NCBI GenBank assembly: GCA_913043235.1 | Contig: CAJWLO010000012.1 | Span: forward strand, 1 to 64,000 | Direction: 5' to 3' | DNA length: 64,000 nt | From: an uncultured Fidelibacterota bacterium | GTDB taxonomy: Bacteria; Fidelibacterota; Marinisomatia; Marinisomatales; UBA1611 | Program-made: the position numbers and the translations under genes | Part shown: positions 1 through 64,000 of the stretch, piece by piece | How positions within the stretch are numbered: position 1 is the stretch's first letter | How the letters are laid out: every line of letters starts with the position of its first letter | The notes under the pieces: model-generated | Seen by the model: the letters and a program-made list of their open reading frames with translations, nothing else | What the model was told of the DNA's origin: nothing | The model's database searches: none

Positions 1-968
1 CCATCTGAGGTTCGTGGTGTACCCACTTTAAATCTTCCTAAGGGATTTGAACTTTCATTTTTAATGAAATCAACTTCTGATTTCCAACTAACACCAAAGG
101 GTGGATTGGTTATCATGTAATCAAACCTATCTCCTTGAAATTGGTCTTCTGATAAAGATGAAACTGGACCTCTGATATTATTGGGATTTTCACCAGTAAT
201 CATCATATCTGATTTACAAATAGAATAGGTTTGTGGGTTTAATTCTTGTCCTAATAATCGTAACTCTACCTTATCATTAATATTGTCGTGAATGTACTGT
301 TCTCCGATGGTTAACATACCTCCACTACCACAACAAGGGTCGTAAACACTTCTAACATTTCCAACACCTTGAAGTTCTTCTCTGTCTTTTTCAAAAACAA
401 AGGAGACTAATAACCTTACGATATCTCTTGGAGTATAATGTTCTCCACTTGTCTCATTGGACATCTCTGAAAACTTTCTCAGTAACTCCTCAAAGATAAT
501 CCCCATATCACGATTAGAGATAACATCAGGGTGAAGGTCTACTTCTGTGAACTTATCAATTAACTGATAAAGACGATTACTTTTATGAAGTTTTTGAACT
601 GGTTTATCAAATTGGAAATTCTCAATTATCTCCAAAACATTATCACTGTAACCACCTATGTAGTTTTGAAAATTGAGGTTAATGTTTTGTGGGTCTGATT
701 TGAGTCTTGTTAAATCATATTTGGAATGGTTAAAAAAGTTTGTATTGATTTTGTTTAATATGATGGGAGTTGGGTCGTCTACCTGACTTTTATACTTTTC
801 ATAGATTTCATAAACTTCATCTTTATGACTTTCTAAAGTACAATCTAACCTTCTTAGTACAGTAAATGGGAGAATAACATCTCCATATTCGTGGGGTTTA
901 AACAGACCTCTTAATACATCATCACATACATTCCATATAAAAGATGATATTTGGTTATAATTTGACAT
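1..968 (-). CDS. hsdM: Type I restriction-modification N-6 adenine DNA methylase (HsdM), C-terminus truncated by window edge
   Basis: Minus-strand reading from ATG at 968: MSNYNQISSFIWNVCDDVLRGLFKPHEYGDVILPFTVLRRLD...SGEHYTPRDIVRLLV...DPCCGSGGML...YMITNPPFG; SAM-binding and NPPF catalytic motifs. Open to base 1, absent from the ORF track. Confidence 0.93.
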   Translation of the reverse strand, partial: MSNYNQISSFIWNVCDDVLRGLFKPHEYGDVILPFTVLRRLDCTLESHKDEVYEIYEKYKSQVDDPTPIILNKINTNFFNHSKYDLTRLKSDPQNINLNFQNYIGGYSDNVLEIIENFQFDKPVQKLHKSNRLYQLIDKFTEVDLHPDVISNRDMGIIFEELLRKFSEMSNETSGEHYTPRDIVRLLVSFVFEKDREELQGVGNVRSVYDPCCGSGGMLTIGEQYIHDNINDKVELRLLGQELNPQTYSICKSDMMITGENPNNIRGPVSSLSEDQFQGDRFDYMITNPPFGVSWKSEVDFIKNESSNPLGRFKVGTPRTSD

Positions 969-1034
969 ATATCAAATATAATCAAGAATTTGGGGAAGTA
1001 TTTAAGTCTTTAAACAGAAAAATTAGATGGGGAA

Positions 1035-1268
1035 ATGGAAACTAGGAATCCCTTCACCCTCCACAAATTACTCGACGGTGATGGACATTGTATAAGATGT
1101 TCAACATCAATTCCATATAATATGAAAAGTCCTTATTGTAAGAAATGTTATAAGAGTTGGAATAAATATAAGAATAAGGGATTTGAAGAAAAACATTGTC
1201 ATCAATGTTCTAAAAGTCATAAGACATCATTTGAGAAACCAATCTGTTATAGTTGTTTTAAATCTTGA
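1035..1268 (+). CDS. Small double zinc-ribbon protein (four CxxC knuckles), resembling the C-terminal module seen on some PLD-family nucleases
   Basis: CIRCSTSIPYNMKSPYCKKCYKSWNKYKNKGFEEKHCHQCSKSHKTSFEKPICYSCFKS. Confidence 0.7.
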   Translation: METRNPFTLHKLLDGDGHCIRCSTSIPYNMKSPYCKKCYKSWNKYKNKGFEEKHCHQCSKSHKTSFEKPICYSCFKS

Positions 1269-1298
1269 AAAATCTTTAAGAATACCCCTCTCATATCC

Positions 1299-1345
1299 AA
1301 ATCTACCCATCCTCCCACAAACAAAAAACCCCATGAATGTGGGGG
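1299..1345 (-). repeat. Array element copy A (terminator half plus GTAGATTT end; middle lacking)
   Basis: aaatctacccatcctcccacaaacaaaaaaccccatgaatgtggggg. Confidence 0.7.
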
Positions 1346-1696
1346 CTAATAACTTTGTGGAACATCACCATCTTTATAACCAAAATGTTTAACACAGAAT
1401 TCCTTTACAATAGTGTTGTCACTACCTTTACAATAAACCTGTAAGTATATATTATCAACCAACCATAATGAGAATTGGTCTATATCGCCCTCTTGTCTTG
1501 AAATACCTTTTTGATTAGCATACTCCTTATTTAAAGCTATTTGATTTAGTTTAGCCCATTCACGAAAAACAATTTCAATGAACTCAATTTGGCTCCAGCC
1601 TTCCTCAAATATTTCATTGATTCGATCACGACCAATATTTTTATAATTTTTTGCTATCATATTGTGTTTATCAATAGATATTCCCCTATCTTTCAC
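1346..1696 (-). CDS. Hypothetical protein (GTG start directly after element B)
   Basis: 116 aa ORF MKDRGISIDKHNM...; flanked by elements A and B. Confidence 0.6.
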   Translation of the reverse strand: MKDRGISIDKHNMIAKNYKNIGRDRINEIFEEGWSQIEFIEIVFREWAKLNQIALNKEYANQKGISRQEGDIDQFSLWLVDNIYLQVYCKGSDNTIVKEFCVKHFGYKDGDVPQSY

Positions 1697-1697
1697 A

Positions 1698-1732
1698 AAT
1701 CTACAAAAAATTACCCTACAATGTGTGGGGGT
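1698..1732 (-). repeat. Array element copy B (core plus promoter-like end)
   Basis: aaatctacaaaaaattaccctacaatgtgtgggggt. Confidence 0.8.
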
Positions 1733-1771
1733 TGATATTATGAAAAGGGTAGAATTATAATTTAACTAATT

Positions 1772-2938
1772 TTACTGTTTTGTAATTATAACATAACCAT
1801 TACCTGAATTAATATCATTATCATTATTAGAATATGTATTAACTTGATTACTACCATTATTTTTTGATCCACCACCACCACCAACAGGTGACCCTGTATA
1901 CCCCTTATATAAACCACCACCTCCACCTGAATAACCACCACCAGCTCCAGCCAACGCCATACTCGACCAATAACCAGAAGCGGAACCACCTCCAAATCCA
2001 CCATGACCAGCACTATTATCTCCAGAGGTGCTTCCGGTACTTGTTCCACCCTCACCTCCATTAACATATGCTTTACCTGCACCGGAATTAGAGTTATACT
2101 CACCAAGTTGTCCATTCCCAAAGAATCCACCACCTCCATCACTACCATTATCTATCAGAGAATTACCACCGCCGCTATTATTTTGAAATAAACCTCCATT
2201 ATCACCACCATCACCATCATCAGCTCTAGGTTGAGCATATGCGTATTGGGAGAAAGGGTGATACCCCAGATTTGTAACACCTCCAGATGTTGTTGTTCTT
2301 CCACCACCTTCACCCGCATAATTATAATTACCCTCCCAATGTATCCCTCCTCCTCCTCCAGCAATAACTAAAATTGATGCTTCATTATTATGTGGAGATT
2401 TTGTGACAAAAGAACCGCCACCGCCACCAGAACCCCGTCTATATCCATCTGCGGTTCCCGTACCCCATGTATTATGTTCTAATCCTCTTTGACCAACTAA
2501 AATGCGAATAACCCAATTTTTTTCTAAAGTAAAATCTCCTTGTATTGTTGCTCCATTATTTTCATAAGTATAACCACCGCTGGTTGGAGGACCATGTGGC
2601 GTAGAGGTGCCATAATCATAGTTATTAGCATACCCTCCTTTTGCACCAGCAGCAAGAATTCTATAAGTACCATCTTCAGGTACTGTCCAATATTGAATAC
2701 CACTTGTTACATTGAAATAATCTGTATCATCTTCCCAAGAAACATCATAAGAATTTTTACAATTTGCTAATGTAGGTCCAGTAGTACCAGTTGCTCCGCA
2801 ATTAGTAAAAGTATGAGATGTGAAATCATATAATGAAGAAGAAGATGTACTCTGTGGCTTATGCACAGCCTGAAAAGTTGGTAATGCTATCTGTGCATTA
2901 ATAAAAGATATGAAAAAAAGTAATAGAATATTTCGCAC
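1772..2938 (-). CDS. Secreted glycine-rich protein (ALK-type Gly-rich domain-like)
   Basis: Many GGGGG runs with WTVPEDGTYRILAAGAKGG and VIAGGGGG. The ORF-track start at 2998 runs through element C; GTG at 2938 gives signal peptide VRNILLLFFISFINAQ. Confidence 0.7.
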   Translation of the reverse strand: MRNILLLFFISFINAQIALPTFQAVHKPQSTSSSSLYDFTSHTFTNCGATGTTGPTLANCKNSYDVSWEDDTDYFNVTSGIQYWTVPEDGTYRILAAGAKGGYANNYDYGTSTPHGPPTSGGYTYENNGATIQGDFTLEKNWVIRILVGQRGLEHNTWGTGTADGYRRGSGGGGGSFVTKSPHNNEASILVIAGGGGGIHWEGNYNYAGEGGGRTTTSGGVTNLGYHPFSQYAYAQPRADDGDGGDNGGLFQNNSGGGNSLIDNGSDGGGGFFGNGQLGEYNSNSGAGKAYVNGGEGGTSTGSTSGDNSAGHGGFGGGSASGYWSSMALAGAGGGYSGGGGGLYKGYTGSPVGGGGGSKNNGSNQVNTYSNNDNDINSGNGYVIITKQ

Positions 2939-2942
2939 ATTC

Positions 2943-3008
2943 AAATCTACAAACAATATCCCTACAATGTGTGTGGGTACAAACAAAAAACCCCACAAAT
3001 GTGGGGCT
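2943..3008 (-). repeat. Array element copy C (complete: core plus terminator hairpin)
   Basis: aaatctacaaacaatatccctacaatgtgtgtgggtacaaacaaaaaaccccacaaatgtgggg. Confidence 0.85.
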
Positions 3009-3033
3009 TGATAAATGATTAATTATTTCTTTA

Positions 3034-3333
3034 TTATTGTCTCTTAAGGTTGAGAGTTATTGAGTCTATATATTTAGCCATATTGAGACAATCAATAGTG
3101 ACCCCACCTAAATCATGCGATGTAAATTCTATAACAACTTTACAATAACCTACAATAAGGTTGGGATGGTGATTTAATTGTTCTGCTTTCTTCGCTACAG
3201 AGTTAATAAAATCTATACTATCCATGTAAGATTGAAATTGTAGCTCTTTTTTTATTTTATTATTATCATACATCCAACCATTAAGGTTGTTTAAATCATT
3301 TTGAACATCTTTTTTACTCAATAGTTTATTCAT
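3034..3333 (-). CDS. phhB: 4a-hydroxytetrahydrobiopterin dehydratase (pterin-4a-carbinolamine dehydratase)
   Basis: KAEQLNHHPNLIVGYCKVVIEFTSHDLGGVT; PCD family signature. Confidence 0.88.
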   Translation of the reverse strand: MNKLLSKKDVQNDLNNLNGWMYDNNKIKKELQFQSYMDSIDFINSVAKKAEQLNHHPNLIVGYCKVVIEFTSHDLGGVTIDCLNMAKYIDSITLNLKRQ

Positions 3334-4748
3334 TACTTTAACAGCACCATCTTCTTAGTCTGCCTGAACTCTCCTGCCTGGATCGTATAGAGATATAATC
3401 CTGCTGATACTGGCTCATTTCTATCATTCGTGGCATTCCACCTAATAGACTTATATCCTGCTGTTTGTGAGCCATTTACAAGCGTTTTAACTATCCTGCC
3501 CATCATATCATAGATAGTGATATTGACCAATCCATCTTCTGGTAAATCATATCGTAAAGATGTGACTGGGTTGAATGGGTTTGGATAGTTTTGACGTAAT
3601 ATATATTGTAATGGAATAGACTCACTTTGTATTGAAAGAATTCCATTACCGCCAAAAGTAAAAATAGGAGCAATAGGATTTTGCAATGGAAAACGCTGAT
3701 CTTCTGAAATACCAGTTAATGAGTCTAAATATGCATCATATATTGATAAAGTACCAAGGGCAAATGCACCCCAAGCCCATAAGTTACCAATGACAATTTT
3801 AGAGTTATCAGTAGACCAACTATAGACAAGAGGTACAGTCCCACTAATAAAATTAAAAAGGGAGTCAGTCTCACCAGTCTCAACATTATAAGTCCAAAAT
3901 TGAAAATAATATGGTACCATAAAACCAGGAGGCTCAATTCTTCTACAAAATAAAAATTTATCTAAATCATAATCAGCCGTATAAGGTAGCGACACACCCT
4001 CATCAAAAAACGCTAATTCCGTGAACTGAATAGGATTTTGAAAAATATTTAATTTATTTAAACGCCAGATTCCATTTTCATCGGATAAAGTTGTGTATAT
4101 GTTATCGTTCTTGTCCCAATAAATAGATTGTGTATCTGAAATTTGATCTAACCCAAGTCTGATATCTAATGTATCAGTCTGATTTATATCTATATGATGA
4201 ATTAAAATTTCCAAACTATCAACCATAGGTATTTTATTTAACCATAAAATTCTATTTTTCTCATTTGATAGGAGGTAATCAAGTCTAAATGCAGAATCGG
4301 CAACCGCTATACTTTCCTGAGTATTCAGTGAATATTTATAAATACCTGAATAATCTAATTGACTACCAATATCATCACCAACTTTTGAGTAAATGATAGT
4401 ATTTTCATCAGAAGTAAATCTTGCATTATATCCTGTTGCATTTAGTGTATCATCAAAAGTATCAAAATTGTATAGAATAATTGGGGATATAACATGTAGG
4501 GATGGGTCCGATTCAATTAGCGGGGATATTAGCATAGTAGCTTGATCTTCAGCAATATCATGTAATATTGAGTTTGATAGAATAGTATCTATACTTGAAC
4601 TATCTAAATTTATTTTATAGATAGAAGGAGAATCATCCATGTCTCCGTCAGAAAGTAAGGTACAGTATGCAATATTATTAATATTGCTCTGACTAAAGCA
4701 AAACGATAAGATTAAAAAAAATGATAAGCAATAATTCATCATCTCCAA
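3333..4748 (-). CDS. Secreted protein with WD40/TolB-like repeats and C-terminal T9SS-type sorting domain
   Basis: N-terminal signal; C-term LRQNYPNPFNPVTSLRYDLPEDGLVNITIYDMMGRIVKTLVNGSQTAGYKSIRWNATNDRNEPVSAGLYLYTIQAGEFRQTKKMVLLK. Confidence 0.85.
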   Translation of the reverse strand: MEMMNYCLSFFLILSFCFSQSNINNIAYCTLLSDGDMDDSPSIYKINLDSSSIDTILSNSILHDIAEDQATMLISPLIESDPSLHVISPIILYNFDTFDDTLNATGYNARFTSDENTIIYSKVGDDIGSQLDYSGIYKYSLNTQESIAVADSAFRLDYLLSNEKNRILWLNKIPMVDSLEILIHHIDINQTDTLDIRLGLDQISDTQSIYWDKNDNIYTTLSDENGIWRLNKLNIFQNPIQFTELAFFDEGVSLPYTADYDLDKFLFCRRIEPPGFMVPYYFQFWTYNVETGETDSLFNFISGTVPLVYSWSTDNSKIVIGNLWAWGAFALGTLSIYDAYLDSLTGISEDQRFPLQNPIAPIFTFGGNGILSIQSESIPLQYILRQNYPNPFNPVTSLRYDLPEDGLVNITIYDMMGRIVKTLVNGSQTAGYKSIRWNATNDRNEPVSAGLYLYTIQAGEFRQTKKMVLLK

Positions 4749-4779
4749 ATCTACAAAAAATTACCCTACAATGTGTGGA
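4747..4779 (-). repeat. Array element copy D (core plus promoter-like end)
   Basis: aaatctacaaaaaattaccctacaatgtgtgga. Confidence 0.8.
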
Positions 4780-4885
4780 GACAGATAAGTGGTGTGTATT
4801 ATAGGGTGTATTGATAAATAATAAGTATGTAGTAAAAGTAATTACTAAACTTTAATGAATCTTGTATAGTTATATGGAGATATAA

Positions 4886-5137
4886 ATGACAAAACTATGT
4901 ATTAAGAAATTTGAAAAAGGCAATGAAAAGCCATTAACAACTGTTTCTATTCCCCTTGCTGTTTTAAAGATGGTAAAAAGTTTAATCCCAAAAAAAGCTA
5001 AAGAAGAACTGCAAAAAGAAGGGATTGATATCCAAGAAATCATTAAACTTTCTGATTCTCCTGATTTTACTGGAACTGTTTTAGAAGTTGAGAATCATGA
5101 AAAGAATGAAAAGGTAATAATCTCAATAGAAAAATAA
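4886..5137 (+). CDS. Hypothetical protein, opposite orientation to neighbouring units
   Basis: 83 aa MTKLCIKKFEKGNEKPLTTVSIPLAVLKMVKSLIPKKAKEEL...; RBS-like tatggagat upstream. Confidence 0.65.
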   Translation: MTKLCIKKFEKGNEKPLTTVSIPLAVLKMVKSLIPKKAKEELQKEGIDIQEIIKLSDSPDFTGTVLEVENHEKNEKVIISIEK

Positions 5138-5190
5138 TTACCCTACAATGTGTGCGAGGCTATAAACAAAAAACCCCATGAATGTGGGGC
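5136..5190 (-). repeat. Array element copy E (core plus terminator hairpin)
   Basis: aattaccctacaatgtgtgcgaggctataaacaaaaaaccccatgaatgtggggc. Confidence 0.85.
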
Positions 5191-5197
5191 TTGAGGA

Positions 5198-7381
5198 TTA
5201 TTGAGACCCTGGTTCCAGATACCGATCAAAGTGAGCTACGAGCTTGCCAAATAGGTAGCGAGCATAGTGGGTTGGGCGTGTCCAGCCATGGGTTGCCCCG
5301 GGAGCAAAGGCAAAATCAAAGTCCTTGCCTAAGCGCATCAACTCTTCCGCCAGCACCACCGTCGTCTTGAATGGCACTACGTCATCCTGCATTCCGTGGA
5401 TGATAAGCAGGTGATCCTCCAAGTTGCCTGCATATTGTGCAGCCCCCCGGGTGAACGCCTCCGGATGGCTCTGTGGGCGTCGCACTATAGCAACATCGTC
5501 TGTACCGAAGAAGTACGGGTCCACCGCTGCAGCCCCGGCGACTCCGGCCTTAAACAATCCCGGCTTCTTGAAGAGCGAGTAGATAGTGAGCGTGCCCCCG
5601 TAGCTACTACCCCAGATACCGACTCGTTCCGGATCTACGTAGGGAAGCGTCGACAGGTAATTGACAGCGCTCTCGAGGTCGTCGATGTCCCTGCCACCAA
5701 AGTCTATGAGGAACTCCTCTCGAAATTCCCGACCGTATCCAGTGCTTCCTCGTACATCGACCTGGATCACGATGTAGCCGCGTTCGACTAAAAGCTGGTG
5801 CAGGAGGCCGATCGTTCCGGCCCAACGGTTGCGCACCGTGTTCGAATATGCAGGGCCGAAAACGACAGGATACCGCTTTCCTGGCTTGAGGTCGGTCGGC
5901 TCGAGAATGCGTGCGTGCAGTGTGTAGTCATCGATTCGACTCGGGAAAGTCGCGTACCGTGCCTGGGCCCAAGATCGACGCATGAACTCAGGAATAGGTG
6001 ACGTGGTAACCCGGTTCTCGGGTAAGCCGTTCCGAGTGTCCACTATGTAGAGCTCTGGCGGGCTCAGATCACTGTTATGTAGAAGCGCTACCCTTGTCCC
6101 ATCGGGTGACGGGTAGGGTCGGTGTTGACCCGGCAGAGTGGTGACGCGGGTTGCAGTTCCTCCTTCATCTGGGATACGAAAAACCTGACGCTCGTACGGG
6201 CTCGGCTCATTGGACTGGAAAAAGATCATGCTTACAGGCGACACAACGAAGGGTTTGCTTGTGACATCGAAAGACTCATTCGTTAGCAGATTTGGCGTTC
6301 CATCTCCGGGAGTCAGAAGATAGAGTCCATAACGATCACCAAGGTCGCTGAGGAACACCACGCGCTCGCCGTCGGAGTGCCAGGCAGATGCGATGGATGT
6401 ATATACGCGTGTTTCTCGATGGTCGTGCCAGATTTCCTGCATGCTACCATCAACTGGGTCGACGGTATGCAACCAACGATCCACTGCCGTATCCGACTCT
6501 CGATCAAGGAGTAAGGTTCCATTGGGGGACCAGGAGAATGCTACAACACGGTTGGCCGTGGGGCCCGGCAGGTCCAACAGTGTCAAGTCGCCGCTTTCGA
6601 CTCCATAGAAACCGATTGTGCGGTGCTCGTTCGGGTCACCGGGGTATCCCCTGCGAAGGTTGTTTACAAGAGTCTCTTGACCCAGATAGTACGGGAACGG
6701 TACCGTTCGCAAGTTCCGGCGATCAACGTAATGCACCACAATGGTCCGGCTGTCAGGCGACCAGGCGTATGTAGGGCCACCCCAAACGTATGGACCAATC
6801 TCGACGTCGGGACGGTTGTATCGACCGAGTGGCACGCTGGAAATGGACGGTACACTGACCTCCGTCGCCCGGGTCAGAGTGCTTGTCCCCAAATGGAAGA
6901 GCCAGAGGTCACCATCTTGAAGAAAGGAGGCATATCGGCCGTCAGGTGAGACAGCCAGGTTCGACTTGTCTCCCCCGGTCTCCGTGAGGCGCTTCCCGCC
7001 ACCATTCGCGAATGACACGCGCCATACGTCGTCGGAGCGTAAATAGATAAGGTCTTCTGCATCGGGGGTCCATACGAACTGATCTACGCCTCTCGTGCCT
7101 TCAATCTCCGAGGTGAGCCGGCGCAGACCTGAGCCGTCGCCCTTTACAATCCATATCTCGCGGCGTGGCAATCCAGAGTCGTTCCAGAGGAATGCGAGTT
7201 GGCGGCTGTCGGCTGACCAAGAGGGAGAGGATGGCGCTGTACCAGTAATCGACGGCTGTGAGACGATACGATCGATAGTGAGCGCCGGTTCTTGACCGGC
7301 GCCGGTGGTCTTATCTACGGATTTTTGAGAACATCCAACAATTAGTAATAATGCAATTAGTAATAATCTTTTCATCTTCAA
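5198..7381 (-). CDS. S9 family prolyl oligopeptidase/dipeptidyl peptidase, lipoprotein; GC-rich outlier
   Basis: lipobox LLLIVGCSQ; TolB-like propeller; GxSxGG (GIWGSSYGGT) and IIHGMQDDVVPF, GATHGW catalytic triad context. Confidence 0.93.
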   Translation of the reverse strand: MKMKRLLLIALLLIVGCSQKSVDKTTGAGQEPALTIDRIVSQPSITGTAPSSPSWSADSRQLAFLWNDSGLPRREIWIVKGDGSGLRRLTSEIEGTRGVDQFVWTPDAEDLIYLRSDDVWRVSFANGGGKRLTETGGDKSNLAVSPDGRYASFLQDGDLWLFHLGTSTLTRATEVSVPSISSVPLGRYNRPDVEIGPYVWGGPTYAWSPDSRTIVVHYVDRRNLRTVPFPYYLGQETLVNNLRRGYPGDPNEHRTIGFYGVESGDLTLLDLPGPTANRVVAFSWSPNGTLLLDRESDTAVDRWLHTVDPVDGSMQEIWHDHRETRVYTSIASAWHSDGERVVFLSDLGDRYGLYLLTPGDGTPNLLTNESFDVTSKPFVVSPVSMIFFQSNEPSPYERQVFRIPDEGGTATRVTTLPGQHRPYPSPDGTRVALLHNSDLSPPELYIVDTRNGLPENRVTTSPIPEFMRRSWAQARYATFPSRIDDYTLHARILEPTDLKPGKRYPVVFGPAYSNTVRNRWAGTIGLLHQLLVERGYIVIQVDVRGSTGYGREFREEFLIDFGGRDIDDLESAVNYLSTLPYVDPERVGIWGSSYGGTLTIYSLFKKPGLFKAGVAGAAAVDPYFFGTDDVAIVRRPQSHPEAFTRGAAQYAGNLEDHLLIIHGMQDDVVPFKTTVVLAEELMRLGKDFDFAFAPGATHGWTRPTHYARYLFGKLVAHFDRYLEPGSQ

Positions 7382-7414
7382 TCCTTTATTTGAGCCAGAG
7401 GCGTTTCATACAGA

Positions 7415-7447
7415 AAATTACAAAAAATTACCCAACAATGTGGGTGT
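7415..7447 (-). repeat. Array element copy F
   Basis: gaaaattacaaaaaattacccaacaatgtgggt; contains ACCCAAC/GTTGGGT. Confidence 0.75.
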
Positions 7448-7509
7448 CTCTTTTATAAAGACATATTTAGACTAAAAAGTATGTGTATAGTGTGTGTGAC
7501 CGGTCAGCT

Positions 7510-7689
7510 TTAAACTGATTTTATACTTTTCAATACATAATGTGTTGGGTTATCCCCATAAGTAAACTTATGAGGTTCATGTTCGTAGTCATAGTTAATC
7601 AAACGTATCTCTTCTTCTTTTACGTAAAACACGTTTTCCTTTATTTCTTCATCCGAGTTTTCGTATTTATATTCAATTTTGTATATCAT
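7510..7689 (-). CDS. Hypothetical 59-aa protein (below ORF-track cutoff)
   Basis: MIYKIEYKYENSDEEIKENVFYVKEEEIRLINYDYEHEPHKFTYGDNPTHYVLKSIKSV; RBS aaaggagaatgaaatg. Confidence 0.6.
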   Translation of the reverse strand: MIYKIEYKYENSDEEIKENVFYVKEEEIRLINYDYEHEPHKFTYGDNPTHYVLKSIKSV

Positions 7690-7707
7690 TTCATTCTCCT
7701 TTCGGTT

Positions 7708-7965
7708 TTAGTCTTCGTACTTAACCATGGCTTGGTGATAAGTAAATATTTGAACTCCATCTTCCGATGTATGAGAAGTCACCTGTACACTGCCAAATGG
7801 TTGAAAGCCAAACTGCATACGAACCCTAACGCAATTTGCAATACCACGCAAACCCCCATCCGGGCCATAACCCTCGTCATCAAGTTCATCGGGGAAGTCT
7901 GGCGAAGTTACGCTAAACTCATGCTCATCTGATTCTATAGTGTAGTCTACTATTTTTCTATCCAT
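7708..7965 (-). CDS. Hypothetical 85-aa protein
   Basis: ORF with RBS aaaggagaataaaatg; near-identical leader to the 59-aa ORF downstream. Confidence 0.6.
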   Translation of the reverse strand: MDRKIVDYTIESDEHEFSVTSPDFPDELDDEGYGPDGGLRGIANCVRVRMQFGFQPFGSVQVTSHTSEDGVQIFTYHQAMVKYED

Positions 7966-8198
7966 TTTATTCTCCTTTATTAATCTTTTGATGACATTTA
8001 GACTAAATACGTGTATATAATTTAAACTTTTTTAAACTATTTCAATTTTTTTTGACAAAAATATCAATTTCTTATATCTCTTATTATTACGATATATATA
8101 GATACTAACCGTCCAAATTTTTACCTTTTTCCTATATAGTAGGGGGTTGTTTTTGCCCCAATAGGGTAGAAACACTAATTAATTATGGAAGGAACAGT

Positions 8199-8348
8199 AT
8201 GGACTTGTTTAATAAAAAATGGTTAACTCTTTATGAGGCGGCTCAATACTTAAACAGATGCACCCGGCAAGTATTACGATACATTGAAAACGGAAATCTG
8301 AAAAGGCAATATAGAATTTCATATTTCGGCATACCTAAAAGATTGTAG
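8199..8348 (+). CDS. Short helix-turn-helix (excisionase/MerR-like HTH_17) protein, apparently truncated
   Basis: Manual translation MDLFNKKWLTLYEAAQYLNRCTRQVLRYIENGNLKRQYRISYFGIPKRL; aaggaa upstream. Confidence 0.6.
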   Translation: MDLFNKKWLTLYEAAQYLNRCTRQVLRYIENGNLKRQYRISYFGIPKRL

Positions 8349-8493
8349 ACATAAGTAACAAATATTACGAATTTCCAACCAAAAATTTCACGCTTAAGTG
8401 AGGCTGCTTTTTTTAAACAATATGATTAAATAGTCTTAGATTAAGAATTAATCGTTAATTTATTATAGTAGTTTTAATAAGGAGCAATTAATA

Positions 8494-10560
8494 ATGAACA
8501 AATATATACTGCACCTCTCCCTTGTTTTATCGGTATGTCGTGGAGAAAATGATTTCACAATTAAAGAAATATTGAGCGCCCCTTTCCCATCTAACTTGAT
8601 TGTTTCTAAAAATAGCAAAAAAGTAGCATGGATTTATAATAAAAAAGGTGTAAGAAATATTTGGATAGCACATAATCCAAAGTATATAGGATACCCAATC
8701 ACAAAACATGAAAAGGATATAGGAGAAGAAATAACATCACTTATATTTACTCCAAACGGAAATAAGATTATTTTTGTTAGAGGGGCCGGACCAAATAGAA
8801 AAGGTGAGATACCTAACCCCACTAGTTCACCAGATTGGCCAAAACAAGAAATTTGCATCATTTCAAGTAAAGGAGGACCTATAACTGTTTTAGATGAAGG
8901 ATCATACCCACAACTATCGTCAAATGGAGAATTCATAGCCTACATCAAAAAAGGACAGGTATGGAGTCTGCCAATAATGGATCCTAAAGAAAAAAAACAA
9001 CAGTTTGTTATAAGGGGTATTGCAGCATCATTGCGTTGGTCACCTGACAATAAAAAACTGGCTTTTGTTTCAAAAAGAGGAGACCATAGTTTTATAGGTA
9101 TTTATCATTTTGATTTAAATCAAATAACTTATCTCTCACCATCTGTAGATAATGATCAGGAACCGGCTTGGTCAATGGACAGCCAACATATTGCTTTCAT
9201 AAAAATACCTAATGAAAAAAGAATTTTACCATTTGAAGAGAGAAGAACAGGATTACCTTGGTCCATTCATATTGGCAATTCTAATACTGGAAAAACAAAA
9301 ATGATATGGAAGGCAAAAGAAGGAATTGGGAGTGTTTTTCGATCAATCTCTTCAAATAATCAAATTTTTTGGGCACAAAATGATCAAATTATTTTTCCTT
9401 ATGAAGGTAATGGATGGACCCACTTGTATTCTATTCCAACTAAAGGAGGAGAGCCAAAACTATTAACTCCAGGAAAATCTGAAGTGCAGTTTGTATCATT
9501 GGGCGCTAATAGGAAAAAAGTTTATTTTTCTTCTAATCAGAACGATATTGACAGGCAACATGTTTGGGTTTCAAATTTAAAAGATAGCAAACCAAAGCAA
9601 ATTACTAAAGGAAAAGGAATAGAGTGGGCTCCCATTGAAAATCAAAAAGGAGAATTATTCATTTTTGCCTCAAATTATAATTCGCCTGCTCATCCATATA
9701 TAGTTGATAAAACTGGAAAAATGATATCCTTGGCAAAGAAATCAATTCCAGAATCTTTTCCCACAGACTTCCTTAACAAGCCTGAACAGATAAAAATACG
9801 GGCTTCAGATGGAATTGAGATTCATGGTCAACTTTTTTTACCCTCAGATTACAATGAAAATAAAAAATACCCTGCATTACTTTATTTTCATGGAGGGTCT
9901 CGAAGACAAATGCTTTTGGGTTTCCACCATAGAGGATATTACCATAATGCTTTTGCTATGAACCAATATTTAGCTAATCAAGGATATATGGTTCTATCGG
10001 TGAATTATAGAAGCGGTATTGGTTATGGGATGGAATTCCGTGAGGCTTTAAACTATGGAGCTAATGGTGCTAGCGAATACAAAGATGTTATTGCTGCGGC
10101 ATTATATTTAAAATCCAGGAAAGATGTTAATACAAGTAAAATTGGATTATGGGGTGGATCTTATGGCGGATATCTAACTGCAATGGGTCTTGCGAGAAAT
10201 TCAGATATCTTTGCTGCAGGCGTAGATATTCATGGTGTACATAACTGGAATGTTGTAATTAAAAATTTCCGTCCAAATTACAACTCAGAGCAAAGAAAGA
10301 AATTTGCTAACAAAGCTTTCGATTCATCACCATTAGCTTTTATTGATAGTTGGAAATCACCAGTATTGTTAATTCACGGAGACGATGATCGAAATGTCCC
10401 ATTTAGTGAATCAGTTGATTTAGTAGAATCACTAAGAAAAAAGAAAGTATATTTTGAACAATTAATTTTTCCAGATGAAGTCCATGGATTTTTATTGCAT
10501 AATAATTGGGTTTTAGCTTTAGAAGCAACGGATGACTTTTTTAAAAGAATGTTGGATTAA
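8494..10560 (+). CDS. S9 family prolyl oligopeptidase
   Basis: GLWGGSYGGY nucleophile motif, LLIHGDDDRNVPF, DEVHGF; N-terminal signal. Confidence 0.93.
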   Translation: MNKYILHLSLVLSVCRGENDFTIKEILSAPFPSNLIVSKNSKKVAWIYNKKGVRNIWIAHNPKYIGYPITKHEKDIGEEITSLIFTPNGNKIIFVRGAGPNRKGEIPNPTSSPDWPKQEICIISSKGGPITVLDEGSYPQLSSNGEFIAYIKKGQVWSLPIMDPKEKKQQFVIRGIAASLRWSPDNKKLAFVSKRGDHSFIGIYHFDLNQITYLSPSVDNDQEPAWSMDSQHIAFIKIPNEKRILPFEERRTGLPWSIHIGNSNTGKTKMIWKAKEGIGSVFRSISSNNQIFWAQNDQIIFPYEGNGWTHLYSIPTKGGEPKLLTPGKSEVQFVSLGANRKKVYFSSNQNDIDRQHVWVSNLKDSKPKQITKGKGIEWAPIENQKGELFIFASNYNSPAHPYIVDKTGKMISLAKKSIPESFPTDFLNKPEQIKIRASDGIEIHGQLFLPSDYNENKKYPALLYFHGGSRRQMLLGFHHRGYYHNAFAMNQYLANQGYMVLSVNYRSGIGYGMEFREALNYGANGASEYKDVIAAALYLKSRKDVNTSKIGLWGGSYGGYLTAMGLARNSDIFAAGVDIHGVHNWNVVIKNFRPNYNSEQRKKFANKAFDSSPLAFIDSWKSPVLLIHGDDDRNVPFSESVDLVESLRKKKVYFEQLIFPDEVHGFLLHNNWVLALEATDDFFKRMLD

Positions 10561-10641
10561 TTTATAGGCTGCTTATTTTTTCTCAATGGAAGCTAATAAT
10601 TTTATATCAGTCCAATAAATAATAATAAAACACTGCTATTG

Positions 10642-11034
10642 TTACCCCTTTATACATCCTTTACTTTCATAAATTGAATAAGCAGTCTCTTTTTTCATTT
10701 GCACATTTTTCAATTCTAAAATAATAATTTCATCACCTTGAATCAATCCATCCTTCAATCTATACCATCGACCAGAAAGTAAATTTTTTTCCTTTGCGAT
10801 TATCAATTTATTCTCGGAACCATTTAAAATGATAATTTCATTATATAATTTTTGGCAATCATAATTCTCATAAATTAATCGTTCATTGTATGAGTCATAA
10901 ATTGATGGAGTTAAGCCATCATTGTTTATTGTATTTATTGCTAGAGTAGGTATTTTTGCACATCCACTAATCAAAATAAAGCATAGAATTACTCTATTTT
11001 GAAAGAAACCTAAATTTTTTTGTAAAAAACGCAT
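10642..11034 (-). CDS. Hypothetical lipoprotein
   Basis: N-terminal hydrophobic segment and lipobox VILCFILISGCAK. Confidence 0.6.
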   Translation of the reverse strand: MRFLQKNLGFFQNRVILCFILISGCAKIPTLAINTINNDGLTPSIYDSYNERLIYENYDCQKLYNEIIILNGSENKLIIAKEKNLLSGRWYRLKDGLIQGDEIIILELKNVQMKKETAYSIYESKGCIKG

Positions 11035-11102
11035 GCTAAATAATACATTATTGAATCAAAGCAATATAACTAAAATACAATGTTTAGATTACATGTTAAT
11101 TA

Positions 11103-12218
11103 ATGCCCATAATTTGCCGCTGTTTATACAATAACTTAATTCAATCTATCATGTTTAAAAAAATAGCAGATTCTCCTACAAGTAGATTATTAGTAGAACA
11201 AACACCATTAATTGATGTAAGGTCACCAATTGAATTTGCAAAAGGAGCATTTCCAAAAAGTGTAAATCTTCCAATTCTATTCGATGAAGAACGTGCGATA
11301 GTTGGTAAAACTTATAAATATCTGGGTAATGATGAAGCGATGAGACTAGGCCACAATCTTGTTAGTGGTGATATAAAAGCAAAACGAATAAAAGATTGGA
11401 TAAAATTTATCAATAAAAATCCAAGTGCCCAAATTTACTGCGCTAGAGGCGGTCAGCGCTCTAAAATTGCAAAAGATTGGATAAAAGAGCAGGGTAAAAA
11501 GGTTCAAATTGTAAAAGGGGGATATAAGGAATTACGGAATACTTGTATACAAATATTAGATCAGCTAAAGAATGATGGCAAAGAATGGATCATAATTGCC
11601 GGGAAAACGGGTAATAATAAAACTCAATTAATTCAATCTTTAGATAATGGTATCGACCTGGAAATGATTGCGAATCATCGGGGTTCCGCATTTGGCGGTA
11701 AAAATATACCCCAACCAACAACCATAAATTTTGAAAACAATTTGGCCTGTAGTTATTTGTTAATTAATAATCATTGGATTGCCCTTGAGGATGAATCGCG
11801 TAGAATAGGCAAACTAGTGATACCACAAGAATTTTATAATAAAATGCAAAGATCAAGTATCGTCATTATTATTGGAAAATTAGAGAATCGAATAAAAAAT
11901 ATTTATGAAAACTATATCAAAAAAGAGAGCTTAATAACTTCACCGGAAGCACTCTGTAATAAATTGAGAGCCCAATTAAAAAGAATATATCGATCTATTG
12001 GTCAAGAAAATTATAAATCAATCGATAATTTAATTAAGTATGCATTTAGTGAAAATGAAGAAGAAAAACATTTACAATGGATTGAGATATTACTAACAAA
12101 ATATTATGATAAAATGTATGATTATCAACTCTCCAAAAAACAAAACCGCTGCTTGATGAGGGGTGATTATCAAGAAGTGAAAGGTTACTTAACTGAGTAT
12201 AAGCCCCATTCTTTGTAA
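11103..12218 (+). CDS. mnmH: tRNA 2-selenouridine synthase (rhodanese plus P-loop); real start may be ATG at 11151
   Basis: LIDVRSPIEFAKGAFPKSVNLPILFDEERAIVGKTYKYLG, YCARGGQRS, IIAGKTGNNKT. Confidence 0.9.
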   Translation: MPIICRCLYNNLIQSIMFKKIADSPTSRLLVEQTPLIDVRSPIEFAKGAFPKSVNLPILFDEERAIVGKTYKYLGNDEAMRLGHNLVSGDIKAKRIKDWIKFINKNPSAQIYCARGGQRSKIAKDWIKEQGKKVQIVKGGYKELRNTCIQILDQLKNDGKEWIIIAGKTGNNKTQLIQSLDNGIDLEMIANHRGSAFGGKNIPQPTTINFENNLACSYLLINNHWIALEDESRRIGKLVIPQEFYNKMQRSSIVIIIGKLENRIKNIYENYIKKESLITSPEALCNKLRAQLKRIYRSIGQENYKSIDNLIKYAFSENEEEKHLQWIEILLTKYYDKMYDYQLSKKQNRCLMRGDYQEVKGYLTEYKPHSL

Positions 12219-12226
12219 ATAAGAAA

Positions 12227-13057
12227 TTATTCTTCTTTAATTTTAATTCGATTTTTGATTTGGTTAAACTTTTTTTGGTTTAATGATTTGTATTGACGGG
12301 GCGGCAAGTCGCGAATAATCTGTTTTGCATTATGAATTCTATCAGAGGTTGACGGATGTGTGGACATAAGTAATTCTAGATTGGAAGGGTCATTTTTTTC
12401 TTTTTGTGCAAGTTTCTGAAAAAATTCTACAGCACCCGAAGGATTGATGCCAGCACGGTGCATCTGTTCAATTCCAAATCCATCTGCCTCAAGTTCTGCT
12501 CCTCGACCATAGTTTAAAAGTAGCCCTTCGCTAGCCAGTTGTGTCATTAATTGGGCCCCAGTATCTGGATTGGGACCTAATATTATAGCGCCAATTAAAT
12601 TGATGACTCTACTTTTACTTATCTTTTTGGTCCCATGTTTCCCTACCACATGTCCAATTTCATGACTAATTACCGAGGCCAGTTCGGCTTCAGACTCCGC
12701 AAACCTTATTAATCCAATATTCACGTAACAAAATCCCCCTGGTATTGCAAAAGCATTGATTTGAGGATCATTTACTACTTTAAAAACATATGGTATATTA
12801 TTCCTTTCAGATGCATTGACCAATTTTTGACCGAGTTCATTGACATATTGACTAATTATTACATCCTTATAAAGTTTAATTTGCTGCTCAAGTTGGTATG
12901 CATAACTACGCCCCATCTGTATTTCTTCTGAAGTTGAGTAAAGATTAAACCCGGAGACACGATTACTTATTTTAGTACAGCCAAAAAGCATCACCAATTG
13001 TGTAAACACAAAAAAATGTATTGTAGAAATTTTTAAGGTGTTTGTATTTACATACAT
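12227..13057 (-). CDS. M48 family metallopeptidase
   Basis: VISHEIGHVVGKHG, ELEADGFGIEQMHRAG. Confidence 0.92.
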   Translation of the reverse strand: MYVNTNTLKISTIHFFVFTQLVMLFGCTKISNRVSGFNLYSTSEEIQMGRSYAYQLEQQIKLYKDVIISQYVNELGQKLVNASERNNIPYVFKVVNDPQINAFAIPGGFCYVNIGLIRFAESEAELASVISHEIGHVVGKHGTKKISKSRVINLIGAIILGPNPDTGAQLMTQLASEGLLLNYGRGAELEADGFGIEQMHRAGINPSGAVEFFQKLAQKEKNDPSNLELLMSTHPSTSDRIHNAKQIIRDLPPRQYKSLNQKKFNQIKNRIKIKEE

Positions 13058-13268
13058 TTGTATTGAATTAAACCCATTAATGCTAGGATTCTAATTTTTG
13101 GATTGATGAATTGCCCCTAAGAAATCAAATATTTGATGATCAATTTAAATATATTTGTTGATTTTACTGATTCCAACAGTCGTTAAGTACAAACAAATCT
13201 AATTTATTTAATATTCTCAAATACATGTTTGTATATTTACTCCTATTCAGCTAATTAATGAGGTAAAA

Positions 13269-16200
13269 ATGAAAAAATTGTTTTGGAACCTGTTTCTTTC
13301 CATGGCTTTGACTTATGCTCAGGGAATTACTTCTGGTAATTTTAAGAATTTAAACTTTCGATTCATCGGTCCTGACGGAAATCGCGCCATTGCAGTCACA
13401 GGTGTATCTACGGATCACGATACTTATTATGTAGGCGCTGCTTCGGGAGGGCTTTTCCGAACTAAAAATAATGGCATCTCTTGGCAGCCTATTTTCGATG
13501 ATCAGGACGTTTCATCTGTTAGTGCATTGGCTTTATCTCAAAGGAATCCAAACATTATATGGGCAGGTACGGGTGAAACTTTCGTTATCCGACCAGCTCA
13601 TGCCATTGGCGATGGAATTTATAAATCTACCGATGGCGGTGATACGTGGACCAACATGGGCCTTGAAAAAACTGCTCGGATCGCCCGAATTGTCATCCAC
13701 CCTGAAAATGATGATATTGTATATGCAGCCGCTTTGGGGCACACTTATGGTCCGCAGAAAGAACGGGGCATTTACCGCACCACCGATGGCGGAAAATCGT
13801 GGAAACAAATCCTATTCATTGATGAAAATACCGGCGGCATTGATATTGCCATGGATCGAAACAATCCAAATTTTCTTATCGCTTCTATGTGGGAAATCCA
13901 TATTAATACATGGGGATTGAATAGCGGTGGTGAATCCGGTGGCGTTTTCATTTCTCGTGATGGCGGTAACACGTGGGCGCGACAGGATAAGAACGGCCTA
14001 CCCGGCGGCAAGGGTAAACCAGTTGGCAAGGTAGCAGTAGCCATAGCCCAGAGTGACCCCAATACCATGTATGTGTTGGCCGAAGAAGCCCATCCCGGAT
14101 TATATCGAACGGATGATGGAGGCAAAAACTGGCGATTGATTTCTCGAAATCACACTCTTGCCGAACGAGCACCATATTATATGCGTATGGCAGTAGCGCC
14201 GGACAATCCTGAAAAAATTTATATACTGAATGTGCAGTATAGTGTCTCCGAAGATGGGGGCAAAACCTTTAAATCTGGTTATGGTGCCGGTGGCGATAAT
14301 CATGATATATGGATCGACCCGGAAGACGGAGGCCGCATTATGGTGGCTCACGATGGCTGCGCGTCCATTGCCCAAGATGGAAGAACATTTAAACGGGTGG
14401 TCCTCCCTATCGCTCAAATGTACCACGCCCATGTGGATGATCAGATTCCCTATAATGTCTATGGCAACCGGCAGGATGGTTACTCCTATCGCGGTCCCAG
14501 TAATTCACTTGGAGGCGGGATTTCCATCGGCCATTGGCGGGCCTTCGGTGGATGTGAGTCCGGATTTGGCATTCCCGATCCCAATGATAATAATATCGTC
14601 TGGTCCGGATGTTATGACGGCGGGTTAGAGGTTTATGATGTGCGCACAGGTCATTCCCGGAACGTCCGCGTTTGGCCCGAAGCGGGCTATGGGGTTCCGC
14701 CTAAAGATATGAAATACCGCTGGCACTGGACTTTCCCTATCTATATTTCGGAGCATAAAAAACATACAGTCTATGTAGGAAGTCAGTATGTCCATCGGTC
14801 CACCGATTTTGGTCAAAGTTGGGAAGTGATTTCTACTGATCTCACACTTAATCTGAAAAGCCATCAGGAAAGTTCCGGCGGCATCGCTATAGACAACCTA
14901 ATGACCTTTGATGGCTCTGTGCTTTTTGCCATTACTGAATCGCCATTAAAGCAGGGCTTGATTTGGGTAGGTTCTAATGATGGACAAATCCATCTCACCC
15001 GAAACGGCGGCCGCACGTGGAAAAATCTCACCGAGAATATTGATATGCCGCCCTGGGGAACCATATCCAATATTGAAGCATCCCGGTTTGAAAAGGGTAC
15101 GGCCTACATCAGTGTGGACTTCCACCAAATGGGCGACTTCGACCCCTATATTTATAAGACGGAAAATTACGGGAAAACCTGGAAACGCATTTCAAGTGAC
15201 ATTCCCCAATCTTATTCCAGTTTTGTTCACGTGGTCAGAGAGGATCACCAAACCCCCGGTGTGCTTTATGCAGGAACAGACAATGGTGTCTATGTATCCG
15301 TGAATGACGGAAAGCATTGGACGCGAATTAAGAACAACCTGCCGCCGGCGCCAGTCTATTGGATTAGTCTCCAGGAGCGGTTTGACGATATGGTTATTGG
15401 TACTTATGGCAGAGGATTTTATATTTTGGATGACATCAGTCCATTTAGAGAAATGGCCAAAGCCGAACAAAACAAAGTTCAATTTCTTCCGATTCAGGAT
15501 GCGTGGCGCTTTCAATCAAAACAAAGTTTAAAGAGTGATGGTGCCAGTCTCATCCGTGGGCGCAATCCTGGCTATGGAGCTAACTTGGATTTTTATCTGC
15601 CGGACACAACGGCGAAGGATGTATCCATCTCAATTCAAACTATGACGGGAGAGGAAATTCGCCAAATTAAAACAAAGCGCATATCTCAAGGTATAAATCG
15701 TGTCATGTGGGATCTCCGCTATGAACCAACCGAAACACCGAAGCTGAGAGTGAATCCTCGCGGTGTAGATTGGGTGACCTACAATAAGGATGGGTGGCGT
15801 CCCTTACGCACATGGGATTTGGATGTGAATGCAGGTAAACTGGGTCCAAAAGTAATCCCTGGAAAATACAAGGCTATTTTGGATGTAAATGGGGAATCTT
15901 TCACCCAAACATTTACTGTACTGAAAGATCCGAATACAACGGGGACGATGAAGGATATTCAGGATCAGTTTGAATTTCTTATGACCCTAAAAGAAACGAT
16001 TGATGACAATGTCAATCTAATCAACAATATTGAAGACCTCCGGTATTCACTTCAGAATGATTACAATACACCGAATGAAGAAAAGGCCGCCCGGGATATC
16101 GACGATAAACTATACCAAATCGAAAGCCATTTGTTTGATGTGAAACTTACAGGCGCCCGTGAAGATGCATTCCGGAATCCCAATAAAATCTATGGCCGTT

Positions 16201-16361
16201 TAGCTGCATTAGGGAGTGATCTCACCCGATTTGGTGCGGATTTCAAACCGACGAATCAACAGGTAGAAGTGTATGAAGTATTAGCTGAACGGCTGCGGAA
16301 ACAACAAGCCGCGTTTGAATTATTGATGGAAGATGATTTCTGGCAGGCGGAAAAGAAGTAA
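13269..16361 (+). CDS. VPS10/sialidase-like beta-propeller secreted protein (BNR/Asp-box repeats)
   Basis: Repeated S(T)DGGxTW motifs (KSTDGGDTW, RTTDGGKSW, ISRDGGNTW, RTDDGGKNW); signal peptide. Confidence 0.9.
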   Translation: MKKLFWNLFLSMALTYAQGITSGNFKNLNFRFIGPDGNRAIAVTGVSTDHDTYYVGAASGGLFRTKNNGISWQPIFDDQDVSSVSALALSQRNPNIIWAGTGETFVIRPAHAIGDGIYKSTDGGDTWTNMGLEKTARIARIVIHPENDDIVYAAALGHTYGPQKERGIYRTTDGGKSWKQILFIDENTGGIDIAMDRNNPNFLIASMWEIHINTWGLNSGGESGGVFISRDGGNTWARQDKNGLPGGKGKPVGKVAVAIAQSDPNTMYVLAEEAHPGLYRTDDGGKNWRLISRNHTLAERAPYYMRMAVAPDNPEKIYILNVQYSVSEDGGKTFKSGYGAGGDNHDIWIDPEDGGRIMVAHDGCASIAQDGRTFKRVVLPIAQMYHAHVDDQIPYNVYGNRQDGYSYRGPSNSLGGGISIGHWRAFGGCESGFGIPDPNDNNIVWSGCYDGGLEVYDVRTGHSRNVRVWPEAGYGVPPKDMKYRWHWTFPIYISEHKKHTVYVGSQYVHRSTDFGQSWEVISTDLTLNLKSHQESSGGIAIDNLMTFDGSVLFAITESPLKQGLIWVGSNDGQIHLTRNGGRTWKNLTENIDMPPWGTISNIEASRFEKGTAYISVDFHQMGDFDPYIYKTENYGKTWKRISSDIPQSYSSFVHVVREDHQTPGVLYAGTDNGVYVSVNDGKHWTRIKNNLPPAPVYWISLQERFDDMVIGTYGRGFYILDDISPFREMAKAEQNKVQFLPIQDAWRFQSKQSLKSDGASLIRGRNPGYGANLDFYLPDTTAKDVSISIQTMTGEEIRQIKTKRISQGINRVMWDLRYEPTETPKLRVNPRGVDWVTYNKDGWRPLRTWDLDVNAGKLGPKVIPGKYKAILDVNGESFTQTFTVLKDPNTTGTMKDIQDQFEFLMTLKETIDDNVNLINNIEDLRYSLQNDYNTPNEEKAARDIDDKLYQIESHLFDVKLTGAREDAFRNPNKIYGRLAALGSDLTRFGADFKPTNQQVEVYEVLAERLRKQQAAFELLMEDDFWQAEKK

Positions 16362-16372
16362 TGAAACAAAAT

Positions 16373-16401
16373 GTAGAGACGACCCGGTGGGTCGTCTCTA
16401 C
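16373..16401. repeat. Perfect 13-bp-arm palindrome (intergenic, convergent genes), terminator/REP-like
   Basis: GTAGAGACGACCC-GGT-GGGTCGTCTCTAC. Confidence 0.85.
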
Positions 16402-16408
16402 TGATAAA

Positions 16409-16729
16409 CTATTTTATCCCGATTTTCACCGCTGTGCCATAAACCAGCAGTTCAGCCGTCCCCTGCAAAATCATGGATGTTTGGAATCGAATACCAACGA
16501 CAGCATCGGCACCTAATTCTTCTGCTTGTTCCTTCATTCGCATAAGTGCCTGTTCCCGGGATTCAGCCATCATACCGGTGTATTCCTTAACTTCTCCACC
16601 CACAATGGACCGAAATCCGGCCATGATATCTTTCCCAAGATGACGAGCCCGAATCGTATTGCCGATGACAGTGCCCAAATGTTCTGTAATGACATGCCCG
16701 GTAATTTGTTCAGTTGTTGAAGTTATCAT
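16409..16729 (-). CDS. YbjQ/DUF74 family heavy-metal-binding-like protein
   Basis: ITSTTEQITGHVITEHLGTVIGNTIRARHLGKD...EQAEELGADAVVGIRFQT. Confidence 0.85.
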   Translation of the reverse strand: MITSTTEQITGHVITEHLGTVIGNTIRARHLGKDIMAGFRSIVGGEVKEYTGMMAESREQALMRMKEQAEELGADAVVGIRFQTSMILQGTAELLVYGTAVKIGIK

Positions 16730-16944
16730 TTCTCTATCCCTCGAAATGGTTCATCATCTTTATCATCTCGGTTTTCTTTTACGAATTTCAATGCCAAAAC
16801 GACGGCACCGCCAATAAGAAGGATGGTTCCTAATCCAAGGAGAAAATCACTCATAATAAAATTGATAATGGCATTGATGAATTTTAGCGCCAGAATCACA
16901 CCTCCGGCTAAAATGAGGTAAACACCGATATTTTTTACTTCCAT
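16726..16944 (-). CDS. Small membrane protein (start revised from ORF track)
   Basis: MEVKNIGVYLILAGGVILALKFINAIINFIMSDF...; the longer ORF to 17154 overlaps the divergent MBL gene. Confidence 0.6.
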   Translation of the reverse strand: MEVKNIGVYLILAGGVILALKFINAIINFIMSDFLLGLGTILLIGGAVVLALKFVKENRDDKDDEPFRGIEK

Positions 16945-17028
16945 AACGACTCCATATTCGCTTTTTAACCTATTAGAATATAACGGAGTGATAATTGTTC
17001 CAAAAAGGTATTTAAATTCCCCCCACTT

Positions 17029-17691
17029 ATGGCTGAAACAGATTATTCCGTTCGATCCTTTAAGGGGGGGTATGACGATAACCTCACCTACCTTGTTTCC
17101 TGCATGCGTACGGGAAATCAGTTCCTGGTGGATGCGGCCATTCCCCTCAAACAATTAAAACCCTTTGTTAATCGTCGGGGATTAATCGCCCTATTCATTA
17201 CCCATACCCATGGAGATCATATCGCCTATATAGATGAATATGTGGATGCATTCCCCAACCTAGTTTCTATGGTCTATAAAGAATCGGAGGATAAGGTAAA
17301 ATGTCATTATATCAAGCCCGTGAAGCAAGGAGACATTGTTACAGTGGGTCAATTGAGTTTGGAAGTCTATTATACGCCAGGCCATTACCCAGATTCAGTC
17401 TGTTATCTATTGGATGATATTCTGTTTACAGGGGATACACTATTTGTGGGCCGTACGGGCCGCACTATAAGCAGGGGCAGCGACACGCGCACTTTATACC
17501 GATCTGTTTATGATACCATTATGGAACTCCCGGATCAAACCATCATTTATCCCGGTCATGATTATGGACCCAAAATGACCATTACACTAAAAGATAATAT
17601 TGCAATCAGTCCATTGCTTCAGGCAGAGGACGAGGACGATTTCGTCCAGCGGATGGCCGATTACGAGGCCGACCGAACAATCGGATCTTAA
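17029..17691 (+). CDS. MBL-fold metallo-hydrolase (glyoxalase II-like)
   Basis: FITHTHGDHIAYIDE, YTPGHYPDSVCYLLDDILFTGDTLF, IIYPGHDYG. Confidence 0.9.
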   Translation: MAETDYSVRSFKGGYDDNLTYLVSCMRTGNQFLVDAAIPLKQLKPFVNRRGLIALFITHTHGDHIAYIDEYVDAFPNLVSMVYKESEDKVKCHYIKPVKQGDIVTVGQLSLEVYYTPGHYPDSVCYLLDDILFTGDTLFVGRTGRTISRGSDTRTLYRSVYDTIMELPDQTIIYPGHDYGPKMTITLKDNIAISPLLQAEDEDDFVQRMADYEADRTIGS

Positions 17692-17693
17692 CC

Positions 17694-18017
17694 ATGGAGA
17701 ACAAGATGAAACGATATATAACCGGATTAATCACAGGTACGTTGCTCACAGCCATGCTCTTTACCTTCATGGGCACAACCCAAGCCCAGGATGATAGTTT
17801 AGCCACCATCATGACAGAGTTAGACACCTATGTACAGGATCAATTGGGGAAGGATAAAGCCGCCGGCCGATTCCAACTTCAGTCTTTTCAAATCGAGCGG
17901 ACCCACTGGCATTATATGCTGGATACCGCCACCGGCGAACTGTATCGCCTTGAACCAAGCCGTACCCCTGGCAATGCCAAGTGGATATTGACTGCAGAAT
18001 CCAATTTTGGAGAATAA
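17694..18017 (+). CDS. Hypothetical secreted protein
   Basis: ORF with signal-like N-terminus, tandem with neighbours. Confidence 0.65.
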   Translation: MENKMKRYITGLITGTLLTAMLFTFMGTTQAQDDSLATIMTELDTYVQDQLGKDKAAGRFQLQSFQIERTHWHYMLDTATGELYRLEPSRTPGNAKWILTAESNFGE

Positions 18018-18276
18018 ATTGAAACGAATTCTATTTATTACATTAATCGGCATCATGTCCTTATCCTGCGACAAGGATTCAAAATGCAATAATTGCGGAG
18101 ATGTTTTCGGCGGAATGATTGTCATAAAAGTATCTGAAAACGATTTAAGTAAATATGAGGGGTTGGCGCAGATATCCGGCGTTACTGTAGACACCTGCAT
18201 TCAAGCCTATATATACAATGAAGAACTCTCTCTCCAATCCGTCACAGTTTTAGATGCATGCTGCTGTGAGTTCTAA
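18007..18276 (+). CDS. Small Cys-rich lipoprotein
   Basis: IGIMSLSCDKDSKCNNCGD ... VLDACCCEF. Confidence 0.6.
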   Translation: MENKLKRILFITLIGIMSLSCDKDSKCNNCGDVFGGMIVIKVSENDLSKYEGLAQISGVTVDTCIQAYIYNEELSLQSVTVLDACCCEF

Positions 18277-18919
18277 TTTAGTCACACGAATTTATACCAC
18301 CAGTGATCGGCCAAAAAAGGCTGTCGTTGGCCTCCATGGGTGGACGGGAAATGAACATGTATTTGAACCTGTGGCCAAGATGATGAAGGTTGAACATGCG
18401 AAATGGTATTTCCCTCGGGCCCCTTATCGATCGGATTTAGGTAAAGGATATACATGGTTTAGTGGCGATGATGAAAAAGGATGGAATTTGGAAAAGACCT
18501 GGATTGGTCTACATCAATTAATGGATGATATCCAAAAAGAAGGATTCGCCAGAGAAAATATTTTCTTAATTGGATTTTCGCAGGGTGCCAGCCTGGCCAT
18601 GGAGTATGCCCTGCGACTTCCTTATACGATCGGTGGTATTATTCCCATTGCAGGGTTTATTAAATCCTTGGATGTGTTGGAATCAGAAGCCACACCACAA
18701 AGCACCGACACACCGGTGCTTCTCCTCCATGGCGATCAGGATTCTGTTATTCCCCATACCCATAGTGAAGAGGCGAAAACATTTTTAGATGGGCGGGGAC
18801 ATGACGTCCATTTAGAAATTTATAACGCGCCCCATAAAATATCATTGAAGTCTATACCATTGGTTCAAGAATATATTTCAAACCCAAATCACTTTTTTTC
18901 TGCAATTTCGCATCAATAG
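18254..18919 (+). CDS. Alpha/beta hydrolase (phospholipase/carboxylesterase type)
   Basis: GLHGWTGNEHVFEPVAKMM, LIGFSQGASLAMEYAL, LLHGDQDSVIP. Confidence 0.88.
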   Translation: MHAAVSSNLVTRIYTTSDRPKKAVVGLHGWTGNEHVFEPVAKMMKVEHAKWYFPRAPYRSDLGKGYTWFSGDDEKGWNLEKTWIGLHQLMDDIQKEGFARENIFLIGFSQGASLAMEYALRLPYTIGGIIPIAGFIKSLDVLESEATPQSTDTPVLLLHGDQDSVIPHTHSEEAKTFLDGRGHDVHLEIYNAPHKISLKSIPLVQEYISNPNHFFSAISHQ

Positions 18920-19025
18920 ATGATCTTTTTTCAAAATTTAAAGGGTTAGTGCACTGTAACTTATATTCTACAATTAGAAGTGATGGGGTCATTATTGAAC
19001 CAGCAGATTACTTGTCTAAAATAAA

Positions 19026-19226
19026 TCAACCGGGGCGAACATTTATCGCTTTATCCCCCTTCGTATCGAAGTCCACATCAAAAGCCACACGCTGGCCTTC
19101 TCTTAATCCGAATTTCTTCAGTTTTGGCCCTAGACCATATACATGGACAAAATAATCTTCGCCATCATCCCCTGAAATAAATCCAAATCCTTTAATTTGA
19201 TTATATTCTTTTACCGTACCTGTCAT
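19026..19226 (-). CDS. Cold shock-domain protein
   Basis: TGTVKEYNQIKGFGFISGDDGEDYFVH. Confidence 0.92.
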   Translation of the reverse strand: MTGTVKEYNQIKGFGFISGDDGEDYFVHVYGLGPKLKKFGLREGQRVAFDVDFDTKGDKAINVRPG

Positions 19227-19371
19227 AGAGTTTTCCTATTTTAGACTTCCTTAATTCATTGATTAAAGTTAGTTATGCTGGGTTGGAATAAAAATAAACC
19301 AAACGACACAGTCATGCCCAAATATCTGATGATCGAGCATGGGTTTGGCAGTCTCCGGCTGGTTAAATTAT

Positions 19372-20205
19372 CTAATTACGGCTGTACTTATATTTTAAAT
19401 AACTGCGCCCCAGAGATCCGCCTAAGACCAGCACGCCGCCGACAAAAGCCCAGTCTCCCATCCTTTCGCCGATAAACAAGAACACCCAAACCGGATTCAA
19501 TATGGGTTCAATCATGCCCACTAAAATGGCATCTATGGCCGGTACATACTTCAATGCAGTGGTATACATGAGATATGGAATACCCAATTGGAATACTCCC
19601 AAGAAAAATATCATGATCCAATTATTAGTAAGATGGCTTTGCCATCCATCTACCATAAAGGGTAGACAGATTAATGCGGTGATCCCATTTCCAAATAAGA
19701 CAATTTCATATGCACCTTCTTTTTCCTTTCTCAAGATAACAGTCACCAGGGCCAAACAAACACCGGCGCCCAATGCCATGATATTACCCCAGAAACCAGT
19801 GAAGGAAAGTTCATCCATAAAAAACAATCCCATACCGATAAAAATAATGGCCATTATGCCTACATCGAGGATTGTCACTTTTTCTTTTAAAATGAAATAG
19901 CCAAAAATGATTACCCAAACCGGTGCAGTAAATTCCAAAAAGATGGCATTGGCTGCCGTAGTCAATCGAATTGAAATCACGTAGAGTATGACCATAGCGC
20001 TATAGGCAAGAATCCCTCCAATAAAATAAGGCCGCCAATACCACTTCGGCTTTTTGATATAAAGGAGAAAAACAGTGGCGGCACCAAGACTTCGAATCCC
20101 TGTAATGGCCACTGGGTGGAGGTCAACCAATTTAATAAAAAGCCCCCCAAGGCTCCACAGCAAGGCCGCACCGATGAGTAAGATATAGGCGGAAGGTGAC
20201 TTCAT
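19372..20205 (-). CDS. EamA/DMT family transporter
   Basis: 10 hydrophobic segments; LLWSLGGLFIKLVDLHPVAITGIRSLGAA. Confidence 0.9.
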   Translation of the reverse strand: MKSPSAYILLIGAALLWSLGGLFIKLVDLHPVAITGIRSLGAATVFLLYIKKPKWYWRPYFIGGILAYSAMVILYVISIRLTTAANAIFLEFTAPVWVIIFGYFILKEKVTILDVGIMAIIFIGMGLFFMDELSFTGFWGNIMALGAGVCLALVTVILRKEKEGAYEIVLFGNGITALICLPFMVDGWQSHLTNNWIMIFFLGVFQLGIPYLMYTTALKYVPAIDAILVGMIEPILNPVWVFLFIGERMGDWAFVGGVLVLGGSLGRSYLKYKYSRN

Positions 20206-20215
20206 GGAGAAACTT

Positions 20216-20698
20216 CTATTTTTCTTTCATAGACAGTGTTATACTGAACTTCGCCACCGGCTCATCACCAAATTTATCGGGCACGGTGGCTATGACGGGC
20301 ACAGGCAAGTTCACCCTTTCCCCTGTGCGAAGGGTTTCTTCAACTGCAGCTTCAATGGCCTGCCCTTCTTTGCATATATAATGGACATCTCCTTCTGCAC
20401 GCTTAAAAAATTCAGCATTCAAATCCTTGAAGATTAAAATCACATTCCGCTTAGATTTGCGAATTTTCAGCATGGCAGTGAATCCCGCCACCATATCTAC
20501 CCCCACCACCATGGCGCCGATATACATGGATTCCACATGGTTTCGTGTTCGCCGATCCAAGGGCATCAACAGGGTCATCCCATCCTTAGTTATATCATGA
20601 ATTTTTGGGCGGCAGTAATGGATAAGCCTGACTTGAGTCAGACTAAAATACCATAGATAAAGATTATACTTTAATCGTTCTGTCACAGTTAGAGCCAT
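20216..20698 (-). CDS. DUF4442/hotdog thioesterase-like protein
   Basis: RRTRNHVESMYIGAMVVGVDMVAGFTAM. Confidence 0.7.
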   Translation of the reverse strand: MALTVTERLKYNLYLWYFSLTQVRLIHYCRPKIHDITKDGMTLLMPLDRRTRNHVESMYIGAMVVGVDMVAGFTAMLKIRKSKRNVILIFKDLNAEFFKRAEGDVHYICKEGQAIEAAVEETLRTGERVNLPVPVIATVPDKFGDEPVAKFSITLSMKEK

Positions 20699-21168
20699 TA
20701 GGATTTCCCTTCTCCCCGTTGAGCCCTAATCTTTTTATTTATTTCAACGATCTTTTCATTCCCTTCATACCAAGGGGGCAAATTTTCCCAATCGGGAATA
20801 CCGTCATCAATCAATGTTTTTGATACGTCTTTTTTGGGATATCCTTTGGCAGGAACTGCCCCAATAATCATGCAGACCAATTCAGTATCATCGTCCGCTT
20901 TAATGCACCGCTTGCCTTCTGGATCTACTTTAATAATATCACCGGGATACATATTCAAAATTTCGCCATCCACGTACATAATCCCTCTCCCCATAATGAC
21001 CACATATACTTCTTCTTGTTCTTCATGCTGGTGCATAAATGTATATCCTTTCCCCTCAGGGATACGCGCCAACCCCATAGCGACACCTTTTAAATCCAAA
21101 TCATCCCGTAAAAAGGTCAACCATGGGTTTAGATTTTCAAAGTCATAAGATTGTTGCGAGTAATTCAT
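20698..21168 (-). CDS. Cupin domain protein
   Basis: GYTFMHQHEEQEEVYVVIMGRGIMYVDGEILNMYPGDIIKVDPEGKR. Confidence 0.88.
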   Translation of the reverse strand: MNYSQQSYDFENLNPWLTFLRDDLDLKGVAMGLARIPEGKGYTFMHQHEEQEEVYVVIMGRGIMYVDGEILNMYPGDIIKVDPEGKRCIKADDDTELVCMIIGAVPAKGYPKKDVSKTLIDDGIPDWENLPPWYEGNEKIVEINKKIRAQRGEGKS

Positions 21169-21585
21169 TGGATTCCTCTTTCTAATTTTCTATTTTCATA
21201 TATTAATCCATAACTTAGGTAATGGTACTTGGGATTTACTCCCAATCGTTTCGCAAATAATAAGTCTGGCGTTGGATCAGAGATATTTGCCTCAGATCAT
21301 AAACCCATTCATAGGCTCGGGAGCCATATCCATGAATGGTGATGAATATTGTGTCCTTTTTTCCCAAATCCAATTCGATGGGATGCAACCCATAATTTTG
21401 TTTCTGTCAATATTCCCCGGAAGTACGGACTTCATCCCCTATCTTCAATGCACTAAAATAAATGGCCGTTGATTGACTATAGGTCAATCCTGAAACAATA
21501 ATGAGGATGAGAAAGTGTTTGATTTGATTCTGCATGAAGATTCGCATTTTTAAAGAACCGAATTTACACACAGATGAGATAGAGG

Positions 21586-21924
21586 TTAGAATTTATATTC
21601 TGTGAACAGGGTCACAAAGTTTCCGCCCCCTTTGGTATTGTTGAATAATTTAACCTGTTCATATATTCCTGAGTGGTGAAAAACCGCAAAACCCAAGCTG
21701 ACAAAATCATATCCCACCCTGGGGAATAAATGGGATGTTTTGAGTTGAAAGCCCACGTTCAAATAATTCATGAGATTTAATCTTCGGTTACTCAGTCGAT
21801 AGGTGGCATACCCTTTGTAGATACGAAGAGCCCACTGATGTTGATGATAATTTGATGGAGATCGATATTGTCCGAATAAACCGGACATAAGTAAAAAGAA
21901 TAATATATAAAAAACCTTGACCAT
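21586..21924 (-). CDS. Hypothetical secreted protein
   Basis: MVKVFYILFFLLMSGLFGQYRSPSN; start chosen to limit overlap with the upstream FAD oxidoreductase. Confidence 0.5.
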   Translation of the reverse strand: MVKVFYILFFLLMSGLFGQYRSPSNYHQHQWALRIYKGYATYRLSNRRLNLMNYLNVGFQLKTSHLFPRVGYDFVSLGFAVFHHSGIYEQVKLFNNTKGGGNFVTLFTEYKF

Positions 21925-21958
21925 AGTTAAATATACGAATAAAGGGAGATGAAATACA

Positions 21959-23212
21959 TCAAAACCGATCCGGTCTAAGATTAGATAAATCCATGGCAGG
22001 TGGTCTCCGCTTAGAAACAATATCGGTCACTAAATGGCCTGTCCCTGTGGCCAGGCTAACCCCCACCATGGCGTGGCCCGTTGCAGCAATGAGATTGGGA
22101 TATTTTTCAAATGGGCCAATATAGGGCATCCCGTCAGCGGATAGGGGTCGAAGCCCTACCCATGGCTCGAGTGAGGTCGTCCAATCATATTCATATTCCG
22201 GATAATAGTTGGATACGGCTCGAAGCATGGCATGCAATTTCCGTTGGTTTATTTTTCTCGACCGCTGGGTTACGGTCATGGTGCCACCGAATCGCCAGGT
22301 CGACCCCATGGGTGTGGACGCAATTCTAGCCTCTACCAAAATGGCTGGGATGGCCGGCTTTTGGGTCCGTAAATCCATGGTAACGCTGTACCCTTTCCCG
22401 GCCATGAGCGGCATCTTTAATCCCAGTGAATGAATCAGTTTAGATGAAAAAGCACCTGCAGCCAATACAAAATGATCTCCTGTCCATGATTCATTTTCAG
22501 TATGGACCATGGTGATTCTATTTTTTTCTCCATCAATACCCGTGACATACGTCCCATGGTGAATGGATACACCCTGTTCTGTTAAATGGTTTTTCATGGC
22601 GGACAAAAAAGTGACCGGATTCACGTGGCAATCAAGTGGATAATAAACACCACCAGCCAAATCGGTGGCCATACCTGTTTCCGTTTTCGCCACACCTTCA
22701 GAGTCTAAATCAATCGCATCCATCCCCATATCTCTAGCCATTTTGGATACAGATAATTCATGGGATAGAGTCTCTTCTTCACTGCAGAGCATGAGGATAC
22801 CATCTTGGGTTAATCCAAAATTTAAAGTTCGGTCTAATTCTATAAATAATGACCGGCTGAACATACCCAACTCTCTTAGGGTATTGGCACTATTTTTCAC
22901 ATGGTTTGGGTTAGCGGCTTTTCGAAATTGCCAGAGCCACTGGATCATTTCAAATGAGAGAGAAAGTTCGATTGAGAATGGACTTTCCGGATCCATGAGC
23001 CATTTAAGACCTTGCTTTACCACACCGGGGGCCGCCAATGGCACGAAGTGACTGGGACAAACCATGCCTGCATTCCCCCAAGAGCATGACCCTACTTGAT
23101 CCGGTGTTTGGTCATCCAGAATAGTTACACTAAATCCAGCGCGGTTTAAATAATAGGCGGATGAAAGACCAATGGCACCACCACCGATGATGATCACATC
23201 AGATTGGGGCAT
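21959..23212 (-). CDS. FAD-dependent D-amino-acid (probably D-hydroxyproline) dehydrogenase
   Basis: DVIIIGGGAIGLSSAYYLNRAGFSVTILD; DAO C-terminal region; adjacent to hydroxyproline epimerase. Confidence 0.85.
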   Translation of the reverse strand: MPQSDVIIIGGGAIGLSSAYYLNRAGFSVTILDDQTPDQVGSCSWGNAGMVCPSHFVPLAAPGVVKQGLKWLMDPESPFSIELSLSFEMIQWLWQFRKAANPNHVKNSANTLRELGMFSRSLFIELDRTLNFGLTQDGILMLCSEEETLSHELSVSKMARDMGMDAIDLDSEGVAKTETGMATDLAGGVYYPLDCHVNPVTFLSAMKNHLTEQGVSIHHGTYVTGIDGEKNRITMVHTENESWTGDHFVLAAGAFSSKLIHSLGLKMPLMAGKGYSVTMDLRTQKPAIPAILVEARIASTPMGSTWRFGGTMTVTQRSRKINQRKLHAMLRAVSNYYPEYEYDWTTSLEPWVGLRPLSADGMPYIGPFEKYPNLIAATGHAMVGVSLATGTGHLVTDIVSKRRPPAMDLSNLRPDRF

Positions 23213-24217
23213 TTAGATTACCTGAAATCCATGGGCATAAGGGTCATCTTCTTCATCAATGATGATCTGGTTATACCCGTATACTTTAGCCCAACCTTCA
23301 ATGCTTGGAACAATGGCATCAAATTCACCCACTTTAGTTTTTGATTCGATGCGACCAATAAATTGGCTGCTGATAATACTTTCGTGTACAAATTGTGCTT
23401 CCGGTGCTAATTGCCTCTTTGCCACCCATTGGGCCATACGGGCAGACGTACCGGTACCACAAGGAGATCGGTCGATAGCCTTTTCACCATAAAAAACTGC
23501 ATTACGAGCGGTAGCATTGGGGGCCTTAGTATCACCACACCATAGAATATGAATGCATTTATTGATCCGATCATCTTCAGGGTGAACAAATGAATACTCC
23601 TGGTTCAGTTTGATTCGGATCTCACGGCTGAATGTGCCCAGATCACCTGCAGTATAATTATCAATGCCGCTGAAATTCTCCTGCATATCTACAATAGCAT
23701 AGAAATTGCCACCATAGGATACATCAATCTTAAGGGGTCCCAAATGGGAAGATTTAATTCCCAAATCTCGCGCATATAGGAATGAGGGCACATTTACAAT
23801 CTTGACTGAACTGACCTTATCCCCCTTCATGACATAATGGGCATCTACTCTACCAGCGGGTGTCTCCAAAATCACAACCCCTTCTGTTTTAGGGGTGACC
23901 AATCCCTCCTGAATCATCATCGTAACTGTCCCAATCGTGCCATGGCCGCACATGGGCAAACAGCCACTGGTCTCAATAAATAGAATACCAATATCAAATT
24001 CGTCACTACTGGGTTCATACAAAAAACTACCAGACATAATATCGTGGCCTCTTGGTTCGAACATGAGTCCCCTGAGGATCCAATCATATTCTGCCATGAA
24101 GTGTTGTCGTTTATCCAGCATGGTCTTCCCTTCGAGCTTGGGTCCTCCGGACTTGATCAAGCGAATTGGGTTGCCGCAGGTATGAGCATCAATACAATCA
24201 AAAACGTACCTACCCAT
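23213..24217 (-). CDS. 4-hydroxyproline epimerase / proline racemase family
   Basis: CLPMCGHGTIGTVT and SPCGTGTSARMA: both catalytic Cys present. Confidence 0.88.
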   Translation of the reverse strand: MGRYVFDCIDAHTCGNPIRLIKSGGPKLEGKTMLDKRQHFMAEYDWILRGLMFEPRGHDIMSGSFLYEPSSDEFDIGILFIETSGCLPMCGHGTIGTVTMMIQEGLVTPKTEGVVILETPAGRVDAHYVMKGDKVSSVKIVNVPSFLYARDLGIKSSHLGPLKIDVSYGGNFYAIVDMQENFSGIDNYTAGDLGTFSREIRIKLNQEYSFVHPEDDRINKCIHILWCGDTKAPNATARNAVFYGEKAIDRSPCGTGTSARMAQWVAKRQLAPEAQFVHESIISSQFIGRIESKTKVGEFDAIVPSIEGWAKVYGYNQIIIDEEDDPYAHGFQVI

Positions 24218-25785
24218 TAACTATCCTTAGACAAATTTCCATTTACTAGCCGCCAGATATTCATAGGATTACTGTCTTGTAATTCACGAGGTAATTTTTC
24301 CTGAGGCCAAGATTGAAATGCAATAGGTCGTACGAATCGTTTAATGGCTCCAGTTCCCACAGAAGTAAATCGCGCATCAGACGCAGCAGGGTAAGGTCCT
24401 CCATGCTGCATGGATGGACAAACTTCTACTCCGGTAGGCACCCCATTATAAATGATGCGTCCTACTTTACTTTCCATAGTTTCGATGGCAAGTTGATATT
24501 GTTCTAGCTCATCTTTAGATCCAATCACAGAACCAGTGAGCTGTCCGCCAAGTGATCCAATGGCTGCTTCCAATTCGGCATTATCTTTGCACTTCACCAC
24601 CATACTAAATGGTCCAAATACTTCTGTCGCTAACTCAGGGTCCGCTAAAAATGTCTGTCCTGAAACAGAGGCCAACGTGGGTTGTCCCATATTTGGGCCA
24701 TCACCATTTTCGGATCGCGCTTCTACGGTAATTCCCTGTTGTGATAAAGTGGCTTCAACCCCATCTTGATACGACTTGCAAATCCGTTCTGTCAGCATCA
24801 CACCTGATTCTAATTGTGACAAGGCAGCACCAAGCATCTGAACAAAGTGGTCGAGGCCCGATCCGGCTGTACTAATGATGAGTCCAGGATTCGTGCAAAA
24901 CTGCCCCACGCCCATGGTAATGGATCCTGCCAACATGTCTGCAGTTTCTGAGTTGAATGCACTGGGCAAAAGCAATACAGGATTGACACTCCCCATTTCT
25001 GCAAAAAAAGGAATGGGTTCGGGGCGCTGGTTGGCCAAATCAAAAAGGGTTCTGCCGGCCTGTTCAGAACCAGTGAAACCTGCAGCCTTAATGCCAGGGT
25101 GCTGAATAAGACCTTGCCCCACAATTTTTCCTGAACCGTGGAGCAACGAAAATACACCATGGGGCATACCCGTTCTTTTTGCTGCTTTTACAATTGCTTC
25201 ACCGATCATTGCACTGGTGCCAGGATGGGCACCGTGGGCCTTTACAATAACGGGGTTACCACCCGCCAGTGCCGATGCGGTGTCGCCACCAGCCGTTGAA
25301 AAAGCCAGCGGGAAATTACTGGCAGCAAAAACGACTACAGGACCCATGGGTACCAACATACGCCGTAAATCCGGTTTGGGAACGGGCGCACGATCCTTTT
25401 GGGCGGTATCAATGGTGGCTTCAAGCCATGACCCTTCAGAAATAAGATCTGCAAACATTCTCAATTGACCGGTGGTTCTGCCTCGTTCACCAATAATCCG
25501 TGCTTCAGGTAACCCCGATTCGGCACAGCATCTTTCCACAAGTGTATCGCCAAGATTTTCAATCTCTTCTGCGATAGCGTTGAGGAATTCAGCTTTTTCT
25601 TTACCAGACATTTTTCCATAAACGACTGCAGCATCCTGAGCGGACGTGACTGCTTGATTCACTTCATCTATGGTGGCACCGGGGAATTGACCGGACAGGG
25701 CTTCACCCGTTGCAGGGTTCATTCCAGTGGTAAAAGTATCACCGCGACCGCTGGTGGAAAATCCAATTAAATTTAATTCAATCAT
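24217..25785 (-). CDS. 2,5-dioxovalerate (alpha-ketoglutaric semialdehyde) dehydrogenase, ALDH family
   Basis: GFTGSEQAGRTLF, FFAEMGSVNPVLLLP, GQFCTNPGL catalytic Cys. Confidence 0.87.
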   Translation of the reverse strand: MIELNLIGFSTSGRGDTFTTGMNPATGEALSGQFPGATIDEVNQAVTSAQDAAVVYGKMSGKEKAEFLNAIAEEIENLGDTLVERCCAESGLPEARIIGERGRTTGQLRMFADLISEGSWLEATIDTAQKDRAPVPKPDLRRMLVPMGPVVVFAASNFPLAFSTAGGDTASALAGGNPVIVKAHGAHPGTSAMIGEAIVKAAKRTGMPHGVFSLLHGSGKIVGQGLIQHPGIKAAGFTGSEQAGRTLFDLANQRPEPIPFFAEMGSVNPVLLLPSAFNSETADMLAGSITMGVGQFCTNPGLIISTAGSGLDHFVQMLGAALSQLESGVMLTERICKSYQDGVEATLSQQGITVEARSENGDGPNMGQPTLASVSGQTFLADPELATEVFGPFSMVVKCKDNAELEAAIGSLGGQLTGSVIGSKDELEQYQLAIETMESKVGRIIYNGVPTGVEVCPSMQHGGPYPAASDARFTSVGTGAIKRFVRPIAFQSWPQEKLPRELQDSNPMNIWRLVNGNLSKDS

Positions 25786-25793
25786 AATACGTA

Positions 25794-26699
25794 CTAAATC
25801 GCCGGCATGACTGGCCGGGAAGCCAATGCAGAATCAATAATATTTTGGACACTAACCCGTTCTTCACCGACCAATGGCAGGCGCGGCGGACGGACATTTT
25901 CTGTACCAATTCCGGTGGCCACTTCTGCCAGTTTAATATTTTGAACCAGCTTTGGATGTATATCCAATTCAAGGAGGGGCATGAACCAGCGATAAATTTC
26001 TGTTGCTTCTGCAATCCGGTTTTGTTTCACCAATTCATAGATTACCACGGTCTCTCTGGGGAAAGCATCTACGAGTCCAGCTACCCAGCCATCTGCACCG
26101 AGAGCCAGTTCCTCCAATGCCAGTGTATCCACACCACAGAGTATCTTTATATCATCACCAAATGCATTCCGCATTCGGGTTACATTAGTCACATCCCGTG
26201 TGGATTCTTTCGTTGCCTCGATGGTATCCAATTTTAACAATGCTTCAAACATGGGAATCGTAATTTCAATTTTGTAATCGTAAGGGTTGTTGTAGGTCAT
26301 GATGGGCAAATCACATGATGTGGCCACCGCTTCATAAAAGGCGACCGTTTCACGGTCATCAGATAGATAACGCATGGGAGGCAGCATCATGAGCCCATTG
26401 GCGCCATTCTGTTGCGCATTTTGGGCAGCCGTAACGGCTTCTGCTGTGGATTGTTCCGCGATATTCATAATCACAGGAATACGGTTGTTCACATGATCCA
26501 CCCCAGCTTTTAATAGTTCTACTTTTTCATTTTGAGTCAAGGTACTTGCTTCACCAAGACTGCCACCAATCACACATCCGTGAATACCTGCTTTAATCTG
26601 GTACTCAATATTGTTTAGAAATGTAGGAATATCTAATTGGTCCTCATCCGTAAATTTTGTTGTTAGGGCCGGATATACACCTTTCCAATCTGGTTTCAT
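25794..26699 (-). CDS. DapA-family lyase/deaminase, probable 1-pyrroline-4-hydroxy-2-carboxylate deaminase
   Basis: GGSLGEASTLTQNEK; IMTYNNPYDY; EATKESTRDVTN Schiff-base Lys context; cluster with hydroxyproline genes. Confidence 0.82.
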   Translation of the reverse strand: MKPDWKGVYPALTTKFTDEDQLDIPTFLNNIEYQIKAGIHGCVIGGSLGEASTLTQNEKVELLKAGVDHVNNRIPVIMNIAEQSTAEAVTAAQNAQQNGANGLMMLPPMRYLSDDRETVAFYEAVATSCDLPIMTYNNPYDYKIEITIPMFEALLKLDTIEATKESTRDVTNVTRMRNAFGDDIKILCGVDTLALEELALGADGWVAGLVDAFPRETVVIYELVKQNRIAEATEIYRWFMPLLELDIHPKLVQNIKLAEVATGIGTENVRPPRLPLVGEERVSVQNIIDSALASRPVMPAI

Positions 26700-26814
26700 T
26701 AAAAATCCTTCTAATTATTAGTTGATAACAACGTGTTAATTAAGTATTTACCTGGTCATAAATTTATAAGAAAAAGAGAATATAAAGGATGAAAATTGCA
26801 TCCTATATTTCATT

Positions 26815-27000
26815 ATGAAAACCAGCTTACTTTTTCTAATTATTGCCTCTATTCCCATGATCGATATATTGATATCTTTCAAAACAGATCAATACCCCAA
26901 AACAATGCCAAAAACCAAAGTAGGACGCAGTATGTTCGCTTTATTCGCCACAGCAGCATGGATTACGGCTTTGGTATTCACCATTATAGATTATTTTTAA
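26815..27000 (+). CDS. Small membrane protein
   Basis: 61 aa, two hydrophobic segments. Confidence 0.45.
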   Translation: MKTSLLFLIIASIPMIDILISFKTDQYPKTMPKTKVGRSMFALFATAAWITALVFTIIDYF

Positions 27001-27045
27001 TTCCTTGACCAATTCACTCCGTAATGCATATCATCTAATGGTAAT

Positions 27046-28650
27046 TTGAAGGAGGTAAATATGAAATTACGCTACTTGGCCACTTTTCTATTGGCCATCT
27101 TAACAATTGTTTATGCGCAACTGGAAAAGGTAGAGCATAAGCCCAAACCCACCAGCATGGTAGATTTTGGAGATCTAGCAGCCGGTCCTTATGAAAAACT
27201 GGTGATTCGAAATGTTATGGTAATCCCTGGGCATGGAGGTCCAGCCACTGGTCCTTATGATATTTTGGTAACGGGAAATGTAATCGCGGACATGAAGCGA
27301 CACGATCCCAAGGAACCAGATCGAATGAAAGGGAACCGAGTTATTCAAGGGGACAACCTATTTGTTATGCCGGGGATGCTGAATCTTCACTTACATCTTC
27401 GAAATGAAAAATTGCCTTTGGATTACATATTCTATATGCAGTTGGCTACCGGCGTAACCTCCATAGGACCTGCAGAAGAAGGCCGCGTTCAAAATATTCT
27501 TGAAGCAGAACGAAATAATGAAGTCATTTCACCCCGCCTTTTCCCTCTCTATGGCTGGGGAAGTAAAACCGATTTTGAACAAGAATATATCATGGATCCT
27601 GCCAATGCAGACAAGGTAGCAAAAAAGATGATTAAAAATGGCGTCAGGCAAGTATACATTAATAACCTGTGCTGGAACCCTACTATGTTTGGGGCGGCAG
27701 CCAAAGCCATTGAAAAGGCAGGAGGCATAACAGCCGTTCATATTCAACCTTCATCTACATCGCAGGTAAATGCCTTAGATGCGGCACGATTGGGAGTAAC
27801 TATGATTGTCCATCACTACGGTTATGCAGAATCGGCTCTTAATCGAGGTGTGATGAATTATCCTGTAGACTATAACTATCTAGATGAAAATATCAGATTT
27901 AGGGAAGCAGCCCAAGTATGGATCGAAGCAGGAGAAAATCCAGAAACTCGCCATCGGCTACTGAATGATATTGCTGATTCATTGGTCTATTATGGTGTAA
28001 CAATGCAGCCTAATCGGGCAACATACGAAGCTAACCGAGATATTGTTCGTGCCCATGGTCTCCCATGGCATGAAAAGTATACCCATCAAGCACTATGGGA
28101 AATGCACCTACCCAGTCCCCATATGCATGCATCCTTCCAATATAATTGGACTTCACTGGATGAATATCGATGGCATTATATGTATGATCTATGGGGTGAT
28201 CTAATATTCGAATTCAATAAGCGTGGCGGCAGAGTGGCCTATGGTACAGATGATAACTACCAATGGTCCACAGGCGGTTTTGGAAATATCCGTGAACTGC
28301 AATTGGTTTTAGAATCAGGGATGCATCCATTAGAAGTACTCCAGTCAGCAACACACAATAGTGCCCAGACAATCCTTGAGCCGAAGCTTGGAATGATTCA
28401 GAAGGGATATATCGCTGATATATTGGTAGTTGATGGATCTCCAGCGGAGAATTTCCGTTATCTTTACCCCTTCGGAGCTATTAATATGAATCCGGATAAT
28501 GAAGAAATGTACCGCACTCAGGGTATCATTCACACAATCAAAGATGGTGTTGTATTTGAGAATAAGAATCTAATGCGAGAAGTAGAACGTATCGTGAAGG
28601 AATCCAAGAAAGATGCAGGAACAGACATTGTAACGGAACCATTCAAATAA
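27046..28650 (+). CDS. Secreted amidohydrolase family protein
   Basis: LFVMPGMLNLHLHLRNE; VAYGTDDNYQWSTGG; LESGMHPLEVLQSATHNSA. Confidence 0.87.
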   Translation: MKEVNMKLRYLATFLLAILTIVYAQLEKVEHKPKPTSMVDFGDLAAGPYEKLVIRNVMVIPGHGGPATGPYDILVTGNVIADMKRHDPKEPDRMKGNRVIQGDNLFVMPGMLNLHLHLRNEKLPLDYIFYMQLATGVTSIGPAEEGRVQNILEAERNNEVISPRLFPLYGWGSKTDFEQEYIMDPANADKVAKKMIKNGVRQVYINNLCWNPTMFGAAAKAIEKAGGITAVHIQPSSTSQVNALDAARLGVTMIVHHYGYAESALNRGVMNYPVDYNYLDENIRFREAAQVWIEAGENPETRHRLLNDIADSLVYYGVTMQPNRATYEANRDIVRAHGLPWHEKYTHQALWEMHLPSPHMHASFQYNWTSLDEYRWHYMYDLWGDLIFEFNKRGGRVAYGTDDNYQWSTGGFGNIRELQLVLESGMHPLEVLQSATHNSAQTILEPKLGMIQKGYIADILVVDGSPAENFRYLYPFGAINMNPDNEEMYRTQGIIHTIKDGVVFENKNLMREVERIVKESKKDAGTDIVTEPFK

Positions 28651-28676
28651 ATTAAACAAACGAAACCAATTTTATT

Positions 28677-28704
28677 AACTGCCCCAATAAATTATGGGGC
28701 AGTT
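28677..28704 (+). terminator. Rho-independent terminator
   Basis: AACTGCCCCA-ATAAATTA-TGGGGCAGTT followed by TTATTTT. Confidence 0.85.
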
Positions 28705-28719
28705 TTATTTTGAGACATT

Positions 28720-30150
28720 ATGTATAACCAAAAATCCCTCTCCTTTTTCCAAACCATTCTCCCCATTCTATTCTTGGGGGGGCTCATCGTTTACGGCATG
28801 GTGCTTCGGCCCAAGGTCTTTGGCCAATCTGGTTTCCCTCTAGAAGTGACCTTTATGCTGGCAGCGGTTTTTGCCATTGGCGAACTCATGATCTTGGGTT
28901 TTACCTGGGGGGATATCCATCATGCCATCATTAAAAAACTGGCCCGTGGATTTCCTGCCATCCTGATCTTATTTTCAATTGGGGTGATCATCGGAACATG
29001 GATGGTCAGCGGTACTATTCCCATGCTAATCTATTACGGTATACGACTTATCAATCCGGCCTATATTTATCTTCTAGCATTCTTAATTCCCATTATTTTC
29101 TCTACATTAACCGGTACTTCCTGGGGGTCCATTGGTACTATAGGGGTAGTCATTATCGGAATTGCTGCAGTTATAGGTGCAAATCTTGGCATTACTGCCG
29201 GTGCCATTGTGGGTGGGGCATTCTTTGGAGATAAACTTTCGCCCTTATCTGACACAACAAATCTTGCGGCCATGGCCACGGATGTGGATATATATGATCA
29301 TATTCGATCCATGATGGTGACCACTCTCCCTTCTGCTATCATTGCGGGAACAATCTATTTTATTCTGGGATTTGTCTATCCACCAACCGGGAGTGAAATT
29401 GACACTCAACAGACAGGTCCCACATTGAATGCCATTGCATCGATGTTCAATTTCAATGGATCACTATTAATTCCACCTATCATTGTTTTGATTGGCTCTA
29501 TTCGGAAGATGGCCACCCTCCCCACATTGTTAACATCATCTATGTCTGCTGTATTGTTGGCCTTGATTTTTCAGCCTTATTCTTCTGCGGATGTCATGGC
29601 CGCCATCCATAAAGGTTTTGATACAAATATGGCATTTTGGGTGAACGATGTCCCCGCAAACATTCATACTTTATTCACACGGGGCGGACTGTATGAATTA
29701 AATGAGGCCATTATTTTCTCCATCATGGTATTTGTTTTCATCGGCACCATTGATCTCATTGATGCCATGCCCACCATTGTAGATCGTGTGTTTGGATTCA
29801 TCAAATCTCGTTCATCCCTCATCGTGTCCTCTCTGTTTGCCACGGCTTTTACCAATGGAATTACGTCGAATCAATCCGCCACCAGTTTCATTATTGGGGA
29901 TGCTTTTGGGAAGCGCTATGATCAAAGTGGTGTGAGCAGGAAGGTTTTATCCCGATCCATTGAAGATTATGGTACCATGTTTGAGAGTCTTGTTCCATGG
30001 CATGCCACGGCAATTTTTCTCACCACCACTTTAGGCGTAGCCTACGGGGATTACTGGCACTGGCAGTTGCTGTCCTTGATCAATTTGGTCATGGCGCCTG
30101 CTTTGGCTATTATAGGTAAAGGGTGTTTTTACGAGGAAAATAAAACATGA
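28720..30150 (+). CDS. NhaC family Na+/H+ antiporter
   Basis: GTSWGSIGTIGVVIIGIA, GDKLSPLSDTTNLAAMATDVDIYDHIR. Confidence 0.9.
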   Translation: MYNQKSLSFFQTILPILFLGGLIVYGMVLRPKVFGQSGFPLEVTFMLAAVFAIGELMILGFTWGDIHHAIIKKLARGFPAILILFSIGVIIGTWMVSGTIPMLIYYGIRLINPAYIYLLAFLIPIIFSTLTGTSWGSIGTIGVVIIGIAAVIGANLGITAGAIVGGAFFGDKLSPLSDTTNLAAMATDVDIYDHIRSMMVTTLPSAIIAGTIYFILGFVYPPTGSEIDTQQTGPTLNAIASMFNFNGSLLIPPIIVLIGSIRKMATLPTLLTSSMSAVLLALIFQPYSSADVMAAIHKGFDTNMAFWVNDVPANIHTLFTRGGLYELNEAIIFSIMVFVFIGTIDLIDAMPTIVDRVFGFIKSRSSLIVSSLFATAFTNGITSNQSATSFIIGDAFGKRYDQSGVSRKVLSRSIEDYGTMFESLVPWHATAIFLTTTLGVAYGDYWHWQLLSLINLVMAPALAIIGKGCFYEENKT

Positions 30151-30172
30151 AGGGTTGGTATTAAATTAAAAT

Positions 30173-30200
30173 GTAGAGGCTAAGCATGCCTAGCCTTTAC
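30173..30200. repeat. GTAG...CTAC-type intergenic palindrome
   Basis: GTAGAGGCTAAGCATGCCTAGCCTTTAC. Confidence 0.65.
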
Positions 30201-30218
30201 GATACGCAGCGGTATACT

Positions 30219-31394
30219 TTACAAAAACGTCTTCAAGGTCTTCAATAAATAATCCACATCTGCGTCTGTGTTATACCCATTAATGGATACCCGGAAACCA
30301 CTCTGACCATCCGGCGCCATGGTAGGCATTTCAATACCATGATCATGGTATAATGTTTCTTTAAATGCTACTGCATTATCAGATGGAAATAAAATCGTCG
30401 CCATCTGCCCCAACCAATCATCGGGACATATTTTAGGCAATCCCGTCATGGCCGTTACCTCATCCCGGATAGATCGCACCGTCTCCATAGATCGCTGCCG
30501 CACATCATCCCAATCATAGTCCGCCTGAAACTTGATCGCTTCGGGAACGGTGAAAAAGGCCGACATATCCCGAGTACCCTGCCACTGAAACACATTAATA
30601 AACCGACTCTCACCAGGTAATTGGGTGGAATCCTTAAATGCATCATACTCCTCGCCCCAGCCCCAACTTTTTACCATAGGCTGAATCCCATCCTGCAGTT
30701 TCCGTTTCACATAAAGGAATGAATTTCCTTTGGGGCAGCACAACCATTTATGGAGAGCACCTGTATAATAATCCGGATCTAATTCACGAATATTCAATGG
30801 AATGTGGGCCGGCACATGAGCGCCGTCAATGATTGTACAAATACCTCTAGCTTTTGCTTCGGCCATGATTTCTGGAATGGGCAAAATCATCCCCGTGCTA
30901 CTTGTAATCTGACTGATAAAAATGTATCGTGTATTTTTTGATGCATGGTTCCAGAATTCTTTGCAAAAAGTATCCGTATCCACAACTGGAAGTGTCATCT
31001 CTGCCTGAATATATTTGTATCCCCGCTGTTCTGCATCATAGACCCACATTCGATCGCAAGAACCGTATTCTAAATTGGTGGTAAGGACTTCATCTCCAGA
31101 CTGAAGGTCTAGATTATGGATCACGTGAGCGACAGCATGGGTAGGGTTATGGACGAAAATCACATCTTCCTTATGACAGTTGATATAATCTCCAAGGGCT
31201 TCCCGGGACCGTTCTAAGAATTCGTAGACTTTCTCTTGCATAAATTGAACAGGTTGAGTCTCTAGATCTGTCTGGTACTGCTGATAAGCTTTAAATACAG
31301 GTTTTGGGCAAGCACCATAGGAACCATGGTTCAGAAAAGTGATTTCTGGATCAAGCATGAATTGACTTTTTAATGCCGTTGGGAAATTATCCAT
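30219..31394 (-). CDS. Aminotransferase class V (isopenicillin N epimerase-like)
   Basis: FLNHGSYGACPKPVF; IIDGAHVPAHIPLNIRELDPDYYTGALHKWLCCPKG. Confidence 0.9.
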   Translation of the reverse strand: MDNFPTALKSQFMLDPEITFLNHGSYGACPKPVFKAYQQYQTDLETQPVQFMQEKVYEFLERSREALGDYINCHKEDVIFVHNPTHAVAHVIHNLDLQSGDEVLTTNLEYGSCDRMWVYDAEQRGYKYIQAEMTLPVVDTDTFCKEFWNHASKNTRYIFISQITSSTGMILPIPEIMAEAKARGICTIIDGAHVPAHIPLNIRELDPDYYTGALHKWLCCPKGNSFLYVKRKLQDGIQPMVKSWGWGEEYDAFKDSTQLPGESRFINVFQWQGTRDMSAFFTVPEAIKFQADYDWDDVRQRSMETVRSIRDEVTAMTGLPKICPDDWLGQMATILFPSDNAVAFKETLYHDHGIEMPTMAPDGQSGFRVSINGYNTDADVDYLLKTLKTFL

Positions 31395-31800
31395 TTTTTC
31401 TTCCTTCTCGCAGATAATATTCTATTGCCATTGAAATACTGATTCTTTGCGGTGTCAAAAAAATAAATGCAATCAAAAAGATCACTCCAATAATAACTGC
31501 AGATAGAGCTGAAATTATATCAATACCCAAATAGTAGATGGCAATAATTGGAAAGATAAATACTGCCCGATCTATAAATAGTAAAAATCCCCAAGAATCT
31601 CCTGGTTTTTCCACAAATTTTAGACCGCATTTACTGCAAGTTTCATTAATTCTAAAACGACTATGTCTTAGTGTTTTGTTTTCACACTGAGGACACCGCC
31701 CCGCCACGGATCTTGATATACATTTGAATAATTTCAAATAATTCTCTTTAGTTGAGGATAAAAAACTAATGCTGTTTGAATAAAGAAAAAAGCCCCACAA
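31387..31800 (-). CDS. DUF983-like zinc-ribbon membrane protein
   Basis: RCPQCENKTLRHSRFRINETCSKCGLKF plus two TM segments. Confidence 0.7.
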   Translation of the reverse strand: MWGFFLYSNSISFLSSTKENYLKLFKCISRSVAGRCPQCENKTLRHSRFRINETCSKCGLKFVEKPGDSWGFLLFIDRAVFIFPIIAIYYLGIDIISALSAVIIGVIFLIAFIFLTPQRISISMAIEYYLREGRKNG

Positions 31801-31816
31801 AAATGCAGGGCTTTTT
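31785..31816 (-). terminator. Rho-independent terminator (possibly bidirectional)
   Basis: aaaaagccccacaaaaatgcagggcttttt. Confidence 0.75.
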
Positions 31817-31833
31817 CAAAATAATATAAAAAA

Positions 31834-32574
31834 TTATTTTACCATGGTCTGAACTTCATTGGTAATGCCGTTTGTATACTTTGCGAGTACATCACCAACA
31901 TTTTTTTGGAAACTACCTTTACCGTTTATTCGATCATAATCATCTGCGAATCCATGTGGCAACCCTTGACGGTCACCTTCAAATTCTGTCCAGCTATCAA
32001 AAGGATAAACCAGCATAATATCTCCCAAAGGCGTACGAAAGGCGCTTTTGTAAACCCTTCTTGCAATTTTTGCATCGGTCTTTCTCAAGACATCAGCAAT
32101 CGAAGTCACAGCCTTTTCAACCTCCTGTAAAGCCCTCAGACCACCCTGTTTAACTAAAATTCGTTTCACCAATATATTTTGGCCTACAACTTCATTTTTT
32201 GGATTGTAAGTCATTTTTTCATCACGCACCATAAAGATATGATCTCTTTGTATCGCATACCGTTCTACATTTTTTTCCCAATCACGGATATGATCTTCTG
32301 ATAGATCTGAATCCATATGTGAAAACTTCATTGGGCCTATAGCCCAGCCATAAGTCCCTGAATTGGGCCCTGTATGGTTGTACCATAAATACGCTTTTGA
32401 ACCATTTCCCCCATTATGGTATTTTGCATTATGTTTTTTTACACCGTCTTGAAGTGCCAAATGTTCACCATTTCTTAATTCTAGAACAACTGTATTGAAC
32501 ATGATGTAGTCTTGAGCGAATAATGTTGCACACGTCAAAATAGGGATAAAAATCCCTACAATTCGTTTCATCAT
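31834..32574 (-). CDS. Hypothetical secreted protein
   Basis: Signal peptide then 225 aa soluble region. Confidence 0.7.
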   Translation of the reverse strand: MMKRIVGIFIPILTCATLFAQDYIMFNTVVLELRNGEHLALQDGVKKHNAKYHNGGNGSKAYLWYNHTGPNSGTYGWAIGPMKFSHMDSDLSEDHIRDWEKNVERYAIQRDHIFMVRDEKMTYNPKNEVVGQNILVKRILVKQGGLRALQEVEKAVTSIADVLRKTDAKIARRVYKSAFRTPLGDIMLVYPFDSWTEFEGDRQGLPHGFADDYDRINGKGSFQKNVGDVLAKYTNGITNEVQTMVK

Positions 32575-32600
32575 CGTTTACTCCTTTTTGTTAATGGTTT

Positions 32601-32628
32601 GTAGAAGCGAGACATGCCTCTCCCCTAC
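32601..32628. repeat. GTAG...CTAC-type intergenic palindrome (imperfect)
   Basis: GTAGAAGCGAGACATGCCTCTCCCCTAC. Confidence 0.55.
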
Positions 32629-32710
32629 GGGTAATTTCATTAGGGCCACCATAAGAGGTTATCAAGGTTGAGGACCTTAGAAGGTATGGTGACCCCAATT
32701 ATATTTTGTA

Positions 32711-33541
32711 TTATCTCTTATTTAGCTTAACCATATTATTAAAAAGACCAATGTCTCTATGGCCCCAACCATTATATTTATTTGATTTTGCAAACCAGGC
32801 CTGTCGCTCTTCATCATCTGGCCATGCATTAAGAATAGCTTCCCGATTAATTGATGTATTGTCTGCATCTGCGATGTTGGCATATTCCGTTACTACAATA
32901 ATTGGCGTATCTCCATCACCCAGAGAACCTGACCAGTAGTGCCTTAGCTCCATCCAGCTTAGTATCTTATCATTTTTCATAATCACTTTTTCAAAATATT
33001 CATCTCTTAGGGCTTCCCGCTCTGCACCTGAGCCGCCTTCTACCTCACTCATAGGTTTTAAGTATAATTCCATAATGACAACTATTGTGTTTTCATTTTG
33101 ACTTTTTTTGTGTCGTTTGACTCTACTTGCTACAAGTTCGGTAACCATAACATCTTTATGATAACCCGTGTAATATTTTGAATATGCTCCAAAAAACTCT
33201 CTCCGTTTTTCTTCATTTGGCCAAGCTTTTCGACGCATAGCTCCAGCATTAGCCTGGCTCTCATCGGCATCAGCAATAGATTTCCATTCAGCTATTTGTA
33301 AAATATCATTTCCAGAACCAGTCCAACGATGGGTGAGAAACTTAAAACTCCTTAAGTTCTCATCAAGGCGGTTCATCTTGGAAAAATATTCTTCTGCTTT
33401 TTCTGCCCAATCTTGAGTACTACCATCAGGGTTCTGTTTAAATTGATATTTGGATATAGTGACTACATAATTATCGGGGTTATACTGGCCAAACAAACAT
33501 ATTGTCATAATGGCCCATACGATTAGGGTTCTCATTTTCAT
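32711..33541 (-). CDS. Secreted protein with internally duplicated domain
   Basis: EWKSIADADESQANAGAMRRKAWPNEEKRREFF vs TEYANIADADNTSINREAILNAWPDDEERQAWF. Confidence 0.75.
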   Translation of the reverse strand: MKMRTLIVWAIMTICLFGQYNPDNYVVTISKYQFKQNPDGSTQDWAEKAEEYFSKMNRLDENLRSFKFLTHRWTGSGNDILQIAEWKSIADADESQANAGAMRRKAWPNEEKRREFFGAYSKYYTGYHKDVMVTELVASRVKRHKKSQNENTIVVIMELYLKPMSEVEGGSGAEREALRDEYFEKVIMKNDKILSWMELRHYWSGSLGDGDTPIIVVTEYANIADADNTSINREAILNAWPDDEERQAWFAKSNKYNGWGHRDIGLFNNMVKLNKR

Positions 33542-33910
33542 GGGGGTTTCCTTTTTGTTTATTGATTAAATGATAAGGTGCTGGCTTATAGTCTATGGAT
33601 AGAACCTTTGTGGGGTCCATGTGTGGAAGTTTGGGAATCGAGAGTGGGTTTTAGATGGTAATGTAGGGCCGGGATGTATAGGAGTCGACCCGTTGATGAA
33701 TCCCCCGAGTTTGCTGCAATAATTTTGCATTAAAACTCCTGATTCAAATATTTCAAGCCTGCTAGCTCTGATAAAGTATAAAGATGAATTTAAGCTTAAG
33801 TCAATAGCGAATCAGCCTTTAATATTAAAGGCCACCATTAAAAAGCCCCAACCGTTTTCGCTCTCAATTCGATAGGATGGGGCTTTAATCATCTCAGGTT
33901 ATTTGTTATG

Positions 33911-33937
33911 GTAGAGACTTACCATGCTACGCCTCTA
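33911..33937. repeat. GTAG...CTAC-type intergenic palindrome (imperfect)
   Basis: GTAGAGACTTACCATGCTACGCCTCTA. Confidence 0.5.
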
Positions 33938-33947
33938 TTTGGTCATT

Positions 33948-34316
33948 TTATTTTTTGCTATAGGTGTAAAACAGTCCGGAGAAAATAAGCCAAACTGCCT
34001 GTTCGCCATAAAATGCACCGGTTGCTGGTAAATTACCAGCAAACACATGGTAAACATTTAAAACAACAGGAATTAAAGCCATAAAGACAAAGATTGATCC
34101 AACATGAGTTAAGTTTTCTCCTGCCCAATCAGGAAGTTTCCAAACCACAAAAGCGAACATGGCTTGGACCATGGCCGTAAATGTAAACATAATTCTAACT
34201 GCTTCATTATACTCCATTCCAAAGCTATCCATCATGGCTTCTGGTGAAACCAGACCACCCAATGTGAATAGTACAAGAAATCCTGCAAAAATACGGAATA
34301 CAAGTTTAAGATTCAT
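33948..34316 (-). CDS. Small integral membrane protein
   Basis: 122 aa, four hydrophobic segments. Confidence 0.7.
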   Translation of the reverse strand: MNLKLVFRIFAGFLVLFTLGGLVSPEAMMDSFGMEYNEAVRIMFTFTAMVQAMFAFVVWKLPDWAGENLTHVGSIFVFMALIPVVLNVYHVFAGNLPATGAFYGEQAVWLIFSGLFYTYSKK

Positions 34317-34370
34317 ATAATCCTCATTTGTTTATTGATTTGATGATCCAAAAAATCATTTTTTAGTTTT

Positions 34371-34784
34371 TTAAGAAGCAAAATATCCAATTGTAATTAA
34401 CCCAGAAAAAATAAATAGAGGTGGAATAGGAATATCGTCCATAAATCCACGCAATTTACCTGATATAATTGTTGCCATAATCACAGCTAATCCAATTTGA
34501 AGTCCAGTCAAAAGTATTGTGGCAGAATCGTTAGGTAAATTCCTACAATAAACTGCAATAATACCAACCGCTATAAAAGCTCCACCAATAACAATTCGCA
34601 TGGCTGCACCAGGATTGACCGCAGCTTCATGTAAATCACCCATTACAATTTGATTAAATTTCTTTGGCATTAGGTTTTTTACTAGGCCAAGTAAAATCAT
34701 AACGCTGCCAATAATGGTTAGGGCTACACTGGTATCCATGTGATACTCCTTATGTTGGTTTGGTATGGAGAAATAGGCAGACAT
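34371..34784 (-). CDS. Small integral membrane protein
   Basis: 137 aa; probable internal start at MDTSVALTIIGSVMIL. Confidence 0.7.
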   Translation of the reverse strand: MSAYFSIPNQHKEYHMDTSVALTIIGSVMILLGLVKNLMPKKFNQIVMGDLHEAAVNPGAAMRIVIGGAFIAVGIIAVYCRNLPNDSATILLTGLQIGLAVIMATIISGKLRGFMDDIPIPPLFIFSGLITIGYFAS

Positions 34785-34926
34785 CGCGAGTGAACCCCTC
34801 GGAAGCTAATCCCTCGATTGGTTCGAATAAATGTATGAATATGTTGCCTAAATGATTGGTTAACAGATATTACTGCTTACCATAAAATAGACCGGGTACA
34901 GTCAGGATGTCAATAAATATTACTGA

Positions 34927-35489
34927 TTAGCGAAACAGGATGGGAATGCCCACATAGCAGGAATACAATAGATAATTATCAAATTGATCCAGGGTTGCTG
35001 CTTCAAGAATAAGTGTATCATTAAACATTATTGCCGGGATATTGATTGTTGTACTAACCATGCCGCTATCATTTAAAATTGAAGAGGTGGGCACCATAAT
35101 TGGCTTGAATTTTGAAGTATCTCCATTATATGTCACATTGAGTCGCCATTAATATATGTCCATTCATCATCAACAAAACGACGTTTTCGATAATAACCTG
35201 AAGTGTCATCATCTAATGTACATAGGTTGCTATGCCAATTCAGTTGGATATCGTCTAAATCATCATATTCGAAGGATTGGTAATCACGAGTACCCAAATA
35301 GGCATAGACACGATGAGTTGCTTGTTCTGACTGGCTCGAGGGGTTCAAAATATAATATCCAGCACTATTCTGCGGAATTTGGGTAACAAAATGAGAATCA
35401 ACTCTTTACCTGTCCGTTAATCCCACCACACACATGAAATTAAAAGGCAACTAGCTATAATGAGCAAATTACGTATCATCATCAACATC
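34927..35489 (-). pseudogene. Frameshifted lipoprotein gene remnant
   Basis: Lipoprotein leader MMIRNLLIIASCLLISC then stop; body continues in other frames (VDSHFVTQIPQNSAGYYILNPSSQ...TYINGDSM* then VTYNGDTSKFKPIMV...). Confidence 0.65.
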
Positions 35490-35606
35490 CTCTACGCGGA
35501 TGAAGTCTTTGAGGCTCCATCCTTTTTCTGCGACGATCCGTTTGATACTGAGGAGGCCAATCACGATAAGGATAATCCAAAAGATTTGAACGGCAGAAAA
35601 GTTCAT
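35469..35606 (-). CDS. 45-aa single-pass membrane protein
   Basis: Manual translation MNFSAVQIFWIILIVIGLLSIKRIVAEKGWSLKDFIRVEDVDDDT; overlaps the start of the pseudogene. Confidence 0.5.
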   Translation of the reverse strand: MNFSAVQIFWIILIVIGLLSIKRIVAEKGWSLKDFIRVEDVDDDT

Positions 35607-35685
35607 TAAAAAAAATTGCTCATGTCATCAAAAATCAATTTTAAAATTACGAGGGTATTACCCAAAAAGTTGGTCATTGCATTAA

Positions 35686-37119
35686 TTATTTTTGAGAAAT
35701 AGGTGGCGGTCCCGGAGGAATCATTGGCTCATATTTAGTAGATCCTTTTCTCTCCTTAAACTCTGCTTTTACTTCTTTCACCAGTTGTGGATTTTCAAAT
35801 AAATCTACCATGGTCATACCTAAAGCCTTTGATGCATGAATCAATCCTTTGTGACCAATAGACATTCCTGTGCAAGCCACTACTGCCCAAGAATGCCAAG
35901 GGGCATCTTTCGGCGCCACCGGCGTTGAGAGCCGCACAACAGGAACAATTTGACTAACATCCCCTACATCCGTAGAACCACCCTGCGCGGGCATGGTCTC
36001 TTTAATAGGATGAATGATACCATCCATTCCTACTTCCGGCTTGCCTGTTTCACGCTGGATGGCCTTCGCATATTCGTCTTCTGATTTGGTGTAAGTAATT
36101 GGTCCAAGCATTTCAAAATTACTTTGAATGGCTTGTGCACCGCGGCGATTGGGTAAAATTTCATAAATTCCTGAAATAAGCTGAATCTCATGTTCCACTT
36201 CGGCCATGAGTGCCCCGGCGGCAGCCATTTTCTTTACACGCTCATACACCACGTTCAAACTCTCCCGATCATTCTCTCTCACACGAACCCAAATTTGGGC
36301 CTTGTCCGGGACTACGTTCACCACATCACCAGCTTTTTCAATTTGGTAGTGAATCCGGGCTGTGGGTTTGATATGCTCTCGATAATAATTGATGCCTGTG
36401 GTAAAGAGCTCCATCCCATCCACAGCACTGAATCCATTGAATGGATCTGCAGAGGCATGGGCGGTTTTCCCAGTGAATTTTACGCGAAAGTCAATGAGGG
36501 CCTTGCTACTCTGAGTGGCCGCTTCCATATCGGCACCGGGATGCCAATCCATACATACATCTAAGTCATTAAATAGGCCGGCTCGGGCGAACCAAACTTT
36601 ACCAAAAATGGTCTCTTCAGCGGGCGTACCGTAAAATACAATTGTCCCTTTCAGTTTACCTTTGGCCATCAATTCTTTAATGGCGATGGCGGCACCAAGA
36701 CTACCGGTTCCATAAATATTATGCCCACACCCGTGGCCTGGAGCGCCTTCAACAAGGGCTTCTTTTGTGGCTTGCTGTTTTTGTGATATTCCTGCGTTAG
36801 CATCAAATTCACCAAGGATACCAATCCGCGGACGGCCTGAACCATAGGTGGCGATGAAAGCAGTGGGCATCCCGGCCACACCCCGTTCTACACTGAAGCC
36901 GTTCTTTTCTGCATAGTCCGCTAAAATTTTTGAGGACTTATATTCTTCAAGTGCCAACTCAGCATTATGCCAAATGGCATCACTAATTTTGATAAGGGCT
37001 TCACGGTGTTTATCGATAGATTTGTCGATGGCCTTCTTGTTCTTGGACCAATCATCGCTAGCGATGAGCATGGTCGAGCCTAAAAAGATGATAAAAATTG
37101 ATTTCATTAATCTTAACAT
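35686..37119 (-). CDS. M20-family amidohydrolase (AbgB-like)
   Basis: GILGEFDANAG, GHGCGHNIYGTGSLGAAIAIKELM, MDWHPG, GGSTDVGDVSQIVP. Confidence 0.9.
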   Translation of the reverse strand: MLRLMKSIFIIFLGSTMLIASDDWSKNKKAIDKSIDKHREALIKISDAIWHNAELALEEYKSSKILADYAEKNGFSVERGVAGMPTAFIATYGSGRPRIGILGEFDANAGISQKQQATKEALVEGAPGHGCGHNIYGTGSLGAAIAIKELMAKGKLKGTIVFYGTPAEETIFGKVWFARAGLFNDLDVCMDWHPGADMEAATQSSKALIDFRVKFTGKTAHASADPFNGFSAVDGMELFTTGINYYREHIKPTARIHYQIEKAGDVVNVVPDKAQIWVRVRENDRESLNVVYERVKKMAAAGALMAEVEHEIQLISGIYEILPNRRGAQAIQSNFEMLGPITYTKSEDEYAKAIQRETGKPEVGMDGIIHPIKETMPAQGGSTDVGDVSQIVPVVRLSTPVAPKDAPWHSWAVVACTGMSIGHKGLIHASKALGMTMVDLFENPQLVKEVKAEFKERKGSTKYEPMIPPGPPPISQK

Positions 37120-37233
37120 TGCTAACCTCCTTTAGTCAAAAAATCCGATTAAAATTACATTAATTATTTTTCGTATATCATACCTAAGACAAATACAGAT
37201 CAATAAGAATGACATATTGATTTAACATTTCAT

Positions 37234-38754
37234 TTAATTCCCCTTCCGAGGGAGTTTTTCATCGAGCATTGCTGTATGATATACGAATGATGCCACAATT
37301 ACAGCATTTTTTTTGATATCGTCAATTGGAATTGTATCAAAAAAATCTAAATTGGTGTGGCCGCCAGTACCACCAACACGATCCTGAAGAAATTGAAAGG
37401 CAGGTAAACCGGCCCGGTCAAAAGGGATGTGATCTGTGCTGCCCACACTTTGAGATGCAATAGTATTCATCTGTAAATCCTTGAATGGGCGTATCCATGA
37501 AGTGAATGCTTCTCGCACATATTCATTGTCCTGTAAGTAAATACCTCTATATTGTCCAGGTCCGTAGTCTTGGTTAAAGTAAGCTGAAAATTTATCATAG
37601 CCAGTTTTCTTTCCCACATCTGGATCATTTGGATTCCCAAAATGTTTATTTACATACTCCCTGGAGCCATGGAGCCCCTGCTCTTCTCCAGACCAGAGTG
37701 CAATGCGGATGGTACGCCTTGGCTGCGCGCCTATCGCCTTTAATATACGCATGGCTTCGAGCATAACTGCTACTCCAGATGTATTGTCTGAGGCATTTGG
37801 GCTTGCATGCCACGTATCAAAATGAGCACCTAACATTACCATTTCATCTTTTAAATCAGTCCCAGAAATCTCACCCAACACATTACGTGCTTCCCGGCGT
37901 TTTCTTCCAATTTCCGTTTGAATTTCAATATCAATTTTTACGGGAATATCCCGTTCTGTAATCCGCACCATACGGTTATAATGTTCAGGCGTGACGGCAA
38001 CAATAGGCAGATGATCTGTTGTTCCTTTTCGATCCCATTTATCCTTTTTTGCTCCGGGTCGGGCAAACCCTCTTACAGCGGCGATCCAACCACTGGGGGA
38101 TTCCAGTATCACAGCAACACCTTCAGCTTTGAAGAATGCATTTCGTTCCTCGGAACCAACTAAGTCTGGATTGACAGGTCCACGAGGACCTCTGGGAGGT
38201 TTTGGAAGAGGCTTTTCTGAAATAGCTTTCAACTGTTCTTCCGTATAGCGCTCAATTCCATCACGGTAACGATTCTGATCAATTGAAACCTGGGGCGAAG
38301 CTAAAACAGCTTTTCCTCTCAATTGTCCGCGATACCTATCTAAGTCAGCTTTTGTCTTAATATCAGTTCTTACAACTTCAAGTTTTTGTCTACCATTAAT
38401 ACCCGGCGTATGGGCGATAGGATACCCCACCATGGTCTGGTAATCAGGTTCAATCATATGGAGAGAGAAAAAGGTATTATCCCAGCTCACACCATAATCC
38501 ATAAAGGGTTCTATTTCAATATTTCTAAGCCCGATGCGCTGCATTTCCTTGACTGCCCAATCCTGAGCTCGGCGCATATCTTCCGAATTGGTGAGGCGTG
38601 CACCCAGAACATCGGTCATATAGGACAATGTATTGGCAATTTCTGAACGCAGAAAACCTTCTTCTCGAATTTTTGCCACAACCTCCCATTCAACAGGATA
38701 GCTTTCTTGAGCATTAAGCCATGAAGTACAAAAAATAAAGAATAATTTTTTCAT
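37234..38754 (-). CDS. M28 family peptidase
   Basis: VMLGAHFDTWHASPNASDNTSGVAVMLEAMRILK, LWSGEEQGLHGSREYV, STDHIPFDRAGLPAFQFLQD. Confidence 0.93.
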   Translation of the reverse strand: MKKLFFIFCTSWLNAQESYPVEWEVVAKIREEGFLRSEIANTLSYMTDVLGARLTNSEDMRRAQDWAVKEMQRIGLRNIEIEPFMDYGVSWDNTFFSLHMIEPDYQTMVGYPIAHTPGINGRQKLEVVRTDIKTKADLDRYRGQLRGKAVLASPQVSIDQNRYRDGIERYTEEQLKAISEKPLPKPPRGPRGPVNPDLVGSEERNAFFKAEGVAVILESPSGWIAAVRGFARPGAKKDKWDRKGTTDHLPIVAVTPEHYNRMVRITERDIPVKIDIEIQTEIGRKRREARNVLGEISGTDLKDEMVMLGAHFDTWHASPNASDNTSGVAVMLEAMRILKAIGAQPRRTIRIALWSGEEQGLHGSREYVNKHFGNPNDPDVGKKTGYDKFSAYFNQDYGPGQYRGIYLQDNEYVREAFTSWIRPFKDLQMNTIASQSVGSTDHIPFDRAGLPAFQFLQDRVGGTGGHTNLDFFDTIPIDDIKKNAVIVASFVYHTAMLDEKLPRKGN

Positions 38755-38770
38755 AATTTAGAATTTCAAA

Positions 38771-40372
38771 TTAATTCGCCATCATTTCCTGTCGGACCAA
38801 CTCTACGGGGATATGCCCCGCCCGATTGAATCGATCCAAAAATTCTTTCAATGTGAAAAGCTTACCTTCTGTTTCCAACTTTTCTGCATACTGAGCCATG
38901 AGGTTTTCAATCAAATATTTCCCTGTGATATAACAAGTGCCGTACCCCGGCTGGCGCAGATAGAGATGCTGTTCGAACTGAAGCAAATGAGGCTCTCGCT
39001 CCATCCATCCTCTGGGTGTCCATTTCACATGGACCTGCCCCGCCTCTGCCATGGTCATCATATTGGCATGGGCATAGAGTGAACCCAATCCTCTGGCAGC
39101 ACGCTGGGCTAGCATGATCCAAACAATCTCCCGGGATCGAGGACTATCATTATACAGGCCCGCATGCATGAACATTTCTTCCACCGCCGTGGCAATACCT
39201 TCACTTTTCGAATCATACATATTATAAAGAGGTGGTCCATGGCGGATTGGGTTTGGATTTGGATTGTCTCGAACTTCTGCCAGATCAAACCAATGGTAAA
39301 AATGGGAATATAACGGTAAGGGATCCATATGAAGACCGATGGAGAAAAAGTTTCGTTTATCTTTGGGGACATATTTACCCATATGCGCTCTCAAAGCAGG
39401 TTCCATATTATCCTTAATCACCATTATATCATTTTCCTTTAAAAACCGCATCATGCGCTGCACACCTTTTTCGGTTAGTTCAGCAAATTCTTCTGGCGTG
39501 TCGGCTGCTTTTAGAGGAGGTAGATTTTTATTTCTTTCTTCCTCTAATTTTAATGATGACCAAGCCCGATCCAATTCCCGTTGAAGAAGCTGCACTTCCT
39601 CTTCCCAGGTGATGGGAACGCGGTGGACGTTTTTCTGATACCAAGTATAATTGTCCTTACCAATACCAGATGGCCCCGTCTTTTTGTGTGCTTCGCCTTT
39701 CAGCCATTGAATAAAGGCCTCATTGGCGACTTGGGCCTTTCCTGCAGCTGACAGGAGCTTTTCATCGGCTCGCCGGTCTTGGTATTTTAGAAGCTGCTGT
39801 TCAATGGTTTTGAGACTTTCTCCTTGACTCTGGATATCATTAATGCCTGCAACCCACAGGTCTCTCGCATTCCCATTGAGATTACTTTTTGCTTGTTCCA
39901 GGAATGCGGGTATGAGTTCCAATTCTTGTAAAAATTTGGATTTATATTTTCCTGTTAATGGCCATTCGTATTGCCAATATTCCAATAGAGCGTGGTTAGT
40001 GGGTCCTTCATGAGCGGGGACGTCACTTTGGTACATCCACACCGTTTGGTAAAAAGCGGGATCTCTTTCCCAGGACTTCAGAACGCGGCGATTGAAATCG
40101 TAACCATTCATTTCTGCTTCCACGATTTGCCAATCCACCTGCATAGATACAAGCCAGCCGGTGGTGTCGATTTTGGCCAATCGTTTTTGCAGTGCCTTGA
40201 ATGGACGATGCCGTTTTTTGAACTGCCTTTTGGTATAATCCGGCGCTCCATTTAATAAGGGAGGACTTTCAAATACGCGCCAATCCTTAAAGAGGGTTTG
40301 GAGGTCTTCATAATTATCTGGTGTTTGACCAAAAACAAAACCCAGTATCAATATAAATGTAATTTTTCTCAT
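38771..40372 (-). CDS. DUF885-like secreted protein
   Basis: SEGIATAVEEMFMHAGLY...LRQPGYGTCYITGKYLIENLMAQ. Confidence 0.65.
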   Translation of the reverse strand: MRKITFILILGFVFGQTPDNYEDLQTLFKDWRVFESPPLLNGAPDYTKRQFKKRHRPFKALQKRLAKIDTTGWLVSMQVDWQIVEAEMNGYDFNRRVLKSWERDPAFYQTVWMYQSDVPAHEGPTNHALLEYWQYEWPLTGKYKSKFLQELELIPAFLEQAKSNLNGNARDLWVAGINDIQSQGESLKTIEQQLLKYQDRRADEKLLSAAGKAQVANEAFIQWLKGEAHKKTGPSGIGKDNYTWYQKNVHRVPITWEEEVQLLQRELDRAWSSLKLEEERNKNLPPLKAADTPEEFAELTEKGVQRMMRFLKENDIMVIKDNMEPALRAHMGKYVPKDKRNFFSIGLHMDPLPLYSHFYHWFDLAEVRDNPNPNPIRHGPPLYNMYDSKSEGIATAVEEMFMHAGLYNDSPRSREIVWIMLAQRAARGLGSLYAHANMMTMAEAGQVHVKWTPRGWMEREPHLLQFEQHLYLRQPGYGTCYITGKYLIENLMAQYAEKLETEGKLFTLKEFLDRFNRAGHIPVELVRQEMMAN

Positions 40373-40406
40373 CCCAACACCTTATCCAATCCGGAATTAA
40401 ATCGTT

Positions 40407-41258
40407 TCATTCTTCCTCCACCACTATAACAATCTTATCCGCCTTTGGACTGATCGCCAACCGGGTGATGCTCTTTAACCCATAATTTGAGAGGTCGGCG
40501 ATTCGCACCCAATCCAAATGGTTGTATGGATCGAAATTATAAAGGACACTCCCTTTCCCCATAATGAGGACGCCGGAATGGGTGACCACAAAATCTTCCG
40601 ATTCGTCTAGTGTGTGAATCATGATTTCAATTTCTCCAGATTCCAGATCGACAGTATTCACCGTCCATGGTGTTTGCTTTTTGCTAATGTATGCAACCTG
40701 ATTGGACTTGGGTAATTTTAAGATGGTTCGGCCAATGGTGTCGTCTAAAATTGTGTTTACACCCGTTTTTATGTTGGAATGCTGCAGTGTGAATGGTTCT
40801 CCTAAAACAAAAGAAACAAGCTCGTCTCTACCAACCCATCCGTGGTAACCAATTTTTAAATCTTTCACCAGTTCTGTTGACTTTCCGGAGTACATGCTGT
40901 ACGAGTAAAGCCGCTGATAACCATCAGGATCGAGGCGAATTGCCGAAAAGGTATTACTGGACCTAATTTGTAGTGGCGAGTATTCGCCACCCTCTGTATT
41001 GGTCAGCCACGTTTTTTTCTTTGTTCGGATATTATAGCTAACTATATCAGTCTGTTGATTCCGTGTAGAGGCAAACAATACTTGCCGCCCGTTTTTCATA
41101 AATGATGGCTGGTTGTCATAACCAGGGTTATTTGAAATATTGACAGGATTAGTAAGGGAATACTGACCATTCACTTTACTGAGTTCAAAGAGGTATACCT
41201 CAGTAGGTGTTTGGCTATAGATCAAGGTTATCCAACAGTATAAAATTAATTTTTTCAT
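40407..41258 (-). CDS. TolB-like beta-propeller secreted protein
   Basis: NNPGYDNQPSFMKNGRQVLFASTRNQQTDIVSYNI. Confidence 0.7.
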   Translation of the reverse strand: MKKLILYCWITLIYSQTPTEVYLFELSKVNGQYSLTNPVNISNNPGYDNQPSFMKNGRQVLFASTRNQQTDIVSYNIRTKKKTWLTNTEGGEYSPLQIRSSNTFSAIRLDPDGYQRLYSYSMYSGKSTELVKDLKIGYHGWVGRDELVSFVLGEPFTLQHSNIKTGVNTILDDTIGRTILKLPKSNQVAYISKKQTPWTVNTVDLESGEIEIMIHTLDESEDFVVTHSGVLIMGKGSVLYNFDPYNHLDWVRIADLSNYGLKSITRLAISPKADKIVIVVEEE

Positions 41259-41285
41259 TTAAATTTCTTTCGAAATGGCCGGACC

Positions 41286-42278
41286 TTATCGCTGGCCATA
41301 ATTGAATTCAGTATTTTCTTCATTCCTGTCCGTAGCGGGAGGAGGCTCAGGTGATAATTCTGAAATGCGGTTCCGCAATTCATCTGTCATTTCAATCTTC
41401 ATTGAATCCAAAGAAGGCTTTAACTGTTCAGCATTTCTACCACCAATTATTGGAGCCGTTATCGCAGGATGACTTTTGACCCAAGCTAATGCCAAACTTA
41501 TCGGTGATAGGCCTTCTTCTTTTGCCAATTTTTGAAGTGCTTCAGCAGTATGAAATAGTGAAGGGTTTCTATATCTTTCTGCATACATTTTATTTTTAAC
41601 CAATCGACTATTCTCTGGGCGTTTACCTTCAGCATATTTCCCAGTTAATAACCCGCCTCCCAATGGTGAATAGCTGAATACACTTATTTTTTCAGACATG
41701 GCCATAGGTAAAATCTCAACCTCCGCCTGCCTTTTTACAAGATTATACATAGGTTGAATACACTCAAATCTATTCCAGCCATTTTTGTTTGAAATACCCA
41801 GCCCTTTGGCCACTTGCCAAGCAGCGTAATTGCTAGCACCAAGATATAATATTTTTCCACTTGCAACTAAATCTTCTAAAGCTCTTAATGTTTCCTCTAA
41901 TGGAGTATAATCATCAAAACGATGGAGAAAATAAATATCAATAAAATCTGTATTGAGGCGCTTGAGACTATTGTTTAGAGCAGCCATTATATGTTTTCTG
42001 GACCCACCTCTAGCATTAATATATTCACCCATAGGAAAATATACTTTACTTGTTATGATTAGCTCATCTCGGCTATCGGCAATTAATTCACCCAGTATAG
42101 TTTCCGAACGGCCTTTTTCATATACATTTGCACAATCAAAAATATTTATACCCGCATCCCGACAAAGTTTGAACATTTTTGCGGATTCTTTTTTGTCAGC
42201 ATCACCGCCAAAAGCCATTGTGCCCAAACATAATTCAGAGACTTCTACACCAGTCTTACCTAATAATTTATAGCGCAT
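41286..42278 (-). CDS. Aldo/keto reductase
   Basis: LGKTGVEVSELCLGTMAFGG...DIYFLHRFDDYTPLEETL. Confidence 0.93.
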   Translation of the reverse strand: MRYKLLGKTGVEVSELCLGTMAFGGDADKKESAKMFKLCRDAGINIFDCANVYEKGRSETILGELIADSRDELIITSKVYFPMGEYINARGGSRKHIMAALNNSLKRLNTDFIDIYFLHRFDDYTPLEETLRALEDLVASGKILYLGASNYAAWQVAKGLGISNKNGWNRFECIQPMYNLVKRQAEVEILPMAMSEKISVFSYSPLGGGLLTGKYAEGKRPENSRLVKNKMYAERYRNPSLFHTAEALQKLAKEEGLSPISLALAWVKSHPAITAPIIGGRNAEQLKPSLDSMKIEMTDELRNRISELSPEPPPATDRNEENTEFNYGQR

Positions 42279-42287
42279 GATTAGAGT

Positions 42288-43616
42288 TTATTTTTTTGAC
42301 TCAATAAGCCAGAGCTTTTTTTGTGGACCCATAATAAAGGTTGCTTTACTTCCGTCTTCTTCAATAACCGCATCTTCCTCTCTAGGGATGCGCACCATTT
42401 GATTATCCCACTCTGGTACTTTGCCCTGCACACTATATTCGATGGACCAAAACTCTGTGGGACGAACCGGCTCACGGGCAAAATCACCATATCGATCTGG
42501 CCAATCAAACACCACTCGTGCTCCAGCGCCGTGGACCCAATTACCTTGAGTATGACCGTATATTGAGGACTGAATCCCCATTTTTTCAGCTCTTGATTCA
42601 ATTGTCTTTTTTATCTCGTACCCAATATTTCCTGCTTTCAATTCTTCTGCAAAAAGATCACCAACAATCACGGATTGCTGAAACAATTTTTGTAGCCCAT
42701 CAGGTGGTTCAGTCTCATCGGGATGCAAAACGTAAGCCACATGTTGTTGATCCGTCACTAAACCCATTAATCGCACCCCAAAATCAACATGCAATAAATC
42801 TCCAGGAACTACTAAAGGGTTTTCTGTGTCATCAATACCTCCTTTAACGCCCCTTCTGTAAATGGTAATCCCGGGAGAAAAATTAAATTCCAGATTTTGA
42901 TCCTGCCATTCCTGTAGGATGAACCCATAAATATCCATTAAGCGTGTCTTATTTGGTGTAACGACTTCATTTGAGAATGCGCGCTTTAAAATAAACCAAG
43001 TACGGTGACTGGCTTCTTTTTCAATTGCAAGTTCTGCTGGTGTTCGATGATTGATATAATCAAAGATTAAAGGTTGTGCTGATGTCAATCTCGATGCATA
43101 TTTTTCACCAATAGCATCTTCCAGAAATTTTAACATTTCTACTGTTATACCATCAGCCATTGAAACTGTCCTTGAGCGGTTGATGGCAATTTTTTTAGGG
43201 TTTCTTTTATTTATATACTTTTGAAGATGAGGCTTTAAACCCTCTTGACCGTAGCTTATAATCGTAGGGAAAAAATCCTTCATGCGCCCACTTTGGTGGG
43301 TCCCAATTAATGTTCTTTCCAATTTATTACCTGTGTCAAAAAAAATGTAGGCATTCCGGTGCCCATACCATCCGGAGATACCGTAGTCTCCAAACATTTG
43401 CAGCATAGGGTCCACATTGAATTCCCTAGACATAATGATCCACATATCAATTTCATTCCGGCGCATGGATGCCTGAAGGTGCAATTCCATTTTTTCAAGT
43501 TTTATATCCCATTCATGCATCAACCTTTGGAGGGCCTGAGTATTCCACTGGCTATCACCATTCTGGCAAAAAGTGTATGTCATGAACAAAACAGGTATTA
43601 ATAAAAATCGTTTCAT
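42288..43616 (-). CDS. Secreted M24 family aminopeptidase (Xaa-Pro peptidase-like)
   Basis: GDLLHVDFGVRLMGLVTDQQHVAYVL; SIYGHTQGNWVHGAGA; WSIEYSV. Confidence 0.85.
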   Translation of the reverse strand: MKRFLLIPVLFMTYTFCQNGDSQWNTQALQRLMHEWDIKLEKMELHLQASMRRNEIDMWIIMSREFNVDPMLQMFGDYGISGWYGHRNAYIFFDTGNKLERTLIGTHQSGRMKDFFPTIISYGQEGLKPHLQKYINKRNPKKIAINRSRTVSMADGITVEMLKFLEDAIGEKYASRLTSAQPLIFDYINHRTPAELAIEKEASHRTWFILKRAFSNEVVTPNKTRLMDIYGFILQEWQDQNLEFNFSPGITIYRRGVKGGIDDTENPLVVPGDLLHVDFGVRLMGLVTDQQHVAYVLHPDETEPPDGLQKLFQQSVIVGDLFAEELKAGNIGYEIKKTIESRAEKMGIQSSIYGHTQGNWVHGAGARVVFDWPDRYGDFAREPVRPTEFWSIEYSVQGKVPEWDNQMVRIPREEDAVIEEDGSKATFIMGPQKKLWLIESKK

Positions 43617-43620
43617 TGTA

Positions 43621-43842
43621 TTAAATATGTCCTTTTTTTATAAGGAAAAATAGAATCCCTCCCGTACATGAACCAGATAATAATGTATTCACCAATATTG
43701 ATAAATTTGGAAGCAGAAACATAAAAGCAATGTATATTACATTCGCTATAAAACCTCCCAGTAGCATTCTTTTTAGCCATAACATGTTATTATCCTCTTT
43801 GAATTCAGGTTTAAATTTTAAATAAATAGTGTACCAATACAT
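43621..43842 (-). CDS. Small membrane protein
   Basis: 73 aa, two hydrophobic segments; probable internal start MLWLKRMLLGG. Confidence 0.5.
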   Translation of the reverse strand: MYWYTIYLKFKPEFKEDNNMLWLKRMLLGGFIANVIYIAFMFLLPNLSILVNTLLSGSCTGGILFFLIKKGHI

Positions 43843-43901
43843 AAAAAAAAGGAGCCTCCCTAAAGAAGCTCCTTTATCAGAGGTTAAGTGAAGAAGGAAC
43901 T

Positions 43902-44165
43902 TTAATTGTCCCCTTCTTTAACAGGTTTTGATACCTTGTAAATATCTCTTTGTACACCGTCCTCGTAGCGAATTATTTTCTTAATATTTTCTACGGCAGC
44001 ATGTTTAATACAAAAGGAGTGTCCAGACTCATTATTTTTTAGGTTAAAAATAATACGATAGTTCTTTTTATCGAATTTGTGAAACTTAATCTTCGTATCC
44101 AAAATCGTTCCGGCCGAAATAAAGAATACAAAGCTAAACAATGTGTTCATAATTAGTTGTATCAT
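43902..44165 (-). CDS. Hypothetical secreted protein (start revised)
   Basis: MIQLIMNTLFSFVFFISAGTILDTKIKFHKF... Confidence 0.55.
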   Translation of the reverse strand: MIQLIMNTLFSFVFFISAGTILDTKIKFHKFDKKNYRIIFNLKNNESGHSFCIKHAAVENIKKIIRYEDGVQRDIYKVSKPVKEGDN

Positions 44166-44316
44166 GGTCTGTCTCCTATCATTTGCTTGACTTGAGTTGA
44201 TTAAAACTAACACAAATTTTCTTATTAATAAAAGATATATAGTACACCGAATAAATAAGGGTGGTAACAAACAAAAAAATTTTTTTGTCACAAAATTATT
44301 CATAATATCCACGTCT

Positions 44317-44640
44317 ATGATTCACGGCAGACGAATAATTTCATTGGTGCTTGCCGCACTGGTGTTGAACCTCCAGTTACATATATTTGAATCTGCGATT
44401 TGGTCGCAAGACGATAATTACAGCATGTGTTCAAATGAATGTGAGCATAATGAGCACGCTATAGGGAAATTGGATTGTGAAGTATGTTTAAAGAACGTAC
44501 GATTCGATTTTGTGCTCAACAATATGCCAAATCATATTGGGAATGAAAATGAATGCCTCCATAAATACAATTCAAATGTCATTTTCAATAATTTTGCCGT
44601 AGCATATGCTTCCAGAGCTCCTCCCTCCAGCCTTTTGTAA
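44317..44640 (+). CDS. Cys/His-containing small secreted protein (start revised)
   Basis: MIHGRRIISLVLAALVLNLQLHIFES...CSNECEHNEHAIGKLDCEVCLKNV. Confidence 0.55.
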   Translation: MIHGRRIISLVLAALVLNLQLHIFESAIWSQDDNYSMCSNECEHNEHAIGKLDCEVCLKNVRFDFVLNNMPNHIGNENECLHKYNSNVIFNNFAVAYASRAPPSSLL

Positions 44641-44652
44641 AATCATCATACC

Positions 44653-44679
44653 ATTAATGGATTTCATAAATCCATTAAT
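44653..44679. promoter_or_regulatory. Perfect 12-bp-arm AT-rich palindrome between the Cys/His protein and the His-rich lipoprotein
   Basis: ATTAATGGATTT-CAT-AAATCCATTAAT. Confidence 0.6.
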
Positions 44680-44711
44680 CTTTCAAAATAATTTTCAAAA
44701 GGATAAAAATA

Positions 44712-45230
44712 ATGTTTTCTCAAACTAAAATAAATTTACGTTTTTTAATAATGACTGTTGCCTTATTCTCATCACTATTTATAATCAGCTGTGAGGATGA
44801 TGATCATGATCATCATGAAGAAGAGCACACTGATGCTGAAGGATTTATCCTAGAAAATAGTGCTGGAGTACAAGTCTATAAGGAATTCAAAGGAGCTCAA
44901 AATGGCTCAATCACATTAAGTGTTAACGAGACACTGGAACTGACTGTTCATTTTCTTGGTGATGATGGTAAAGAATTAGAACATGACGAACATGATGACC
45001 ATGATGAAGAAGGCGAATTAAAAGTATCTGGATTCAATTCTAGTATTGCCACTATTGAAGTTGAAGAAGAGCATGGCGATGGAGATGATGATGATCATGA
45101 TCATGGTGAAGAAATGGCATTAGAAGTCACAGGTGTCAGTGCAGGCTCAACCAGTTTCAAGCTGGAATTGATGCACGATGGACACGCAGATTATACTTCC
45201 ACGACCAATGTTCCGGTAGTTGTTCAATAA
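44712..45230 (+). CDS. His/Asp/Glu-rich, putatively metal-binding lipoprotein
   Basis: FIISCEDDDHDHHEEEHTD; EHDEHDDHDEEG; EEEHGDGDDDDHDHGEE. Confidence 0.8.
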   Translation: MFSQTKINLRFLIMTVALFSSLFIISCEDDDHDHHEEEHTDAEGFILENSAGVQVYKEFKGAQNGSITLSVNETLELTVHFLGDDGKELEHDEHDDHDEEGELKVSGFNSSIATIEVEEEHGDGDDDDHDHGEEMALEVTGVSAGSTSFKLELMHDGHADYTSTTNVPVVVQ

Positions 45231-47472
45231 AACCTTACCAATATGTTTTTGCGCATGCATTTTGCAAACAGTTAATTTGCATGCGCAAAACGCTCAACTC
45301 ACCGGCAGAATTTTGTCGGAAAACACCAATAAAGCCTTACCCAATGTCAATGTCTATATTAGTGATTTAAAACTGGGGTCTGCCACAGACAAAACTGGCC
45401 GTTTTATAATTGATAATGTTCCCTTTGAAAGAATCCTGCTTGAAATTTCAAACGTAGGTTACCGAGATACTTCCATAATCTATATTATAGATAAAGATAA
45501 ATTTGATGTAGGCGAAATTTTTCTTGAGCCTGAAATCATTCATTTTGAAGAAATTAATGTAGAGATCCATACCGAACTCGACCCTACAAATTTACCTTCT
45601 AACCTTTCTCTTTCAGGAAAGAGTATGCAGGAAAAAATGAAGGGCTCAATTGCTCAAACGCTGGAAAATGAAATGAATGTTACGATTCAGTCCATGGGCC
45701 AAGGAACCACACGTCCTGTTTTGAGAGGATATTCTGGAGATCGTTTCCTAATCACTGAAAATGGCGCTGAAATTGGTGATCTATCTCAGACTTCCGTTGA
45801 TCATGCATTAAGTATGGACCTGGGAGGTGTAGAGCAAATCGAAATTGTCCGTGGACCCCGTACCTTGCTCTTTGGGTCAAACACCATAAGCGGTGTGATC
45901 GATGTTCAAAAAAATAAAATTCCTGTGGTTGAATTCGATCACATGCATACATATTTAACATCGGGATATGAAACAGGCAATCAGGGCTTTTTCAATAATT
46001 TCTCTGTTCTGACTCCTGTCCAAAACAATAATCTGCGATTTTCCTTAAGTCATAGAAAAGCTGGAGACCAGCAAACACCTCAGGGGACCTTAAAGAATAC
46101 ATCATTGAATACAACCGAAGGATTTATCGGATTAACCCGGTTTAAGGGTCATAAAAGAGGAACCATATCCATTGAACATATTACTATGGATTATGGAATT
46201 CCAGGAAGTGCTGAGGGACACATCAGCGGCGTAGATATGGAGATGGAAAAGACCACTCAAAAATTAAATTTTCATCAGGATATTGATCTAATCGGTTTTG
46301 AGACATTTGATCTGGATCAAAAATTTATTCACTATTCTCACTCCGAGTTCGAGTTGAATCAGGAATACCCTTCCGTGATACTCGGCCAGGATATTTTCTT
46401 AATCCAAACGAAAATGACAGGTTTAAAAAGAGAGTTGGGGGGATCGATCCAATACCGCCGTTTCAAAGCAGGGGGCTTTTATTGGACTCCTAATACAACC
46501 GAATCCAATTTTTCTATTTTCGGGTTTAAAGAAAAGAAAATCTTTGGCTTAACAGGTCAAGGCGCCTTTCGTGGAGAATATTCAATTGTTAACCCAGAGA
46601 CCAGACTTGATTTCTCAAATATTGACACTAAGGATGTGAATCGAAAAACATATTCATTCCTTTCATTATCCGGTGCACTCATCAAATCTTGGGAAAAATG
46701 GCAATTTTCAACAACCCTAATGAGTGTTGGTAGAGCACCGGGTATAGAAGACCTATTTTCAGATGGTCCTCATCTCGGGAGCTACAGTTATGAGATCGGT
46801 AATCCCACTTTGGATCTGGAAAAAACTATCGGTATTGAAACATCTCTCCAATATAAAGAAGACCGGTTTGCTTTCATGATCAATGGTTTTTTGAATAATA
46901 GCCCTAATTTCCATCAATACACTAAAATGGGAGAATGTGCAGAACCATTTGTTCCAGGCCAACAACATCCCTGTGCCGGTGTTGACTTTATTGAATGGGG
47001 CAGCGGATCAAGCGGTTGGTTGTATAAATATCGTATGATTGGCCTGAAGACACAAATTAGTGGTGGAGAAGTCCAGTTCGCCTATTATGGTAACCGATTC
47101 GATATTACTGCTGATCTTTCAATGGTCCGAGGAAAGGATACATCGAATCAAAACCATCTTCCATACATGCCTGCAGATAAAATGAAAATTTTGTTTTCGA
47201 CCAAATCAGATCAGAATTTTTCCGGAACACTGAGATTGACAAGAGGTTTTAAGCAAAATAGGATTTCAGAATTTGAAACATTTACTCCAGGATACTTTTT
47301 AATTGATATTTTTGGCAGTTACTCTTTTTATGCATTAAATAGCTCCCACCGGCTGATCTTTCAAGTTAATAATGTCTTGGATGAGACCTATTACAATCAT
47401 TTGTCTAAAATAAAATTAATAATGCCCGAATCTGGTAGAAGTATCGGTCTCCAATATCGATATCTATTTTAA
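45220..47472 (+). CDS. TonB-dependent receptor with carboxypeptidase-like N-terminal domain
   Basis: GRILSENTNKALPNVNVYISDLKLGSATDKTGRF; plug domain PVLRGYSGDRFLITENGAEIGDLSQTSVDHA; beta-barrel C-term ending YRYLF. Confidence 0.93.
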   Translation: MFNKTLPICFCACILQTVNLHAQNAQLTGRILSENTNKALPNVNVYISDLKLGSATDKTGRFIIDNVPFERILLEISNVGYRDTSIIYIIDKDKFDVGEIFLEPEIIHFEEINVEIHTELDPTNLPSNLSLSGKSMQEKMKGSIAQTLENEMNVTIQSMGQGTTRPVLRGYSGDRFLITENGAEIGDLSQTSVDHALSMDLGGVEQIEIVRGPRTLLFGSNTISGVIDVQKNKIPVVEFDHMHTYLTSGYETGNQGFFNNFSVLTPVQNNNLRFSLSHRKAGDQQTPQGTLKNTSLNTTEGFIGLTRFKGHKRGTISIEHITMDYGIPGSAEGHISGVDMEMEKTTQKLNFHQDIDLIGFETFDLDQKFIHYSHSEFELNQEYPSVILGQDIFLIQTKMTGLKRELGGSIQYRRFKAGGFYWTPNTTESNFSIFGFKEKKIFGLTGQGAFRGEYSIVNPETRLDFSNIDTKDVNRKTYSFLSLSGALIKSWEKWQFSTTLMSVGRAPGIEDLFSDGPHLGSYSYEIGNPTLDLEKTIGIETSLQYKEDRFAFMINGFLNNSPNFHQYTKMGECAEPFVPGQQHPCAGVDFIEWGSGSSGWLYKYRMIGLKTQISGGEVQFAYYGNRFDITADLSMVRGKDTSNQNHLPYMPADKMKILFSTKSDQNFSGTLRLTRGFKQNRISEFETFTPGYFLIDIFGSYSFYALNSSHRLIFQVNNVLDETYYNHLSKIKLIMPESGRSIGLQYRYLF

Positions 47473-47581
47473 TGAGGCGATCCGTTTTTCTTCATCTTTT
47501 GTATCTGCTAACAGTTCATTCCCAGTTGAAAAAACAGTTGGGTATAGTACCAAAAAATTGTTTATGCATAATTAACTCCTC

Positions 47582-48736
47582 CTATAATCGTCTCTGAATA
47601 TATTTATTTGAAAGTTTAGAAATAGAACTGACACCCAATAAAGCCATACCCCTTTCCAGTTCATTCCGGAGCATTCCGAGTACCAATTCCACGCCTTTTT
47701 GCCCGCCAGCACCAAGTCCATAAAGATATGCTTTTCCTATAGAAACAGCATCCGCACCTAAAGCTAATGCTTTTAAAATATGGGTCCCACGCCGAATCCC
47801 ACCATCCACTATAAGCTCCAAATCATTTCCAACGGCTTCACGCATGGACGCTATACAATCAATTGGCGCCGGTGTACCATCAAGTTGCCTACCGCCATGG
47901 TTTGAAATCATCACTCCGCTGGCACCAACATCTTTTGCTCTTTTTGCATCATCAGCTGTCAGCAACCCCTTAATAATAAATGGCCCATTCCATTCTTGAA
48001 TAAGCCAAGCAACGTCATCCCATGATACTGTTCGATCAAACTGACTATTAACATATTCAATAAGACTCATGGTACTATTAGCTAGAGCATCAACTCTATG
48101 GGCAACATTGGCCAAACGAAAATCAGGATGCAAAAGTAAATTAAAAGACCAGCTAGGATGTAACGCAAAGCTAAGTAAACTTTTAAAGGTAAAACGAGGG
48201 GGCATAGTCATACCCGTTATTTTATCTCTTTCACGATTGCCTGCCATAGGGGTATCAACCGTAAGGCAAAGAGCATCATAATTAGCATCTTTACATCGAC
48301 TTACAAATTCTTTGGTGAGTTCTCGATTTTTAAGAATATATATTTGAAACATTTTGGGCCCATCTGTTTCGTTTGCGATCTCTTCAAGACTGGCTGTACC
48401 CAAAGTAGATAGTGTGTATGCAGTTCCATATTTATCGGCCGCACGTGCTACCGCATTTTCTTTTGTATGGTGAAATAGGCGTGACATACCGGTCGGCGCA
48501 ATAAAGAAGGGGATATCCAAATTTTTGCCAAAAAGATTAATTCGGGTATCAATCTTATCAACCGGATTTAAAAAACTTGGTTGGAGGTCATAATCTTCAT
48601 AGGCACTTGTGTTACGACGCAAAGTCACCTCATCATCTGCACCACCATCAATATAATGAAACATGGCCCTTGGCAAGCGACGCTTCGCCAGTTTTCTTAT
48701 ATCGTTAATATTATTACAGCGAGAAAGAGATGACAT
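47582..48736 (-). CDS. lldD: FMN-dependent alpha-hydroxy-acid (L-lactate) dehydrogenase
   Basis: MFHYIDGGADDEVT, GVMISNHGGRQLDGTPAPID, VDGGIRRGTHILKALALGADAVSIG. Confidence 0.92.
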   Translation of the reverse strand: MSSLSRCNNINDIRKLAKRRLPRAMFHYIDGGADDEVTLRRNTSAYEDYDLQPSFLNPVDKIDTRINLFGKNLDIPFFIAPTGMSRLFHHTKENAVARAADKYGTAYTLSTLGTASLEEIANETDGPKMFQIYILKNRELTKEFVSRCKDANYDALCLTVDTPMAGNRERDKITGMTMPPRFTFKSLLSFALHPSWSFNLLLHPDFRLANVAHRVDALANSTMSLIEYVNSQFDRTVSWDDVAWLIQEWNGPFIIKGLLTADDAKRAKDVGASGVMISNHGGRQLDGTPAPIDCIASMREAVGNDLELIVDGGIRRGTHILKALALGADAVSIGKAYLYGLGAGGQKGVELVLGMLRNELERGMALLGVSSISKLSNKYIQRRL

Positions 48737-48756
48737 ATTTTTACTCCATTCTATAT

Positions 48757-50244
48757 CTATAGATCCATAATCTCATCAATATAAGGATCAATTTTGGGAG
48801 GTTTCGAAAAAAAAGAAATTGAAAAGAAAAGCACTAAACTAACAAGCATTGCTATCGCACCTTTATCAATACCGTATGGAATGTTGATATTACCCAACTG
48901 TAAGAAAAAAATTAAAGTAAGACTTACTGCCATAGCAACATTAGCAGCCGTTGCGGTTGCACGTTTCCAGTTAAGCCCAATGGCTATAGTAGGAACAATA
49001 GCAGCTGCAAAAGTTGAAAAGCCAAACGCACCAAGCAGGGCAACCATTTCTTTACTGGAGTAGAGCGCAAAAATAATTGCCACAACAGCTAAGATTATGG
49101 TCATTAACCGCGACCAGTATAATTCATCTTTAAATAAAGTACGCCCAATAGCTTTAGGTATATCATGAACAATTGCTGCAACACCAATGTTTAAAAATGC
49201 ATCAGCCGTAGACATAACGGCAGCAAATAGACCAGCAATCACTACACCAGCGAGGATAGGATGCGCATAACTCTGTAAAAATAAGGCTGCAACATCATCT
49301 GCTTTAGCTGGTGAGGGATGAATACCCTGTAAAACCAAAGTCCTTATCGCCAAACCAATACCAATTATTAACAACGTAGAAATTCCATAACTAATCATGC
49401 TCAAAGGCACCGTTTGCTTATTTTGTGAAACATTTCGTGTCATCATCAATTTTGTGATTAAATGTGGTTGGCCAGAAACACCCACCGCAAACACAAAATA
49501 CCAAGATAAGCACCCAATCATGCCAAGTGTTCCAAATGAACCAATTGATTCAGGATCATCCAAAAACATAGTAGTAGCCATTCCCGATAAACCTCCATCA
49601 ACTGCTGCAAGGGCTGTGAAAAATATTAATATAGCGGATACAAGCATTATTGTACCTTGCACAACATCTGTATATACTGAAGCAATTATACCTCCAGTTA
49701 CGCAATAAAAAACTAAAACAGAACTTGAAATAAGTATTGATGTCATTGAACTAATATTAGGTATCCAATCAACATTATTTATTACAGATTGCAAAACAAT
49801 TGCCATTGCCATGATCTGCGTACCCAGATATCCGATAACCCCAAGGATAATTGCAATGGACATTAATAAACGAGTTGTTTCATTTTTATAACGGGCAGCA
49901 GCTAGATCCGGTAAGGAAACCGATTTTGTAAATTCACCAAATAGGCGAATACGTTTCCCGAGCAAAACACCCATTATTAAAAAACCCATTGTTACGGACA
50001 TAAACATCCAGAAAGCTGAAGAGCCCATTCTATATATTAGTCCCGGTCCTCCAACAAAACCGAAGCCACTCATAAGGCTTGAGAACATGGCCATTGCAGT
50101 TATAAAAAACCCCAACTTCCTACCAGCCATGAAAAAATCTTCAGTATTTTTTGTTCTTTTCATCGCCCATAAACCAATAATGATACATAGCACCATATAA
50201 ATAATTACAAAAAGTACGGTAATTGAGTTACGATAATCTTCCAT
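48757..50244 (-). CDS. Sodium:solute symporter family
   Basis: TEDFFMAGRKLGFFITAMAMFSSLMSGFGFVGGPGLIY; ADAFLNIGVAAIVHD. Confidence 0.92.
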   Translation of the reverse strand: MEDYRNSITVLFVIIYMVLCIIIGLWAMKRTKNTEDFFMAGRKLGFFITAMAMFSSLMSGFGFVGGPGLIYRMGSSAFWMFMSVTMGFLIMGVLLGKRIRLFGEFTKSVSLPDLAAARYKNETTRLLMSIAIILGVIGYLGTQIMAMAIVLQSVINNVDWIPNISSMTSILISSSVLVFYCVTGGIIASVYTDVVQGTIMLVSAILIFFTALAAVDGGLSGMATTMFLDDPESIGSFGTLGMIGCLSWYFVFAVGVSGQPHLITKLMMTRNVSQNKQTVPLSMISYGISTLLIIGIGLAIRTLVLQGIHPSPAKADDVAALFLQSYAHPILAGVVIAGLFAAVMSTADAFLNIGVAAIVHDIPKAIGRTLFKDELYWSRLMTIILAVVAIIFALYSSKEMVALLGAFGFSTFAAAIVPTIAIGLNWKRATATAANVAMAVSLTLIFFLQLGNINIPYGIDKGAIAMLVSLVLFFSISFFSKPPKIDPYIDEIMDL

Positions 50245-50249
50245 ATATA

Positions 50250-50819
50250 TTATTGGTCAACCTTATTTTTTCTCTTGAGCAGATTTTGAAATTGTTCTTC
50301 ATCATTTTTATTCCAGATAAATTGCTCAAAACCAAAAATATATACCAGACTAAACAAAATAGGTGTAAACCAAATACCATAAACTACCCACGAAGCAGAT
50401 ATCGGTAATGAACCAAACAGTACAAGTTCTAAATTATTTATATAATTCCAATAAGAATACAATACTCCAAAAAAAGTAAAAACGACTACAATACTACAGT
50501 ATAGCAACCATTTTTTGGGGTTTCTTGCAGGCGCCTTTGTTCGCATTCCATAAAAAATGATAGTGATTATAAATAAAAAAGCAAGAATCCCAAATAATGA
50601 TGCAAGAAAGAAAATAGGTCTGGACCGTTGTTTGCCTAGACCTCCAATCAACATAGAAGGATGAGTATCATGAATTATACCATGGCCTTCATATAGAATC
50701 GTGGTATTACCTAATTCATTAGTAATGTATCGATTTGGCTGTTCTTCAATAAATAGAAAGACACCAACAATCAGTAACAAAAATAATGAAAGGATTGATA
50801 GCAGTTTCTCTAAAGTCAT
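50250..50819 (-). CDS. Hypothetical membrane protein
   Basis: Multiple TM segments; cotranscribed-looking with symporter. Confidence 0.7.
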   Translation of the reverse strand: MTLEKLLSILSLFLLLIVGVFLFIEEQPNRYITNELGNTTILYEGHGIIHDTHPSMLIGGLGKQRSRPIFFLASLFGILAFLFIITIIFYGMRTKAPARNPKKWLLYCSIVVVFTFFGVLYSYWNYINNLELVLFGSLPISASWVVYGIWFTPILFSLVYIFGFEQFIWNKNDEEQFQNLLKRKNKVDQ

Positions 50820-50837
50820 TATTCTAACGGTCTAAGA

Positions 50838-53300
50838 TTAATCTATAGTACCTGGTAGGTGTAGATCAACCTCACTGGGTAAATCGGCACCCATAAGATG
50901 CTTTAAAAAATAATTTTGTGTAATGCGCTGAAAGTATGGTTCAGCCGAAATGCCATGCGCAACATTGGGCATTATCAGCATATCAAACTGCTTATTTGCC
51001 TTGATAAGTGCATCAACAAGACGTGTTGTATTTGCAGGATGCACGTTATCATCCATATCACCGTGTGCTAACAATAATTTCCCCTTTAAGTTTTTTGCAT
51101 TATTTCCTGAAAAAACCTTTTCATAATCAACTTCATTTGGTTTTCCATGATAGGTTTCACCCCATAATCGGATATAAGAACGTTGATCGTGGTTGCCTGC
51201 ACTAGAAACGCCAACCTTATAAAAATCTGGAAAGTCTAGTAAGGCATGGCCGGTAGCAAAACCGCCACCCGATGATCCATAAATACCAACCCTTTCTAAA
51301 TCCAGCCAAGGTCGATTTTTGGCCAATGTTTTTAAACCATGTACGTGGTCTTCTAATGTACCAGATCTTTCCATATGACCATAAGAATAATCAAGAAAAT
51401 TCTTGGAGCGCAACGGTGTACCGCGACCATCAATCATGTAAACCACAAAACCTAACTGAGCGAGGGATTGGTTTAATCCCAGTGCATTACCTCCAAATAT
51501 TGAAAAACCACCTCCTAATGTTTTTGGAACGACCGCAACCTGAGGGCCCGGATAAATATATTCAATAATTGGATATTTTTTCTTGGGATCAAAATTAATT
51601 GGCTTTAACAAAACGCCATGTAGATCATATTGATTATCAGCAGACCTAACAGTAAAAGTTTCTGGCTTCTCGAAAGGAGGAAGCAATGAATAATCAACGC
51701 TTGCAAGTTCTACCACTTGTTCTCCATTTCGATTACGCAATTTCCAATTTCCTTCTTTATCAGGATAAGTGACCACGTCAACAAAATAATCACCTGATGA
51801 TGAAACAATAGGCGGTTTTAATAATGAGGGTGGCAAACCACTCATTGCTGCTAATTTGGGATTTAGATCTGGCCATAGATTATGGTCACCCTTTTCTTTT
51901 GTTAGCAATTCTATCTTTGATCCATCCAGGTGTGCACGATAAAGCTTTCGGAAATAAATATCTTCTCCTTTTTCACGACCTGAACCAGACACCCATATCT
52001 CTCTGGATTTCTCATCCACAAAAATGATATCCCTGACCAACCATTCTCCTGAAGTAATAGCATTTTTTAGTTCGCCAGTTTTTCCATCATATAGATAAAG
52101 ATGGCCCCACCCACTTCGTTCTGAATACCATATAATATCACCATTATCGAGGATGCGTACATTAGGAGGGTTAAAAATCTGTGCATTTGGGAGAACAACT
52201 CCATTACCTTTTTCCTCGATCAATGTTTGTGTTTTTCCGCTGTTGGGATTAACACGTATAAGTTTCATAAGCTGGTTATCCATTTGTGCATCAAGTAAAT
52301 AAATTTGTTTACCATCTTTACTCCACTTTATATAATCACGTATTAATGGCACAGATAATGTGGAAGGCAATGCAGAGTAATTCAGTTCTATTCTTGTATT
52401 TTGTTCAACATCATAAATAAATAGTTTCGCTAAAGAAGGTTTATCACCCACAAGATCATAGAGATAGGTATGCAGTTTTGGTCTGAAGGAACCATCTTCT
52501 GGAAGTGCTTGGACTAAAGCCAATTCCGATAAGTGACGTTCATCAAGCTGATAGCTGATAAATTTTTTGCCTTTTGGTGACCAAAGTGCCCCAACAGGAA
52601 GTTTTATACCATAGCGACGTTTTGTGATTTCTGAAGTACTTGATTCTGGTGATTTTCCATATGCCCAACTTCGCTGTCCATTGCTAGTGATGGCAATTTC
52701 TTCTCCAGTGGAATTTTCCTTTAACCAAAGATTATAATCGCGGCTAAAAAGTGTGTAATTACCATCGGGAGAAACATTGGAAGTGGGGTTGGTTGCTTCA
52801 GGTGTAGGAATAGTATCGCACTGAATAGCCACTAAGTCACAATCCAAATTCTTATTTCGAACATTTACCACGTAGTTGTTGTTATCAATCCGAGAAAGAT
52901 GATCAATAGGTAATGCATCGGCGCTTATTTCTTCTTTTAAGACCCCAGATATAGCTTTAGCCATTTGCTCATGATCAAACAATGTTGTTTTTTGACCCGT
53001 AGCACTATTTACTTTCAGATACTGTGTTTTGCTTGGCTCTTGAAACTTATAAAATAGTTCTTTACCATTATCTAACCATTGATAACTAATATCAGCGTTT
53101 AAAACTTCATTTGGTACGGTACCAATGGAAGATAAAAATTTATCTGAACGAGCAAAATCTTCATTAGTGATTTTTGGTGATATGTTAGCTTTTGGTAAAA
53201 TTGAAGCTTTTTGCTCTTTTACACTTATACATCCAGATGTAATTAAACCAACTATTAACAATAAACCGATGTTATTGTTTATTTTATTAAACATATCCAT
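50838..53300 (-). CDS. S9 dipeptidyl peptidase IV-like lipoprotein
   Basis: VGIYGSSGGGFATGHAL; LLAHGDMDDNVHPANT; NVAHGIS; lipobox LITSGCIS. Confidence 0.92.
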   Translation of the reverse strand: MDMFNKINNNIGLLLIVGLITSGCISVKEQKASILPKANISPKITNEDFARSDKFLSSIGTVPNEVLNADISYQWLDNGKELFYKFQEPSKTQYLKVNSATGQKTTLFDHEQMAKAISGVLKEEISADALPIDHLSRIDNNNYVVNVRNKNLDCDLVAIQCDTIPTPEATNPTSNVSPDGNYTLFSRDYNLWLKENSTGEEIAITSNGQRSWAYGKSPESSTSEITKRRYGIKLPVGALWSPKGKKFISYQLDERHLSELALVQALPEDGSFRPKLHTYLYDLVGDKPSLAKLFIYDVEQNTRIELNYSALPSTLSVPLIRDYIKWSKDGKQIYLLDAQMDNQLMKLIRVNPNSGKTQTLIEEKGNGVVLPNAQIFNPPNVRILDNGDIIWYSERSGWGHLYLYDGKTGELKNAITSGEWLVRDIIFVDEKSREIWVSGSGREKGEDIYFRKLYRAHLDGSKIELLTKEKGDHNLWPDLNPKLAAMSGLPPSLLKPPIVSSSGDYFVDVVTYPDKEGNWKLRNRNGEQVVELASVDYSLLPPFEKPETFTVRSADNQYDLHGVLLKPINFDPKKKYPIIEYIYPGPQVAVVPKTLGGGFSIFGGNALGLNQSLAQLGFVVYMIDGRGTPLRSKNFLDYSYGHMERSGTLEDHVHGLKTLAKNRPWLDLERVGIYGSSGGGFATGHALLDFPDFYKVGVSSAGNHDQRSYIRLWGETYHGKPNEVDYEKVFSGNNAKNLKGKLLLAHGDMDDNVHPANTTRLVDALIKANKQFDMLIMPNVAHGISAEPYFQRITQNYFLKHLMGADLPSEVDLHLPGTID

Positions 53301-53379
53301 GCGCTTTCTATTTTTTTGATTTAGTTTAATGAAAATTAATTTAGTCTATATTAATATAATTATTAAATTTTTATAATCT

Positions 53380-54519
53380 ATGAGTATTAACGTTTTAGAA
53401 AATCAAATGTTTAACCCGGAAAAGGCTAAACGTAAATCAAATGGCTTATTTCTCAATCCCGAAGAGATTTTCGAATTTCATAAGTCTATTGGAAATAATG
53501 AGACTCCACTAATTGAACTGCCTTCATTAGCAAAACAATTAGGCGTCGGTAACATTCTAATAAAAGATGACGGTGCTCGATTTGGGTTGAAAGCATTTAA
53601 AGCATTAGGTGCTTCATATGCAATGCATCGGATAATTGAAAAATATCCAGAAGTAAATACATTTTGTACGGCAACAGATGGGAATCATGGGCGTGCTGTA
53701 GCCTGGATGGCCAAAAAACTAAATAGGAATGCTTTGATTTATATGCCAAAGGGAACTACTCAAGAAAGAATTAATGCAATTAAAAGTGAAGGTTCGGAAG
53801 TGATTGTAATTGATAAAGGTTATGACCATGCAGTTAAAATTGCGAATGAACGGGTATTAGAAAGCAATAATCATGGCGATAATTTATGGTATTTGATCCA
53901 AGATACTGCTTGGGACGGATATGAAGAAATTCCCTTGGATATAATGAAAGGATATTGGACTCAGATGCATGAAATATCAAATCAATTGAATAATACAAAA
54001 ATTGATTTAATGTTTCTTCAAACTGGAGTTGGCAGTTGGGCAGCTTCAGTTATAAGCTACGCAATGAGTCAATGGAAAAATCCACCTCTATTTGTTTCAG
54101 TAGAACCCCTATCAGCTAATTGTGTATTTGAATCAATTAAATCACAAAAAAGAATAACTGTTAATAATAATGAAACAACTATTATGGCCGGTCTTGATGC
54201 TGGGACAGTTTCAACTTTAGCATGGGATTTATTAAAGAATAGTTTGATAGGAGCAATCTCAATGCCTGATAGTCTAGCAGAAAAAGCGATGAGATTATTA
54301 GCCTATCCTTTAAATAAGGATTTGCACATAAAAGCAGGGGAATCTGGAGCAGGTGGATTAGGTGCATTATTAGCTTTATCGAAAGAAAAAAAATATACTG
54401 AATTCAAAAACAAAATTTCATTAAATGAAAATTCTACAATACTAATTATTAATACTGAAAGTGATACGGATTCAAAGAATTACAATAAGATAATTAATAA
54501 AGGTAGATTAAAATTTTAA
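53380..54519 (+). CDS. dpaL: Diaminopropionate ammonia-lyase (PLP-dependent)
   Basis: DDGARFGLKAFKALGASYAMHR, CTATDGNHGRAVAWMAKKLNRNALIYMPKGT, QDTAWDGYEEIPLDIMKGY. Confidence 0.9.
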   Translation: MSINVLENQMFNPEKAKRKSNGLFLNPEEIFEFHKSIGNNETPLIELPSLAKQLGVGNILIKDDGARFGLKAFKALGASYAMHRIIEKYPEVNTFCTATDGNHGRAVAWMAKKLNRNALIYMPKGTTQERINAIKSEGSEVIVIDKGYDHAVKIANERVLESNNHGDNLWYLIQDTAWDGYEEIPLDIMKGYWTQMHEISNQLNNTKIDLMFLQTGVGSWAASVISYAMSQWKNPPLFVSVEPLSANCVFESIKSQKRITVNNNETTIMAGLDAGTVSTLAWDLLKNSLIGAISMPDSLAEKAMRLLAYPLNKDLHIKAGESGAGGLGALLALSKEKKYTEFKNKISLNENSTILIINTESDTDSKNYNKIINKGRLKF

Positions 54520-54553
54520 ATGCAGAAAAAAATAATTAATTCGTAAATACTAT

Positions 54554-56188
54554 TTACTGTTTTTTTAAAAATATTCCGGGTTTCTTTCCCGTAATCTCCT
54601 CTTCAAATAAAACCAACTGGCCATTTACTAATACATGAATTACACCCTCAGAAAAATAATTTGGCTCTACAAAAGTGGATTTATCAATAATTGTTTCAGG
54701 ATTAAATACTGCGATATCCGCTGGTAAACCATTTGCAATCCGCCCTCTTGCTTCTAACCCGATAAAATCAGCTGGGAATGAAGTCATTTTACGGATTGCC
54801 TCTTCAAGACTTAAGATTTGTAATTCACGTACATAGTGCCCTAAAACCCTTGGGAAAGTTCCAGTAGAACGAGGATGGCCACCTTTATCTCCAGGCAAGG
54901 AATAGGCACCATCACTAGCCACCATATTCCAAGGCTGTACTAATAAATCTTGAACTTCTTTTTCTTTAATTGCGCCTAGAGTAATATATATTGGATTATC
55001 TGCTTTAAGTAGCAATTCACTGATTGCATCAAAAGGTTTTTGATTTTTTTGTTCTGCCAATTGGGAAAGATAGATACCTATTAATTCAGGGAAATCCTGG
55101 CTATGAGTAATTCGCATACTTGTATAGCCTGTTGCCTTAAGCCAAGCAAAACTGCCTTCTTCCCCATTTTCGCTAACGATTCTAATCTGTTCCCTGTCTT
55201 CTTTATTCTTAAGTAAATTTTTCAGTATAGAAATAGATCGTTCCTCAAATGCATTGTCATCTACTTCTGGAAAATCTGTTGGTACAATATTTTTTGGGAT
55301 AATGAAAATTCTCGCCAATCTAGCAGTTGCTGCACCATCATAAGGATATTGGTCAGAAACAATATTTAGACCTGCGTCTCTTGCGGAATCTACAAGTGCT
55401 ATTACTTCTTTAATTTTTCCAGCGTTATGCAAACCGACAGACTTTAAATGACCAATCTTTCCACCAATCCCTGCCGCATTCGATACTTCAATTACTTCTC
55501 TATCAGATCCTATCAAATCATGAACTGGATTTCTCACATGAGAGTCATAAATACCACCATATGGTTCTACTTCTTTAGCTAAAGCGATCACCTCCGCTTT
55601 ACTGGCGTAATTACCAGGGTTATACATCAGACCAGTTGAAAATCCAACTGCACCCATCTTCATTCCTTCTTGAACCATCTTACGCATTTCATCTAATTCT
55701 TTTTCTGTCGAATATCGTTTATAATCATCTTTCATTACGTCTCTACGAATTGCGTTATGTCCCACATAAGTTGCAACATTTGTTCCAGCACCATTATCAT
55801 TCATGGCTCCTATTAATTTTTGTATTCCATTTGGGCCAAGAGAGCCATCCGGTCCTCCGAGAATTGTCGTAACACCTTGGCGAATAAAAGCTTCATTCAA
55901 ATTACTTTCAGAGTTTATCAACGCACGTTCTGTATGATTGTGAACATCAACAAACCCAGGTGCAATGACTAAGTTTTCTACATTAATTATTTGATTGGAT
56001 TTAGCTGTTGTATTCTTTGGAAGTAAATACATTTTCCCATCTAATACTCCGATGGAACCATCCATACCAGATTTTCCGGTGCCATCAATTATGGTACCAT
56101 TAAATAAAATAATGTCATATGGTCTTTGGTTTACGCAAGCGAATAAAACTAAAAATGAAATGATTAATAGTATAAAAATTCTTTTCAT
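54554..56188 (-). CDS. N-acyl-D-amino-acid deacylase family amidohydrolase, lipoprotein
   Basis: LFNGTIIDGTGKSGMDGSIGVLDGK, VIAPGFVDVHNHTE, GAVGFSTGLMYNPG, MVASDGAYSLPGDKGGHPRSTGTFPRVLG. Confidence 0.92.
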   Translation of the reverse strand: MKRIFILLIISFLVLFACVNQRPYDIILFNGTIIDGTGKSGMDGSIGVLDGKMYLLPKNTTAKSNQIINVENLVIAPGFVDVHNHTERALINSESNLNEAFIRQGVTTILGGPDGSLGPNGIQKLIGAMNDNGAGTNVATYVGHNAIRRDVMKDDYKRYSTEKELDEMRKMVQEGMKMGAVGFSTGLMYNPGNYASKAEVIALAKEVEPYGGIYDSHVRNPVHDLIGSDREVIEVSNAAGIGGKIGHLKSVGLHNAGKIKEVIALVDSARDAGLNIVSDQYPYDGAATARLARIFIIPKNIVPTDFPEVDDNAFEERSISILKNLLKNKEDREQIRIVSENGEEGSFAWLKATGYTSMRITHSQDFPELIGIYLSQLAEQKNQKPFDAISELLLKADNPIYITLGAIKEKEVQDLLVQPWNMVASDGAYSLPGDKGGHPRSTGTFPRVLGHYVRELQILSLEEAIRKMTSFPADFIGLEARGRIANGLPADIAVFNPETIIDKSTFVEPNYFSEGVIHVLVNGQLVLFEEEITGKKPGIFLKKQ

Positions 56189-56260
56189 GTTAATCCTCTA
56201 TTGGTATAATGTGTAAGAGTATACAAAATTAATGAATTAATGGCTGGTAAAATTTAAACT

Positions 56261-57787
56261 TTATTGATTTTTGACTGTTTTCAAGAGTTTCCCAAATTCG
56301 TAAGTAAGTTTTTTATCGGGATATATTTTTGATACAAGGTATCCTGTAAGTAGTCCTAATATAAAAGACGGTAGCAATTCTGCTGTTTTATCAAAAAAAA
56401 TTCCTATTGTATCTAAATTAGGAACTAAAAATTTAAATATTGGAATGCTCAAAAAACCAACAATCATAGAAGCGATCGCACCTTTTTCGGTAAAATTTTT
56501 CCAAAATAAAGATAATATTATAGTTGGACAAAAACTTGCGGCTATACCATGGAAACCAAATATTACAAACCAGAAAATTGTACGTTCAGGTGTTGAAATA
56601 GCCACAATCATAGCAACTACTAATGCTAAAAGTGATATGCTAAATGTTACAATACGTGAAAGTTTTGTCAATTCATTAATACTAATCTCTGGGTGTATTA
56701 TTTTTTGATAAATATCCCTAACAATGGCACTTGATGCTACTACCAGCAATGAATCTACAGTTGACATTATTGCTGCTAAAACAACAGCCATGTAAATTCC
56801 TACGAAAAGTAATGGAAGAGTATGTTGGACTAACATTATTAAGGAATTTTGACCATTATTACCAAGCATACTTACCACATCAACACCTGTATCGGTAAAA
56901 AAGTATCTTGCCAAAATCCCAATAAATACAGCTGAAGTATCAGTTATAAGTGTAAAAATAATTGCAACCCATCGACCTTTTTTAATTTCCTGACTATTTT
57001 TTATTGACATAAATCTTACAAATACTTGAGGAGAACCAAGAAAGCCAAGTCCTATAAAAGCATATCCAATAATAGTTGCAATATTTATGCTGTTTAAACC
57101 ACCAGAGCCCCAGACTGAAACCAATGCAGGATCAATAATTTCTAATGTGTTCCACAAAGGCTGACTGCTATTTAGAAAAAATAATGCAATTATTGGTAAT
57201 GAGACTAGCCCAAGAAACATTAGAATTCCCTGTAGCAGATCTGACCAAGCCACGGCTATAAATCCTCCAAATATGGTGTATAATAAAACAATTGAAAAAC
57301 CTACAAGTGCTCCAGTAAAATAATTCCAACCCATGAAAGCTTCAAAAGCGGAACCTGTCGCATCGATTTGGGCACTAACATAAATAATAATAAAAATGGA
57401 AAGAATTAATGAAGCCAATCCTCTCAAAATATGTGTTTTTGATTTAAATCGACTAACAAGATAATCCGGCACGGTGATGGAGCCAAAATGATCACTAAAC
57501 TTCTTAAAACGATCAGCCATAAAAAACCATGCGATACCAACACCAAGAACTTCACCTAAAACGACCCATAAAGCACTTATACCAACGACAGCGCCCAATC
57601 CTGTAAGACCCAGCAATAGCCAAGCAGATTCACCCGTCGCACGCGTGGAGAATGCTACAACCCAGTAACCTAGTCGCTTCCCCCCAACATAATAATCTTT
57701 AATATTTTTTACTTTACGTGAAGACCAAAGGCCAATATAAAAAAGAAGTCCAAAATAAAGAATTAGGACACAAAGTTTTAGAAGCAC
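56261..57787 (-). CDS. Sodium/proline symporter-like (SSS family)
   Basis: VKNIKDYYVGGKRLGYWVVAFSTRATGESAWLLLGLTGLG; AAIMSTVDSLLVVASSAIVRDIYQK. Confidence 0.9.
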   Translation of the reverse strand: MLLKLCVLILYFGLLFYIGLWSSRKVKNIKDYYVGGKRLGYWVVAFSTRATGESAWLLLGLTGLGAVVGISALWVVLGEVLGVGIAWFFMADRFKKFSDHFGSITVPDYLVSRFKSKTHILRGLASLILSIFIIIYVSAQIDATGSAFEAFMGWNYFTGALVGFSIVLLYTIFGGFIAVAWSDLLQGILMFLGLVSLPIIALFFLNSSQPLWNTLEIIDPALVSVWGSGGLNSINIATIIGYAFIGLGFLGSPQVFVRFMSIKNSQEIKKGRWVAIIFTLITDTSAVFIGILARYFFTDTGVDVVSMLGNNGQNSLIMLVQHTLPLLFVGIYMAVVLAAIMSTVDSLLVVASSAIVRDIYQKIIHPEISINELTKLSRIVTFSISLLALVVAMIVAISTPERTIFWFVIFGFHGIAASFCPTIILSLFWKNFTEKGAIASMIVGFLSIPIFKFLVPNLDTIGIFFDKTAELLPSFILGLLTGYLVSKIYPDKKLTYEFGKLLKTVKNQ

Positions 57788-57799
57788 TACTATATAATC

Positions 57800-59170
57800 C
57801 TATTCACAGACAACGTCAGCAATAGAAATGGCTTTAGAGATAATTTCAAGCCCCTCATCAATTTGATTTTTGGTTGTAATTAAAGGCGGTGCAATAAAAA
57901 TGTAATTCCACTTAGTAAAAGTAAACATTCCTAATTCGCTGATTTTAGCAGACACATCATTCATAATACCCAATTCATTTCCTTTAGCATCATAAGGAAC
58001 GAATGATTCTTTAGTCTCTCGATTTTTTACCAATTCGATTACACCAAGCATTCCAGTATTGCGCCAATCTCCAATTGACACATGATCCTGCAGTAACTGT
58101 TTCATGCATTTGTCAGTGTATTTACCAATAGCTATGGCATTTTCAATTAAATTTTCATTCTCATAAATATCAATCACAGCTAAAGCGGCTGCACAACTTA
58201 CAGAATGGGCTGAATATGTTAGGCCGAGTGGAAGAGACTTCTCATTAAAATGGTCGGCTATTTCATCAGAAACACAGACGCCCCCTAAAGGTAAATAACC
58301 AGAGGTTAAACCTTTTGCTAGTGTAATAATATCTGGTTTGATATTATGATGCTCAAACCCAAACCATTTACCTGTTCTCCCAAATCCACTTAAAACTTCA
58401 TCTATAATAAAAATAATTCCATATTTTTTACAAAGGTCACTGACTTTATTTAGGTACAACGGAGGATATTTAATACAACCGCTTGAACCAGACTCTCCCT
58501 CCATCATTATTGCCGCAATATTATCGGGACCTTCATATTGGATCACCATATCAAGATTATTTATAGCCCTTTCACCACATTCTTCCATAGAACTTGAAGA
58601 CCATGGACATCTGTAAAAATATGGATTTTCAACTTTTATAAAATTAGGAGCCTGTTGACTATCAATGGCAAATCTCCGAGTATCACCGCCAGCAGATGCA
58701 GTTGCATAGGTCGCACCATGATATGAACGATATTGAGTTATTATTTTATGTTTACCAGAGACTATGCGTGCTAATTTAATTGCATTCTCGTTAGATTCAG
58801 CGCCGCCAAGAGTAAAAAATGTCTTATTTATATTATCCGGGGTTATTTGTGCCAGACGTTTTCCTAGTTTTCCTCGTATATCTGTTGAAAAACTTGGATT
58901 AGCATAGCTGATTTTTTCCATTTGGGAAACTACAGAATTGGTAATTTCACTGCGTCCATGACCTATATTCACATTAAAAAGTTGTGACGAGAAATCAATG
59001 TATCTCTTACCATCTTTTGAATATAAATAAATGCCTTCAGCATGATCTAAATGTATTGGTTTAAGACCTTTCTGCTTCAACCAGGGGAAAAGAGTATAAT
59101 TTAAATTATCGTTTAAATAAGTTTGATTTAGCATAAGTAAATAACACCTAATTGTTTTTAGGTCATCCAA
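57800..59170 (-). CDS. Class III aminotransferase (omega-amino acid type)
   Basis: FFTLGGAESNENAIKLARIVSGKHKIITQYRSYHGATYA; IIFIIDEVLSGFGRTGKWFGFEHHNIKPDIITLAKGLTSGYLPLG. Confidence 0.9.
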   Translation of the reverse strand: MDDLKTIRCYLLMLNQTYLNDNLNYTLFPWLKQKGLKPIHLDHAEGIYLYSKDGKRYIDFSSQLFNVNIGHGRSEITNSVVSQMEKISYANPSFSTDIRGKLGKRLAQITPDNINKTFFTLGGAESNENAIKLARIVSGKHKIITQYRSYHGATYATASAGGDTRRFAIDSQQAPNFIKVENPYFYRCPWSSSSMEECGERAINNLDMVIQYEGPDNIAAIMMEGESGSSGCIKYPPLYLNKVSDLCKKYGIIFIIDEVLSGFGRTGKWFGFEHHNIKPDIITLAKGLTSGYLPLGGVCVSDEIADHFNEKSLPLGLTYSAHSVSCAAALAVIDIYENENLIENAIAIGKYTDKCMKQLLQDHVSIGDWRNTGMLGVIELVKNRETKESFVPYDAKGNELGIMNDVSAKISELGMFTFTKWNYIFIAPPLITTKNQIDEGLEIISKAISIADVVCE

Positions 59171-60612
59171 TCTTTTTTTGCTTCAGGATTCCATTTTGTG
59201 GTGCGTTTTTTTAGTTTCGTCCAAAAATAAATTGAACTTTTTCCAGTAATATCTCCAGCACCAAATCGAGAATCATTCCAACCACCAAAAGAAAAAGGTT
59301 CTTTCGGTACAGGAACTCCAATATTTACACCTACCATTCCGGCGCTTACACGTTTCGTAACATAATCAGATAGGTTACCGTTTTGGGTATAGACACTCGA
59401 TGCATTTCCATAGTTTGAACTATTTTCAATGGCTATAGCCTCATCAATATCATTTGTTCGGATAATTACCAAAACTGGTCCAAATACTTCTTCTTTAGCA
59501 ATTGCCATATCAGGTTTTGCATAATCAATAACAGTTGGGCCAACGTAGTATCCATCTTCTTTGCCTTCTACGATTACACCACGGCCATCAACTAAAACTT
59601 TAGCACCCGCTTTTTCTGCATCACTAATATATTTTTCGATTCTACTTTTTGATTCTTTTGAAATTACTGCACCTAGATTTTTCCCGGGAATCACTGTTAA
59701 TGCTTTCTCGCAAATTTTTTCAATAATTGATTGTGTATCACCAACTGCAACCATCGCTGAAGCTGCCATACATCTTTGACCAGCACATCCTGACATTGAA
59801 TTTATAATATCATTAGCAGCCATATCTTTATGAGCATCAGGCAATAAAATTAAATGATTCTTGGCACCGCCCAATGATATACATCTTTTTAAGGATGCAG
59901 TTGCGCTTCTATATACAATTTTTGCTACTTTAGTTGAACCAACAAAAGTGAGTGCCTTAATACTCTTATGATTACACATGGCTTCAACAATATTCTTATC
60001 ACCATTTATTATATTAAATACTCCATTTGGCAATCCCGCCTCTGTTAATAATTTTGCAATTAGGGTTGCACCTAAAGGTGTTTTTTCAGAAGGTTTTAAG
60101 ATCATTGTATTGCCTAATACAATTGAATTAAGAATGGTCCAAAGAGGAACCATAATGGGAAAATTAAATGGTGTAATTGATCCAACTACTCCAAGAGGAT
60201 AGTGCGAAGATCGACATTCTACACCCTTACTGACTACTTGAATTTCATCGTTGATGATTTGTGGCATGGAAGAAGCAAATTCTGCAAGTTCAATACCGTT
60301 CATTACTTCAGCTCTTGCTTCCACTATCGTTTTACCATTTTCCTCTCTAATAGCTACAGCCAAATCATCAATATTTTTTTGTAATAAATCTCGAAATTTA
60401 TAAAAAATTTTAGCCCGATCTTTTAATACAATCTGAGACCATGATTTAAATGCATTTTGCGCAGAGGAAACAATTTTATCTAATTCATCAGCGTTCGATA
60501 AATTAACCTCTGAAATTTTTTTACCATTGATAGGGCTCCAAACATCAAGTTTGTTACTGGAGGAATCGGAAAACTTTCCATCGACAAAATTGTTTACAGA
60601 AGAGATATTCAA
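59158..60612 (-). CDS. mmsA: CoA-acylating methylmalonate/malonate-semialdehyde dehydrogenase
   Basis: VVGSITPFNFPIMVPLWTI; LGGAKNHLILLPDA; GCAGQRCMAASAMVAVGD. Confidence 0.9.
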   Translation of the reverse strand: MNISSVNNFVDGKFSDSSSNKLDVWSPINGKKISEVNLSNADELDKIVSSAQNAFKSWSQIVLKDRAKIFYKFRDLLQKNIDDLAVAIREENGKTIVEARAEVMNGIELAEFASSMPQIINDEIQVVSKGVECRSSHYPLGVVGSITPFNFPIMVPLWTILNSIVLGNTMILKPSEKTPLGATLIAKLLTEAGLPNGVFNIINGDKNIVEAMCNHKSIKALTFVGSTKVAKIVYRSATASLKRCISLGGAKNHLILLPDAHKDMAANDIINSMSGCAGQRCMAASAMVAVGDTQSIIEKICEKALTVIPGKNLGAVISKESKSRIEKYISDAEKAGAKVLVDGRGVIVEGKEDGYYVGPTVIDYAKPDMAIAKEEVFGPVLVIIRTNDIDEAIAIENSSNYGNASSVYTQNGNLSDYVTKRVSAGMVGVNIGVPVPKEPFSFGGWNDSRFGAGDITGKSSIYFWTKLKKRTTKWNPEAKKDWMT

Positions 60613-60753
60613 TTTAATTAAACTTTCTGAGTTTCAGTTTTTTTAACAACTAATTATAATCATTAGTTAAAACTTTTGGTAGGTTTTTGTGAAAAAACAA
60701 ATGATGTTATCAATAATATTTTGCAAAGACTCTTCATTTTTAGGCTCTCTATT

Positions 60754-61929
60754 TTAATCAATTTGATTATATTTTTTTAGGACATCAATTAGTTTATCAT
60801 GAGGAAGGGCATAGGCCTTATTTCCATTAATTCCCTCCATAGTCTCAGCAGCAATTAAGGCATTAATAATTGATTCTTCAACGGCCTGTGCTGTTGCTTC
60901 AAATAATGGAGTAATTTGATCATTTGGTAATGTTTTTACCGTTTGGATTCTTTTTCTATTAAATGCTTTATTATTTTCGGTAGAAAAAGCTAAAAATATG
61001 TCTCCTGAACCATTTGAGCCCCTGCCACCTACCAATCCAATACCCAAAGGAACCCTATGGACAATTCTTTTTAATTGATGAGGAAGTAATGGTGCATCCG
61101 TGGCAACAATAACTATAATTGATCCATCTCCTTCTTTTCGAGTATTACTTGGCGGCGCTTTGAAGATTATACCGGGAGTATCTGCTAATTCTCTGCCTAC
61201 GGGTACTCCACTTATAGTAAGATTTTTTTTGCTTCCAAAATTGGATTGGACCAAAACACCAAGAATATATTTTTTATTATTTATTTTAACCACTCTTGAT
61301 GACGTACCTATTCCACCTTTAAACCCCAGGGTGAGCATTCCGGTCCCTCCGCCGACATTTCCTTCTGTTACTGGGCCGGATTTTGCATTTTTGATAGCCT
61401 CCAATACATGTTTTTCAGTTACGTGAAAACCATAGATATCATTTAAAAACCCATCATAGGTTTCTCCAACTACTGGGTATGTATACCACCAATCATCATT
61501 ACCATACCAATTATAATCAACAAACCATTTAAGCACCGCATCTCTTACAATGCCAACACTGTTTGTATTTGTTATCATTATTGGTGTTTCTAAAAATCCT
61601 GATTCCGTAACCCAAGTGGTTCCTGTCATTTCACCATTTCCATTCAAGCTATACCAATTTGCATAAACGGGACTAAACTGTTTTCCTCTAGGGAAAATTG
61701 CTGTAACACCTGTTCGGACTGGACCTTCACCTAAAATATTTTTACCTTTTCCTGAAATAATTGTACTGTGACCAACTTCAATACCCTTTACATCGGTTAT
61801 TGCATTTAGTTTACCAGGAGTACCATAAAAATTTACCCCCAAGTCTCTTGCGCGTGGTTTTTGTGAAAATACAAATGAAGTAATTAATAATATTTTTAAA
61901 AGATTTTTGATCTTATTTTTTTTTATCAT
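60754..61929 (-). CDS. P1 family peptidase (DmpA/BapA-like aminopeptidase)
   Basis: ARDLGVNFYGTPGKLNAITDVKGIEVGHSTI; GTSSRVV; VPLGIGLVGGRGSNGSGDIFLAFST. Confidence 0.92.
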   Translation of the reverse strand: MIKKNKIKNLLKILLITSFVFSQKPRARDLGVNFYGTPGKLNAITDVKGIEVGHSTIISGKGKNILGEGPVRTGVTAIFPRGKQFSPVYANWYSLNGNGEMTGTTWVTESGFLETPIMITNTNSVGIVRDAVLKWFVDYNWYGNDDWWYTYPVVGETYDGFLNDIYGFHVTEKHVLEAIKNAKSGPVTEGNVGGGTGMLTLGFKGGIGTSSRVVKINNKKYILGVLVQSNFGSKKNLTISGVPVGRELADTPGIIFKAPPSNTRKEGDGSIIVIVATDAPLLPHQLKRIVHRVPLGIGLVGGRGSNGSGDIFLAFSTENNKAFNRKRIQTVKTLPNDQITPLFEATAQAVEESIINALIAAETMEGINGNKAYALPHDKLIDVLKKYNQID

Positions 61930-62023
61930 CTTTATTTTCTCCAGATGTAAAATAATGGAAAAACTACCCCCTCTCTGATGAAAATTATATCAACCTTTAT
62001 AAATACAGGATTTCGGTAAATAT

Positions 62024-62917
62024 TTATAAACTTTGATATTTTTCCAATACAGGGGCCGTTCCTACCATACTTGCTCTCCATAATAAACGTGCATCATTTT
62101 CTCCTGTAGCTATTTTTTGTGGAGTTGCTTTATGCAAGGTGCAGTAAGCATCCCAAGCAACAACCTCTCCCTTTTTTATATCAACGGTTGTTCTAAACTG
62201 AGGCTTTAATGCATGTTTTTTTAATTCATCTAATAAATTTATTGCTTCATTTTCCGGCATACCAACTATTCCAAATGAACTTCCTGCTATTCCATATAGT
62301 GCTTTTCTTTTTGTTACGGGGTGCGTCTTTACCAATGGTTGGTATACGTTTTGAATCTTCTTTTTTTGCTCTTCCGTGAGTTTTTCCGCCGAATATTGAG
62401 AATTTTCATCCATATCTGAGCGGTTTCCATAATGATGAATTACTTTTAATGATTCAAATTCCTTTTTTTCTACATCTGTAAGTGCATCATACGCTGCATA
62501 CGTACTGGAAAAATGCGTTGGGCATCCTTCTGTTGGCCATTTTTTACCATAAACGACTGTTGCGGTATTTGGAGGATCTTCGTAAGCTACATCCGTATGC
62601 CAAAATGCTGCCCCTTCATATATTCCTATTGGTTGATCATTCTCCATGATATTAGATAAAAGAAGAATTCCTGGATGGCCTTTAAATCGCAAATGATCAA
62701 GGAAATGCGGTTTTATTTCACCGAACATTTCTGCAGATCTTTCAAATTCTTTAAGTTTGAGCTTTTGTCCCGGTATCCGAATTAATCCGTTTTCATGAAA
62801 AGTCAAAATAACTTTTCGGATTTCATCTTTTGATAACACTTTTGAAAGATCTAGGTTATTTATCTCTTTTCCAAAAGCTCCATCTAAATTAATTATATTC
62901 ATAATCCTAACTATCAA
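62024..62917 (-). CDS. TauD/TfdA family Fe(II)/2-oxoglutarate dioxygenase
   Basis: AAFWHTDVAYEDPPN (HxD), GEVVAWDAYCTLHKA distal His. Confidence 0.87.
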   Translation of the reverse strand: MIVRIMNIINLDGAFGKEINNLDLSKVLSKDEIRKVILTFHENGLIRIPGQKLKLKEFERSAEMFGEIKPHFLDHLRFKGHPGILLLSNIMENDQPIGIYEGAAFWHTDVAYEDPPNTATVVYGKKWPTEGCPTHFSSTYAAYDALTDVEKKEFESLKVIHHYGNRSDMDENSQYSAEKLTEEQKKKIQNVYQPLVKTHPVTKRKALYGIAGSSFGIVGMPENEAINLLDELKKHALKPQFRTTVDIKKGEVVAWDAYCTLHKATPQKIATGENDARLLWRASMVGTAPVLEKYQSL

Positions 62918-62922
62918 TAAGA

Positions 62923-64000
62923 TTAAGTAAAATCTGAAGCACCTGTCAAGATACTATAAATAATATATAATATTGCCGCTGGAGTCACAAACTTTATTAA
63001 GAACATAAAAATAGTATAAATTTTATTGTCCTTATTACCGAACAAAAACTTTTTCATTTCATTTTTTCCAATATTTCTTGGTAGAAACCACCCAAAAAAT
63101 AAAGTAGTTAATAAACCAGTTAAGGGTAATAACCAATTTGCTACCGCATGATCAGCTATAGTCATAAATCCCATTTTACCTCTGAATATGATTTGATTTA
63201 ATTCATAAAGAATACCAGAATGTGAATTCCCAAAAGGATTAAAATTTGAAAACCCATTTTGTGAATTCAAAGATAGCACGACCATAATCGTTATTATAAA
63301 AATTGAAATAGCTGAAATAAAAGTAGCTTTCTTTCTTGAAAAATTAAATTGGTCAATTAATAATGCTACTACAACCTCAAGTAAAGAAATAGTGGATGAA
63401 AATGCTCCGAATACAATAAGGAGATAAAAAACTGGACCTAGAAGTTTACCCCATGAAATTTCAGTATAGAATAGAGGCGGTAGTGTTGTAAAAAGCATTC
63501 CGGTTGTACTGCTAGAAATTCCAGATTCTATCTGTGGAAAAGTAAATATTATGGTATACATTATAATTGATGCAATTAATGCAACAAAGGTATCCATAGA
63601 TACAATTATTATAGCATTATTAAATATTTTTGAATGTTTTTTTAGATATGATCCATATGTAATCATAACACCCATCCCTAATGAAAGAGAAAAAAAAGCT
63701 TGACCCATGGCTTCCAATATTGATTCTATTTTTAAATTTGAAAAACGAGGTTCAAAAATAAATTTAAAGGCATGGGCTGATCCCTCCATTCCAAAAGTAT
63801 ACAATAATAATGTCACTAAAAGAATGAATAAAGCTGGCATTAATAACCTATTCGCTTTTTCTATTCCCCCTGATATTCCCCTCATTACAATAGTAGCGGT
63901 AGCTATACTAAAGAGTAAACTAAGTATCAATTGTAATACACTATTCTCCAGAAAAATATTGAAATGGTTTTCAATAGGAGTATATCCAAATAAAGACCAA
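62923..64000 (-). CDS. Neurotransmitter:sodium symporter (SNF) family transporter, N-terminus beyond window
   Basis: GMEGSAHAFKFIFEPRFSNLKIESILEAMGQAFFSLSLGMGVMITYGSYL; frame stays open to base 64000 (WSLFGYTPIENHFNIFLENSVLQLILSLL...). Confidence 0.9.
   Translation of the reverse strand, partial: WSLFGYTPIENHFNIFLENSVLQLILSLLFSIATATIVMRGISGGIEKANRLLMPALFILLVTLLLYTFGMEGSAHAFKFIFEPRFSNLKIESILEAMGQAFFSLSLGMGVMITYGSYLKKHSKIFNNAIIIVSMDTFVALIASIIMYTIIFTFPQIESGISSSTTGMLFTTLPPLFYTEISWGKLLGPVFYLLIVFGAFSSTISLLEVVVALLIDQFNFSRKKATFISAISIFIITIMVVLSLNSQNGFSNFNPFGNSHSGILYELNQIIFRGKMGFMTIADHAVANWLLPLTGLLTTLFFGWFLPRNIGKNEMKKFLFGNKDNKIYTIFMFLIKFVTPAAILYIIYSILTGASDFT

Follow-up and report, generated by a model that had tools for sequence, protein, structure and literature searches.

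Gene-cassette arrays with a shared junction element in Marinimicrobia genomes

The stretch of DNA analysed here—64 kb, referred to below as the window—opens contig C12 of a 2.9-Mb Marinimicrobia genome (G000) assembled in 137 contigs. Between positions 1297 and 7447, six copies of a short element (junctions A–F) separate a row of gene units. All six are on the minus strand, and a weight-matrix scan finds these sites and no others in the 64 kb, the latter as first noticed. The single consensus first given needs correction: the copies do form one family, but two types of right half, X and Y, are mixed among them, and a terminator-like hairpin, T1 (GCCCCACATTYRTGGGGTTTTTTGTTT), lies directly to the left of only three (A, C and E). 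X is TTTTTTGTTTGTGGGATGATGGGTAGATTTGG, with a right half of the form TTTTTTGTTTGTGGGAKGATGGGTAGATTTGG, and occurs in the window only at A. Y is CACATTGTAGGGTAATTWTTTGTAGATTTGG (form CACACATTGTAGGGTAATTWTTTGTAGATTTGG) and occurs at B–F, diverged in E and F. The right end common to most of the window copies is GTAGATTT(GG), and most of the units start a few nt past it, as had also been noticed.

Everything in the row is on the minus strand except for one gene. Junction A (1297–1346; 64 bits) comprises T1 (1319–1345), a predicted terminator, the core TTTTTTGTTT and the X right half GTGGGAGGATGGGTAGATTTGG, with one mismatch to the X consensus. It is followed by the gene for a 116-aa protein without a Pfam match (1346–1696) and by junction B (1695–1735; 51 bits), which has a Y-type right half and no T1. 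The next unit encodes a Gly-rich secreted protein (PF12810) with a signal peptide and a start near 2938 (1772–2938). Junction C (2941–3009; 41 bits) consists of T1 (2981–3007), predicted to be a terminator, the core and Y. The unit beyond it has two genes: the first specifies a secreted protein with a type IX sorting domain (Por_Secre_tail/FlgD_ig; PF18962, PF13860; 3333–4748), and the second PhhB, a pterin-4a-carbinolamine dehydratase (Pterin_4a; PF01329, 6e-23; 3034–3333). A second PhhB is present in the same genome, in another array, on contig C16. Junction D (4745–4783; 54 bits) is Y without T1. The exception in strand is the next gene, for an 83-aa protein; it lies on the plus strand (4886–5137), opposite to the sites, which corrects the earlier description. 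Junction E (5122–5192; 34 bits) again has T1 (5164–5190, also a predicted terminator), core and Y, the last diverged at its 3' end.

The final unit is an S9 peptidase (Peptidase_S9, by ORF and Pfam search; 5198–7381). Its lipoprotein signal region has a GC content of 25.4% and its body one of 56.8%, a disparity that would fit a foreign body fused to a local signal. Between this gene and junction F lies a mini-ORF, MKRLWLK* (7386–7409), of which an identical copy exists in G119, L078. Junction F itself (7412–7447; 35 bits) is a diverged Y, GTTGGGT...TTTGTAATTTT, near-identical to a junction in G119, a genome from another family of the order, where a different gene lies behind it. The Pfam matches—Pterin_4a, Por_Secre_tail/FlgD_ig, the Gly-rich domain and Peptidase_S9—agree with the gene identities first proposed. 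No Rfam family was found in positions 1–8500, and no tRNA is present in the window.

When 152 distinct instances of X are aligned, the logo shows a weak AAG, then T1, then TTTTTTGTTTGTGGGATGATGGGTAGATTTGG, then ATG, with sharp bounds on both sides and little conservation in the flanks. The spacing of the T1–X joint is fixed in these copies. The sequence of T1 varies, and at five of the six positions tested its pairing exceeds that of permuted controls, so the hairpin covaries; it is predicted to be a good intrinsic terminator. Of 254 sites, 102 have the first ATG exactly 2 nt past their end. The Bacteroidetes-type promoter motif TAnnTTTG was considered as the general promoter of the host and rejected, being no more common than chance before 87 ordinary genes (six matches; shuffled mean 7.7).

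Related genomes, which the original prediction singled out as the place to look for the consensus, contain X widely: of the phylum's 246 genomes, 65 have it (none with the reversed pattern), and 32–33 copies are present in the window's own genome, in further arrays of like kind. Y, in contrast, is found in 11 of the 246, and within the window's genome is confined to contig C12. At a threshold of at least 12 bits, the weight matrix gives 53 matches in 219,569 bases sampled from loci that include the window, and none in the reversed sequence; it was trained on instances found by pattern, and weaker relatives are therefore missed. Within the window's family X is frequent, with 24 of 33 genomes positive by a longer pattern; it is found across the order, and among the 246 genomes is missing from the more distant families f20–f31. 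The named records that bear the element belong mostly to Candidatus Neomarinimicrobiota, and a search of IMG/VR viral contigs for X and Y found none. Most of these genomes are metagenome assemblies, and assemblies break at the arrays.

The orientation of the sites is uniform within each of the 41 contigs examined, of which about nineteen have more than two sites and the remainder say little on the matter. Sites are a median of 976 bp apart, and inside 14 arrays 141 ORFs of at least 80 aa are on the same strand as the sites and 39 on the other. Many arrays are linked to tRNA genes. In ten contigs a tRNA lies upstream of the first site, at 149–271 nt in seven (Pro twice, Lys, Asp twice, Val and Ser) and at 461 nt (Gly), 892 nt (Pro) and 3000 nt (Asp) in the other three; in nine of the ten, then, the array is anchored within 1 kb of a tRNA gene. 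The longest array, with 25 junctions (G027:C10), holds two tandem tRNA-Pro 3' fragments, both flanked by the same arm repeats, CACTGGTAATACACTGGTCA, a sign that integration at the tRNA took place more than once. These are the only two such fragments among its 25 junctions; a tRNA fragment does not close every cassette.

That the units are mobile, as originally proposed, is well supported, by evidence that comes from other arrays of the family rather than from the window's own cassettes. An all-against-all comparison of 228 cassettes yields 45 pairs that share their start. No testable pair has the same next neighbour, and just three share the previous one; the identical unit order in relatives that would mark an immobile locus is not seen. 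Between genera, cassettes are 80–97% identical in nucleotide sequence, whereas recA averages 74.0% and reaches at most 79.5% (205 comparisons). Thus a cassette of G027 (g10) matches one of G004 (g3) at 93.2% over 459 bp, and one of G002 (g2) matches L156 (G009, g5) at 95.2% over 547 bp; the highest identity, 96.8%, involves G157, whose contigs are short and perhaps misbinned. The edges of such matches lie in the element far more often than chance would place them there. Among 19 inter-genus matches of at least 150 bp and at least 80% identity, the 5' edge falls inside the element in both genomes in 12 (mean 0.06 and maximum 1 over 300 random placements), and the 3' edge does so in eight (mean 0.11, maximum 2). 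High identity, changed neighbours and edges in the element together indicate that units are swapped as cassettes, and that they are gained, lost and shuffled at the boundaries of the sites. For the window's own cassettes, the DNA matches listed are to the element only, with no close or rearranged copy in the loci compared, and relatives at the protein level are confined to PhhB, the type IX domain and the S9 peptidase.

Some alignments, judged by eye, place the edges more precisely. In four pairs, one partner lacks X and identity ends directly past T1–TTTTTTGTTT; in three others, the left flank changes from T1 to a tRNA-side repeat and identity begins at the T run. Both edges of a cassette would thus lie at the same 10-bp core, TTTTTTGTTT, as site-specific recombination predicts. 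Homologous genes are also found behind X in one genome and behind Y in another; there the edge is at GTAGATTT, not TTTTTTGTTT, and the joint may therefore be composite.

The interpretation toward which we lean, if only somewhat, is that the window's row of genes is a cassette array of a kind found many times over in this genome and its relatives, and that cassettes enter and leave by conservative site-specific recombination in TTTTTTGTTT. A single cassette would open with an X (or Y) half, continue with a gene whose start is most often 2 nt past the site, and close with that gene's own T1 followed by a terminal TTTTTTGTTT. Neighbouring cassettes would be fused, T1 end to X or Y end, through the 10-bp, T-rich core, and this fusion would give rise to the common element of about 50 bp in its single orientation. 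With T1 as terminator and X or Y possibly as promoter, each cassette is probably its own transcription unit, in which case its place in the array need not matter. Neither a circular cassette nor an empty site was seen in the arrays examined, and this counts against the site-specific model, as do the absence of a tRNA from the window, the lack of a close copy of its own cassettes in the loci compared, and the possibly composite joint.

The enzyme would be a tyrosine recombinase acting in TTTTTTGTTT. Satellite-like elements that integrate at tRNAs and reside in some of the arrays are its most likely source, with the protein acting in trans. The recombinase that the original prediction proposed to look for beside the array does occur inside certain related ones, but as part of such elements. 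It is a protein of 370 aa (Phage_int_SAM_5 and Phage_integrase; phrog_1 integrase) found within the X arrays G004:C106 and G006:C1, the latter copy with one stop; the same type is present at the edge of G012:C87, and remnants in G001:C10 and G004:C33. Between them, the surroundings in G004 and G006 encode an excisionase, a primase, a primase/helicase, an HNH nuclease and an Arc-like repressor, and by this gene content the integrase sits in a satellite-like element. The combination of element-borne recombinase and replication genes is seen in the G004 and G006 arrays and partly in G012, and was not found with most arrays; no recombinase accompanies them all. No close relative of the integrase was found in G000, G002 or G016, though islands in general assemble poorly. 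Since the recombinase belongs to satellite-like tRNA elements, we infer its tie to cassette movement; it may move whole islands only.

A dedicated enzyme might not be needed. The T1–X/Y element could be a terminator–promoter repeat at which RecA or a phage annealase swaps genes by homologous recombination, an explanation that we consider unlikely, if the most serious of the alternatives. In its favour, the X elements are near-identical and 30–50 bp long, lengths close to the lower bound of what homologous exchange can use; the sites of any one array are direct repeats; and four of the matches begin inside a gene and reach the element with their 3' end alone. Against it, one side of each informative pair lacks X and only a short tail of T1 is shared, yet the edge is sharp at TTTTTTGTTT, and the T1–X spacing is constant across 152 copies.

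Serial integrations at tRNA genes, each of which left the element behind as a residue, would make the array no more than an additive genomic island. The tRNA linkage and the tandem tRNA-Pro fragments with their arm repeats in G027:C10 speak for this, but two fragments among 25 junctions are few, most junctions contain no tRNA sequence, and we judge it improbable. Additive flexible islands are known from Alteromonas (PMC5217437), Actinomarinales (PMC7771536) and Methylophilaceae (PMC10872708). In these, as here, cassettes are added at tRNA genes, genera exchange them, and tRNA fragments are repeated within the island; their repeat is the tRNA fragment, however, whereas here a separate, non-tRNA element of about 50 bp stands between single genes. 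Also anchored at tRNAs are tycheposons and phage satellites, which have a tyrosine recombinase, excisionase and primase/helicase genes, and carry cargo, but most of the arrays here lack such genes. We know of no junction repeat at the level of the cassette in those elements.

XerC/D dif (pdif) modules, described in Acinetobacter plasmids (PMC6449649), offer another comparison. There, too, short recombination sites set off genes as modules and no integrase is dedicated to them, but X and Y are non-palindromic and always direct repeats, and by eye the X logo shows no inverted arms of the kind that a XerC/XerD site carries around its 6-bp centre. The sites of pdif modules are 28 bp long, roughly palindromic, and alternate in orientation.

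Integrons come to mind most readily, and capture by an integron or CALIN was the original proposal. The likeness is real: cassettes form rows of mostly one orientation with a site at every junction and the start codon just past it, cargo is mixed, exchange crosses species, and the gain, loss and shuffling at site boundaries described above is itself a trait of integrons and CALINs. The element would then be an unusual attC, and the IntI that recognises it would be encoded at another locus of the genome. Its T1/loop/Y layout resembles R''–L''–L'–R', copy F has GTTGGGT, and IntI scores above the cut-off in 44 of the 246 phylum genomes, including one that carries the element (G016). The attC site is defined by the core boxes RYYYAAC and GTTRRRY (PMC3053210). 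Both occur in attC order in only one of the 152 X copies and neither is in the X consensus; either strand folds into local hairpins only, not the long attC hairpin; the element is absent from the phylum's IntI loci; and G000, like most genomes with X, has no IntI above the cut-off. We also tried reading Y as attC (T1 as R''/L'', Y as L'/R') and rejected it, because X has no boxes, the folds are local, and IntI loci are without elements. The joint here maps instead to a T-rich core beside a terminator, and tRNA anchoring is common. Canonical integrons exist separately in the same phylum—canonical attC-like repeats are recognizable by eye at the IntI locus of G142—and none of the papers searched concerns Marinimicrobia with integron attC cassettes. 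The element behaves as part of a cassette system, then, but membership among integrons or CALINs is not supported, and we give it very little chance.

Just as improbable, and for the arrays tested largely refuted, is an immobile repeat dispersed among conserved operons as promoter and terminator, for although T1 is a good predicted terminator, start codons keep a preferred distance from X, and copies do occur genome-wide, they lie in one-orientation arrays and not as a general promoter, none is present in the other 56 kb of the window, and the same cassette appears beside different neighbours at identities above that of recA.

Site-specific recombination in the core, toward which we lean, might go further and constitute a capture system distinct from integrons and dif modules: one with its own site (terminator, TTTTTTGTTT and X), a recombinase of its own or borrowed from tRNA satellites, and self-contained cassettes. 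Each cassette would carry its terminator and start signal, and some would add a standard signal peptide or a type IX sorting end, so that the array would generate exchangeable secreted proteins across the order. We hold this wider view tentatively, as a possibility somewhat short of even. Integrons are the textbook case of capture in tandem cassettes, and an independent system with a different joint, widespread in a marine phylum, would mean that such capture has more than one evolutionary origin. Single secreted or metabolic genes would then have a definite path from one genus of ocean bacteria to another. With a T-rich core as joint, the identity of the acting enzyme would become testable. 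Among 112 array proteins, nine have type IX sorting domains; the others include a few oxidoreductases, acetyltransferases and thioredoxin-like proteins, with no further common family, and each of four defence models has a single matching protein. About 15 cassettes begin with a related signal peptide, M.RY..LLLFIGLAWGQ (22 matches to the pattern, some unrelated by eye), and continue into bodies that differ.

In some cases genera share, at the level of at least 80%, the 3' ends of genes, which run on into the junction element while the upstream parts of the same genes diverge. Such ends unite locus L181 (3189–3502) with L197, contig G004:C33 with L195, and L197 with L205, and in these pairs at least some of the shared ends cover a type IX sorting domain. 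This pattern suggests that secreted proteins may swap their 3' ends.

Above-cut-off integron integrases occur in 44 of the 246 Marinimicrobia genomes (loci L058–L060 and L091–L119), and the junction element is absent from these integrase loci. Genome G157, a metagenome-assembled genome from another family, has 87 copies of right half X (L042, L044, L048, L053, L056 and L057), some of them on contigs shorter than 5 kb, which are possibly misbinned array fragments.

Satellite-like elements lie within two cassette arrays, at 11715–16334 of L190 (G006:C1) and 4977–10469 of L181 (G004:C106). Both have an integrase; one adds a primase and helicase, the other an excisionase and HNH nuclease. Inside the longest array (G027:C10), 3' fragments of tRNA-Pro, accompanied by a terminator and arm repeats, occur at L026 14554 and 16186, each preceded by an attR-like ATTTCCACTACAGATACACTGGTAAAG...GAGGATTCTGA.

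A repeated mini-ORF, MKRLWLK*, followed by AAAGGA, precedes genes that are unrelated to one another and come from two of the order's families (window 7386–7409, ahead of the S9 peptidase gene; L078 near 507 and 1284). Related FIGLAWGQ-type signal peptides stand directly 3' of sites, with different proteins behind them (L265, L266, L268, L030, L036 and L200), and a 103-nt cassette at L200 1600 contains only a truncated signal peptide. At the edge of the contig (window 1–968), adjoining the array, our reading of the sequence gave the impression of a putative type I restriction methyltransferase-like gene.
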